A stretch of 45,058 nucleotides of DNA from an uncultured Ignavibacteriales bacterium (GTDB lineage Bacteria; Bacteroidota; Ignavibacteria; Ignavibacteriales; Melioribacteraceae): positions 1 through 45,058 of the forward strand of contig CAMZLW010000045.1 of NCBI GenBank assembly GCA_947311785.1, in the 5' to 3' direction. The position numbers and the translations under genes are program-made. Shown in pieces: positions 1 through 45,058 of this stretch (position 1 is its first letter; the number at the start of each line of letters is the position of its first letter). The notes under the pieces were generated by a model. That model did not search any database. It saw only the letters and a list, made by a program, of their open reading frames with translations, and was not told where the DNA came from.

Positions 1-60
1 GTATGTGGGAAATCTACAAGTACGGTTCTGTGAGGGGCATTGAAACTCCTCACTTTAATT
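1..60 (+). mobile_element. 3' end of a group II intron (domains V and VI)
   Basis: The first bases match the distal part of group II intron domain V: a GTA strand, a stem capped by a GAAA tetraloop (bases 9-12), the bulge region CAAG and the closing GTACGGTTC (20-28). One linker base follows, then a perfect-or-wobble 8-bp hairpin (30-37 with 46-53, loop 38-45) in the place of domain VI. The 5' GAGCC half of domain V, the other domains and any reverse transcriptase would lie to the left of the window. The intron end should fall near 53-60, directly before the ribosome binding site of the amidase gene. I see no unpaired branch-point A in the stem, so lariat branching is uncertain. Seen: sequence and pairing. 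Known: the domain V/VI arrangement. Inferred: an intact intron upstream. Confidence 0.8.
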
Positions 61-87
61 ATAAAAATTAAATTAAGGAGTCATATT

Positions 88-717
88 ATGTCTACTCGAC
101 AAAATATTTTCATCCTAATTATAGGATTATTACTAGTTGTAAGTTGCACAAAAGGGAAAAAGGAATTTCCAATTACTGAATTAGAATATCCTGATTATGT
201 TAAAATAGTTAAGCGTGCTGACTGGGGTTGGCTTCCACTTGAAAAAGGGAAAGCAGAAGCTCCTATAACTAAAATTACAATTCATCACGGAGGTGTTGAG
301 TTTACTGCGGATAAAGACCCAGTTAAGTCAATCCAGAGTTTGCAAAAATGGAGTAGAGCCGAAAAAGAGTGGATTGATATTCCATATCATTTTATGATTG
401 ATTTAACAGGAATTATATATGAAGCTCGTCCAATAAACTATCCTGGTGATACCAATACAGAATACGACCCAACAGGACACGCATTAATAGAAATAATGGG
501 CAACTACGAAGTTCAAAAATTTAGCAAGGTGCAACAACAATCGCTTGTTGAACTTATTACTTTTTTATGTGATGAGTTTAGTGTTCCACTTTCTGAAATT
601 AAAACTCACAAAGATTATTCTGAAAAAACTCTATGCCCAGGCAAAGATGTTTATAAATATTTTCAAGATAGTTCAATAGTTAAGCGAGTTGAAACTAAAT
701 TAAATGAACTAAAATAA
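88..717 (+). CDS. N-acetylmuramoyl-L-alanine amidase, lipoprotein (Amidase_2 family)
   Basis: Predicted zinc amidase that cuts the bond between N-acetylmuramic acid and the stem peptide of peptidoglycan, acting in the periplasm. The start at 88 follows a good AAGGAG (75-80); an upstream in-frame TTG at 40 lies within the intron tail and is unlikely. Residues 1-20 form a lipoprotein signal ending in a VVSC lipobox, so Cys20 should be acylated. The Amidase_2/PGRP fold is suggested by ITIHHGG (His66/His67), and by THKDYSEKTLCPG near the end (His174, Cys183), which fit the usual zinc ligands. Length (209 residues) suits a single catalytic domain with an anchor. The next gene, pbpC, also acts on peptidoglycan. 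Intron insertion directly upstream may have changed its promoter. Confidence 0.85.
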   Translation: MSTRQNIFILIIGLLLVVSCTKGKKEFPITELEYPDYVKIVKRADWGWLPLEKGKAEAPITKITIHHGGVEFTADKDPVKSIQSLQKWSRAEKEWIDIPYHFMIDLTGIIYEARPINYPGDTNTEYDPTGHALIEIMGNYEVQKFSKVQQQSLVELITFLCDEFSVPLSEIKTHKDYSEKTLCPGKDVYKYFQDSSIVKRVETKLNELK

Positions 718-737
718 TTCAAATTTTTCAAAAAGCA

Positions 738-828
738 TTATTGTTAGGAACCCAACTTTTTTTTTTGAAGACGTAGTAATCTTAAGGTTACTATGGTCGT
801 ATTCACTCTCTCGTAATGATAGAAATAT
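738..828. repeat. Degenerate TCATTGCGAGGAA-type short element
   Basis: The gap between the amidase and pbpC begins with TTATTGTTAGGAACCC (about 739) and ends with CTCTCGTAATGATA (about 808-821). These resemble worn versions of the element ends seen intact at 10252-10368 (TCATTGCGA and TCGCAATGACA); most differences are C-to-T changes. A small imperfect hairpin, AGTAATC/GGTTACT, lies at 774-791. The right end contains the ATG of pbpC. The family assignment rests on partial similarity only. Confidence 0.4.
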
Positions 829-3143
829 TAAAAAAGATTAGTAAGCAATTGAAGAAAATTATAAACTCAAATAATTTTAGAATATTTCTATCAACGTTTA
901 TTATAGTAGTAATTCTAAATCTTCTCTTTCCTCCGCCTGAACTAAAAGAATATTCGCAAGTTATTTATGCTAAGGATAGCACAATGCTTTCAGCATATTT
1001 AACTCCTGATGATAAATGGAGGTTGGAAACAAAGCTTACAGATATTACTCAAGATATGGTTCAAGCAATAATTCATAAGGAGGACAAATGGTTTTATTGG
1101 CATTTTGGATTTAATCCTATTTCATTTGTAAGAGCCTTTGTTAGTAACATAAGCAGTGGTAAAAGAGTTTCTGGTGCTTCAACAATAACTATGCAAATTG
1201 CTCGACTTATGGAGCCAGGCGAACGCTCGTATTTTAATAAGGTTCTAGAAATATGTAGGGCTATTCAATTAGAATTTTATTATAGCAAAACTGAATTGTT
1301 GGAAATCTATTTATCCAATATTCCAATGGGTGGAAATATTGAAGGCGTTAAAGCCGCATCATTACTATACTTTAATAAGCTTCCATTAAAACTGAGCCTT
1401 TCGCAATCGGTTTTATTAACAATTATTCCTAATAATCCAAATAAATACAGATTGGATATTCTAAATGAAAGTGTTGTTATAAAAAGAAATAACTGGTTGA
1501 TGAAATTTAAGAATGATAAACTGTTTTCTGATGAATCAATTTCTGATGCACTTGATGAAAAAGTGGAACCGCATAGATATAGTATGCCTAATATTGCACC
1601 ACATTTTTCACGGATGATAAAAGGGGAGTATAGCAAGTCCGAAATATTTTCTTCACTTATTCCAAATTTGCAGCACAAGGCTGAAGAATTGCTGTTAAAT
1701 CACGTAAGGAGAAATAATGGAAAAGGTGTTGGCAACGGTGCTGTGTTAATTATTGATAACAGAACAAATTCTGTTGTTGCCTATTGTGGCTCGGCTGATT
1801 TTAATAATAGCAAAATTTCTGGACAGGTGAATGGAATTATTTCAATACGTTCGCCAGGTTCTGCTCTTAAACCTTTTCTTTATGCTAAGGGATTTGATGA
1901 TGGAACCATTACGCCTAAAAGTAAATTGCTTGATGTTCCAACTGATTTTAATAGTTACACACCTGAAAATTATGAACGCAAGTTTAGTGGTGAAGTTACA
2001 ATAGAGTATGCACTAGTAAATTCTCTAAATGTTCCTGCTGTACGCTTGTTACTTAAAGTAGGCTTCAAACCATTTATAAAACTATTGGAGAACATAGGAT
2101 TTAAGCAGATTAAACAACAGAAAAAATCTCTTGGGCTATCTGTAATACTTGGTGGTTGCGGTGTTACTCTTGAAGAATTAACAAATGCTTACTCAGCCCT
2201 TGCTAATAAAGGAGTTCTGAAAAAGAATAAATATTTATCTAATAAAAGTAGAGTGAAAGGAAGAAAAATATTTTCGGAAGAAGCCAGTTATTTAGTTTCT
2301 CAACTGCTTTCTTCTTTGGAACGAACCGAATCGCCTAATCTTGTCTCTTATGCAAGCAAGCTCCCAAATATAGCTTGGAAGACTGGAACCTCGTACGGCC
2401 GTAGAGATGCGTGGGCAATAGGGTATAATAAAAATTACACTATCGGTGTTTGGATGGGTAACTTTGATGGTAAAGGTTCGCCCTATCTTTCTGGAAGTGA
2501 AATGGCTGTGCCTCTGTTGTTTAATCTATTCAACTCAATTGATTATCAAAGTTCTGCCAACTGGTTTCAAAAGCCTTTTGGAATTTTACCAAGAGATGTT
2601 TGTAAAAATAGTGGATTAATTCCATCAGACAATTGTACTGATATTATTAGTGATTATTACATAGAGGATGTTTCATCAAACAAAAAATGCAATCACATTA
2701 AAGAAATATATGTTAGTTTGGATGAATCGGTATCTTATTGTATTAATTGTTTGCCAGAGAAAGATTATAAGAAAAAAAAATATCCATACTACAAACCAGA
2801 GTTAGCTCTATGGTACAAAAAAACGGGAGTAAGTTTCAACTCACCTCCAAAGCACAATTCAAAATGCAAAGTTGTAAGGGCAAAGAATGGATTAAAAATT
2901 ATTTCGCCTTCAGCAGAATTTGAATACCACCTTGAGAAAAATGGGAATCAAGAAATTGCACTATTAGCCACATCAAACACCGATGTAAAAGAAATATTTT
3001 GGTATGTAAACAAAAAGTATTTTGGCAAAACAGAGCTTGGTGAAAAACTGTTTTTTAAACCGCAAGATGGAATAAATAATATTCTTTGCACCGATGATAA
3101 AGGTGGTGAGTGTAGTTTGAAAATTAGAGTTAAATTTTATTAA
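816..3143 (+). CDS. pbpC: Penicillin-binding protein 1C (bifunctional glycosyltransferase/transpeptidase)
   Basis: Class A penicillin-binding protein that polymerises glycan strands and crosslinks stem peptides at the outer face of the inner membrane. It has a short cytoplasmic head, one membrane segment (about 22-38), and a GT51 domain with the catalytic IHKEDKWFYWHFG (Glu89, Asp90) and GASTITMQIAR. The transpeptidase domain carries SALK (Ser349 nucleophile), SLN about 80 residues later, and KTGTS (Lys522). A cysteine-containing linker leads to a C-terminal BiPBP_C-like beta domain (about 690-770), which marks the PBP1C subfamily. At 775 residues it is the normal length. No clear Shine-Dalgarno precedes the ATG; the codon lies in the worn end of a repeat. 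The alpha-2-macroglobulin gene often paired with pbpC is not in the window. Confidence 0.93.
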   Translation: MIEILKKISKQLKKIINSNNFRIFLSTFIIVVILNLLFPPPELKEYSQVIYAKDSTMLSAYLTPDDKWRLETKLTDITQDMVQAIIHKEDKWFYWHFGFNPISFVRAFVSNISSGKRVSGASTITMQIARLMEPGERSYFNKVLEICRAIQLEFYYSKTELLEIYLSNIPMGGNIEGVKAASLLYFNKLPLKLSLSQSVLLTIIPNNPNKYRLDILNESVVIKRNNWLMKFKNDKLFSDESISDALDEKVEPHRYSMPNIAPHFSRMIKGEYSKSEIFSSLIPNLQHKAEELLLNHVRRNNGKGVGNGAVLIIDNRTNSVVAYCGSADFNNSKISGQVNGIISIRSPGSALKPFLYAKGFDDGTITPKSKLLDVPTDFNSYTPENYERKFSGEVTIEYALVNSLNVPAVRLLLKVGFKPFIKLLENIGFKQIKQQKKSLGLSVILGGCGVTLEELTNAYSALANKGVLKKNKYLSNKSRVKGRKIFSEEASYLVSQLLSSLERTESPNLVSYASKLPNIAWKTGTSYGRRDAWAIGYNKNYTIGVWMGNFDGKGSPYLSGSEMAVPLLFNLFNSIDYQSSANWFQKPFGILPRDVCKNSGLIPSDNCTDIISDYYIEDVSSNKKCNHIKEIYVSLDESVSYCINCLPEKDYKKKKYPYYKPELALWYKKTGVSFNSPPKHNSKCKVVRAKNGLKIISPSAEFEYHLEKNGNQEIALLATSNTDVKEIFWYVNKKYFGKTELGEKLFFKPQDGINNILCTDDKGGECSLKIRVKFY

Positions 3144-3163
3144 AGATGTCTTTTCCAAAAACA

Positions 3164-3238
3164 GAGTTATTGCAAACATGTTTTTTAAGTGAAGCAATCT
3201 GTTACAGATTGCTTCGGAAAAAACGCACTTGATAATGA
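3164..3238. repeat. Short hairpin element between convergent genes (11-bp perfect stem)
   Basis: GAAGCAATCTG (3191-3201) and its exact reverse complement (3205-3215) are separated by TTA. The surrounding bases (TTATTGCAAACATG..., then GATAATGACA) match the left part and right end of the element at 10252-10368, including TTTTTT followed by GTGAAGCAA. It is therefore a shortened member of the same family. It could also end transcription of the convergent pbpC and the DUF3108 gene, although no T-run directly follows the stem on either strand. Confidence 0.65.
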
Positions 3239-3248
3239 CAGAAAGATA

Positions 3249-4001
3249 TTATTTTAACAATCCTTCATACTCAGCAAGTTCAGCATCAATAGAACCAATA
3301 AGAATTTTTGTCTTTACTTTTACAGGTATTTTTAATTCATCGTCAGTTAGCCAAATTATTATTCTACCTTCTGTTTTGAACAAACCACCCTCAACAATAA
3401 CTGGCTCAACCATAATACAATCAAATGTGCCGGCTTCCACTTCAATTGTTTCTTTCCCTTTGTAAATAACGTCTAAAGGATATACTTTTTTCTTGTAAAA
3501 ATTATGAAGCTCAAATTTGTCTCCAATTTCTAAGCCAGTATAATCTAAAGTTCTGGCGTAAAAAAATGTAGAAACAATATCATTTACATTTGGTGGAATA
3601 TCGTATGAGCCTTTGCTAGTCTTTGCAATTCCTTTCCTGTGGTCAAAGAATGCAGCAAAATCCATACTAAAGCCACCCTCACGAACATGTTGTTCAAATC
3701 GCCAAGGGAATAAACCTTTTACGTCAATGTATGTTTCGTATCTATCCCGCACTTTGTAAAATGGATCGAAACTAGGAAGTGAATTTACTTTGAATGTTAC
3801 ATGGTAAACGTCCCTTCCTGCAATACGTTTTATTTTTGGAATTTCCATAACAGCCACGCCAGCCGTAACAAATCCGTACTTTACATTGAATGTCAATTTT
3901 TCTCCAACTGTAAAAGCATTATTTTCTATTGTTCTAAATGCTTTCTTCTGTGCAAAAATGCTTGTTGCTGCAAGTAGTGTTATTAATATTAAATGTTTCA
4001 T
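3249..4001 (-). CDS. DUF3108 domain-containing protein, exported
   Basis: Unknown function; the family is periplasmic or outer-membrane associated and common in Bacteroidota and Proteobacteria. The start at 4001 gives a clean signal peptide (MKHLILITLLAATSIFAQ) followed by FTVGEKLTFNVKYGFVTAGVA, a typical opening of DUF3108 proteins. The domain covers almost the whole mature chain, with VYHVTFKVNS, the DPFYKVRDRYETYID stretch, and a late VGTF-like EAGTFDCIMVEP. A longer reading from 4046 would add 15 residues before the signal and is rejected. It lies 48 bases downstream of an unrecognised lipoprotein gene on the same strand, so the two may be cotranscribed. Family assignment is from pattern memory, not a profile search. 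Confidence 0.75.
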   Translation of the reverse strand: MKHLILITLLAATSIFAQKKAFRTIENNAFTVGEKLTFNVKYGFVTAGVAVMEIPKIKRIAGRDVYHVTFKVNSLPSFDPFYKVRDRYETYIDVKGLFPWRFEQHVREGGFSMDFAAFFDHRKGIAKTSKGSYDIPPNVNDIVSTFFYARTLDYTGLEIGDKFELHNFYKKKVYPLDVIYKGKETIEVEAGTFDCIMVEPVIVEGGLFKTEGRIIIWLTDDELKIPVKVKTKILIGSIDAELAEYEGLLK

Positions 4002-4049
4002 AGTTTTCTCTTTTTTTCGGTAATAAAAGTTAAATAAAAAAAACAAAAT

Positions 4050-4796
4050 TCAATAGAGGTATAGAGACTTGACTTCATAGAAAAAATCGAAGAAAAATTC
4101 TCCAATAGGTATAGTAATTTTAATTTGTTTCGCATTATTAGTTATTGGAAAATATATTCTTCCTTGTATAAATGATTCTTTTTCTAAAGTTGTTTTACGT
4201 AATGTGCTAATTTCCCATTCATCTCTTTTTTGTGTTAAGTTTGTTACTTTTACCTCATGGTTTTCGTCTCTTGCTATTCTGCTATTCTCCATATCTTCAT
4301 ACATTTCATTTTTATTATTTATTTCTTCATCTGTTTTTTCTTTATTAATTGTTGCAATGGTTAAAGCAAAATCTAATACGGAAAAAACAGCATCGGTTGT
4401 AACCTCGTTACTGTAACTTTGATTCTCCTTTGCAATTGAATTATCAATACGTAATAACTCTTTTTCTGGATTCATAGCAAATTTCTTTTCTGACTTAGCT
4501 TTGCTTCCATCACTAAAAGTATAATAATATGCTTGCTCTGGTGAAACTACTATCGAACTATCAGATAGGTTTTTTATCTCAACATCAAAAATATAGAGGT
4601 TATCAATTGCCCTATAAAATGCGATTGATACATCAAGGTTTCCAACAGTATTGTTAACAAATTCTTGACCATGTAACCACGTCGTTGTATTGGATGTTGG
4701 TTCCAGTGTAATTATTGGCGAAGGAGTATAGCTGCATGATTGAATGTATAATTGAACTATTACTAATATTGATATTTTTGATTTTACAAATCGCAT
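4050..4796 (-). CDS. Unrecognised lipoprotein, 248 residues
   Basis: I do not recognise a family. The N terminus (MRFVKSKISILVIVQLYIQSC) is a lipoprotein signal with Cys21 as the acylation site, so it is probably anchored in the inner or outer membrane facing the periplasm. The first half is rich in beta-forming residues (DVSIAFYRAIDNLYIFDVEIKNL), and resembles the conserved-partner domains that compare observed and reference values, but no motif is decisive. The middle (about 130-185) is strongly charged and helical, with EINNKNEMYEDMENSR. The tail reads KITIPIGEFFFDFFYE. A gap of 48 bases separates it from the DUF3108 gene. Real coding is supported by the signal and by codon use like its neighbours. 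Confidence 0.65.
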   Translation of the reverse strand: MRFVKSKISILVIVQLYIQSCSYTPSPIITLEPTSNTTTWLHGQEFVNNTVGNLDVSIAFYRAIDNLYIFDVEIKNLSDSSIVVSPEQAYYYTFSDGSKAKSEKKFAMNPEKELLRIDNSIAKENQSYSNEVTTDAVFSVLDFALTIATINKEKTDEEINNKNEMYEDMENSRIARDENHEVKVTNLTQKRDEWEISTLRKTTLEKESFIQGRIYFPITNNAKQIKITIPIGEFFFDFFYEVKSLYLY

Positions 4797-5170
4797 TACA
4801 ATTCCATAATTATTAAAATTAGTTTATCAATAGTTATGCCCAATTTATACTGCAAAAATCGTATAAAAATGAAGGAATAATATATCTTAATGGATAGTTT
4901 ACTAAATAAGTGTATTTGAAAGCATACAGAGTAATTTGTGGATTTGTTTGGACAATGAACAGAATAGCTTACTGATATTAACTAAAATATATGTTTATTT
5001 TCAATATTTTGTAGTTCAAACCAATTGGGAAGGGCGATTTAACAACTATATACACATAGTTTTACATTTAATTTTATTCAAAATTTGAAAAGGATGTAAA
5101 ATGAAAAACTAAGAGTTTAGAGCTTTAATAAATTTGCTATCCTAATTATAACTTAGTATATGTAGCAATA
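4797..5170. other. Gene-free AT-rich stretch, possible decayed gene
   Basis: No credible open reading frame or RNA gene is visible here. Near 5090-5114 an AAAAGGATGTAAA ribosome-binding-like stretch leads to ATG AAA AAC TAA, that is, a good start context followed by a stop after two codons. This may be the relic of a lost gene, or chance. The stretch ends at the repeat element that begins near 5171. Confidence 0.4.
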
Positions 5171-5345
5171 GAAGGCTTTGCAAAACCTAACAAGATGAGT
5201 CATGCTGAACTTGTTTCAGCATCTGTTAGTATAAATTCATGATATAAACAACGATTCTGAAATACTTCAAGTTCACTTCGAGAGCCTCAGCGTAACACAG
5301 AACATCGTAAATTCAGAATGACTTTTGGGGTTATGCAAAGCCCTC
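5171..5345. repeat. Foldback element ending in GGCTTTGCA / TGCAAAGCC (copy 1)
   Basis: Left end GAAGGCTTTGCAAAACCT (5171-5188) and right end GGGGTTATGCAAAGCCCTC (5327-5345) are imperfect inverted repeats. Inside lies a GCTGAACTTGTTTCAGC hairpin (about 5203-5220) and the core CACTTCGAGAGCCTCAG (5274-5290), which recurs at 18446 and 33041. No transposase is encoded, so it behaves like a short non-autonomous (MITE-like) repeat. It fills the space before the patatin gene stop codon. Confidence 0.75.
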
Positions 5346-5351
5346 TAATAG

Positions 5352-6182
5352 TTAATTACTATCAATTATCTTTTTAAGTTCTTTTTTCAAAATTTCTTTT
5401 TGTTTTTCAGCCTCTTTCCAAATCTTTTTAACCTTATTAAATTCAAACATGCGAACATCTTTAATATCAATTTCCAGAAGTAAATTTGGTTTTGATAATT
5501 TTAATTTTTGTGTTAGTATCGAATTTTGCATTATTTGGAATGAGGCAAAAAGTGAATCTAAAGCGTTAGGAATTTGTTTATTACTAATTCCTTTTTTTGA
5601 TGAAACATCAACTGCAACAACGTAGTCGCACTCATCTTGGATTATATCGTAGGGGAGTGGATTAACCATTCCGCCATCCATATATAAGCCAGCCCCTAAT
5701 TTCATTGGAGTAAAAAGAGTTGGTAGTGCGTAACTTGCACGAACTGCATCAATTAAATTTCCAGAAGTAAAATGGTGTTCTTTCTTATTCCAATATTCTG
5801 TTGCTACAATTTTAATAGGAATTTCAAGATTTGAAAATTTATATGTCTTCATCTTTTTTTTATAGAACGAAATAAATTTATTACCCTTAAAAAAGCCAGT
5901 AGTTGACATTGAAAGATCTAGCATATCAATAATTTTAAAAACATCATACTTCTTATAAAATTCTGTGAACTTAAAATTTTTGGATAGAATTAGTCCTTCG
6001 ACTGACTCTTTCATATCTATTGTTGTTAAACCTGAAGCATAAGCTGCTCCAACAAGTGCTCCGATGCTACTTCCAGAAATTATATGTGGCTTGATGTTTA
6101 GTTCTTCAAATGCTTCAAGAATTATTATGTGTGCTAATCCGCGTGCTCCGCCAGCACCGAGAGATAATCCAATTTTTTTCAT
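5352..6182 (-). CDS. Patatin-like phospholipase family protein
   Basis: Predicted serine lipid acyl hydrolase. The start at 6182 gives MKKIGLSLGAGGARGLAHIIILEAF, the family's glycine-rich oxyanion loop (GAGGARG, about 9-15), directly at the N terminus. The catalytic serine is Ser39 in GSSIG, and the dyad aspartate is in YMDGGMVNPLP. About 276 residues is the length of the small bacterial RssA/YlbK-like group. The longer frame upstream to 6284 encodes a phenylalanine-rich stretch and would precede the oxyanion loop, so it is not used. No signal peptide is seen, so it acts in the cytoplasm or at the inner membrane. A TATATTTG element sits 4 bases before the ATG, which suggests a leaderless or near-leaderless mRNA. 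Confidence 0.88.
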   Translation of the reverse strand: MKKIGLSLGAGGARGLAHIIILEAFEELNIKPHIISGSSIGALVGAAYASGLTTIDMKESVEGLILSKNFKFTEFYKKYDVFKIIDMLDLSMSTTGFFKGNKFISFYKKKMKTYKFSNLEIPIKIVATEYWNKKEHHFTSGNLIDAVRASYALPTLFTPMKLGAGLYMDGGMVNPLPYDIIQDECDYVVAVDVSSKKGISNKQIPNALDSLFASFQIMQNSILTQKLKLSKPNLLLEIDIKDVRMFEFNKVKKIWKEAEKQKEILKKELKKIIDSN

Positions 6183-6185
6183 GTG

Positions 6186-6193
6186 CAAATATA
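6186..6193 (-). promoter_or_regulatory. Bacteroidota-type -7 element TATATTTG of the patatin gene
   Basis: On the minus strand TATATTTG matches TAnnTTTG, the -7 element of the Bacteroidota primary sigma factor. It ends only 3 bases before the ATG, so the expected transcription start falls at or within a few bases of the start codon. No clear TTG -33 element is present at the usual distance, which weakens the call. Confidence 0.5.
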
Positions 6194-6331
6194 AGGGAAA
6201 GAAAAATAGGACGCTGAAAAAGAATGATTGTTCAAGAAAGAGTATGATGAAAAATGTAAATGAATCAGTGCAAATCTTGACCAATCATGAAAATCTGTTA
6301 CCTATTTTTTGAAAAACCTTTAAAAACAGAA

Positions 6332-6622
6332 TCAATGACGTTCAACCCAATAATCTGGTCTTCTGTGGTTATGAGAAATAGCTATAATATAAATGTAGTT
6401 TTCTTCCATTGAATAAAGGATTTTATAAGGGAATTTATGTAGTTGGTATCTTCTTATATCTCTTTTGATAATTGGAGATAGAGTTGGAAATTTTTTTATT
6501 CTAAGAACAGCAGATTTAACTTCTTGCTTAAAACGATTTCCCAACCCCTTTTGTTGTAGCTCGTAAAAATCAATTGCATCCGAAAGTTCAAAATCTGCAA
6601 GATTGTCAAAAAGAATATTCAT
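6332..6622 (-). CDS. RelE/ParE-family toxin
   Basis: A 96-residue protein of the RelE/ParE fold, the toxin half of a type II toxin-antitoxin pair. Visible family features are ADFELSDAIDFYELQQKGLGNRFKQEV at the start, a KFPTLSPIIKRDIRRYQLHKFPYKILYSM middle strand pair, and the C-terminal AISHNHRRPDYWVERH, which resembles the ending of many ParE-like toxins. Its ATG lies one base after the stop of the upstream antitoxin, so the two are translationally coupled. Whether it acts on ribosome-bound mRNA (RelE) or DNA gyrase (ParE) cannot be told from the sequence. The pair sits between citF and the patatin gene. Confidence 0.85.
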   Translation of the reverse strand: MNILFDNLADFELSDAIDFYELQQKGLGNRFKQEVKSAVLRIKKFPTLSPIIKRDIRRYQLHKFPYKILYSMEENYIYIIAISHNHRRPDYWVERH

Positions 6623-6623
6623 A

Positions 6624-6836
6624 TTAAGAATCTTCTTGAAAAATATCTCTAAAAGGAACGGAAGAAACTGGATTAAGTCTATGTGCTTTTAATCTTTTTT
6701 CAGCCTCATCTACCCAGACAGCATCAAGCTCAAGATTAGGTTCATCAATTGTTTTAATGAGATTGTCAATTAACAAAAAACGTTCACGTCTGTTTAATTG
6801 AATTGCTTCTTTTAATAAACTTTTAGTAGTGCTCAT
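6624..6836 (-). CDS. Antitoxin, addiction module component family
   Basis: A 70-residue antitoxin of the short 'addiction module component' family (TIGR02574-like), usual partner of ParE/RelE-type toxins. The signature is the helical N-terminal part (LLKEAIQLNRRERFLLIDNLIKTI) followed by VWVDEAEKRLKAHRLNPVSSVPFRDIF, where the tail wraps the toxin. The start at 6836 is preferred because AGAGG lies six bases upstream; ATG at 6842 would be too close to it. The longer frame to 6902 is hydrophobic and lacks a start context. It stands 62 bases behind citF on the same strand, and could be read from that operon as well as from its own promoter. Confidence 0.82.
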   Translation of the reverse strand: MSTTKSLLKEAIQLNRRERFLLIDNLIKTIDEPNLELDAVWVDEAEKRLKAHRLNPVSSVPFRDIFQEDS

Positions 6837-6898
6837 TATCATCCTCTTAACATTATCAAGTAGTAACAGTTTAAAAGTAAATAATAATATTAAACAAT

Positions 6899-8464
6899 TC
6901 AATAGTATTTTTTCTCAACCTTAAAAACAGAGTCAATAACAGTTCCATCAACCCATTTGATGATTGCCACTACTTCATCTTTGTTCACTTTGGGTTTGGC
7001 TGGTTTGCCTCCACAGATATCATTTACTTCTTTATAAATTTCTTTTATTGGTTTAATTGGAAGTCCACTTCCTTCTACGGCTTTTAGTAAATCTTTTCTT
7101 TTTGGATTTATAGCAATGCCACGCTCGGTAACAATAACATCAACCAATTTGCCAGGAGCAACAAGTGTTGTTACTTCATCCACAATTACTGGTATCCTAT
7201 CTCGGAAAGATGGAATTGCGAGAATTACAGTTTTACCAAACATACAATTTTGCCATCCACCAATGCCGTGTAGTAAATATCCATCGGAGTGTGTTACAAC
7301 ATTTGCATTAAAATTAATATCAACTTCAGTAGCACCAAGCACAACGGCATCAAGCATTGAGGCAAAATTTCCTTTGCCGTGAAAGTTATAACTTGTAAAC
7401 GGACTTGTGTTTAAGTGTCCACTATTTTCACGCATTGAACGAACGCCTTCAAGGTCGAAGGTTTGCCCGTCTAGAATGTAATCGGTTAAACCTTCCTCTA
7501 ACATTTCAACAAGATACTTTGTGCTTCCGCCGCGGATAAATCTTGCTTTGATATTCTTTTTTATCATTTTCTCTTTTAGATAAAGGGCGAAAGCAAGGTT
7601 TGTTCCACCAGCACCAGCTTGGAAAGAGAATCCATCTTTTAAAATCCCAGAATGTTCTAAAAAGTCTGCAACATATTCGGCAATTAAAAGTCTATCCGGA
7701 CTTTTAGTAACATGTGTTGTTCCAGAAACAATTTTAGCAGGGTCGCCAAGCGATTCTACCTCAACCACATAGTCAACATTGTTACCTTGAATTTGCCAAG
7801 GCGAACAAGGAAAGGGAATAAGATTATCTGTAACTACAATAACACTATCGGCATATTCAGAATCAGCGAGAGCAAAGCCAAGCAGACCGCATGCCGATTT
7901 ACCTCTGTCACCAGTAGCATTTCCAAAAGGGTCAGCAGTTGGAGCAGCAATAACTGCTATATCCACATGCACATAGCCATCTTGAATTGATTGATATCTT
8001 CCGCCGTGAGAACGAAGAACTCCCACACCTTTCATTTTTCCCTCGGAAGTATAACGCCCAAGTGGGCCGTTCATAGAGCCTTCAATATGATGGATAGTGC
8101 CGTCATCCAAATATTTTATTAAATGCTCATGAACGGGAAAAGACGCACTTGGGAACCAACGGATATTTTTAATACCCATTTTTTTAATTGTATCAAAAAG
8201 AATATTTGTAAGTACATCTCCATTTCGTAAATGGTGATGGGTTGAGATTGTCATGCCATTTTTAAGTCCAGCTTTTTTAAGAGCTTCGCGTAAATTTTTT
8301 GCAACCTTGTTCCCATTATCTGGATAGTCTGTGCAGCTCTTAATCTTGGCACCATATTTATTTCCAGTAGGTTTATATTTATTAACTCCTTTGTATGGAA
8401 TTACTTTTTTACCGTTTACTTCTGTGGGGACTAAGCGTCCGGCTGCATTTTTTATTAGTTTCAT
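6899..8464 (-). CDS. citF: Citrate lyase alpha subunit (citrate:acetyl-ACP transferase)
   Basis: Family member of CitF, the cytoplasmic CoA-transferase-like subunit that exchanges the acetyl group on the acyl carrier subunit for citrate. At 521 residues it has the full family length. The chain opens with NAAGRLVPTEVNGKKVIPYKG as CitF proteins do, and continues through ISTHHHLRNGDVLTN, EGSMNGPLGRY, AAPTADPFGNATG and a late IVDEVTTLVAPG and VTERGIAINP. It is separated from the fused CitD-CitE gene by a four-helix-bundle gene. The ligase (CitC) and prosthetic-group genes (CitG, CitX) are not in the window. Citramalate lyase has homologous subunits, so the true substrate could be citramalate or a methylated citrate. 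Confidence 0.92.
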   Translation of the reverse strand: MKLIKNAAGRLVPTEVNGKKVIPYKGVNKYKPTGNKYGAKIKSCTDYPDNGNKVAKNLREALKKAGLKNGMTISTHHHLRNGDVLTNILFDTIKKMGIKNIRWFPSASFPVHEHLIKYLDDGTIHHIEGSMNGPLGRYTSEGKMKGVGVLRSHGGRYQSIQDGYVHVDIAVIAAPTADPFGNATGDRGKSACGLLGFALADSEYADSVIVVTDNLIPFPCSPWQIQGNNVDYVVEVESLGDPAKIVSGTTHVTKSPDRLLIAEYVADFLEHSGILKDGFSFQAGAGGTNLAFALYLKEKMIKKNIKARFIRGGSTKYLVEMLEEGLTDYILDGQTFDLEGVRSMRENSGHLNTSPFTSYNFHGKGNFASMLDAVVLGATEVDINFNANVVTHSDGYLLHGIGGWQNCMFGKTVILAIPSFRDRIPVIVDEVTTLVAPGKLVDVIVTERGIAINPKRKDLLKAVEGSGLPIKPIKEIYKEVNDICGGKPAKPKVNKDEVVAIIKWVDGTVIDSVFKVEKKYY

Positions 8465-8499
8465 ATTTTTAAATTTTACTATATTATTAAATAATTAAA

Positions 8500-9010
8500 T
8501 TGTTCCATTGTTCCATTGTTCCATTGTTTTTAGCAATTGAACAATGAAACTATTGAGCAATCTGTTTCCTATTTTCACTCTTTCAATTTTTCATTTGTAT
8601 ATTTTATTAAACTATGAATTTCTTTTGGAAGTTTGTTTAACTCTGAAAATATATGGTTATACTCTTTCTTTGATATAAGCCCTCTCTTACTTGCCTTTTC
8701 ATTCCAATCAAGTGATTCATACATTGAACCAAATGCAATTCTGTAAAATCTAATTTTATCTTTCTTTCCATATCGCCCAAAGCCTTCAGCAATATTAGCT
8801 GAAATTGAATCTGTAGAATTAACAAATTGTGATCCAATTGTTTTCTTAGCGAAGTAATCCCATTTAATGACAATATCCCAAACATGGTTGCTCAATGGAA
8901 ACGCAATTTTATAGGAATCAATATCATTTAGTTTTAAATACTTTTTATCATCCATTGTAAGTCCCTGCTTTGTTTTTAACAATGAAACAATAGAACAATG
9001 AAGCAATTAT
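8500..9010. mobile_element. Inverted-octamer-repeat element carrying a four-helix-bundle gene
   Basis: On the left, TTGTTCCA is repeated three times (about 8501-8527) and is followed by a T-run and CAATTGAACAATGAA. On the right, between 8974 and 9006, the opposite strand reads TTCATTGT, TCTATTGT, TTCATTGT and then TAAAAACAAAG. The two flanks are therefore imperfect inverted arrays of an 8-base unit around one gene. The arrangement resembles intervening sequences of 23S rRNA, whose complementary ends fold into a stem and whose open frame encodes the same protein family. Here the element lies within the citrate-lyase operon, not in rRNA. No transposase is encoded. Exact borders are uncertain. 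Confidence 0.6.
8575..8955 (-). CDS. Four-helix-bundle protein (23S rRNA intervening-sequence / Avd-like family)
   Basis: A 126-residue, mostly helical protein of the family found in 23S rRNA intervening sequences and related to the Avd accessory protein of diversity-generating retroelements. The signature block is SISANIAEGFGRYGKKDKIRFYRIAFGSMYE, followed by a leucine/lysine-rich last helix. The molecular role is not established. The ATG at 8955 has GGGAC upstream; a longer reading from a TTG near 9006 would translate the flanking repeat and is unlikely. The gene sits between citDE and citF, on the same strand, so it would be cotranscribed. No reverse transcriptase, template repeat or variable repeat is seen nearby, so it is not part of a retroelement here. 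Confidence 0.88.
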   Translation of the reverse strand: MDDKKYLKLNDIDSYKIAFPLSNHVWDIVIKWDYFAKKTIGSQFVNSTDSISANIAEGFGRYGKKDKIRFYRIAFGSMYESLDWNEKASKRGLISKKEYNHIFSELNKLPKEIHSLIKYTNEKLKE

Positions 9011-9017
9011 TAAGTCA

Positions 9018-10202
9018 TTATTTCTTAATAAGTGTAGCTATTTTTAATGTGTTAATCGCTCTCTTCACAACCGGAGCATCAATCATTTTGCTTCCTATTG
9101 AAACTACTCCAATTCCTTTTAATTTTGCTTCTTCAAATGCAGTAACTATTTTTTGTGCTTTTGTAATTTCTACTTCAGTAGGTGCAAAAGCATCGTGAAC
9201 AATTTGAATTTGTCTTGGATGAATACAACCTTTTCCTTCGAAGCCTAATCCTTTTGCTTCAAGCACAGAATTTCGTAGTCCATCCATATCATTTACATCA
9301 GAGAATACTGTATCTATTGCTTGAACTCCAGCAGCCTTTGCAGCATTGACTAAAGCTGTGCGTGCATAAAAACTTTCTTTCTCTTCGTTTGTTCTTTGAG
9401 TTCCAATATCTGCCGTGTAATCCTCTAATCCAATTGCTAATGCACAAATATTTTTACTTGCTGTGGCTATTGGATAAGCGTTAATAACACCAAGTGCAGA
9501 TTCAATAATTGGCATAAAATAAATATCATTTTTAATTCTGTGAAGTTTTTTGAGTCGTTGAACTTCTGCATCAACTTCTTTAATCTGTTCAGCGGTTTCA
9601 ACTTTTGGAATTAATATTACATGAACATTATGAGGAACAATATATTTTAAATCATCAAGCCCTTGCGGTAACTGGTTAATACGCACCATCCGTTCTGAAC
9701 CGTAGAAGTCTATTGCTCTTAACGCATTACGAACAATTAGTTGTGCAGAATCTTTTTCTGTTGGAGCAACAGAATCTTCCAAATCTAAAATCACTCCATC
9801 TGGTTTATGTAAGCCAGCATTTGGGTAAAACTTAGGTTCGTTGCCAGGTAGATAAAGTCTGCTTCGTCTTAATTTATCTTTAGTAGTTGTGTATTTATTC
9901 TTTTTATTAAAGTCAGGTAAATACTCTTTCTCCATTTTAATATTTAATCGCTTAACAGCTAATTCAAACCGAGCCATTAAAGTGGAGGGGAGTGCACCGT
10001 AATCTTCAACCAATATTGTTGCGTGTTTCAGTTCAAAGAATTTACACATTTTCAAAATAGTTGTGCGTATAGATTCTCCATACATCACATCTACTTTGCT
10101 TTTAAAATCTAATTTTATTCCACCAAGTCGTTTTGATGTTATTTCAATGTAACAATCGGAGCGGACTTTAGCTCCTTGTTTACCTGCTGTTGCTTTTGCC
10201 AT
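9018..10202 (-). CDS. citDE: Fused citrate lyase acyl carrier (CitD) and beta lyase (CitE) subunits
   Basis: Residues about 1-88 match CitD, the acyl carrier: SDCYIEI (Ser15 aligns with the serine that carries the phosphoribosyl-dephospho-CoA group), YGESIRTTIL, and VEDYGALPSTLMARFELAVKR. After a charged linker, residues about 112-394 are a CitE/HpcH-HpaI aldolase domain: RSRLYLPG, DGVILDLEDSVAP, VRINQLP, IPKVETAEQI, PIIESALGV, AIGLEDYTADIG and GKGCIHPRQI. The lyase cleaves citryl-ACP to oxaloacetate and acetyl-ACP; in classical operons the two subunits are separate genes. Fusion would fix carrier and lyase at 1:1. The gap to the upstream MmgE/PrpD gene holds a repeat element. Citramalyl-ACP is a possible alternative substrate. 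Confidence 0.88.
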   Translation of the reverse strand: MAKATAGKQGAKVRSDCYIEITSKRLGGIKLDFKSKVDVMYGESIRTTILKMCKFFELKHATILVEDYGALPSTLMARFELAVKRLNIKMEKEYLPDFNKKNKYTTTKDKLRRSRLYLPGNEPKFYPNAGLHKPDGVILDLEDSVAPTEKDSAQLIVRNALRAIDFYGSERMVRINQLPQGLDDLKYIVPHNVHVILIPKVETAEQIKEVDAEVQRLKKLHRIKNDIYFMPIIESALGVINAYPIATASKNICALAIGLEDYTADIGTQRTNEEKESFYARTALVNAAKAAGVQAIDTVFSDVNDMDGLRNSVLEAKGLGFEGKGCIHPRQIQIVHDAFAPTEVEITKAQKIVTAFEEAKLKGIGVVSIGSKMIDAPVVKRAINTLKIATLIKK

Positions 10203-10251
10203 AATATCACTTTTAATATTAAATGTTTTTTAAGTCTATTCTTTTAATTGC

Positions 10252-10368
10252 TGTCATTGCGAACCAACATTTTTTGTTGAGTGAAGCAAGCTGCATAAGA
10301 TTACCAGCCAAGCCGTCTAGAAAAGATAGTGCTGAAGGCATCCCTTTTGGGGATTCCTCGCAATGACA
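10252..10368. repeat. 117-bp short element with perfect 11-bp terminal inverted repeats
   Basis: TGTCATTGCGA (10252-10262) and TCGCAATGACA (10358-10368) are exact reverse complements. Inside are GTGAAGCAAGCTGC and GGCATCCCTTTTGGGGAT, the latter forming a small hairpin. The right end abuts the stop codon of the MmgE/PrpD gene (10369-10371). No protein is encoded. It is the best-preserved member of a family whose worn copies are at about 738, 3164 and 43544. Confidence 0.85.
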
Positions 10369-11802
10369 CTATATAACCAAATTATCCATAAAGTTATTTA
10401 TTGTCATACCTTCACAATCAAAAATCATATTTTTAATTGCTATTCGTCTTTCGTTAGAAAGTATCCCTTCGGCTAAACCAGAAAATTTAACATCAATATC
10501 TTCAATAGTCATAGGCTCCCGTGGGTCTCCCTTTGGATATTCCATATACTCGGAATATTCTTTTCCATCCTTTGTAACAATTACAACTTTTGATGGCTGT
10601 TTAGCCGGGAACATTTTTTCAAATTCTATTGATGGTTCACCTTTTATTTTATCTATAACTTCAAAAACTTTTGGGTCGTTTAATTTTTCAACGCTGAACG
10701 AAAGAGTAGAAATTTTCTTGTCAACAATAGCAACAGCCATGCAGTAAGGAAGTGAGTGATCGGCAGTTTCGCGTGATTCTGGGCGGTATTTTGCTGGGTC
10801 AAATAAAATATCGTATGCTTGAGCAAAAGCTGTAACTCTAACTTCTTCAATATCTGTATAATTTAAATTATTATTTTTCATTGCATTTAATGCACAAGAA
10901 ATATGTGTGTGTGTTAAAGCCTCTGTTGGAAAGGCTTTCATGCCACATTCCATAATTTTGAAACTTCCGCCGAGATTACCAACAAGTGTATCAACATCCC
11001 AAGACCAGTTGGATAGACCATCACGTCCCATCATTTCTGTTGGATTTGCAGATTCATCCTTTGCATTCCAACCAATGAAAGCATCCATAAATCCTTCTTT
11101 CCCTTCAAAAACTTTTTCAGTTCCCGAGAATCCTTTTTGTGCCATAAGTGCTGCAAAAACTCCAGCTTGAACAGCCATTGGATCAACAGTGTTTTTCATC
11201 ATTGTTAACTTTCCAGCAGTTGGGCAGCCAATTGTGTGATTGTGCGAGCCATTTATTCCAATTGCGTTTACCATTTGGTCAACAGTTAAGTCAAGCATTT
11301 TTCCAGCAACAATAGGGGATACAAACTGAGTTAAAGTTGCATGATGCCATTTGCGTTCTCTCACTCCAGGCTTTGCAAAAACACAAAGACGCATTTCAAA
11401 TTCGTAAGCTAAAACAATTGCTGTAATTATATCTTCCATAGATGCACCAATCATTTCGCCAGCAGATAGTGCTGCGGGAATAATATCTGATGGATGCGAC
11501 GGGTCATCTTTCCAGTAAATATCGTTAAAGTCCAAAGCTCTAATCATCAATGAATTAACAAGTGTTGCATTTACTGCTGGAATTTTCTCACCAAACCCAA
11601 TTACAGTAGCTTCCTCTTTTCCGCCCATATCTTTATATAAATCGCGAATAATATTTACATCTTTGGTGTGAAATCCACCAAAAGCACATGCTACAGAATC
11701 GTAAATAAAACGTTTAGCAGTTTCAACAACTTCTTTGGGTAAGTCTTCAAATTTTAAATTAACTGCATACTCAGAAATAATTCTTGCGATTGATTTTTCC
11801 AT
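10369..11802 (-). CDS. MmgE/PrpD family protein
   Basis: Member of the family that includes 2-methylcitrate dehydratase (PrpD), cis-aconitate decarboxylase and related enzymes of small tricarboxylic acids; cytoplasmic. Typical features are SEYAVNLKFEDLPKEVVETAKRF at the start, DSVACAFGG, ALDFNDIYWKDDPSHPSDIIPAALSAGE, and the later KAFPTEALTHTHISCAL, DHSLPYCMAVAIVD. At 477 residues it is full length. AGGATT lies ahead of the ATG. It begins the minus-strand cluster with citDE and citF, so it may interconvert the acid that the lyase then cleaves; dehydration or hydration of citrate, methylcitrate or citramalate are all possible. The true reaction cannot be read from sequence. Confidence 0.88.
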   Translation of the reverse strand: MEKSIARIISEYAVNLKFEDLPKEVVETAKRFIYDSVACAFGGFHTKDVNIIRDLYKDMGGKEEATVIGFGEKIPAVNATLVNSLMIRALDFNDIYWKDDPSHPSDIIPAALSAGEMIGASMEDIITAIVLAYEFEMRLCVFAKPGVRERKWHHATLTQFVSPIVAGKMLDLTVDQMVNAIGINGSHNHTIGCPTAGKLTMMKNTVDPMAVQAGVFAALMAQKGFSGTEKVFEGKEGFMDAFIGWNAKDESANPTEMMGRDGLSNWSWDVDTLVGNLGGSFKIMECGMKAFPTEALTHTHISCALNAMKNNNLNYTDIEEVRVTAFAQAYDILFDPAKYRPESRETADHSLPYCMAVAIVDKKISTLSFSVEKLNDPKVFEVIDKIKGEPSIEFEKMFPAKQPSKVVIVTKDGKEYSEYMEYPKGDPREPMTIEDIDVKFSGLAEGILSNERRIAIKNMIFDCEGMTINNFMDNLVI

Positions 11803-11844
11803 TTATAATCCTATCTAACTAATAATAATTATTATTTTTGGATG

Positions 11845-11888
11845 TGTTACAGTATATGTAACATTTAATTGTTATAGTTAATGTAACA
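11845..11888. promoter_or_regulatory. Two operator-like palindromes TGTTACA-N5-TGTAACA
   Basis: The first site (11845-11863) is a perfect inverted repeat, TGTTACA, five bases, TGTAACA. The second (11870-11888) reads TGTTATA, five bases, TGTAACA, with one mismatch. Centres are 25 bases apart. They lie 43-86 bases upstream of the MmgE/PrpD start and 176-219 upstream of ymdB, so the citrate-lyase cluster is the likely target. Form and spacing suit a dimeric regulator; the family is not known, and no regulator gene is adjacent. Confidence 0.6.
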
Positions 11889-12034
11889 ATTCTAATAACA
11901 ATAAGTCAAATAGAATTTATGGTTGAAATAGAAAAAAATAATTTTTAATTATTCTAAATATTGAAACATTAGTAATTGGGAAAAAACTCTTTAACTTTCC
12001 AAATCTTCACGTTTTATTCTAACTCTAAAATCGA

Positions 12035-12042
12035 TATATTTG
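12035..12042 (+). promoter_or_regulatory. Bacteroidota-type -7 element TATATTTG of ymdB
   Basis: TATATTTG fits TAnnTTTG and is followed after 11 bases by AAGGAG (12054-12059) and the ATG at 12064, giving a leader of roughly 16 bases. No exact TTG is seen at the -33 distance. It probably drives ymdB and the methyltransferase gene. Confidence 0.6.
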
Positions 12043-12063
12043 CATATTATTTTAAGGAGAATT

Positions 12064-12864
12064 ATGACAATTAATATATTATTCATCGGAGATGTAGTTG
12101 GCAAACCAGGTCTGGATATGATTGAGACTTGGTTGCCAAGTTTAGAGAAAAAATATAGAGCAGATATTATTATTGCAAATGGCGAAAATGCCAATGATGG
12201 TAAGGGGTTTACTCAAAAGGAAGCAAATATATTTTTTAAGTTAGGCATTAAAGTTGTTACTGGTGGCAATCACACTTGGGATAAACATCAATCGCAAGAT
12301 TATTTAAAAAAGGATAAACGTGCATTGCGTCCGTTAAATTATCCAAAGGGAACTTTTGGAAATGGATATTATATTGCCGATACACCAAAAGGAAAAGTTG
12401 GTGTAGTTAGTTTGCAAGGGCGCTCGTTTATGTCTCCAATAGACTGCCCATTCCGTTCTGCCGAGTGGGTGTTGAAAAAAATTGCACAGGAAACAAAAGT
12501 TATATTTATCGATTTTCACGCCGAAGCTACTGCCGAGAAAATTGCACTTGCAAATTTTATTGACGGCAAAGCATCGGTGCTTGTTGGAACTCATACCCAC
12601 GTCCAGACTGCAGATGAGAGAATATTTCCTAAAGGATTAGGCTACATAACAGATGTTGGCATGACTGGACCTTACGATTCTGTTATTGGAATGAAAACAG
12701 ATGCAGCAATAAATCGCTTTCTGTATCAAACCCCACAAAAATATATTACTGCAACCGAGGATGTTCATTTATGTGGACTTTATGCAAAGGTTGATATTGC
12801 AACTGGAAAAACTGTTGCAGTTGAGCGGGTGTTATTACCTGGCTTTGATACAGAGAAAAATTAG
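12064..12864 (+). CDS. ymdB: YmdB-family metallophosphoesterase
   Basis: Cytoplasmic dinuclear-metal phosphodiesterase of the TIGR00282/YmdB family; characterised members hydrolyse 2',3'-cyclic nucleotides. All family blocks are present: NILFIGDVVGKPG (Asp10), IANGENANDGKGF, VVTGGNHTWDKH, LQGRSFM, IDFHAEATAEK and LVGTHTHVQTADE, then GYITDVGMTGP. At 266 residues the length is normal. AAGGAG precedes the start at 12064. The DNA methyltransferase gene begins two bases after its stop, so the two are cotranscribed. In other bacteria ymdB often neighbours rny; that gene is not seen here. Confidence 0.93.
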   Translation: MTINILFIGDVVGKPGLDMIETWLPSLEKKYRADIIIANGENANDGKGFTQKEANIFFKLGIKVVTGGNHTWDKHQSQDYLKKDKRALRPLNYPKGTFGNGYYIADTPKGKVGVVSLQGRSFMSPIDCPFRSAEWVLKKIAQETKVIFIDFHAEATAEKIALANFIDGKASVLVGTHTHVQTADERIFPKGLGYITDVGMTGPYDSVIGMKTDAAINRFLYQTPQKYITATEDVHLCGLYAKVDIATGKTVAVERVLLPGFDTEKN

Positions 12865-12866
12865 CT

Positions 12867-13847
12867 ATGAAGAATTATCCTCTTCCAAGAATTGATAAAG
12901 ATAAAAAACTTCACGATATACTTTTAAAGTATTGTCGCTTAGGCAAAGGGGATATTTGGATTGACAAAAAAAACAAGCATAAAGTTGGATGTTTAGATTC
13001 AAGCGATCTTAAAGATTTGAAAGATATGTTTGGACGCAAACGAGCTACACTTGCTTTGCACGACCCACCATATAATATGGTTGCATTTCAAGAAACAGAA
13101 GCAGATGAGTTTGTTGAGTGGTCGAAAATTTGGATAGAGAATAGTAAAGAGTTGTTAAAAAAAGATTCGTCTCTTTATATTTGGCTTGGAGCCGACCAGA
13201 AAAATCATTTCCAACCATTTGCAGAATTTATTTTGATGATGAAAGGAACGGATTTTAATTCACGTAGTTTTATAACAATGCGTAACCAGCGTGGATACGG
13301 AACGCAAAAGAATTGGATGTCTATCCGCCAAGAATTACTTTACTATACATTAGGTAATCCAGAGTTTAATATTAAAAGTGTTTATACAGATATTCCTAAA
13401 GTAGTAAAAGGATATTTTAAAGAAATTGCTGGAGTTAAAACAGAAAACATTGAGCGTAGCAAATCAGAATATATTCGTTCGGGTAATGTTTGGATTGACA
13501 TCCAGCAAGTATTTTATTTACTTGACGAAAATGTAAATGGATGCTTCGCACAGAAGCCACTAAAGGCAATAGAAAGAGTTATTGATGTGTCGAGTCGTAA
13601 AGGGGATTTAGTGATCGATTTTTTTTCTCACTCTGGCACTACACTTATTGCCAGTGAAATTTTAGAACGCCAATGCTACACTGTTGATATAGACCCAATC
13701 TATTGTGAAATATCAATTAGACGATTAGAGAATTACAGAAAAAATGGAAAACTTGGATGGCAAAATTCCAATCCATTTGAAGAAGAAATTAAAAGTGATA
13801 AAGAATTACAGAATTATCTAAAAGAAAAATATAGTTTGGAATATTAG
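12867..13847 (+). CDS. Site-specific DNA methyltransferase (beta-class, N6-adenine or N4-cytosine)
   Basis: S-adenosylmethionine-dependent methyltransferase acting on the exocyclic amine of a base. The catalytic motif DPPY is at 66-69 and comes before the cofactor motif (VIDFFSHSGTT, about 249-259, then YTVDIDP), which is the beta-class order IV to I. The middle 150 residues should hold the target recognition domain. A usual motif I would read DPFxGSGT; here it is DFFSHSGT, a known variant in this type of enzyme. The gene follows ymdB by two bases. No restriction endonuclease or specificity gene is found within the window, so it looks like a solitary enzyme, and its target is unknown. Confidence 0.87.
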   Translation: MKNYPLPRIDKDKKLHDILLKYCRLGKGDIWIDKKNKHKVGCLDSSDLKDLKDMFGRKRATLALHDPPYNMVAFQETEADEFVEWSKIWIENSKELLKKDSSLYIWLGADQKNHFQPFAEFILMMKGTDFNSRSFITMRNQRGYGTQKNWMSIRQELLYYTLGNPEFNIKSVYTDIPKVVKGYFKEIAGVKTENIERSKSEYIRSGNVWIDIQQVFYLLDENVNGCFAQKPLKAIERVIDVSSRKGDLVIDFFSHSGTTLIASEILERQCYTVDIDPIYCEISIRRLENYRKNGKLGWQNSNPFEEEIKSDKELQNYLKEKYSLEY

Positions 13848-13873
13848 AAGCTATTGCACAACAGACAAAGAAC

Positions 13874-13956
13874 TGTCATTCCCGAAGTTTTTCATCGGAA
13901 GAGAAATCTTGTGTAATTCAAAAGGCTTCTTACAAAAAAACTGAATTGGAGTGACA
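13874..13956. repeat. 83-bp element with 9-bp terminal inverted repeats
   Basis: TGTCATTCC (13874-13882) and GGAGTGACA (13948-13956) are inverted with one mismatch. The element fills the gap between the methyltransferase and folD genes and codes for nothing. The ends differ from the TCATTGCGA family, so it is listed as a separate type. Confidence 0.6.
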
Positions 13957-13980
13957 AAATAAAAATATTGGAGAAATTAA

Positions 13981-14853
13981 ATGACAATTATTGATGGGAA
14001 AAAAGTAGCCGCTGATATTAGAGCAGAGTTAAAAGTAACAGTTGACAAATTAAAAGCAGATGGAAAAAGTGTTCCTGGTCTTGTTGCAATACTTGTTGGT
14101 GAAGATCCAGCATCAAAAGTTTATGTTGGAATGAAGCAGAAAGCATGCGATGAAGTTGGGCTTTATTCAAAATTGGATAGACTTAGTGCAGATACAACGG
14201 AGGCGGAATTATTACAGCTTATTAACCAATATAACAATGATGATAAAATCAATGGTATATTAGTTCAGTTGCCACTTCCAAAACAGATAAATGAAGATGC
14301 AATTATTGAAGCCATTTTGCCAAGTAAAGACGTTGATGGTTTTCACCCAATAAATGTTGGCAACATGATGATTGGCAAGGAAACCCTTTATCCATGCACA
14401 CCTCACGGAGTTGTAGAATTATTAAAACGCTATAATATTGAAACTAAAGGGCAACATGTGGTGGTTGTTGGGCGTAGCAATATTGTAGGAAAACCAGTTG
14501 CCAATATGTTAGTTCAAAAGAAAGAGGGGGCAAATGCTATTGTTACAATAGTTCACTCGGCAGCAAAGGATTTAGCTTCACTAACAAAACAAGCAGATAT
14601 TTTAATTGCCGCAATTGGAGTTCCAGAATTTATTAAAGCCGATATGGTTAAAGATAGTGTTGTAATTATTGATGTAGGTGTAAATAGAGTTGAAGACTCA
14701 TCAAAAAAGAGTGGGTACAAATTAGTTGGCGATGTTGATTTTGCAAGTGTTTCAGAAAAATCATCATTCATAACTCCAGTGCCTGGTGGTGTTGGTCCAA
14801 TGACAATTGCTATGTTGCTACAAAATACTTATTTGGCATACTCAAAAAGTTAA
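13981..14853 (+). CDS. folD: Bifunctional methylenetetrahydrofolate dehydrogenase / cyclohydrolase
   Basis: Converts 5,10-methylene-THF to 5,10-methenyl-THF with NADP and then to 10-formyl-THF, in the cytoplasmic one-carbon pathway; glyA at 30885 supplies the methylene-THF. Visible features are [18 protein letters not shown] with Tyr48 and Lys52 in the catalytic YxxxK pattern, [20 protein letters not shown], the nucleotide-binding [12 protein letters not shown], and the C-terminal [11 protein letters not shown]. The 290-residue length is normal. AATATTGGAGAAATTA before the ATG provides GGAGA. It is preceded by a repeat element and followed by a hairpin, so it may be transcribed on its own. 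Confidence 0.96.
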
Positions 14854-14857
14854 AAAT

Positions 14858-14889
14858 AAACCTACGGATTTTTGAAATCTCGGAGGTTT
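14858..14889. repeat. REP-like hairpin AAACCT...AGGTTT
   Basis: AAACCT (14858-14863) pairs with AGGTTT (14884-14889), and GATTT with AAATC closer to the loop, with mismatches between. It starts five bases after the folD stop. It could weaken read-through into deoC, but no T-run follows directly, so it is listed as a repeat and not as a terminator. Confidence 0.5.
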
Positions 14890-14928
14890 GCAAAAAAAGG
14901 TTGAAATCATATTTAAGGTAAATACTAA

Positions 14929-15693
14929 ATGAAAAATCTAAAATTAGATGATGCAGAATATATAAATGGATTTATTAAACTTAACAATGAAAGTTTAATA
15001 AACTTGGAAAAAAAATACACAAACGAAGAAATTGCCAAAACTATTGACCACACAATTCTTAAACCAGAGGCAACTCCCAATGATGTAATTGAAATATGCG
15101 ATGAAGCTATTGAGTATGATTTCGCTTCCGTATGTGTTAATTCGTGCTACACACCAATAGTAGCAAGTCAATTAGAGAATAGTGAAGCTAAAACATGCGT
15201 GGTAGTTGGCTTTCCGCTCGGAGCTACAAGTACTGCTTCTAAAGTTGCCGAAACACGTGATGCCATTGATTACGGTGCAAACGAAATTGATATGGTTATA
15301 AATGTTGGAATGCTAAAGCAAGAAGAATTTGAGTATGTGCTTAACGACATTAAAGCTGTTTCTGATACGGCACATGAAATGAATGCAATTTGTAAAGTTA
15401 TAATTGAAACATCACTTTTAACAGATGAAGAAAAAGTTAAAGTATGTTTAATTAGTAAAGAGGCAAGAGCCGATTTTGTTAAAACCTCAACTGGTTTTAA
15501 TGGTGGTGGTGCCACACCAAAAGATATATCATTAATGAAAAGAGTAGTTGGAGATAAGCTCAAAGTAAAAGCTTCTGGTGGCGTTCGCTCTCGTGAAGAT
15601 GCAGTTAAAGTATTAAATGCTGGTGCAGATAGAATAGGTGCAAGTGCAGGTGTTAAAATAGTAACAAATAAAATTGCAGATGGAAATTATTAA
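14929..15693 (+). CDS. deoC: Deoxyribose-phosphate aldolase
   Basis: Class I aldolase that splits 2-deoxyribose 5-phosphate to glyceraldehyde 3-phosphate and acetaldehyde in deoxynucleoside breakdown. The Schiff-base lysine is Lys185 in ADFVKTSTGF, the second active-site lysine is Lys214 in KVKASGGVR, and the aspartate is in NEIDMVINVG. TIDHTILKPEAT opens the barrel at about 39. The first 30 residues extend the common core. AAGGTAAATACTAA lies ahead of the ATG. The stop shares its last base with the ATG of the next gene (TAATG), the first of a chain of overlaps that runs to aroA. Confidence 0.95.
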   Translation: MKNLKLDDAEYINGFIKLNNESLINLEKKYTNEEIAKTIDHTILKPEATPNDVIEICDEAIEYDFASVCVNSCYTPIVASQLENSEAKTCVVVGFPLGATSTASKVAETRDAIDYGANEIDMVINVGMLKQEEFEYVLNDIKAVSDTAHEMNAICKVIIETSLLTDEEKVKVCLISKEARADFVKTSTGFNGGGATPKDISLMKRVVGDKLKVKASGGVRSREDAVKVLNAGADRIGASAGVKIVTNKIADGNY

Positions 15694-15920
15694 TGGTAAT
15701 TGATTTAGTTGTTATAATTGAAGAGGACGGATTTAATGCCGAAGTTCCTTCCTTAAAAGGTTGCGAAAGTTGGGCACATTCTGAAGATGAAGCGATTACA
15801 AACGCAGTTGAGCTAACACGATTTTATGCAAATATTAATGATGATATAGAAATTAAAGTCGATTTAGCTAGAAGAAGTAAAAAGAGAAAAGTTTATAAAC
15901 TAATATTTGATAAAGAATAA
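15693..15920 (+). CDS. HicB-like small protein
   Basis: A 75-residue protein of the HicB antitoxin-like fold: a beta-strand start (VIDLVVIIEEDGFNAEVPSLKGCESWAHSEDEA) as in HicB, then a helix (ITNAVELTRFYAN). No HicA toxin with its KGSHH motif is next to it, and no DNA-binding tail follows, so it does not look like a working toxin-antitoxin pair. It is locked between deoC and trmH by one-base TAATG overlaps at both ends, which means it is translated with them. A regulatory or chaperone role is possible. Function unknown. Confidence 0.7.
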   Translation: MVIDLVVIIEEDGFNAEVPSLKGCESWAHSEDEAITNAVELTRFYANINDDIEIKVDLARRSKKRKVYKLIFDKE

Positions 15921-16513
15921 TGTTGCAAAAATTTAAGACAGAAAAAAGATTAAAAAAAATCAGAAAGGTTGTAAAGCAACGCCAGCACTCACTTAAAGTA
16001 GTATTGGAAGATATTCACGATCCACATAATGTTAGTGCTATTTACAGAACTTGCGATTCGGTTGGTGTTGATAAAGTATCACTTCTTTACATCAAAGAAA
16101 AATTCCCTAAAATAAGTAGGGTCTCATCATCTTCTGCAAATAAGTGGGTTAAGTCAGAAAGATTCCAAACGGCTAAAGAATGTTTTGATAATTTACGAAA
16201 AGAAGGATTTAAAATTTATGCAAGCAAATTGGATGAGGGTGCAAAAGATTTATATGAGCTTAACTTAACAGAAAAGGTTGCAATAGTAATGGGTAACGAG
16301 CATCGCGGCATATCGGAAGAAGTTGTAGAACTTGCAGATGAAATTTTCTACATTCCAATGCGTGGAATGATACAAAGCCTTAATGTTTCGGTAGCTACAG
16401 CGGTTACACTTTACGAAGCCCAACGCCAGCGTGCTAATAGCGGGATGTATATAACATCCGATTTAAGTGATGAAAATTTAGAAACAGAAATTGATAAGTG
16501 GTGTGAAAAATGA
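15920..16513 (+). CDS. trmH: tRNA/rRNA 2'-O-methyltransferase, TrmH (SpoU) family
   Basis: SPOUT-class methyltransferase that uses S-adenosylmethionine to methylate a ribose 2'-OH, most likely Gm18 of tRNA. Motif 1 is LEDIHDPHNVSAIYRTCDSVGVDKV, motif 2 is VAIVMGNEHRGISEEVVELAD, and motif 3 is YIPMRGMIQSLNVSVATAVTLYEA, the trefoil-knot and cofactor site. At 197 residues it is the short TrmH type without an N-terminal RNA-binding domain of the RlmB kind. The start overlaps the HicB-like stop by one base, and the stop overlaps the aroA start by four bases (ATGA). TrmH rather than RlmB is favoured by the domain layout. Confidence 0.9.
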   Translation: MLQKFKTEKRLKKIRKVVKQRQHSLKVVLEDIHDPHNVSAIYRTCDSVGVDKVSLLYIKEKFPKISRVSSSSANKWVKSERFQTAKECFDNLRKEGFKIYASKLDEGAKDLYELNLTEKVAIVMGNEHRGISEEVVELADEIFYIPMRGMIQSLNVSVATAVTLYEAQRQRANSGMYITSDLSDENLETEIDKWCEK

Positions 16514-17793
16514 TACAAAAAATCGATAAAATAAATAGTGTTAAAGGCACCTTAACTTTGCCTGGAGATAAATCAATTTCGCATCGTGCAGTTATGTTTT
16601 CGGCAATGGCAGATGGTAAATCGACAGTGCAAAATTATTTAAACTCGGAAGATGTGAACTCAACAATTAATTGTTTTAGAAAACTAGGTTGCACAATTGA
16701 GCAGACTGAGACAACATTAGCCATAGTAGGCAAGGGCTTTGGAGGATTTCAGAAACCAGACTCAAATCTTGATGCTGGAAATTCTGGAACAACAACACGG
16801 TTAATTTCTGGAATTCTTGCTGCTCAAAAATTTGATACAACTATTGTTGGCGATGTTTCGCTTAGCAAGCGTCCCATGAAACGTGTAGTTGCTCCTCTTA
16901 CAGAAATGGGTGCAAAATTTGAAACTAGTGAGTTAGGTAGTTTGCCAATGAAAGTTTTTGCCTCCGATAAATTAAAGGCAATTGAATATGATATGCAAAT
17001 TGCATCGGCACAAATCAAAAGTGCAGTGCTTCTTGCTGGGTTGCATTTAGACGAAGCGACCGTAGTTGTTGAGCATTCACGAACTCGCAACCATACTGAA
17101 ACTCTACTTAAATTGAAGGTTGATGAGTTTGATGGATATAGAAAAATTTATTCGTCAAAAAATAATTATCCAAAACCAGCAAAGTATATTGTACCTGCTG
17201 ATATTTCTACATCAGCATTTTTTATGGTGTTGGCATTAAACCTTAAAAACTCCGAGTTACTTCTAAAAAATGTGTTGCTCAACGAAACTCGTGATGGAAT
17301 AATTAAAATATTGCAGCAAATGGGTGGTAAAATTGAGATAGAAAATCCAAGAGAAAGCAGTGGCGAAAAACTTGGAGACTTGCGAATATCGAGTAGTGAG
17401 CTGCATAATATTGAAATTGATAAAAATTTAATTCCAAATATTATTGATGAAATTCCAATACTTGCCGTTGCTGGTCTGTTTGCTAAAGGTAAATTTGTAA
17501 TCCGAAATGCTAAGGAGTTACGTTTTAAAGAATCGGATAGGATTGATGCATTGTGTTCAAACTTCCAGAGGCTTGGAGTTGAATGCACTGAATACGAAGA
17601 CGGTTTTGAAATTGATGGAAGTGTTAATAATGAAAATATTTTAGTTGAAAGTTTTCACGATCACCGCATAGCTATGGCGTTTGCAATTCTTGGAATGTTG
17701 GTAGGTAAAGGAATTGAGATTAATGACTTTGAATCTGTTGCAGTTTCAAATCCAAACTTTTTAAACCAAGTAGAAGAAATTGCTGTGAAATAA
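16510..17793 (+). CDS. aroA: 3-phosphoshikimate 1-carboxyvinyltransferase (EPSP synthase)
   Basis: Transfers enolpyruvyl from phosphoenolpyruvate to shikimate 3-phosphate, the sixth step of the shikimate pathway. Seen in order: GDKSISHRAVMFSA (about 21-34), LDAGNSGTTTRLISG, GDVSLSKRPMKR, LRFKESDRIDAL, and HDHRIAMAFAIL, all typical active-site blocks. The 427-residue length is normal. It overlaps trmH by four bases, so translation is coupled. The N-terminal block has the GxG loop found in class II-like enzymes of other bacteria. Aromatic synthesis genes are not clustered here. Confidence 0.96.
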   Translation: MIQKIDKINSVKGTLTLPGDKSISHRAVMFSAMADGKSTVQNYLNSEDVNSTINCFRKLGCTIEQTETTLAIVGKGFGGFQKPDSNLDAGNSGTTTRLISGILAAQKFDTTIVGDVSLSKRPMKRVVAPLTEMGAKFETSELGSLPMKVFASDKLKAIEYDMQIASAQIKSAVLLAGLHLDEATVVVEHSRTRNHTETLLKLKVDEFDGYRKIYSSKNNYPKPAKYIVPADISTSAFFMVLALNLKNSELLLKNVLLNETRDGIIKILQQMGGKIEIENPRESSGEKLGDLRISSSELHNIEIDKNLIPNIIDEIPILAVAGLFAKGKFVIRNAKELRFKESDRIDALCSNFQRLGVECTEYEDGFEIDGSVNNENILVESFHDHRIAMAFAILGMLVGKGIEINDFESVAVSNPNFLNQVEEIAVK

Positions 17794-17834
17794 TTTGTTA
17801 ATTCTACAAAATAAAAAATATGAAAGAGATAAAA

Positions 17835-18347
17835 ATGGACTTAAAAAAACTAATACGCGATGTTCCTAATTTTCCTATTGAAGGAATTGTTTTCAAAGAC
17901 ATAACCACACTTCTAAAAAATCCAAAAGGATACTCCGAAACGTTAGTTCAGCTTGTTGAATTGGCAAGAGATAAAGGTATTACAAAGGTTATTGGAATTG
18001 AATCGCGAGGATTTATTTTTGGTGGGGCAATAGCCGATAAGCTGGGAGCTGGATTTGTTCCAATAAGAAAGCCTGGCAAATTACCTGCTGAAACTGTTAC
18101 AGAAAGTTACGAACTCGAATATGGAACTGATGTAATTGAAATTCACAAAGATGCAATTGGACATGGAGATAAAATTTTACTTCACGATGATTTATTAGCA
18201 ACTGGTGGTACAATGGAAGCTGCATGCAAATTGGTAGAAAAATTAGGAGCAGAAATTGTTCAAATATCCGTTTTAATTGATTTAACATTTCTTAACGGAA
18301 AAGAAAAATTAAAACAATATGATGTTAAATCTCTAATTGAATATTAG
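17835..18347 (+). CDS. apt: Adenine phosphoribosyltransferase
   Basis: Salvages adenine with phosphoribosyl diphosphate to give AMP, in the cytoplasm. IRDVPNFPIEGIVFKDITTLL is the Apt-type N terminus, GIESRGFIFGGAIA and VPIRKPGKLPAET form the purine site, and ILLHDDLLATGGTMEAA is the PRPP loop. The ATG at 17835 gives 170 residues, the usual size, and has AAAGAGATAAAA upstream; the ATG at 17820 would add five residues and has no ribosome binding site. It follows aroA by about 40 bases and probably belongs to the same transcript. A repeat element begins just after its stop. Confidence 0.95.
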   Translation: MDLKKLIRDVPNFPIEGIVFKDITTLLKNPKGYSETLVQLVELARDKGITKVIGIESRGFIFGGAIADKLGAGFVPIRKPGKLPAETVTESYELEYGTDVIEIHKDAIGHGDKILLHDDLLATGGTMEAACKLVEKLGAEIVQISVLIDLTFLNGKEKLKQYDVKSLIEY

Positions 18348-18357
18348 AAACCCAAAC

Positions 18358-18527
18358 TCTTTTTGAACTTGTTGAAGTGTTTCAGCATCTATGAGTCCAA
18401 ATCTATGCAATGAACAAGGATTCTGAAATACTTCAGTAAGAGCCTCACTTCGAGAACCTCAGTGTAACACGGTGTTACACAACACCATAAATTTTGAATG
18501 ACCTTTAGGGTTATGCAAAGCCTTCTA
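18358..18527. repeat. Foldback element, TGCAAAGCC type (copy 2)
   Basis: It shares the core CACTTCGAGAACCTCAG (18446-18462), ATTCTGAAATACTTCA upstream and the right end AGGGTTATGCAAAGCCTTCT (18507-18526) with the copy at 5171. The left end is worn or cut and starts within a few bases of the apt stop. A short palindrome, GTGTAACACGGTGTTACAC, lies at about 18462-18481. Confidence 0.72.
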
Positions 18528-18573
18528 CTAAATAAACTATGATTCCGCTCCCAAAAATATATATTTAATTAAC

Positions 18574-18638
18574 CCACGACTTCAGTCGTGGTGAAACAAG
18601 TTAAAAACACACCCTCCTAAACGGACTTTAGTCCGTTT
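18574..18638. repeat. Pair of REP-like hairpins before the FapA gene
   Basis: CCACGAC-TTCA-GTCGTGG (18574-18591) and AAACGGAC-TTTA-GTCCGTTT (18619-18638) are perfect stem-loops with four-base loops, 27 bases apart. Such palindromes resemble REP sequences mobilised by REP-associated tyrosine transposases (TnpA-REP), but none is encoded here. Together with the foldback copy they fill the 373-base gap 18348-18720, in which no gene is visible. Confidence 0.7.
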
Positions 18639-18720
18639 GGGACTTCTCGGAGTGGACTCAACTATTCAGATAATATTTCGATAATTGTGCAGTTAATCTT
18701 TTATTAATTGTGAGTGTTTT

Positions 18721-20445
18721 GTGGAAAATGATTTCCAAAATATACCTTACTTTAAGTTTTATGTTGAACCTCAATGTGGTGAAAAAGTAAGTGAAATATT
18801 AAATAAAGTTGCCGATGGATTTATTCACTACTTGAAAATTAGTAGTGAAGTGAGGGTAGCTGTAACCATTCCAAAAGATACACATCTATTTAATTACATT
18901 TCTCCATTGGCAAGAATTCAAGATAATAGTTCTGAAAATGAGGATGTTTCAAACATTTATTCTATTGAAGACTTAAAAACACTACGCAGTGATGGAGAAA
19001 AATATTTTGCTGCAAGTGATGGTGTGCTTGTTTGTTATGATAGCAAAATAAAATTTATTCCAATTTTATACGATAGTGTTTGTGATATTGAAATTAGCGA
19101 AGATAAAAAAAATGCTACTGCAACATTTTATCCCGCTGCATCTAACGGAAAACAACTAATTGTAACAGATGTGATAAAAAAAATTAGAGAGCAAAGCATC
19201 ACTGCACCACTAGAAAAACTTAATATAGTTAAAGCATTAGAGTTAGTGAAAAATAGAAATGAAGTTATTGAAAATATAATTGTTGCAAAGGAAAAAGAGC
19301 CAAAGCCTGGCAAAGCGGCATGGGTTGAGTATCTTTTTGATACAAATAAAAAAGCAGTACCAATTATTGACGAGAATGGAAATATTGATTTTCATAATTT
19401 AAACTTAATTGAGTCAGTTACCGAAAATCAAAAAATTGGAATTTTTCATCCTATGATTGAAGGAGAAGATGGAACTGATTTATTTGGTAAAATAATAATT
19501 GCCCCAAAACTAAAAGATACAAATCCACCCAAAGGAAAAAATATTTACTATCGCGAAGAAGAACCAAATCATATTTTATCAAAAATAGATGGACATATTT
19601 CGCTTGTTGGTAACGATATTGTTATTACAAACCTATATAATATTAGGGGCGATGTCGATTTTCATACTGGAAATGTTGTAAGCAAAGGGTCATTAAATAT
19701 CACTAAAAATGTTAAAAGTGGATTTAACTTAGAGATGAGTGAAAATATTACAATTGGTGGATATGTCAAAGATTCGGAAATAAAATCTGGTGGCGATATA
19801 TCTATTAGAGGTGGTTTTAGTGGCACAGGTAAAGGTAAAATTACTGCAGGTGGAAATGTAAATATACGATATATTAGAAATCAGGAAGTCTATAGTCGTG
19901 GAGATATTATTGTTGAAAAAGAAGTGGTTGAGGCAAAACTATTTGCAAAGGGTGATATAAAATCTGCAAGCAACAGAATGATGCTTGTTGGAGGGAGTGC
20001 CGTTGCAGGTGGTAACATTATTGTAAACACTTTAGGACACGAATATGGGATGGAAACTAGGGTTGAAGCAGGAAGTGATTACGTTGTAAAAATAAAATTA
20101 AAAGTTATTAATGATGAATGTAAAATTATGAAAAAGGATTTAAGCAAATTAAAAGAGCAAATTGCTACTTCATTAGCAGGTGGAAGTGTTGGCAAATTAG
20201 CAAAAGCTCTCTTAATTAAACAACAGTTAATGAAAAAACAATACGAGTTGTTACAAAAAAAGAGAAGTGATTTGCAAGCTAGTGTTTCTGCTTTATCAGG
20301 TGCTAAAATTACTGTTAGTGGAAATATATATCCAGGAGTAAAAATATATATTGATGGTTACAAATTTAAAGTAAAAGAGCTTATGAATGCAAAATTATTT
20401 TACGCTTCGGTAGACGAAGAGGGGATTGTTGTTACTGATGTTTAG
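18721..20445 (+). CDS. FapA-like protein (DUF342, polymer-forming domain)
   Basis: Member of the FapA/DUF342 family, cytoplasmic proteins of unclear role named from flagellar assembly in Vibrio. After a variable N terminus (about 1-210), the FapA core reads EDGTDLFGKIIIAP and KDTNPPKGKNI, then a right-handed beta-helix-like run of GGDISIRGGFSG, AGGNVNIRYIRN, SRGDIIVEKEVV and AKGDIKSAS repeats. A coiled coil follows (about 455-525, KIMKKDLSKLKEQIATSL), and a final strand GNIYPGVKIYIDG. Length 574 fits the family. Translation starts at GTG 18721; no better in-frame start is visible. There are no flagellar genes in the window, so a non-flagellar role is likely. Confidence 0.82.
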   Translation: MENDFQNIPYFKFYVEPQCGEKVSEILNKVADGFIHYLKISSEVRVAVTIPKDTHLFNYISPLARIQDNSSENEDVSNIYSIEDLKTLRSDGEKYFAASDGVLVCYDSKIKFIPILYDSVCDIEISEDKKNATATFYPAASNGKQLIVTDVIKKIREQSITAPLEKLNIVKALELVKNRNEVIENIIVAKEKEPKPGKAAWVEYLFDTNKKAVPIIDENGNIDFHNLNLIESVTENQKIGIFHPMIEGEDGTDLFGKIIIAPKLKDTNPPKGKNIYYREEEPNHILSKIDGHISLVGNDIVITNLYNIRGDVDFHTGNVVSKGSLNITKNVKSGFNLEMSENITIGGYVKDSEIKSGGDISIRGGFSGTGKGKITAGGNVNIRYIRNQEVYSRGDIIVEKEVVEAKLFAKGDIKSASNRMMLVGGSAVAGGNIIVNTLGHEYGMETRVEAGSDYVVKIKLKVINDECKIMKKDLSKLKEQIATSLAGGSVGKLAKALLIKQQLMKKQYELLQKKRSDLQASVSALSGAKITVSGNIYPGVKIYIDGYKFKVKELMNAKLFYASVDEEGIVVTDV

Positions 20446-20469
20446 ATATAAAATAGGGATATGACAAAA

Positions 20470-20510
20470 AAAGACACAAACAAAAAAAATAGTTTTTAGC
20501 TTGTGTCTTT
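20470..20510 (-). terminator. Hairpin terminator between the FapA gene and tRNA-Leu
   Basis: AAAGACACAA (20470-20479) pairs perfectly with TTGTGTCTTT (20501-20510). On the minus strand the stem is followed by a T-run (complement of 20463-20472), so it should stop transcription of the tRNA. In the other direction it could serve the FapA gene, but the T-run is weaker. Confidence 0.75.
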
Positions 20511-20519
20511 ATTCTGTTG

Positions 20520-20603
20520 TACCGAAGGCCGGACTCGAACCGGCACTCAGTTGCCCAAACTGGATTTTGAATCCAGCGCGTCTACCAATTCCGCCACTCC
20601 GGC
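20520..20603 (-). tRNA. tRNA-Leu, anticodon CAA
   Basis: 84 bases on the minus strand. The acceptor 5' strand is GCCGGAG (20597-20603), the D arm contains GGCGGAATTGGTAGACGCGC, the anticodon stem CTGGA encloses the loop TTCAAAA with anticodon CAA (20567-20569), a long variable arm (AGTTTGGGCAACTGAG) marks a class II tRNA, and the T arm reads GCCGG TTCGAGT CCGGC. The acceptor has a G-U pair at its first position and another inside. It has the discriminator A. CCA is not encoded. The gene is a single tRNA, not part of a cluster. Confidence 0.95.
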
Positions 20604-20833
20604 AACAAAAATTTGAATCCTAAAGTTAGTAAAGTAGAGTTTTATTTACAAGAACGATTTTTGATTTCTGAAAATAATAAATTGCTGTATATAATTATCT
20701 TCTCGTGTGGCTCAATAGAAAATGAATGTTTCATATTAGTGAAACTTGAATATTACCCAAATCTATCCTCTCATTGTTAAAAGTATTTAATTATATTTTG
20801 GGTTTAAAAAACAGAAAGATAGGGAAGGTGTTT

Positions 20834-21880
20834 TTGAATATAAATAATAAGTATTTAAGTAAAATTAATTTATCTAAAAATGAATTGTTTTTTATTATTG
20901 GGGTTTGGAGTTTTATAGTTGGTGTCCTATTATTTTCTTTTTTAGGTCCCAATTATTTTGAAGGAAATGCACCAAAAAAGTTTGTTGTAAAACAAGGCGA
21001 TACATTCTCAAAAGTTGTAGATAATTTATGCAAAGAGAACATAATTGGAAATTCCACAAGTATGAATGTTGTTGCATTCCTCTACGGTGCTGAAACAAGA
21101 GTTAAGGCTGGTGCATATCAAATTGAAAACGGATTAAATTATTTTCAATTAATCAATTTATTTGTAAAGGGAACGCCAGGAAATCAAATAAGGGTTACTA
21201 TTCCAGAAGGAATATGGCAACATAACTTAGCTAAACTACTTGAGGATAAGTTAGGTATTAGTGCTAAAAAATTTTTAGAGTTGAGTAAAGATAGGTCGTT
21301 CCTTAATTCGTTAAGAATTGTGTCGAACAATTTGGAAGGATATTTGCTTCCTAACACTTACGATTTTTTTGAAAACACATCTGAAGAAGCCATAATACGA
21401 AAACTAAAAAATGAAATGGATAAAATTTTTAGAGATAAATCTGTTATTGAACAAATGGCTAAATTAAATATGACTAAAAATGAAATTTTAACTTTAGCCT
21501 CAATTATAGATGGAGAAACTAATAAAGTATCTGAGTTGAAAACCATTTCTGGCGTTTATCATAATCGTTTAAAAAGAGGAATTATTTTACAAGCAGACCC
21601 AACAATACAGTACCTTAAAAGGCACATGCGTAGCAAGAACAAAGTTTATTATAAAGATTTAGAAATAGATTCGCCTTACAACACCTATAAATACAAAGGA
21701 TTGCCACCAAGCCCAATTAATAACCCAGGTAAAAATGCAGTGCTTGCAGCAATATTTCCTGAAAAAACAGAATACATATTTTTTGTTGCCGATGGAACTG
21801 GTGGACATAAATTTGCAAAAAAACTTAGTGAGCATAACAGAAATGTTAGAGCATACAGACGATGGAGAAGTTCGCAATGA
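20834..21880 (+). CDS. mltG: Endolytic transglycosylase MltG (YceG family)
   Basis: Inner-membrane lytic transglycosylase that cuts nascent glycan strands and is thought to end their growth. One membrane segment (about 22-40: FFIIGVWSFIVGVLLFSFLG) is followed by a LysM-like part (FVVKQGDTFSKVVDNL), and the YceG catalytic domain: LTLASIIDGETNK with the catalytic glutamate, SGVYHNRLKRGIILQADPTIQY, and SPYNTYKYKGLPPSPINNPG. The usual VEKE is IDGE here. The start is a TTG at 20834 with AGGGAAGG five bases upstream; earlier TTG at 20774 and GTG at 20828 lack such a site. The stop overlaps the next gene by four bases. Confidence 0.9.
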   Translation: MNINNKYLSKINLSKNELFFIIGVWSFIVGVLLFSFLGPNYFEGNAPKKFVVKQGDTFSKVVDNLCKENIIGNSTSMNVVAFLYGAETRVKAGAYQIENGLNYFQLINLFVKGTPGNQIRVTIPEGIWQHNLAKLLEDKLGISAKKFLELSKDRSFLNSLRIVSNNLEGYLLPNTYDFFENTSEEAIIRKLKNEMDKIFRDKSVIEQMAKLNMTKNEILTLASIIDGETNKVSELKTISGVYHNRLKRGIILQADPTIQYLKRHMRSKNKVYYKDLEIDSPYNTYKYKGLPPSPINNPGKNAVLAAIFPEKTEYIFFVADGTGGHKFAKKLSEHNRNVRAYRRWRSSQ

Positions 21881-23535
21881 AAAAAGTTGCAATATATTTT
21901 GTAATACTCCTTTTGGCTTTTATACTTGTAAAATGTGCTAATCAGCAAAACCCTCCTGGAGGACCTAAAGATACTGTGCCACCAGAAATTGTTGGAGTTT
22001 ATCCTGAAAATGGAACGCTAAATTTTTCTGATGATTATTTTGAAATTGATTTTTCAGAATATGTTGATAAATTATCACTTCTTGATGCACTTTTTATTTC
22101 TCCTGAAATTAAAAATCTTGATTACAACTGGAGTGGCACTTCTGTTGAAATTACTTTTGATGATACGCTTAATAAAAATACTACATATACTATTTCAATT
22201 GGGTCGGGGATAAAGGATTTGAATAATAAAAATCCTATGGCTGAGGCAATGAACATATCGTTCTCTACTGGAAACAAAATTGATGTTGGAAAAATATATG
22301 GACGTGTTTACAGTAGCGATATTACGGGAACAATGGTTTTTGCATATTTAAAAGCAGATACTTTTGCCAATCCTATTTCTACAAAACCACAAAACCTTAC
22401 TCAAGTAGGGGAGAACGGAGAGTATAAATTACTTGGCTTAAAAAATGGCGAGTATAGAATATTTGCAATTAAAGATGAGGGCGGAAATCGTCTTTACAAT
22501 ATTGGTGATGATGCCTATGGAGTTAATTCAAAAAATATTGTAATTACGGATTCACTTAATTCTATTGAGGGAATTGAATTTAAGCTAACAATTGAAGATA
22601 CTATTCCTCCTTTTATCTCAAATGTTACAATGACTGATAAACACCATTTAGCAATTGAGTATTCTGAGCCTTTAGACTCAACAAAACTAATTGCTAACAA
22701 CTTTTATATTGTTGATTCATTATCAAATAGTAGTGTTGATGTAAAATATTTATATCAAGGTAATAAAAGAAAATTTGAATATTTAGTCGCTATTTCTGAT
22801 TCACTAAATAATGATGGAAAATATTTTTTAATTGCAGAAAACATATTTGACAAATATCAAAATATTACTACTTACGAAAGTTACGAATTTGTTGTTAACG
22901 ATAAGCCCGATACTTTAGTGCCAGTTATTAAGAGTATTAGCACACCGTTTGAAAAAAAGAAAATAGATTTTATTACTCCAGAATTTACAATAAATTTTAA
23001 TGACGGAGTTGATGTAGGGCAACTCCAGTATGCACTTTTGTTGGATAAATATAATTGGCAAATAATAAAAAGTAACGATGCTACTTTTGTTGTTGAAATA
23101 CTTGATGAGTTAGAAGCCAATAAGAAAATTGAATTTGAAATTAATAGAAAATTGTTAACAGATGCTGCAGGTAATAGCATAGATTCAATAGAAGCGTTTT
23201 CACTTGAAACGCTTACTGGACGTGAGTTTTCTGGCTTATCTGGTAGAGTTAAAGCTACCGATACTACATTCACTTTACAAATTGTAATTAATAATGTAGA
23301 ATCTGGAGTTAGTTACATCACTAAAGTTAAAGACGATAATCAATATATTTTTGAACGAATTTTACCAGGTAAATATACAATATGGCTTTTTGATGATTTG
23401 AATAATGATGGCAAATATAATTTTGGAAGTATTTCTCCATTTGAGCTATCGGAAGAGTTTTTCGTTCATCCAGATACAGTAAACCTACGCCCACGTTGGC
23501 CAGTTGGTGATGTTAATATTGAAGCATCTTTTTAA
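21877..23535 (+). CDS. Ig-like (Big_5/SbsA-type) lipoprotein
   Basis: Envelope lipoprotein of a type common in Bacteroidota, function unknown. The start at 21877 overlaps the mltG stop as ATGA. The signal MKKVAIYFVILLLAFILVKC ends at Cys20. It is followed by the hallmark NPPGGPKDTVPPEIVGVYPENGT, an SbsA/Big_5-like Ig domain (about 35-125) with YFEIDFSEYVD and NTTYTISIGSGIKDLN. A carboxypeptidase-regulatory-like fold (GRVYSSDITGTMVFAYL, YKLLGLKNGEYRIFAIKD) comes next, then repeats of the Ig-like pattern. The end (DLNNDGKYNFGSISPFELSEEFFVHPDTVNLRPRW) is typical of this protein group. Coupling with mltG suggests a cell-envelope role. Confidence 0.82.
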   Translation: MKKVAIYFVILLLAFILVKCANQQNPPGGPKDTVPPEIVGVYPENGTLNFSDDYFEIDFSEYVDKLSLLDALFISPEIKNLDYNWSGTSVEITFDDTLNKNTTYTISIGSGIKDLNNKNPMAEAMNISFSTGNKIDVGKIYGRVYSSDITGTMVFAYLKADTFANPISTKPQNLTQVGENGEYKLLGLKNGEYRIFAIKDEGGNRLYNIGDDAYGVNSKNIVITDSLNSIEGIEFKLTIEDTIPPFISNVTMTDKHHLAIEYSEPLDSTKLIANNFYIVDSLSNSSVDVKYLYQGNKRKFEYLVAISDSLNNDGKYFLIAENIFDKYQNITTYESYEFVVNDKPDTLVPVIKSISTPFEKKKIDFITPEFTINFNDGVDVGQLQYALLLDKYNWQIIKSNDATFVVEILDELEANKKIEFEINRKLLTDAAGNSIDSIEAFSLETLTGREFSGLSGRVKATDTTFTLQIVINNVESGVSYITKVKDDNQYIFERILPGKYTIWLFDDLNNDGKYNFGSISPFELSEEFFVHPDTVNLRPRWPVGDVNIEASF

Positions 23536-23548
23536 TTGATTTTGGATA

Positions 23549-23568
23549 AGTTTTAATTACTTAAAACT
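23549..23568. terminator. Possible bidirectional hairpin between convergent genes
   Basis: AGTTTTAA (23549-23556) and TTAAAACT (23561-23568) form a perfect stem with the loop TTAC, 14 bases after the lipoprotein stop. A T-rich stretch (TTGTTGTTTTT) follows on the plus strand. The stem is only A/T/G-rich and weak, so this is a tentative call. Confidence 0.4.
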
Positions 23569-23653
23569 ATTGTTGTTTTTAATTTGCGATAATGCTGAAA
23601 CAAAAATTTCGGAAATTTGGTTGCAACAATGAACCGCTAAATTTAGGAATAAG

Positions 23654-24898
23654 TTAATTTTTATTGTAAATAATTTTCCCATTTTTAATAGTCATCACAT
23701 TTAAATTTTTTCCAACATTATAAACAATATCAGAATAATCGTTCGCATCAAACACAGCAAAATCGGCACTCTTTCCAATTTCGATACTTCCTACTTCGTC
23801 AGATATATCAAGGGCATTTGCGGAGTTAAGTGTGGTAGCAGAAATAATTTCTTCAATAGTCATATTCATTTTAATTGCTGCTAACGACATAATAAGTTGA
23901 AAATTAGAAATGTGTGATGAGCCAGGATTATAATCTGTGGCAAGAGCAACAATAGCATTTGCATCAATAAGTTTGCGAGCTGGAGCATAATTGTAATTAA
24001 GAAAAAACGAAACACCAGGTAGAAGCACCGCTGTTGTATCACTGTTAAAAAACATATCAATCTGCTCATCTTTTAATACTTCCAGATGATCGACACTAAC
24101 AGCATCCATATTTAACGCCACTTCCAAGCCGCCAATAGAATTAAATTGTTCGGAATGGAGTTTTAATTTAAGTCCATTTTTCTTAGCAACATTAAAAATC
24201 CGCTCAGTTTGTTCTGCCGTAAATGCAGTAGATTCGCAAAAAGCATCGCAAAATTTTGCAAGTTTATGTTCGGCTATGTATGGTATTAGCTCATTGTTTA
24301 TAAGGTCAATATATTTTTCGTTATCGTTTTTATATTCTGGAGGAAAAGTATGTGCACCAAGAAATGTTGAAATAATTTCAATATTAGAAGTTTGATTTAA
24401 TTCTTTAATTACTTGCAGAAGTTTTATTTCATCGTAAAAACTTAAGCCGTATCCACTTTTTATTTCAAGTGTAGTTATACCTTGTGCAATAAAATAATCA
24501 ATGCGTGGCTTTATAATTATTAGTAATTCATCAAAGGAGGAATCTCTAACTGCATGCATTGTATTTGTAATTCCTCCACCACGTTTAGCAATTCCTTCGT
24601 AATCAACACCTTGAAGTTTTAGTTTAAATTCTTCTGCTCGCGAGCCAGCAAAGGCAGTGTGTGTATGGCATTCAACAAAACCTGGCAAAATAATTTTATC
24701 CGATAAGTCAATTTCCTCATCAAAATTGGTTTTGTTTAACAATTCATTTTTAATAAGTTCTACAATTTTTCCATCCTCTACTAAAATTGAGTGTGCAGTA
24801 ACTACACCAATATTATTCATTTCTTTGCCACGTTTATAATCAGCACCATTACCATCAACTGTAATAATTTGTTTTGGATTTTTGAATAATGTTATCAT
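23654..24898 (-). CDS. hutI: Imidazolonepropionase
   Basis: Metal-dependent hydrolase of the amidohydrolase superfamily that opens 4-imidazolone-5-propionate to N-formimino-glutamate in histidine breakdown. The metal-binding ECHTHTAFAGSRAEEF (His78, His80) begins the barrel; GIAKRGGGITNTM, LEIKSGYGL, STFLGAHTFPPEY, LHSEQFNSIGG, VDHLE and ATDYNPGSS follow, all HutI blocks. The C-terminal beta part (SIEIGKSADFAVFDANDY) is usual. At 414 residues it is full length. The other hut genes (hutH, hutU, hutG) are not present, so the pathway is scattered or this gene stands alone. It is divergent from glgA. Confidence 0.94.
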   Translation of the reverse strand: MITLFKNPKQIITVDGNGADYKRGKEMNNIGVVTAHSILVEDGKIVELIKNELLNKTNFDEEIDLSDKIILPGFVECHTHTAFAGSRAEEFKLKLQGVDYEGIAKRGGGITNTMHAVRDSSFDELLIIIKPRIDYFIAQGITTLEIKSGYGLSFYDEIKLLQVIKELNQTSNIEIISTFLGAHTFPPEYKNDNEKYIDLINNELIPYIAEHKLAKFCDAFCESTAFTAEQTERIFNVAKKNGLKLKLHSEQFNSIGGLEVALNMDAVSVDHLEVLKDEQIDMFFNSDTTAVLLPGVSFFLNYNYAPARKLIDANAIVALATDYNPGSSHISNFQLIMSLAAIKMNMTIEEIISATTLNSANALDISDEVGSIEIGKSADFAVFDANDYSDIVYNVGKNLNVMTIKNGKIIYNKN

Positions 24899-24978
24899 GG
24901 TATAGGCTCTACTCTATAAAATATAATTTGGTAATTTAACAAACAGAAAAAGTATAGAATATTCAATATCGAATATTT

Positions 24979-25009
24979 TTGATTGAGAGTCAATATTTTT
25001 GTATTTTTG
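24979..25009 (+). promoter_or_regulatory. Promoter of glgA, Bacteroidota type
   Basis: TTG (24979-24981), a 20-base spacer and TATTTTTG (25002-25009) fit the TTG/TAnnTTTG pattern of the Bacteroidota primary sigma factor. The expected start of transcription near 25014 leaves a leader of about 30 bases before the ATG at 25047. It is the best-formed promoter in the window, with both elements present. Confidence 0.65.
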
Positions 25010-25046
25010 TTACTTGTTTTCTCAAATAAAATGAAACTGGAGAAAT

Positions 25047-26537
25047 ATGGCTTCTGCAAAAAGTTTGAAAGTGTTATTTGTTACTTCTGAAGTTGTTCCA
25101 TTTGTAAAAACTGGAGGGTTAGCAGATGTATCTTCTGCACTACCTCAAAAATTACAAGAGTTAGGTCATCAAGTTAGAATTGTTGTTCCTAAATATGGTT
25201 CAATAGATGAAAGGAAATATAAGATACACGAAGTTGTTAGGCTTAAAGATTTAACAACAAAAATTGGCAAGAAGGAAGTTACATATTCTTTGAGGTCATC
25301 TTTTTTAATTGGTAGTAAAGTTAGAGTTCAAATTTATTTTTTAGATAATGAAGAGTATTTTGGAAGTCGCCACAGTTTATACACCGACCCAATAAAAGGT
25401 ACTAACTATAAAGATAATGATGAGAGATTTATTCTTCTTTCAAAATCAGTTTTTGAACTTATCGATAAATTAGGATGGGTGCCAGATGTAATTCATCTTA
25501 ACGATTGGCAAACATCACTAATTCCTATATATCAAAAAACTTTATACAAAGAGAACGAAAAGTTCAAAAACATAAAAACACTTTTAACAGTGCATAACAT
25601 TGGGCAACAAGGAATTTTCTCTAAAACTTCTTTTGCAAAAACTGGATTACCAGAAAACCTAAACAACAACAAAGGTGTTCTGTTCAAAGACAAATTAAAT
25701 TTCTTGAAAGCTGGATTAAAGTTTGCCGATACAATTAGTACGGTAAGTGAATCCTATTCAAAAGAGATTTGCAAAATTCCAGAAATTAGCTATGGTCTTA
25801 AAGACGAAATTAATTGTAGGAAAAAAGATTTATATGGAATTGTAAACGGAATTGATACTCTTATTTGGAATCCAGAAAAAGACAAGAAAATTGCTAAAAA
25901 GTTTTCGTTAACTTCACTGAAAAATAAACTTGTAAATAAAGAAGAATTAGCTGAAAAATTTGGTTTAGATTTTGAACCAGAAATTCCGACTATTGGAATG
26001 ATTTCTCACTTAGAGGATAATAAAGGGTTCGACTTATTGAAAAAATCGTTCAAAGAAATTATGGCTTTAGATATTAAGCTTGTTCTACTTGGAACTGGTG
26101 AGAAAAAATATCATAAATTCTTTGAAGATGCAGAAATGAAATATTCTGAAAAATTTGCTTGCTATCTTGGGTTTGATGATGATTTGGCTCATTTAATTGA
26201 AGCTGGCTCCGATATGTTTTTGATGCCATCTAAATATGAACCATGCGGTTTGAACCAAATGTATAGCTTAGTTTACGGAACAATTCCTATTGTAAGAAAT
26301 ACTGGAGGACTTGCGGATACTGTTGTAAATTATAATCCTAAAGATAAAAAGGGAACTGGATTTGTATTCAAAAAATACGAATCGAAAGATTTAATAAATA
26401 CAATAAAAAAAGCTATTACCCTTTATAAAGATAAAAAAGCTTGGGAAAGGTTAATGAAAACTGGTATGAAAGTTAATTTTAGTTGGTTAAATTCATCTAA
26501 AAATTATGTTAGTTTATATAAAAATATTATAAAGTAA
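25047..26537 (+). CDS. glgA: Glycogen synthase (ADP-glucose type, GT5)
   Basis: Extends alpha-1,4-glucan chains, in the cytoplasm, from ADP-glucose or UDP-glucose. VTSEVVPFVKTGGLADVSSALPQKL carries the KTGGL sugar-nucleotide motif (Lys21), HLNDWQTSL and TVHNIGQQG are typical of the N-terminal lobe, TVSESYSKEI and GIVNGIDTLIWNPEKD follow, and PSKYEPCGLNQMYSLVYGTIPIVRNTGGLADTV closes the GT-B active site. At 496 residues it is the usual length. CTGGAGAA lies just before the ATG. A GmhB-like gene follows after 10 bases. No other glycogen genes are in the window. Confidence 0.94.
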   Translation: MASAKSLKVLFVTSEVVPFVKTGGLADVSSALPQKLQELGHQVRIVVPKYGSIDERKYKIHEVVRLKDLTTKIGKKEVTYSLRSSFLIGSKVRVQIYFLDNEEYFGSRHSLYTDPIKGTNYKDNDERFILLSKSVFELIDKLGWVPDVIHLNDWQTSLIPIYQKTLYKENEKFKNIKTLLTVHNIGQQGIFSKTSFAKTGLPENLNNNKGVLFKDKLNFLKAGLKFADTISTVSESYSKEICKIPEISYGLKDEINCRKKDLYGIVNGIDTLIWNPEKDKKIAKKFSLTSLKNKLVNKEELAEKFGLDFEPEIPTIGMISHLEDNKGFDLLKKSFKEIMALDIKLVLLGTGEKKYHKFFEDAEMKYSEKFACYLGFDDDLAHLIEAGSDMFLMPSKYEPCGLNQMYSLVYGTIPIVRNTGGLADTVVNYNPKDKKGTGFVFKKYESKDLINTIKKAITLYKDKKAWERLMKTGMKVNFSWLNSSKNYVSLYKNIIK

Positions 26538-26547
26538 TTTAATATTT

Positions 26548-27135
26548 ATGTTACATCATACAGTTTTTTTTGATAGAGATAATACACTTAACTACGATCC
26601 TGGCTATTTATCAAATCCTAATTTAGTTGAACTTTTTGATGGGGTAGGAGAAGGGATTTATAATCTTAAAAAAAAATATGGGTTTAAAATTGTTGTAATT
26701 TCCAATCAATCTGGTATTGCACGTGGATTTTTTACTAAAAAAGAAGTTGATGCTGTTAACAATAAAATAAATTTAATTTTACAAAAAAGTTTTAATACAT
26801 CAATTGATGCCTTTTATTATTGCCCATCACATCCAGATTTTTCAACTGAAGAAGAAAATAAATGTAGGAAACCTTCTCCCTTATTGGTTGTTAAAGCTGC
26901 TAACCAATTAAATCTCAATTTGAAGAATTCTTATTTTGTTGGTGATAAAATATCCGATGTTGAATGCGGAATTAATGCTGGTGTTAAGACAGTTCTTGTA
27001 AATTATAAAAATGATAAAGAAATAATAATTTCATTGAAAAATAGAAATAAAAGCCCCAACTTTGTAGTTGGAAATTTTTCAGATGCGTGTAATTCAATAA
27101 TAGCCGATTTTACTGGAGGTAATACTTTTGCTTAA
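26548..27135 (+). CDS. gmhB: GmhB-like HAD phosphatase (heptose 1,7-bisphosphate type)
   Basis: HAD-family phosphatase; in GmhB it removes the C7 phosphate of heptose 1,7-bisphosphate for lipopolysaccharide core sugar synthesis. FFDRDNTLNYDPGYLSNP has the catalytic Asp9 and Asp11, VVISNQSGIARG is motif II, and CRKPSP and VGDKISDVECGINAG are motifs III and IV. GmhB proteins carry a zinc site of the C-x-H...C-x-C type; here CPSHP is present but the second pair reads NKC, so one cysteine is replaced by asparagine. At 195 residues it is the usual size. HisB-N is a related alternative, but no histidine genes are near. Its end overlaps the next start by eight bases. Confidence 0.85.
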   Translation: MLHHTVFFDRDNTLNYDPGYLSNPNLVELFDGVGEGIYNLKKKYGFKIVVISNQSGIARGFFTKKEVDAVNNKINLILQKSFNTSIDAFYYCPSHPDFSTEEENKCRKPSPLLVVKAANQLNLNLKNSYFVGDKISDVECGINAGVKTVLVNYKNDKEIIISLKNRNKSPNFVVGNFSDACNSIIADFTGGNTFA

Positions 27136-28330
27136 TAGATTTGTTATAATATTCACATCCATATTATTAGGTTTTAGTCTCTTTAGTTGTAACGACGGAC
27201 CTACATCATTAGGAACAAACTTATTACCTAATCAAGACTTTATAAATGCTCATCTCATCAATAGTGTTGATTCATCATTTAATATAAGTTCTAAATTTTA
27301 TGATACTGATACACTCTCACTCTCTAACTCTTCAAGAATGCTTTTAGGTAAAACTGGAAATGTAGAATCAACAATGTTGATGAAATTTTATATGTTTTTC
27401 CCTGATTCAATTAAAAAAGCTATAAATGATAATAGTTTAATACTTAAAAGTGCTGTTGTTGAAATGAAACCAATTTATACATACGGCGATATCAACAATT
27501 CGTTTAAATATTCAGTTCACAAGATTAATAATGAGTGGAATTCGTTAAAATTTGGAAGGGATGATTTAACTACATTAGATTATGATGATGATGATGTAAG
27601 TTCCAACCAAAAAGAAAATGTTGGTAACGATTCACTTATGACCTTTGATATTGATAATACACTTGTTAACAGTTGGCTAAAATATTCCGCTAATGATGAG
27701 CAAGATAAAAATCAGGGCATATACTACAAATTTGACAATTCATTAACTGATAAAATTATTGGATTTACTGCAATATCTTCGCGATACGATTCTATTCAAA
27801 CAAAGTTAAAAATGTTTGTTGAAATTGGTCAGCGAGCCGATACAATTGCAGTAGAAGTAACATCTGATGTTCACGTGGTTAATGCTATTAAGTCTGAAAT
27901 GCCAACACAAACTGCACAGAACATTTATGTGCAAGGTGGTATTCCAATCCGCTCTAATTTGAAATTTGATGTTTCTACTATTCCTAAGCATGCAATTATT
28001 AATAAGGCTACTGTAAAATTATTTATTGATGATAACAATACACAATTTGGTACCGATTCATCCAAGTTTTTGGGGGCGTTATTATTGACTGATTTTGATA
28101 ATTCTGTATTAAGTACGAGATTTGCTGGAACTATACTAAGCTTTGATAGTTTAGCTTATAGTGGGGAAGTTACTCAGTTTGTTCAAGAATGGGTTTCTAA
28201 CGAAAACAATGGAATGAAACTGCACCTGTTTGACGAAATAGAAACAGTTAACAAAGTTGCTATACACGGAGCCGAAGCTGATATTTCAGTAAGGCCATAT
28301 TTAGAAATTATTTATACATCTAAAAATTGA
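27128..28330 (+). CDS. Lipoprotein with DNRLRE/DUF4270-like domains
   Basis: Surface or periplasmic lipoprotein of unknown function. Translation is set to the TTG at 27128, because GGAGG (27115-27119) lies eight bases upstream and no ATG gives a signal; the start overlaps the preceding gene. The signal ends in LFSC (Cys21). The mature chain has beta-rich segments: LILKSAVVEMKP, TFDIDNTLVNSWLKY, and near the C terminus HAIINKATVKLFIDDN and TQFVQEWVSNENNGMKLHL, a pattern seen in DNRLRE domains. The run of acidic residues YDDDDV at about 153 is notable. It heads an envelope group with the next two genes. Confidence 0.75.
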   Translation: MLNRFVIIFTSILLGFSLFSCNDGPTSLGTNLLPNQDFINAHLINSVDSSFNISSKFYDTDTLSLSNSSRMLLGKTGNVESTMLMKFYMFFPDSIKKAINDNSLILKSAVVEMKPIYTYGDINNSFKYSVHKINNEWNSLKFGRDDLTTLDYDDDDVSSNQKENVGNDSLMTFDIDNTLVNSWLKYSANDEQDKNQGIYYKFDNSLTDKIIGFTAISSRYDSIQTKLKMFVEIGQRADTIAVEVTSDVHVVNAIKSEMPTQTAQNIYVQGGIPIRSNLKFDVSTIPKHAIINKATVKLFIDDNNTQFGTDSSKFLGALLLTDFDNSVLSTRFAGTILSFDSLAYSGEVTQFVQEWVSNENNGMKLHLFDEIETVNKVAIHGAEADISVRPYLEIIYTSKN

Positions 28331-28335
28331 AAATA

Positions 28336-29586
28336 ATGATTAGAAAAATTTATTACATAGCATTACTTATATTTATCTCACTTGAATTTGTTTCTGCTCA
28401 GGGTGGTCCTATTTATTCCCGCTACGGAGTTGGAGATTTAATTCATTCGTCAACTGCCCATAGATTAGGATTTGGTGGGCTTGGTTCTGCAGTAATTGAT
28501 AGAGATTATGTAGATGGCTATAATCCTGCAAGTTGGAGTAGCTTGTATTTTACTCGTTTTAGCTTAAGTGCCAAATATTTAGGTACAAATTACGAGGATA
28601 ATAATACAAGTTCATTTCATACAAACGTAATTTTTTCTGGATTCACAATTGGTTTTCCTATAGAAAGAGATTTAGGAATTTCAATTGCTCTTGGGCTTAT
28701 CCCAATTTCCGCTCTTAGATATGAAATAGAGAATGAAGTTACTAGTAAGATTTTGGGGGATTATAAAGAATCCTATTCTGCTAAAGGTTCTTTATCAAAA
28801 ATATTTTTAGGAACTTCTGTAAAAATTCCTACAAATACATCACTTGGTGCTTCGTTAGAGTTTTATACTGGAACTAATACTTACACCTCGGCACAAGATT
28901 TTTCTGATAATTCTTTATTTAAAGATGTTTCCTACGAAACAAAATATAAGTACAGGGGGCTTGGTGCAACTTTTTCGGCTATTTCAGGAAATGTTATAAG
29001 ATTATTTAACGATTCTACCAATTCTGTATTTAGATTATCCATTTTAGCAAATCTTACATCAGATTTAACCACCGATACTTCAATAGTTACACAAACATCT
29101 ATTGGCGAGTTAGAGCATTTTGTTGGAGAAACAACAACTGTATTACCTTCAAAATATACTATTGGTGCAAGTTATGCATGGAATAGAAAATATACTATTC
29201 TTTTCGACTATCTGTTTCAGCCATTTTCTAAATATCAATTTAGTGGTAAAAGTAGCGTAAATTTAAAAGATTTATCTAAATATAGTGTAGGATTTGAGTA
29301 TAAAAATAAAACTTTAGGAATGCACCCAACAACTTTTGAGCAAATGGCTTTTAGGCTTGGTGCTAGTTACGAGGAAACACAATACACTTTTAATGGTATA
29401 AACATAAATCAGTATTCATTACACGCTGGATTTACAGTTCCATTTGGTGATATTAACTTACTCGATTTTGCAGTTTCTGCTGGTATTAGAGGAACTAAAG
29501 AGAATAATTTAATAGAAGAAAAATTTGTTAGTGCTGCATTTACACTTACTTTGGGTGAATTGTGGTTTTCACGACAAGATAGATAA
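28336..29586 (+). CDS. Predicted outer-membrane beta-barrel protein
   Basis: Probable outer-membrane protein, function unknown. The ATG at 28336 gives a signal peptide ending FVSAQ; the TTG at 28327 is three codons upstream and would overlap the lipoprotein stop. The mature part begins GGPIYSRYGVGDL followed by AHRLGFGGLGSAV, a start shared by many Bacteroidota barrel proteins. Alternating aromatic and small residues run through the chain (FSLSAKYLG, SGFTIGFPIERDLGISIALGLIP, TIGASYAWNRKYTILFDYLF, YSVGFEYKN, LDFAVSAGIRG), and the last residues form a barrel-closing strand (FVSAAFTLTLGELWF). No porin family can be named with certainty. A TPR protein follows 23 bases later. Confidence 0.78.
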   Translation: MIRKIYYIALLIFISLEFVSAQGGPIYSRYGVGDLIHSSTAHRLGFGGLGSAVIDRDYVDGYNPASWSSLYFTRFSLSAKYLGTNYEDNNTSSFHTNVIFSGFTIGFPIERDLGISIALGLIPISALRYEIENEVTSKILGDYKESYSAKGSLSKIFLGTSVKIPTNTSLGASLEFYTGTNTYTSAQDFSDNSLFKDVSYETKYKYRGLGATFSAISGNVIRLFNDSTNSVFRLSILANLTSDLTTDTSIVTQTSIGELEHFVGETTTVLPSKYTIGASYAWNRKYTILFDYLFQPFSKYQFSGKSSVNLKDLSKYSVGFEYKNKTLGMHPTTFEQMAFRLGASYEETQYTFNGININQYSLHAGFTVPFGDINLLDFAVSAGIRGTKENNLIEEKFVSAAFTLTLGELWFSRQDR

Positions 29587-29609
29587 TGAAGAAATAAATG
29601 GAGTATAAA

Positions 29610-30860
29610 ATGAGAAAATTAAAATTATTATTTATGATGAGCTTATTATTTTTGATAAGTATTCAAACTGTAAACGCTCAAGAAATTAATTTAATTGCAG
29701 AATTTAGCCTTTTTTATGAATCTTACAAAAACAAAGATTTTGTAAGTGCAGAACCACATGGTTGGATTGTAATTGACACAGACCCAAGTCAGTTTATTAA
29801 ATACCGTCCATTTAAAAAAATGGAAGAAATTCTTAAATGGAATTATAAGAATAATGCCAAAACAGATGAAGCAAAAGATTCTATTGCTAATTTAGCTATT
29901 AAGTTATACGATAGAGCTATTGAAGTTGGTGCAAAAAATCCAGAATATTTTATTATGCGAAAAGCATTTGTTATTGAGCAATGGTCCAAAGCTAGTCCAC
30001 AAGAAAAAATTGATGCATACATAGATGCGTTAGAAAAAAATCCAAATGCAGATGCATATTACAAGGATAGACTTGGTTTATTATATGCTACAAATGCAAC
30101 AGATGAGAATGGATATAAAGAAAAAGCCCTTGAAATATATATGAACCTTGCCGATGAAGATCCTGAAAATGAACTTTGGAATACAAGAATGGAAGGGTTA
30201 GCAGAAGATATGGGGCAACTTGTTGACATTATGAAAAGTGCATGGGATATGGATAAAGAGAATTTGGAAAAATGTTGGAAATATGCAGAAATGTGCGGTA
30301 AAGCTGAGGAATATGAAAAAGCAATTGAGCCAATGGAGTTTCTAGTATCAAAATCTCCCGATGTTGTAACTTATTGGAATAAACTAACATCATTATATAT
30401 AAAAGCAAATAGAACTGACGATGCAATTAAAGCCTATAAAACTTTAATTAAGTTGGACCCACAAAATAGAGACAATTATTTTAATATTGCTATAATTTAT
30501 AACAGGTTAAATCAACTTTCTGTTGCTCGTTCTTATTTACAAAAAGCAAGTAAAGCTAGTGAAGAACCTTGGGATATGCCAATTTATGTTGAAGCCCAAT
30601 TATACGAAAAAGCTGCAAGTCAAAGTGGTAGTTTTAAGTTTATGGATAAATGTGTATATAAATTAGCATCCGATTATTATGCAAAAGCTGCAAGAATTGG
30701 CGGACCAATTTCATCAACTGCCGCAGAAAGAGTTAAAGCTCTTGAAAATACTATACCACAAAAAGAAGATTATTTCTTTAGAGGATTTAAATCTGGTACT
30801 AAAATTAAAATTGAAGGTCCTACTTATGGTTGGATTAAACGCTCAATAACTGTAAAATAA
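29610..30860 (+). CDS. Exported TPR-repeat protein
   Basis: Periplasmic or outer-membrane-associated protein made of tetratricopeptide repeats, likely a protein-binding scaffold. The start at 29610 follows GGAG (in the upstream ATGGAGTATAAAATG) and gives the signal MRKLKLLFMMSLLFLISIQTVNAQ. TPR-like helices run from about residue 90 to 360; the clearest is WNKLTSLYIKANRTDDAIKAYKTLIKLDPQ followed by RDNYFNIAIIYNRLNQLSVARSYLQKA. The final section ends GPTYGWIKRSITVK with no anchor. It follows a predicted barrel and lipoprotein, so the three may act together at the outer membrane. No exact family is known. Confidence 0.8.
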   Translation: MRKLKLLFMMSLLFLISIQTVNAQEINLIAEFSLFYESYKNKDFVSAEPHGWIVIDTDPSQFIKYRPFKKMEEILKWNYKNNAKTDEAKDSIANLAIKLYDRAIEVGAKNPEYFIMRKAFVIEQWSKASPQEKIDAYIDALEKNPNADAYYKDRLGLLYATNATDENGYKEKALEIYMNLADEDPENELWNTRMEGLAEDMGQLVDIMKSAWDMDKENLEKCWKYAEMCGKAEEYEKAIEPMEFLVSKSPDVVTYWNKLTSLYIKANRTDDAIKAYKTLIKLDPQNRDNYFNIAIIYNRLNQLSVARSYLQKASKASEEPWDMPIYVEAQLYEKAASQSGSFKFMDKCVYKLASDYYAKAARIGGPISSTAAERVKALENTIPQKEDYFFRGFKSGTKIKIEGPTYGWIKRSITVK

Positions 30861-30884
30861 TTATAATTTAAAATTAGAAGAGAA

Positions 30885-32189
30885 ATGGTAGAACACTTAG
30901 AAAATGATAAAGAAATTTTAGAAATTCTAAAATTAGAATTAAATCGTCAAGAAAATAATCTTGAGTTAATTGCTTCCGAAAATTTTGTATCTCCTGCTGT
31001 ATTACAAGCTGCGGGTTCTATTTTAACAAATAAATACGCCGAAGGATATCCTGGAAAAAGATATTACGGCGGTTGCGAATTTGTTGATATGGCAGAAGAA
31101 GTTGCAAAGACTCGCCTAAAACAAATATTTGGTGCAGAATATGTAAATGTGCAACCACACAGTGGTTCGCAAGCCAATATGGGCGTTTATATGGCTCTTC
31201 TAAAGCCTGGAGATAAAATACTTGGACTTAGCTTAGATCATGGTGGACATTTAACTCACGGCTCTCCTGTGAACTTTTCTGGGCAAATTTATAATGCTGT
31301 TGGATATCCATTAAGTGAAACTACACAGCAATTAGATTATAACATTATTGAAGACCTTGCAATTAAAGAGAAGCCAAAGCTTATTATTGCTGGTGCAAGT
31401 GCATATTCACGCGAATGGGATTATGCAAAGTTTCGTGAAATTGCCGATAAAGTTGGTGCATTATTAATGACAGATATGTCGCATCCAGCTGGGTTAATTG
31501 CAAAAGGATTACTAAATAATCCACTTCCATACTGCGATGTTGTTACAACTACTACTCACAAAACTCTACGCGGACCTCGTGGTGGTGTAATTATGATTGG
31601 CGAAGGGCGTGATAGAGAAAATCCGCTTGGAGTAATGACTTACAAAGGGGATAGACTTAAAACTATGTCGGAGCTTTTTGATAGCATGATAATGCCTGGT
31701 ATTCAAGGCGGACCGTTAATGCACATAATTATGGCAAAAGCTGTTGCATTTAAAGAAGTTTTGGACGATTCATTTTCCATATATGCACAACAAGTTATGA
31801 AGAATGCACAAACTCTTTCAACTGGATTAATGAATAAAGATTTTAAAATTATTTCTGGTGGAACTGATAACCATTTGATGCTTGTTGATTTAACTAACAA
31901 AGGTATTAGTGGAAAGAAAGCTGAAAGAGCTCTTGGATTAGCTGGAATTACAGTTAATAAAAATATGATTCCGTTTGATACTAAAAGTCCTTTTGTAACT
32001 AGTGGAATTCGTATTGGAACACCAGCAATGACTACCCGTGGAATGAAGGAAAATGAAATGGAAATAATAGCATCATTTATTGATAAGGCTGTTACAAATT
32101 ACGAAAATGAAACTATTTTAGCTTCTATCAAATCAGAGGTTAATCAGTTGTGCAATAAATTTCCTTTATACAAAAAAATTGTAAAGTAA
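30885..32189 (+). CDS. glyA: Serine hydroxymethyltransferase
   Basis: Pyridoxal-phosphate enzyme that converts serine and THF to glycine and 5,10-methylene-THF, the main source of one-carbon units and the substrate of folD in this window. [60 protein letters not shown] and [14 protein letters not shown] are typical, with the PLP lysine at Lys226. The 434-residue length is normal. AGAAGAG precedes the ATG. It lies in a cluster with tatC, and is a clear housekeeping gene. Confidence 0.97.
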
Positions 32190-32195
32190 TATAAA

Positions 32196-32957
32196 TTGAG
32201 TGAAGAAGAAAAACTTATAGGCGAAGAGGAAGAACACGAAGGTGCAATGTCTTTCCTTCAGCATCTCGAAGAGCTACGATGGCGTTTTGTTTATGCAATT
32301 TTGGGTGTGCTAATTGGTACAATAGTTACTTGGATTTTTATAGATTTCTTAGTCGATTCAGTTCTGTTGGTTCCTGCAAAGACAGCAAATATTCATCTGC
32401 AAAATCTACGTCCCTTCGGACAGCTATTTCTATTTATGCAAATAGCCATAATTGGTGGAACTGTTTTAAGTATTCCAAATATATTTTATCAGATGTGGAA
32501 ATTTATTTCACCAGCACTTAAACAAACCGAAAAAAAATATATAACACTAATTGTTTTCTTTTCGTCTGTTTGTTTCCTTACGGGGGTTGCGTTTGCATAC
32601 TTTGTTATGTTACCACTTACATTAAAGTTTGCGGGTGAATTTGGTTCTGCCGATATTGAAAATAACTTTGCAATTGCCGAATATTTTTCGATGATTATTT
32701 CTGTAATGCTCGGTGCTGCCATAGTTTTTGAATTACCAATGCTCTCGTTTCTCTTATCTAAACTTGGAATTTTAACTCCACAGATAATGAGAAAATATAG
32801 AAAACACTCAATAGTTACAATACTAATTTTTGCTGCTATTTTAACTCCAGGAACCGACCCTGTAGCACAAGTGTTATTAGCAATTCCATTAGGTTTGCTA
32901 TACGAAATAAGTATTTTTGTTTCTAAGGCCTTTTCAAAAAAGGAAGAAATTGAGTAA
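32196..32957 (+). CDS. tatC: Sec-independent translocase subunit TatC
   Basis: Inner-membrane receptor of the twin-arginine pathway that moves folded proteins. MSFLQHLEELRWRFVYAIL is the classic N terminus, followed by six membrane segments, with FYQMWKFISPALKQTEKKY, LTGVAFAYFVMLPLTLKF and the late SIVTILIFAAILTPGTDPVAQVLLAIPLGLLYEISI. The start is drawn at TTG 32196; the ATG at 32247, with GAAGG four bases upstream, would give the usual shorter form and may be the real one. The extra acidic N terminus would be EEEKLIGEEEEHEGA. tatA and tatB are not in the window. Confidence 0.93.
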   Translation: MSEEEKLIGEEEEHEGAMSFLQHLEELRWRFVYAILGVLIGTIVTWIFIDFLVDSVLLVPAKTANIHLQNLRPFGQLFLFMQIAIIGGTVLSIPNIFYQMWKFISPALKQTEKKYITLIVFFSSVCFLTGVAFAYFVMLPLTLKFAGEFGSADIENNFAIAEYFSMIISVMLGAAIVFELPMLSFLLSKLGILTPQIMRKYRKHSIVTILIFAAILTPGTDPVAQVLLAIPLGLLYEISIFVSKAFSKKEEIE

Positions 32958-32967
32958 GAGCAAGCAC

Positions 32968-33107
32968 AAAAATTTATGCTCATAGATGCTGAAACACTTC
33001 AACATTGCAGCAAGTTCAGTGTATCGCATTTCGGTAAACTCACTTCGAGAGCCTCAGTGTAGCACAGCACCGTAAGTTCAGCATGACACTCTTGTGAAGT
33101 TATGTAA
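32968..33107. repeat. Foldback element, TGCAAAGCC type (copy 3)
   Basis: CACTTCGAGAGCCTCAG (33041-33057), GTAGCACAGCACCGTAAGTTC and TGAAGTTATGTAAC repeat the pattern of the copies at 5171 and 18358, with a TAGATGCTGAAACACTTCAACA stretch on the left. The ends are worn, and no clear terminal repeat remains. It lies in the gap after tatC (32958-33224), where no gene is seen. Confidence 0.65.
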
Positions 33108-33224
33108 CATGATAAATTGGTTGAGTTCTGATTTTGGTAGTATTATTGCTACTTCTAAACACGCCCTTATTTCGTTAATCCGCAAGGAGGGACGGAATTA
33201 TATGAGGTGTAAAAATTAAATTAA

Positions 33225-34205
33225 ATGAATAAATTAGATTTATCTAAATTACAAAGCCCTGTTCAAGAGGAACTAGAATTATTTAACTCTTTCTTCAAAA
33301 AACAATTAACTTCCGACAAGCAAATTCTTGATTATGCACTCCGTTTTATCTTATCACAAAAAGGTAAAAAAATTAGACCTTTACTTGTTTTGCTATCTGC
33401 AAAGTTAGGTGGTAAGGTTACCGATAGAAGTCATAGGGGAGCCTCACTTGTAGAATTACTTCATACAGCAACATTGGTTCACGACGATGTTGTGGATAAA
33501 GCAGATAAGCGTAGGGGATTACCATCTTTAAATAAGATTTGGGGAAATAAAATTTCGGTACTTGTTGGGGATTTTCTTCTTTCAAAGGGCTTGATGATTG
33601 CGGTAGAAAATGATGATTTCGATTTTCTAAAAACAATTACAAATACTGTAAAAAGAATGTCCGAGGGAGAATTGCTCCAAATTTATAAAGCTAAGAAGTT
33701 GGATATTGATGAGGATACATATTTCAAAATTATATCCGATAAAACTGCTTCGTTACTTTCAACTTGTTGCGAAATAGGAGCAGGTAGCTCAACTAATGAT
33801 AGTAAGAAAATTACTGAGCTAAAAAACTATGGTGAGTATCTTGGTATAGCATTCCAAATTAAAGATGACATTTTGGATTTTATTGGTAAAACAAAAATTT
33901 TTGGAAAAGTCCAGGGTGGAGATATAAAAGAGAAAAAGTTAACTCTTCCTCTAATTTTTGCACTTAATAAATGTGATATAAAAAAGAAAAAAGAAATAAT
34001 AAAGAAAATTAAAAGAGGGGAGAAGAACAATTCTGTTTCTGAAATAATTGCTTTTGTAGTAGAGAGTGGAGGAATTGAATACTCTCAAAAAATGGCAGAA
34101 GAGTATTCCCAAAAAGCTAAAAAATGTCTTGATATCTTTGAAGATTCAGAAGCTAAAACATCACTTATGCAATTAGTAGATTACGTTATTGATAGGGAAA
34201 AGTAA
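33225..34205 (+). CDS. Polyprenyl diphosphate synthase (all-trans, long-chain)
   Basis: Cytoplasmic prenyltransferase that adds isopentenyl diphosphate units to an allylic primer, giving the side chain of quinones. FARM is DDVVD (87-91) within HTATLVHDDVVDKADKRRG, SARM is DDILD (214-218); GKKIRPLLVLLSA is the substrate-binding region. The chain length is not certain; octaprenyl or heptaprenyl type are likely. The NQR complex downstream needs such a quinone. The ATG at 33225 has a weak ribosome binding site, while a stronger AAGGAGGG belongs to a five-codon frame ending five bases before it. A perfect stem-loop lies 60 bases behind the stop. Confidence 0.92.
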   Translation: MNKLDLSKLQSPVQEELELFNSFFKKQLTSDKQILDYALRFILSQKGKKIRPLLVLLSAKLGGKVTDRSHRGASLVELLHTATLVHDDVVDKADKRRGLPSLNKIWGNKISVLVGDFLLSKGLMIAVENDDFDFLKTITNTVKRMSEGELLQIYKAKKLDIDEDTYFKIISDKTASLLSTCCEIGAGSSTNDSKKITELKNYGEYLGIAFQIKDDILDFIGKTKIFGKVQGGDIKEKKLTLPLIFALNKCDIKKKKEIIKKIKRGEKNNSVSEIIAFVVESGGIEYSQKMAEEYSQKAKKCLDIFEDSEAKTSLMQLVDYVIDREK

Positions 34206-34265
34206 GTGGGCATGCTAAAAAACTCTGTCTCCCCATACAAACAAATGGTCATGTAAATAGTAAAA

Positions 34266-34317
34266 AATGCAAATTTATTAACAGATTTTATTTAAAATAG
34301 ATTAATAAATTTGCATT
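34266..34317. terminator. Bidirectional terminator, 16-bp perfect stem
   Basis: AATGCAAATTTATTAA (34266-34281) and TTAATAAATTTGCATT (34302-34317) form a perfect 16-bp stem with a 20-base loop; CTTTTT follows on the plus strand, and on the minus strand the stem is followed by T-rich DNA. It lies between the convergent prenyl synthase gene and nqrF and should end both transcripts. Confidence 0.85.
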
Positions 34318-34432
34318 CTTTTTAATAAACTTGGTTAACTTCTTACATCTTATTATATTTTTAGAGTCTCAGCCACGCATAGTGCATAGCCACCAAGTTC
34401 ATAATGTTTTTTTTACAGCTTCGTGGCTTAAC

Positions 34433-35668
34433 TTACCCACCAAAATCATCGAGCATAATGTTTTCGTGTTCAACACCAAGGTCTTCTAGCATTTTAATTA
34501 CTGCTGCGTTCATCATTGGAGGTCCGCACATATAGAACTCGCAATCTTCAGGTGCTGGATGATTTTTAAGATATTCATCCAAAAGTACTTGATGAATAAA
34601 TCCAGTCATTCCTTCCCAGTTATCTTCTGGTTGAGGTTCAGATAGAGCCAAATTCCAAGTGAAATTTTCATGCTTTTCTGCTAATTCATCAAATTCTTCG
34701 TTATAAAAAGATTCACGCAAACTGCGTGCACCATACCAAAATGATATTTTCCGTTTTGAGTTTAATCTTTTCAATTGGTCAAAAATATGTGAACGCATTG
34801 GAGCCATACCTGCACCACCACCTATAAATACCATTTCTGCATCTGTTTCTTTTGCAAAAAATTCTCCATAAGGCCCCGAAATAGTTACAGTATCGCCTGG
34901 TTTAAGATTAAAGATAAACGATGACATTTGTCCAGGTGGTACATCGGGCATACGTGGTGGGGGAGAGGCAATACGCACGTTTAACATAACCATCCCTTTT
35001 TCTTCGGGATAACTAGCCATTGAGTATGCACGTAAAACGGGTTCTTCAACTTTAGATACAAATTGCCATAAGTTAAATTTATCCCAATCAGCTTTATATT
35101 CATCTTCAATAATAAAGTCGGAATATTTAACTGTGTGTGCAGGAGCTTCAATTTGGATATAACCACCAGCACGGAAATCGACATTTTCGCCTTCTGGTAA
35201 TTCCAGTATAAGTTCTTTAATAAATGTAGCAACATTTTTATTTGAACGAACTTTGCATTCCCATTTTTGGATATCAAAAATTTCTGGTTCAAGTTCAAGT
35301 TTCATATCGTTCTTAACAGGAACTTGGCACGAAAGACGATAACCTTCTTTAATTTGCCCACGGGATAATTTACCTGTTTCTGTTGCAAGAACATCGCCAC
35401 CACCTTCGGCAACTATACATTTACACTCACCACAAGTTCCTTGTCCGCCACATGCCGAGGGAAGATAAATACCCGCATCGCCAAGTGAATAAAGAAGTTT
35501 ATTGCCAACCGGAACTTCAATTGTTTTTTCCGGATCATCGTTTATTTCAATTTTAGCATTACCTGTAGCCACTAATTTTGACTTAGCAAGTAATATTAAT
35601 AATACTAAGGCAATAACAATAACAATAAACATTACAACGCCAAGTATAATTAAATTTATTCCATCCAT
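34433..35668 (-). CDS. nqrF: Na+-translocating NADH:quinone reductase subunit F
   Basis: The entry subunit of the NQR complex, taking electrons from NADH to FAD and a [2Fe-2S] centre, at the cytoplasmic face of the inner membrane. One N-terminal membrane segment (about 4-28), then a ferredoxin domain with Cys73, Cys79, Cys82 and Cys114 ([12 protein letters not shown]...RLSC), FAD binding RAYSMASYP, and NADH binding [12 protein letters not shown], with GARS and CGPPMMN. The start at 35668 is favoured over the longer frame because AAGGG lies eight bases upstream and gives the right N terminus. It is the last gene of the operon; a terminator lies downstream. Confidence 0.96.
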
Positions 35669-35678
35669 TAGTAAACCC

Positions 35679-36290
35679 TTATAATTGAATTCCAGAAAAT
35701 AACATAAATGCAATAGCCATTAGGCCAGCTGTAATAAATGTAATACCAAGTCCGCGTAAGCCTTCAGGCACATTGCTGTATTTCATTTTTTCGCGAATAC
35801 CAGCAAGAGCAACAATAGCAAGTGCCCAACCAAAGCCAGAACCAAAACCATAAACAACCGATTCACCAAAGTTATAATTACGTTCAACCATAAATAGAGA
35901 GCCACCAAGTATAGCACAGTTTACTGTAATTAAAGGAAGAAAAATTCCAAGCGAATTGTAAAGGGAAGGAACGTATTTATCTAATATCATTTCTAAAATT
36001 TGAACTATTGCAGCAATTACACCAATATAGGTAATTAAACCAAGAAATGTTAAATCGACACTTTCAAGACCAGCCCACGCGAGCGAACCTTCTTTTAGAA
36101 CGTTTTGATAAATTAAATTATTTACAGGTACTGTAATGGCTTGCACAAAAACAACAGCAATACCAAGACCAATTGCTGTATCAACTTTTTTGGACACTGC
36201 CATAAAAGTACACATTCCAAGAAAGAATGCAAGAGCCATATTTTCGATAAATATGGATTTAACAAATAAACTTAAATAATGCTCAATCAT
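35679..36290 (-). CDS. nqrE: Na+-translocating NADH:quinone reductase subunit E
   Basis: Integral inner-membrane subunit with six segments; it and NqrD hold a [2Fe-2S] centre at their interface. [21 protein letters not shown] carries the conserved cysteine, and [17 protein letters not shown] the second. 203 residues is normal. GGAGGAAAAATAATT inside the end of nqrD supplies a strong ribosome binding site. The gap to nqrD is two bases, and to nqrF 10 bases. Confidence 0.95.
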
Positions 36291-36292
36291 AA

Positions 36293-36919
36293 TTATTTTT
36301 CCTCCACTTGTTCTGGATAGAATGTTCTAAGCACCCAGATAAACATTGCAATTAAGAAAAAGGCACTAGGAGCAAGTAACATTAAACCATTACCTTGGTA
36401 CCACCCACCGTCTGTTGTTAGTGGAAATATTGAAATACCAAAGAATTTACCAGAGCCGAATAATTCTCTCATAAATCCAACAACCAAAAGAATAACTGCA
36501 TAACCCAATCCATTACCAACACCATCCATAAAACTTTGTAATGGAGGATTTTTTAAGGCATATGCTTCGGCACGCCCCATTACAATACAGTTTGTGATTA
36601 TTAGACCAACATAAACTGAAAGCTGTTTACTTACATCGTAAGCAAAGGCTTTAATAAATTGGTCGGCTATAATTACAAGCGAGGCAATAATTGTCATTTC
36701 AACAAGTATTCTTATGCTACTAGGTACATAATTACGAATTAAACTAACAAACAGATTTGAAAATGCGACAACAACAGTTACCGCAAGCGACATAACCAGT
36801 GCAGTTTCCAATTTTGTAGTAACAGCCAAAGCCGAGCAGATACCAAGTACCTGTAGTGTAATTGGGTTGCTTTTAAAAATTGGGTCAAATAAAATTTCTT
36901 TATATTTCACTTTAGCCAT
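36293..36919 (-). CDS. nqrD: Na+-translocating NADH:quinone reductase subunit D
   Basis: Integral membrane partner of NqrE with six segments. [21 protein letters not shown] carries a metal-ligand cysteine, and [19 protein letters not shown] the second. The 208-residue length is usual. AAAGGAGGAAATA lies upstream of the ATG, within the end of nqrC, which overlaps it by eight bases. Order and overlap are those of standard nqr operons. Confidence 0.95.
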
Positions 36920-37709
36920 TATTTCCTCCTTTCATTTTTTTTAAGAAAGGACCATAGCCATTTTCACCGAGCCAAAATCTCACCAAGTTATTTACTCCAC
37001 GTGTTGTTAAAGTTGCACCAGAAAGACCATCAATTTGATATTTTGCATGAGTACTACCTCTATCTGCAATACCTTTTATTACTTCAATTTTAAGATTTCC
37101 ATCGGCATCAAATGCTTGTTTGCCTATCCATTGTCTTTTCCATTTAGGATTATCAACTTCGCCACCAAGCCCAGGAGTTTCGCCATGTTGATAGAAAGTA
37201 AACCCTTTGATAGTATGTAAATCTTTATCGAGAGCTATAAATCCGTAAAGCGTTGACCAAAGACCTTTGCCATATATAGGTAATATGAATTTACTAATAT
37301 TTTCATTTTCTTTAACAGTATAAACAACCATTGCTTTAGGTTTTCTTTTTATACCTGCGATGTCATTATTTTGAGGTATATCTTCGCCCCATTTTAAACT
37401 ATTAGCCATTTCTTCAACATTGAAATCATCTACATTACATTGAGCATCATATTTTTTTTCTGGAATTGTTTTACCAGTACGGATATCAATTATTTGTGAA
37501 GATATATTTTTTTTATAAGTTTTTTCAATATCAATTCCGTCCTTGTATAAATCGCCTGCAGCAAGTATATTTTTGAGTAAATCCAATTTTTTATTATTTG
37601 ATTGAATAGGATTTAATCCAACTGCAGCAGTTGAAACAAGTATTGAAGCTACAAAGCAAACTCCAAGAGCAACTAATAAAGTTTTTTTAGTGCTATCTTT
37701 TTTAGCCAT
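36912..37709 (-). CDS. nqrC: Na+-translocating NADH:quinone reductase subunit C
   Basis: Periplasm-facing subunit that carries a covalent FMN. One N-terminal membrane segment (about 9-28: [21 protein letters not shown]), then a soluble domain that includes [19 protein letters not shown] and the flavinylation motif DGLSGATLT, in which Thr233 should receive FMN from an ApbE-type transferase; no apbE is in the window. The 265-residue length is usual. AGGAGG within the end of nqrB precedes the ATG, and the two genes overlap by eight bases. Confidence 0.95.
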
Positions 37710-38901
37710 TTCTCGCTAGCCTCCTTTTTATGTTTCCTTTAATAACAAATCTGTCAATAATTGGTGCAAAGACATTCATAAATAGAATTGAAAGCATCAT
37801 TCCTTCTGGAAATGCCGGATTTACAACTCTTACAAGAACAACAAGCACACCAATAAAGAAACCGTAATAATATTTTCCAATGTTTGTGAAAGTAGCAGAG
37901 ACTGGGTCTGTTGCCATAAATACAGCACCAAATGCAAATCCACCAAGTACAAAATGCCAAGCTGGAGTTACAGCAAACATTGGATTAGTTTCACTTCCAA
38001 TTAAATTAAATGTGAACGACATAACCACCATACCCACAACAACGCTTAGCATAATACGCCAAGAACCAATTTTTGTTATAATTAAAATTGCAGCTCCAAT
38101 TAAAATTGCAAGTGTGGATGTTTCTCCCATAGAGCCTGGAACAAGACCAATAAAAGAATCCCACCAAGAAACTGACACTTTCATTGCAGAATCGGCAAAC
38201 TGACTTAATGGGGTAGCCAAACTCATTCCGTCAATTGCTGCCCAAACCTTATCTCCAGAAATTGCTGCTGGATATGCAAAGAACAAGAATGCTCTTCCAG
38301 TTAGTGCTGGATTAAGAATATTCATTCCAACACCACCAAAAACTTCTTTACCAATCACAACGCCGAATGAAATTCCAATAGCAACTTGCCAGTAAGGAAT
38401 ATCTGGAGGAAGTATTAGTGGGAAAAGCATACTCGTTACAAAAAATCCTTCGTTAATTTCGTGCTTACGAATAACAGCAAACAGAACTTCCCAAAATCCA
38501 CCAACTGCAAGAGTAACAAGATAGATAGGGAAGAAGTAGAGAGCACCCAATACCATATTGCTTAAAATTGAAGTTGAGTCGAATGTGAGTCCGAGCCAAA
38601 GGAAAAATTGTTGTTGCCATCCAGTTGGCTCATAATTGGCAATACTTGCAATTCCGATATTAGATTGGAAACCAGTATTATATAATGCCATAATTATTGC
38701 TGGAATAAGGGCATAAATTACCGTAAGCATCATTCGCTTTAAATCCAAAGCATCGCGAACGTGCGAACCTTTTTGGGTAACTTTGCCCGAGGTGTAAAGC
38801 AGAGTATCAACCGCTTCAAAAAGAGGATAAAGTTTGGGAAACTTTCCGCCTTCCTCAAAGTGTTTACTTTGCTTATCTAAAATGTTTCTAAGAAATTTCA
38901 T
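37702..38901 (-). CDS. nqrB: Na+-translocating NADH:quinone reductase subunit B
   Basis: Large membrane subunit of NQR with about ten segments, a covalent FMN and the path for sodium. The N-terminal [62 protein letters not shown] and [13 protein letters not shown] are family blocks. The flavinylation site is DGMSLATPL: the aspartate, alanine and Thr230 are conserved, but the usual glycine of SGAT is a leucine. The 399-residue length is near normal. A toxin-antitoxin pair lies between this gene and nqrA, ending 14 bases upstream of the ATG. Confidence 0.95.
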
Positions 38902-38915
38902 TTAATTGTAATCCT

Positions 38916-39233
38916 TTAGTTTATTTCTTCCATCTTTTTTGGATTTTGTCTTGTGTCAAATACGTTAGTAATTTCAATTCGTCCTTTGCCTAAATTTATC
39001 CAATAAATAATTTTGTAATTTTTATATACTAAATACATGAACTCCTGCTCGTATTTTTCTAACAATATTTCTTTCTGACCTATGTATGGATTATCTTGAA
39101 TCTCTATTGCTTTATCAATTATACCATTTACTAATTTTTTAGCAATGGAAATATTAACTGTTGTTTCATAATAGATAAAAATATCATCCAACATGCTCTC
39201 AGCTAATCTTGTCCAATAAACTTCTAAATTCAT
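38916..39233 (-). CDS. RelE/ParE-family toxin within the nqr operon
   Basis: A 105-residue type II toxin of the RelE/ParE fold: VYWTRLAESMLDDIFIYYE (first helix with W-T-x-x-A), a helical IAKKLVNGIIDKAIEI, then IGQKEILLEKYEQEFMYLVYKNYKIIYWI and a C-terminal ITNVFDTRQNPKKM. The last part matches the typical F-D-x-R-Q-N-P ending of the family. The ATG shares its first base with the antitoxin stop (TAATG). It ends 14 bases ahead of nqrB on the same strand, so nqrB to nqrF are likely read through it. The target is unknown. Confidence 0.86.
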   Translation of the reverse strand: MNLEVYWTRLAESMLDDIFIYYETTVNISIAKKLVNGIIDKAIEIQDNPYIGQKEILLEKYEQEFMYLVYKNYKIIYWINLGKGRIEITNVFDTRQNPKKMEEIN

Positions 39234-39466
39234 TATACATATTTAGATTTTAAATCAACTGATTTAATTACTCTATCATTCTCTGAATCATTAAGGGATT
39301 GGTCAATTTCTTGATGAAATTTTTCCAAGCTCATTGGCTCAAGATTATTTTTATAAATATTGGATTTGCTTTTTTTTAAGAAAATCTCCAGTTCACTAAT
39401 AACTCCTTCATTTTGAATACGCAGAAACTCTTGAACAAATGATATTTTCCTTTCTTGCAAGTTCAT
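39233..39466 (-). CDS. Antitoxin partner of the nqr-inserted toxin
   Basis: A 77-residue acidic and lysine-rich protein placed directly before a ParE/RelE toxin and overlapping it by one base, which fits the antitoxin of the pair. The N-terminal helix QERKISFVQEFLRIQNEGVISELEIFLKKSK and the middle EPMSLEKFHQEIDQSLNDSENDRVI are typical of small antitoxins often seen in Bacteroidota. No DNA-binding domain is evident, so it may not regulate its own transcription. The gap to nqrA is 17 bases. Role inferred from place and general features. Confidence 0.75.
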   Translation of the reverse strand: MNLQERKISFVQEFLRIQNEGVISELEIFLKKSKSNIYKNNLEPMSLEKFHQEIDQSLNDSENDRVIKSVDLKSKYV

Positions 39467-39483
39467 TTTAACAATCCTTTCAA

Positions 39484-40821
39484 CTAACCTTCTTTTTCTA
39501 TTTGAGTTAAATTACGTCTTAAATTTTCTCCGTGGTTTACCTTTGATGGACAAACAAATGAGCAAAGTCCTAAATCTTCTTCGTCCAATTCTAAGCAACC
39601 AAGTTGTTCGGCTTCTTCAATATCATTTACTGCTAAAGCACGCAATAAGTAATTTGGAAGAATATCCAATGGCATTACAGCCTCGTAACTTCCTACAGGA
39701 ACTATTGCACGTACACCACCGTGGAGTGCTGTTGAAAAATTTAACTTTTTCTTTGGCATTACTACCGATTTAACTGAGAATCTATTTCCAAATGGATTTA
39801 CCCAACCGAAGAATTCTCTTTCTGAATCTTCTTCAATAACAGAAACTGTTTGATGATATCTTCCAAGATATGAAACGTAACTAGTAGCATGATGCCCAGT
39901 AAAGACGGAGCCAGAGATTATTCTGTTCTCACCATTTTTAAGTGCATCGGTAGTTAGCTCAGATAAATCTGTTCCAAGTTCGGTTTTAATTAATGTAGGT
40001 AGTTTTACTTGCGAACCACCAACTGCAATTACTCTATTGGTATCAATTTTTCCAGTTGTAAAAAGATTACCAATAGCAGCAACGTCCTGGGCATTTACAT
40101 ACCATACTTTTTTAGATGCACTTACCGGATTAAGAAAATGGATGTGAGTTCCAACCAAACCAGATGGATGTGGTCCTTCAAATTCTTCAACTTTTAATTT
40201 GTTGGAATTTATTGTAGGAACTTTTGAGCTTGGTGCTTTGCAGAGAAACACATTACCTTCGGTTAATCTCTCAAGCACTTTTAATCCGTTCTCAAATGCT
40301 TTCTCTTTTCCTTCAAGAATCTTTTCAATTGATGGGGCAAACGGATTTGAATCCATTGCTGTAACAAAAATTGAATTAGGGGTTGTTGCTGGGTCAGCTA
40401 CTTTTGAAAAAGGACGAACTCTTAGTGAAGTCCACACACCAGACTCAATTAAATTTTCTTTAACAGAATCGGAAGTTAAATTTGATAGCTCATTTTCGGA
40501 ATAACTTTTGAAAGTTATTTCATCTCTACCAGATTTTTCAATTACCATCGATTTAAAAGCTCTTTTTTCACCACGATTTATTTCAACAATTTTGCCAGTT
40601 GCAGTAGCAGTAAACTTAACTCCTGGTGTTTTTTTATCGGTAAAAAGAAGTTGACCTTTTTTTACCTCATCGCCAACAGCAACAAGCATTGTAGGCTTCA
40701 TTCCTACATAGTCGTCACCAAGTAAAGCTACTTTTTTTGTTAAAATTGTTTTTGAAATTTCTTGCTTCGGAGAGCCATTAAGTGGAAGGTCTAAACCTTT
40801 CTTTATCTTAATTTTTGCCAT
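39484..40821 (-). CDS. nqrA: Na+-translocating NADH:quinone reductase subunit A
   Basis: Cytoplasm-side subunit of NQR that has no cofactor; it binds near the ubiquinone site of NqrB. The start at 40821 gives MAKIKIKKGLDLPLNGSPKQ, the family's N terminus (KGLDLPI-GxP), followed by VALLGDDYVGMKPTMLVAVGDEV, GIVEINRGEKRAF-like repeats, and the conserved SGSVFTGHHATSYVSYLGRYHQ and the C-terminal LGCLELDEEDLGLCSFVCPSKV. The 445-residue length is usual. A TATCTTTG promoter element lies 28-36 bases upstream. NqrA is followed by a toxin-antitoxin pair instead of nqrB. Confidence 0.95.
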   Translation of the reverse strand: MAKIKIKKGLDLPLNGSPKQEISKTILTKKVALLGDDYVGMKPTMLVAVGDEVKKGQLLFTDKKTPGVKFTATATGKIVEINRGEKRAFKSMVIEKSGRDEITFKSYSENELSNLTSDSVKENLIESGVWTSLRVRPFSKVADPATTPNSIFVTAMDSNPFAPSIEKILEGKEKAFENGLKVLERLTEGNVFLCKAPSSKVPTINSNKLKVEEFEGPHPSGLVGTHIHFLNPVSASKKVWYVNAQDVAAIGNLFTTGKIDTNRVIAVGGSQVKLPTLIKTELGTDLSELTTDALKNGENRIISGSVFTGHHATSYVSYLGRYHQTVSVIEEDSEREFFGWVNPFGNRFSVKSVVMPKKKLNFSTALHGGVRAIVPVGSYEAVMPLDILPNYLLRALAVNDIEEAEQLGCLELDEEDLGLCSFVCPSKVNHGENLRRNLTQIEKEG

Positions 40822-40849
40822 ATAATATTTATTAGTTATTAATAAAAAA

Positions 40850-40857
40850 CAAAGATA
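40850..40857 (-). promoter_or_regulatory. Bacteroidota-type -7 element TATCTTTG of the nqr operon
   Basis: On the minus strand TATCTTTG matches TAnnTTTG and lies 28 bases ahead of the nqrA ATG, giving a leader near 22 bases. A TTG at the -33 place is not clear. It is the only good promoter candidate for the whole nqr operon. Confidence 0.55.
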
Positions 40858-40917
40858 CAAAGAACTCTATTTCTAAAAAAGAGATAATAACAGAAATGTT
40901 AAAAAAAAAGCAAAAAA

Positions 40918-41265
40918 TTATCCTGCAGGCCAAGTCATTTGTCTTCCTCCCAAAAGGTGCATATGCAAATGGTAAACTTCTTGTCCTCCTTTATCTCCAC
41001 AATTAAAAACTAATCGGAAGCCGTCTTCTGAAATTCCTTCACTTTTTGCAATTGAGTTAGCAACATCTATCATTTCGCCAAGTAACGAACCGTGTTCTTT
41101 GCCATTAATTTCGCGAACTGTTGGGATTTCTTCTTTGGGAATTATTAAAATATGAGTTGGTGCTTGCGGATTGATATCCCTAAATGCTAAAACAGAATCT
41201 GATTCAAAAACTATATCTGCTGGAATTTCTTTGTTAATGATTTTGGTAAAGATTGTATCTGCCAT
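40918..41265 (-). CDS. HIT (histidine triad) family protein, HinT-like
   Basis: Small nucleotide-binding hydrolase of the HinT branch that acts on nucleoside phosphoramidates. The chain begins DTIFTKIINKEIPADIVFESD, followed by AFRDINPQAPTHILIIPK, GFRLVFNCGDKGGQEVYHLHMHLLGG with the histidine triad HLHMH, and the C-terminal RQMTWPAG. The triad is HxHxH as in HinT. At 115 residues the length is usual. AGGAGAAAAAC lies ahead of the ATG. It lies between nqrA and coaE, and is divergent from coaE. Confidence 0.95.
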   Translation of the reverse strand: MADTIFTKIINKEIPADIVFESDSVLAFRDINPQAPTHILIIPKEEIPTVREINGKEHGSLLGEMIDVANSIAKSEGISEDGFRLVFNCGDKGGQEVYHLHMHLLGGRQMTWPAG

Positions 41266-41341
41266 GTTTTTCTCCTAATAAATTGTATAGTCCAAAAATA
41301 AGAAAAGAATTAGAAAATGATTTGTTAAATTAAGGAATAAT

Positions 41342-41386
41342 AATTGTTGAATTGTTGAATTGCTCAATTGTTAAAAACAATTCGTA
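41342..41386 (+). repeat. Solo copy of the four-helix-bundle element flanking repeat
   Basis: ATTGTTGA is repeated, then ATTGCTCAATTGTTAAAAACAATTC. The CATTGTTAAAAACAA core of the element's right flank (about 8974-8990, read on the other strand) returns here as CAATTGTTAAAAACAA. No gene is present, so it may be the remnant or the empty site of such an element, upstream of coaE. Confidence 0.55.
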
Positions 41387-41417
41387 AATTAGTGTTTATA
41401 TAAACTTAGGATGAAAA

Positions 41418-42017
41418 ATGAAAATAGGAATAACTGGCGGAATTGGTTCGGGGAAATCTTTAGTTTCCGAAATAATTTCACAAGCAGGATATAAAGTTCT
41501 TAATGCTGATGATATTGCAAAACAAATTATGGTGGAAGATGAGTCTGTGCGGGAATTAATAATTGATGCTTTTGGAAATGAGTCATACAATGGAAATGAA
41601 TTAAACACAAAATATGTTTCTAAAAAAGCATTCTCATCTGTTGATAATATTAATATACTTAACTCCATTGTTCATCCTCCAATGGTCTATAAAATAAATG
41701 AGCTAATGAATAAAGAATTGGATGATAGCAAAATAGTTTTTGTTGAAGCTGCCCTTGTTTTTGAAGCAGAGGTTGATGAAATATTAGACCATGTATTACT
41801 TGTTACTGCCGATGAAGATAAACGAATTGAACGTGTTACGAAAAGAGAAATTGGAAGACTATCAAAGAAAGAAATTTTAGAGAGAATGAAGTTCCAAATA
41901 CCAGAAAATGAAAAAGAGAATCTTGCAGATTTTACAATAAAAAACAACTCGACACTTGCAGATTTAGAAATGAAAACTAAATTGTTTTTAACTGTATTTG
42001 AGTCGATGAAAGGGTGA
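41418..42017 (+). CDS. coaE: Dephospho-CoA kinase
   Basis: Phosphorylates the 3'-OH of dephospho-CoA with ATP, the last step of coenzyme A synthesis. The P-loop GGIGSGKS is at 7-14 in MKIGITGGIGSGKSLVSEI, VLNADDIAKQIM carries the substrate aspartate, VHPPMVYKI and VFVEAALVFEAEVDEILDHVLLVTADEDKRIERVTKR follow, and a C-terminal LADFTIKNNSTLADL as in other CoaE. The 199-residue length is normal. The ATG at 41418 is preceded by AGGATGAAAA. A foldback element begins about 20 bases after its stop. Confidence 0.95.
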   Translation: MKIGITGGIGSGKSLVSEIISQAGYKVLNADDIAKQIMVEDESVRELIIDAFGNESYNGNELNTKYVSKKAFSSVDNINILNSIVHPPMVYKINELMNKELDDSKIVFVEAALVFEAEVDEILDHVLLVTADEDKRIERVTKREIGRLSKKEILERMKFQIPENEKENLADFTIKNNSTLADLEMKTKLFLTVFESMKG

Positions 42018-42038
42018 AATGAATTTTGTCGTTATTGC

Positions 42039-42208
42039 ACTAGTGTAAAGTTAACTATACTTTGTCGGTAAATTAGCCCTCACCCCAACCCTCTCCCAAG
42101 GGGAGAGGGAGCAGTCCCTCTCTTTTTAAGAGAGGGGTTGTCCAAAGGACTCCTTTGGAGGGGTGAGTTTTTAGATTACCGTCATTTATAAATTAACATA
42201 ACACTAGT
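42039..42208. repeat. 170-bp nested foldback element
   Basis: Outer arms: ACTAGTGTAAAGTTAA at 42039-42054, with further matches to about 42075, is inverted relative to TTAACATAACACTAGT at 42193-42208, about 36 bases with mismatches. Inside lies a second inverted unit: CTCACCCC (42079-42086) and GGGGTGAG (42160-42167), with inner hairpins CCCTCTCC...GGAGAGGG and CCCTCTC...GAGAGGG. The whole folds into a long hairpin. The GC-rich inner part contrasts with the AT-rich genome. It occupies most of the 299-base gap 42018-42316, which holds no gene. Confidence 0.75.
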
Positions 42209-42316
42209 TCGGTTTTTGAACAATAGCCTGTTCCGATATTTTTTGTGGGAATGGCAACCTTTCACAGAATAGCACTAATTATATTTGCCTTCACTAAACA
42301 GAAAGGGAATAACTAA

Positions 42317-42736
42317 ATGGATAAAATTGAAAATCCTAAAGTTGCAGAAGTATTCAAAAAATATCCAAACTCAATTCGTAAAAAAATGATGACCCTTCGT
42401 CGGATTGTATTGGATACTGCGAAGGCAACAGATGGAGTAAAGGAAATTGAAGAAACCTTAAAGTGGGGTGAACCTAGCTACGTTGCAAAAGGTGGTAGCA
42501 CTATTAGAATAGATTGGAAAAATAAAAAGCCAAATCAATATGCAATGTATTTTAATTGCAAAACTTTGTTAGTGGAAACATTTAAAATGGTTTACGAAGA
42601 CAAATTAAAATTTGAAGGGAAACGAGCAATTGTATTTAATCTTGAAGATAAGATACCAATCGAGGAGTTAAAGCATTGTATTGCACTATCGCTAACTTAT
42701 CATAGTATAAAGCATCTTCCAATGTTAGGTATTTAA
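42317..42736 (+). CDS. DUF1801 domain-containing protein
   Basis: Small (139 residues) cytoplasmic protein of the DUF1801 (YdhG-like) family; function is not known. The domain begins at about 20 and reads RKKMMTLRRIVLDTAKATDGVKEIEETLKWGEPSYVAKGGSTIRIDW, with the conserved KWGEPSY and the later MYFNCKTLLVETFK. The end (HCIALSLTYHSIKHLPMLG) is usual. The ATG at 42317 is preceded by AAAGGGAATAAC. It stands alone between the foldback element and the YigZ gene, with which it is convergent. Confidence 0.85.
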   Translation: MDKIENPKVAEVFKKYPNSIRKKMMTLRRIVLDTAKATDGVKEIEETLKWGEPSYVAKGGSTIRIDWKNKKPNQYAMYFNCKTLLVETFKMVYEDKLKFEGKRAIVFNLEDKIPIEELKHCIALSLTYHSIKHLPMLGI

Positions 42737-42749
42737 AATAGATGTTACA

Positions 42750-43382
42750 CTAAAGATAAATGCTATCTTCTAAAATTTTCACATATATTTTTCCACTTGA
42801 AACTATTAGTAAATCTTCAGTTAGTTTATCAACAAGTTCTGGTTTTATCAAACACTCAATCTGTGGATTTTCACTAAACAGATTATTTATATTTTTGACT
42901 TTATAAGTGTTTATAAAATGATGAACATCGCTAATAAAGTCATATCCAAAATCAATATTAATTTTTGAGTAATTATTTTTTGCAACAATTGTTGCATTTT
43001 CAATTGCTCCAAAAGCTGAGTTGTAATAAGTCTTTCCAAGCGGACCAACTCCAAGTTTTGTTCCGCCATAATATCTTGTAGATATTATAAGCACATTCGA
43101 TAAATTAAAATGTTTAATTGCATTTAAAATTCTAATCCCCGCAGTACCATTGGGTTCTCCGTCGTCGGAGTACTTAAAAGACTCGTCCTCAATAAATTTA
43201 TAAGCATAACAATTGTGTGTTGCATCGTAATGTTTTTTTCTTGTCTCAGAAAGAATAGTTTCTGCTTCCTCAATATTTTGGATAGGGAATACTCGTCCAA
43301 TAAAAAGTGAGCCTTTCTCTTTCAATTGAAATTCTGATGTTTTAATAATTGTTTTTATTTCTTTCACTTGTTGTGTTTTCAA
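42750..43382 (-). CDS. YigZ (IMPACT) family protein
   Basis: Member of the widely conserved UPF0029/IMPACT family; role not settled (nucleic-acid binding is suggested). The N-terminal domain carries EKGSLFIGRVFPIQNIEEAE, THNCYAYKF, KYSDDGEPNGTAGIRIL, and VLIISTRYYGGTKLGVGPLGKTYYNSA, all hallmarks. A small C-terminal domain follows from about 140. At 210 residues it is normal. The first codon is TTG 43382; a GTG at 43367 is an alternative; neither has a strong ribosome binding site. It is convergent with the DUF1801 gene. Confidence 0.93.
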   Translation of the reverse strand: MKTQQVKEIKTIIKTSEFQLKEKGSLFIGRVFPIQNIEEAETILSETRKKHYDATHNCYAYKFIEDESFKYSDDGEPNGTAGIRILNAIKHFNLSNVLIISTRYYGGTKLGVGPLGKTYYNSAFGAIENATIVAKNNYSKINIDFGYDFISDVHHFINTYKVKNINNLFSENPQIECLIKPELVDKLTEDLLIVSSGKIYVKILEDSIYL

Positions 43383-43701
43383 AGTTATTGCAAACCTAGT
43401 TTTTTATAATATCAGCTTGGTTTTTTTATCATAATTTCATTTTTAGTTTATTTGAATATAATATTTACTCTTATGCGATGAGAGTTTTTACCAATCACTA
43501 TATTTTTTTATATTTGCACCTCAAAATAATTAACTATTGGTCATTGTGAAACTTAAATTTTTTTGAGTTGAAGCTCTGTGAGAGTTCCTATGGGGCAATC
43601 TGTTGGAGCCATTTCATTTAATGTAGTTGCAATCTAAATAGGTTTCTACACTCGTTCAAAAAACTAAACCTATTATAATAACATAGAAAGTATAAATATA
43701 C
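43383..43701. other. Gap upstream of the MFS gene: promoter candidate, repeat and hairpin
   Basis: No gene is visible. A TATATTTG (43509-43516) fits a -7 element on the plus strand, which would give a leader of about 180 bases. From about 43542 GTCATTGTGAAACTTAAA...TTTTTTTGAGTTGAAGC matches the left part of the element at 10252-10368 in a worn form. AATAGGTTT (43637-43645) and AAACCTATT (43666-43674) form a perfect 9-bp stem 28 bases before the ATG. If transcribed, the leader could hold regulatory structure; this is inferred. Confidence 0.5.
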
Positions 43702-44886
43702 ATGAAAAACAAAAAAGCTTTAACAATAATATTTTTAACAGTTTTTATCGATTTACTTGGTTTTGGAATTCTTATCCCAATACTTCCTACATTTGCAAGT
43801 GGTGAACTTGGTATTTCCGATTTTGGAATTGGAGTAATAATTGCTGTTTATTCATTAACACAGTTCCTCTTTAATCCAATAATAGGGCGTATTTCTGATA
43901 GAGTAGGACGGCGACCGATAATTTTAGTTACGCTTTTAATAACCTCCTTCTCCTATATTCTGTTTTCGTTTTCCACTACATTTCTAATTCTTTTTGCCTC
44001 TCGTTTTTTGGCTGGAGTTGGTGGTAGCAACATTGGTGCTGCTCAGGCATATATAGCTGATATTACCGACAAGAGCAACAGAGCCAAAGGAATGGGAATG
44101 ATTGGTGCTGCCTTTGGGCTTGGCTTTGTGTTTGGTCCTATTATGGGTGGAATTCTTTCTGAATATGGTTACCAATATGTTGGATTTGCATCTGCTGGGT
44201 TCTCGGTTTTAGCATTTCTATTTGCTTTTATTTTCCTTCCAGAATCTCTTAAAGAGAAAAAGCCAATGGCTAATTTTTCAATATCGTTATTTAAAATTAG
44301 TGATTTTAAAAGTATCATGAAGATTCCTAATGTTGGAGTTTTTATTTTTCTTTTCTTTATAATTATTTTTTCTGTAGCAAATATTTATGGAACTTTTGCC
44401 TTGCTTGGGCAAAAATACTACGGTTTTACAAATAGAGAAAATGGATACCTTTTTGGAATTATTGGAATTATAAGCACAATTATTCAAGGAGGACTTATCA
44501 AAAGGCTTTCAACAATGTGGAGTGAAAAAACAATAATTATTGTCGGATTAATTGCCCTAATGTTTGGTTTAGGATTACTTCCATATGGCTCTGATTTTAC
44601 TGGGGTAGCTCTAATTTCTGTTATCCTAGCAGTAGGAACTGGAATTTTGCAACCAACGCTTATTAGCTTGGTATCAAAATATTCACCAGAAGATAGGCAA
44701 GGTGCAATTCTTGGATTCAATCAATCAATAGCTTCGCTTGCTCGTGTTTTGGGTCCGCTTTGGGGAGGATTTGCATTTCAAGCACTAGGATACGAAGCAC
44801 CATTTGTAACTGGCGGAATTTTTGCATTTATTACGATTTTAGCAACATTATATCTAGTTAAAACTAAAAAGTTGAATATAAATTAG
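43702..44886 (+). CDS. MFS transporter (TetA/drug:H+ antiporter-like)
   Basis: Twelve-segment inner-membrane transporter of the major facilitator superfamily. IFLTVFIDLLGFGILIPILPTFA is the first segment and resembles TetA-like efflux proteins; GRISDRVGRRPIILV is the conserved loop between segments 2 and 3 (motif A), and GVGGSNIGAAQAYIADITDKSNRAKGMGMIGAAFGLGFVFGPIMGG covers segments 4 and 5 with motif C. The second half is MWSEKTIIIVGLIAL and SRYSPEDRQGAILGFNQSIASLARVLGPLWGG-like. The 394-residue length is normal. The substrate cannot be read from the sequence. A 9-bp hairpin lies just upstream. Confidence 0.92.
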   Translation: MKNKKALTIIFLTVFIDLLGFGILIPILPTFASGELGISDFGIGVIIAVYSLTQFLFNPIIGRISDRVGRRPIILVTLLITSFSYILFSFSTTFLILFASRFLAGVGGSNIGAAQAYIADITDKSNRAKGMGMIGAAFGLGFVFGPIMGGILSEYGYQYVGFASAGFSVLAFLFAFIFLPESLKEKKPMANFSISLFKISDFKSIMKIPNVGVFIFLFFIIIFSVANIYGTFALLGQKYYGFTNRENGYLFGIIGIISTIIQGGLIKRLSTMWSEKTIIIVGLIALMFGLGLLPYGSDFTGVALISVILAVGTGILQPTLISLVSKYSPEDRQGAILGFNQSIASLARVLGPLWGGFAFQALGYEAPFVTGGIFAFITILATLYLVKTKKLNIN

Positions 44887-44911
44887 GTTTTGCTACTTTT
44901 ATATAATTTAA

Positions 44912-45058
44912 TTATTAGAAGTTATTACATTAAATGGAATAATTAAAGAATATAGAACCAACGCAGAAGAAAAGCATTTAGAAGAGAGGGATAATCTTGC
45001 AAAATCATATTCGTGCAGAGCAGCAATTAAAGCTGGCGATAGATTAAACGAACAAGAA
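44912..45058 (+). pseudogene. MutL C-terminal fragment, no start visible, cut by the window edge
   Basis: From 44912 the frame reads LLEVITLNGIIKEYR, then EERDNLAKSYSCRAAIKAGDRLNEQE up to the last base. The block SYSCRAAIKAGDRL matches the C-terminal (dimerisation/endonuclease) domain of the mismatch-repair protein MutL. A stop codon (TAA, 44909-44911) lies directly before, with no ATG, GTG or TTG in the first codons, and the MFS stop is only 25 bases upstream, so the N-terminal part of MutL is missing. It could be a relic or a cut gene; a sequencing frameshift cannot explain the missing ATPase domain. The 3' end is off the window. Confidence 0.65.

Follow-up and report, generated by a model that had tools for sequence, protein, structure and literature searches.

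Why should a toxin-antitoxin pair lie between nqrA and nqrB, the first two genes of the operon for the Na+-translocating NADH-quinone reductase, a sodium-pumping respiratory complex, and does it serve that complex or travel with it as a passenger? The question is raised by a 45,058-nucleotide stretch of DNA (hereafter the window) from an uncultured bacterium of the Melioribacteraceae, in which the nqr genes run on the minus strand in canonical order. The open reading frames of nqrA (39484-40821, stop codon TAG at 39484-39486; NCBIfam TIGR01936/NF003759) and nqrB (37702-38901, start codon ATG; TIGR01937) score far above the profile cut-offs, and the remainder of the operon, nqrC (36912-37709), nqrD (36293-36919), nqrE (35679-36290) and nqrF (34433-35713), follows without interruption. 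Between nqrA and nqrB lies a gap of 582 bp that is made up, in the direction of transcription, of a 17-nt spacer, an antitoxin gene, a toxin gene and a 14-nt spacer. The first spacer (TTGAAAGGATTGTTAAA, 39467-39483, minus strand) carries a Shine-Dalgarno-like AAAGGA and lacks a promoter element, and the second (AGGATTACAATTAA, 38902-38915, minus strand) joins the last bases of the toxin stop codon to form a similar AAAGGA in front of nqrB.

The identity of the two inserted genes agrees with the original prediction of a ParE/RelE-type toxin and its antitoxin at 38916-39466, joined by a TAATG overlap. Both reading frames are present on the minus strand, with the 105-residue toxin (38916-39233) and the 77-residue antitoxin (39233-39466) sharing the single base 39233. 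The toxin passes the Pfam ParE_toxin model PF05016 (E 7e-7, 30.2 bits against a cut-off of 23). For the antitoxin, profile searches of Pfam and NCBIfam gave no significant match; the N-terminus of this type of protein is typically MDLxTRKISFIQEFLRLQ, and its relatives are 43-63% identical to it (alignment A2). A contig search recognized such a relative directly upstream of the toxin in nearly all of the 80 toxin-homologous loci that were kept, and this persistent adjacency indicates that the pair is a real module. The AlphaFold2 model of the toxin (pLDDT 92.9) is most similar to ParE2 of the PaaA2-ParE2 complex (5czf; Z 15.0 and rmsd 1.4 across 90 residues); toxins of the RelE and YoeB types are more distant from it (Z about 11). 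Profile and predicted structure together place the toxin in the ParE/RelE fold and the pair among type II modules of the ParE superfamily. Proximity of a modelled fold to ParE does not, in itself, show that gyrase would be the target.

Comparison with related genomes demonstrates that the pair is a lineage-specific insertion between two cistrons, accompanied by a changed nqrB start. Across 34 further family genomes the distance from nqrA to nqrB is only -4 to +7 bp (34 of the 36 family occurrences are empty), and thus the 582 bp found here represent an insertion and not an ordinary spacer, as had been proposed from the window alone. Outside the family, the two genes are -19 to +213 bp apart in some 38 Bacteroidota genomes, with no gene between them; this includes the 213-bp gap of G239, in which no gene-like reading frame was found. 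Within the genus, two of five junctions are occupied and three are empty; none of the junctions in the other sampled genera is occupied. Empty junctions follow the pattern GAAAAGGAAGGTTAATTAAGTGAAATT, with a sequence resembling a ribosome-binding site for nqrB within the last codons of nqrA. The start codon of nqrB is GTG or, once, TTG in all 34 genomes with an empty junction, whereas it is ATG in both occupied genomes, namely our own and G001. Were the genomes independent, the chance of such a split would be 1/630, but related genomes are not.

An assembly artefact might in principle have fused nqrA, a foreign fragment and nqrB, and the assembly is indeed a draft of 181 contigs. Such an accident would hardly be expected to respect the stop and start codons exactly, as the insert does within a contig of 45 kb, or to change the start and ribosome-binding site of nqrB, and a second genome (G001) carries an insert at the same point. 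We regard this explanation as highly improbable. No terminal repeats and no transposon ends were found at the flanks of the insert. A target-site duplication was considered and rejected, as similarity between the right flank and the nqrA 3′ ends of three relatives did not exceed that of shuffled sequences (p 0.16-0.61 for anchored and about 0.8 for local alignments).

The pair was probably acquired by horizontal transfer, given that the toxin is missing from the other genomes of the family and has many homologues elsewhere in Bacteroidota. At E<=1e-8 no toxin homologue was detected in the 78 other family genomes; in the genome under study, contig C79 carries a second copy that is 39% identical. 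Among the 79 family genomes the antitoxin occurs only here and once in G001, where an orphan relative (51% identity; contig C91, L151:2524-2766) has no recognizable toxin gene behind it. The 80 homologous loci, in which toxin identity ranges from 43 to 65%, come from genomes nearly all labelled as Bacteroidetes or Chlorobiota, and the nearest relatives (57-65%) belong to Bacteroidota, Lutibacter among them, and to genomes with a Chlorobiota label. In none of these 80 loci is the pair next to nqrA or nqrB. The GC content of the insert is 0.26, compared with 0.36-0.38 for nqrA and nqrB. Searches of PLSDB and INPHARED for plasmids or phages carrying the pair gave no match at the limits used. An old linkage conserved throughout the phylum, an alternative named in the original prediction, is rejected, because the junction is empty in relatives both inside and outside the family.

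A repeat, GTTRGCAACAAGC, was observed some tens of nucleotides upstream of seven homologous pairs in other genomes (L039, L052, L078, L090, L099, L107 and L110), always in one orientation, with nine forward and no reverse hits compared with none in shuffled sequences. It is missing from the nqr site. The repeat is perhaps a cassette, integron-type or transposition site.

The second occupied junction holds quite different genes. G001, which belongs to the same genus and has an NqrB that is 93% identical, shows a gap of 2,973 bp between nqrA and nqrB, occupied by genes for a C5 cytosine methyltransferase, a protein with a GmrSD N-terminal (DUF262) domain and a HEPN protein (L115:6711-9526). In PADLOC the first of these resembles type II methyltransferases and the second resembles NsnA and PD-T4-2_A. 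This defense cassette is unrelated to the toxin-antitoxin pair and sits at exactly the same junction. About 180 bp upstream of nqrA, G001 also carries a restriction-type gene of the DUF6996/DUF6997 kind and an N6/N4 methyltransferase gene (L115:3433-5074); the same position in our genome is taken by a HIT-family gene.

Two unrelated cassettes in two of five genus members, with none in other genera, raise the possibility that the junction is a landing hotspot of the genus, at which modules are exchanged by recombination between flanks or by some other integration route. There is precedent in the alternation of mazEF and parDE at relA-mazG (PMC7167474), and different pairs also lie behind citF in our genome and in G001. 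Nevertheless, only two events are known at the nqr junction, and no shared flanking sequence, repeat or integrase was seen there. The citF evidence is weaker than that from nqr, as the spacer behind citF is long and variable in any case. Moreover, the branching of our genome, G001 and G003 is poorly supported (59-67 in trees of NqrA plus NqrB and of five genes), and thus both insertions could go back to a single ancestral change at this site. We consider a hotspot rather unlikely, while giving it some weight; it concerns the arrival of the pair and is compatible with the explanation that we prefer below.

How the pair is transcribed appears to follow from what its relatives have and it lacks. 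The -7 promoter consensus of Bacteroidetes, TANNTTTG, is documented (PMC6847099), and in 70 of 78 homologous pairs this element is found 22-39 nt, mostly 23-25 nt, before the antitoxin (2.9% in shuffles). It is absent from the 120 nt upstream of the antitoxin studied here, and the pair cannot have brought it along because only 17 nt separate the antitoxin from nqrA. On the coding strand, the sole such element between 41100 and 36000 is TATCTTTG (40850-40857, minus strand), a predicted -7 element of the nqr operon located 28 nt before the nqrA ATG; a -7 element also precedes nqrA in G001, G002 and, in the form TATGTTTG, in G032. A scan of the minus strand from nqrA to nqrB gave no terminator-like site, nor was there one in the stretch between nqrA and the pair, where a strong terminator would have spoken against the dependence originally proposed. 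With no other TANNTTTG in 5 kb and no terminator, the pair is likely transcribed from the nqrA promoter and expressed only together with the respiratory complex. Read-through across the pair is also the simplest reading for nqrB to nqrF, which need a promoter and have no other visible one; the suggestion that these genes depend on the nqrA promoter is in this respect supported by the sequence. Two sigma-70-like matches occur inside the toxin gene (39145 and 39118), in a number not above that in shuffled sequences, and an internal promoter for nqrB within that gene is possible.

Alternatively, the pair could have a promoter of its own in the 3′ end of nqrA and behave as an ordinary autonomous, autoregulated operon. 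Type II pairs are mostly autoregulated (PMC7167474), and promoters arise easily by chance in AT-rich DNA. What makes this explanation unlikely is that neither nqrA nor the 120 nt before the antitoxin contains TANNTTTG, while 70 of 78 homologues have the element at a nearly fixed distance. The missing promoter lowers the claim of autonomous regulation and leaves the assignment to the toxin-antitoxin family as it was.

Whether the toxin is still potent bears on what the arrangement could mean. In an alignment of 49 sequences, made without L090 because of a stop codon in that locus, every invariant column is retained in the toxin, and both reading frames are intact. At residue 66, by contrast with Arg66 in 48 of 48 compared homologues, the toxin has methionine (R66M). 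If real, this substitution may weaken the toxin, and reduced or even absent activity would be the implication. An Arg codon and a Met codon can differ by one base, as they would here, so that R66M depends on a single assembled base and an assembly error is possible.

In the original prediction, a cell that lost the operon would be left exposed to the toxin. According to this scenario the pair guards the operon: when nqr is lost or silenced, the antitoxin would not be renewed, the stable toxin would be freed and division would stop. The promoterless position under the nqrA promoter, the intact reading frames and the retention of all invariant alignment columns count in favor of such a guard. 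However, the residue that might matter for potency, present in all 48 compared homologues, has been lost, three other members of the genus and all other sampled genera keep nqr unguarded, and the other toxin-antitoxin pairs of the genome adjoin unrelated genes. An addiction scenario is thus possible and not favored, in view of R66M and a toxin that may be weakened, and we judge a guarding role to be decidedly unlikely; that part of the prediction is not supported.

We favor instead, with good though not complete confidence, the explanation that a foreign and promoterless pair was inserted exactly between the nqrA stop and the nqrB start and is now a co-transcribed passenger of the nqr operon. 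A ParE-type pair of a kind that is widespread in Bacteroidota and not native to this family would have been gained horizontally and placed between nqrA and nqrB, leaving behind the promoter carried by its relatives. Antitoxin and toxin would then be translated from the message that starts at the nqrA promoter, and nqrB, uncoupled from nqrA, would rely for translation on an ATG and a ribosome-binding site of its own. The insertion was presumably tolerated because the genes are codirectional and free of a terminator and both neighbors are intact. Co-transcription, horizontal transfer and the status of a passenger, rather than of a part with a role for the complex, are what we infer from the sequence comparisons.

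The nqr pair is not the only one in this genome with codirectional neighbors. A PF05016 search of the genome identified 12 places, and with the nqr and citF pairs we count 14 pairs, nine of which have both neighbors in the same direction. The pair behind citF, which had been placed in a metabolic operon, is real: its antitoxin (6624-6836, minus strand) matches PF09720 (E 9.2e-11), and directly after it comes a toxin gene (6332-6622, minus strand) that is RelE-like by sequence pattern and has no Pfam match. It is followed by a separate patatin-like gene and thus has a cit gene on one side only. The end of intact citF is at 6899, and a displaced copy of its 3′ end with the following spacer is found at 6302-6349 (minus strand), at and after the end of the second toxin, whose C-terminus overlaps the copy. 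When this copy was aligned locally to the citF 3′ ends of G002, G003 and G004, none of 2,000 dinucleotide shuffles did as well. At citF, then, about 45 bp of target sequence were duplicated on insertion, and no such duplication was measurable at nqr. Behind citF in G001 lies another pair (L252:3186-3732), RelB/YafQ-like by eye, with a palindrome, TACACCATATGGTGTA, upstream.

A further respiratory operon of the genome is occupied as well. The ccm operon on contig C79 (L152:3418-5041) contains two pairs, one between ccmD and ccmE and one between ccmE and ccmF, where relatives have gaps of about -3 to 22 bp and about 11 to 92 bp, respectively. One of the pairs is related to the nqr pair and the other is RHH/RelE-like; the frame of the second toxin may be broken. 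Evidence for a target duplication at the ccmD site is borderline (p 0.036-0.10). An IS or MITE was considered as well and rejected: the hairpin GACATTCTGCGGAATGTC, which lies near ccmE, occurs in just two exact copies genome-wide, and the window contains no copy. In G003 (L168), where the contig extends only 130 nt upstream of ccmE, no ccmD was found in that stretch, and an insertion there too is possible. These cases indicate that toxin-antitoxin modules can occupy core respiratory operons such as nqr and ccm while leaving the neighbors intact. A far-reaching proposal would be that the nqr junction is a true exchange site for toxin-antitoxin and defense modules, that the pair has been co-opted to guard or regulate, its dose following nqr expression, and that the ccm pairs follow the same pattern. 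We hold this combination to be quite improbable; if true, it would mean that toxin-antitoxin modules are wired to respiratory operons.

The individual components of the locus have known counterparts. PaaA2-ParE2 and ParDE (5czf, 6xrw, 3kxe) share the ParE fold with the toxin described here, from which they differ in sequence (26% identity) and at R66M, and the antitoxin belongs by sequence to another, unnamed family. Closer are the pairs of Bacteroidota genomes such as Lutibacter, Christiangramia and Flavobacterium (L035-L114), which combine PF05016 toxins with antitoxins of 77-80 residues in the same families and gene order; nearly all of these have TANNTTTG upstream and none is beside nqrA or nqrB.

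As to position, a recent review treats two E. coli pairs, mazEF (within relA-mazG) and yafNO (within dinB-yafP), as insertions into intercistronic regions, and reports that parDE occupies the relA-mazG gap in Salmonella; how such systems integrate or choose their sites was not settled as of 2020 (PMC7167474). All three resemble the nqr pair in being type II pairs in an operon gap, with the operon intact in strains that lack them, and relA-mazG also resembles the nqr junction in that one gap holds different pairs in different species (PMC7167474). The present case differs in its host operon, the respiratory nqr, in the absence of the usual promoter motif, and in the occupant of the sister junction, a methyltransferase/GmrSD-N/HEPN cassette. 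Another parallel is mazEF of Staphylococcus, which is transcriptionally coupled to sigB (PMC4885055). In mazEF-rsbUVW-sigB, as is suggested here, a toxin-antitoxin pair is coupled to host genes through read-through. However, the Staphylococcus mazEF comes first and lends its promoter to the host genes, whereas the nqr pair follows the first host gene and probably uses the promoter of its host, and the Staphylococcus linkage is conserved in the genus (PMC4885055), which the nqr linkage is not. Toxin-antitoxin pairs inside operons are already known, and the nqr pair adds a respiratory host to them. It also provides, within one genus, a clear contrast of empty with occupied junctions, including one junction with two unrelated cassettes, and a pair that is without its usual promoter and has an altered start codon downstream.
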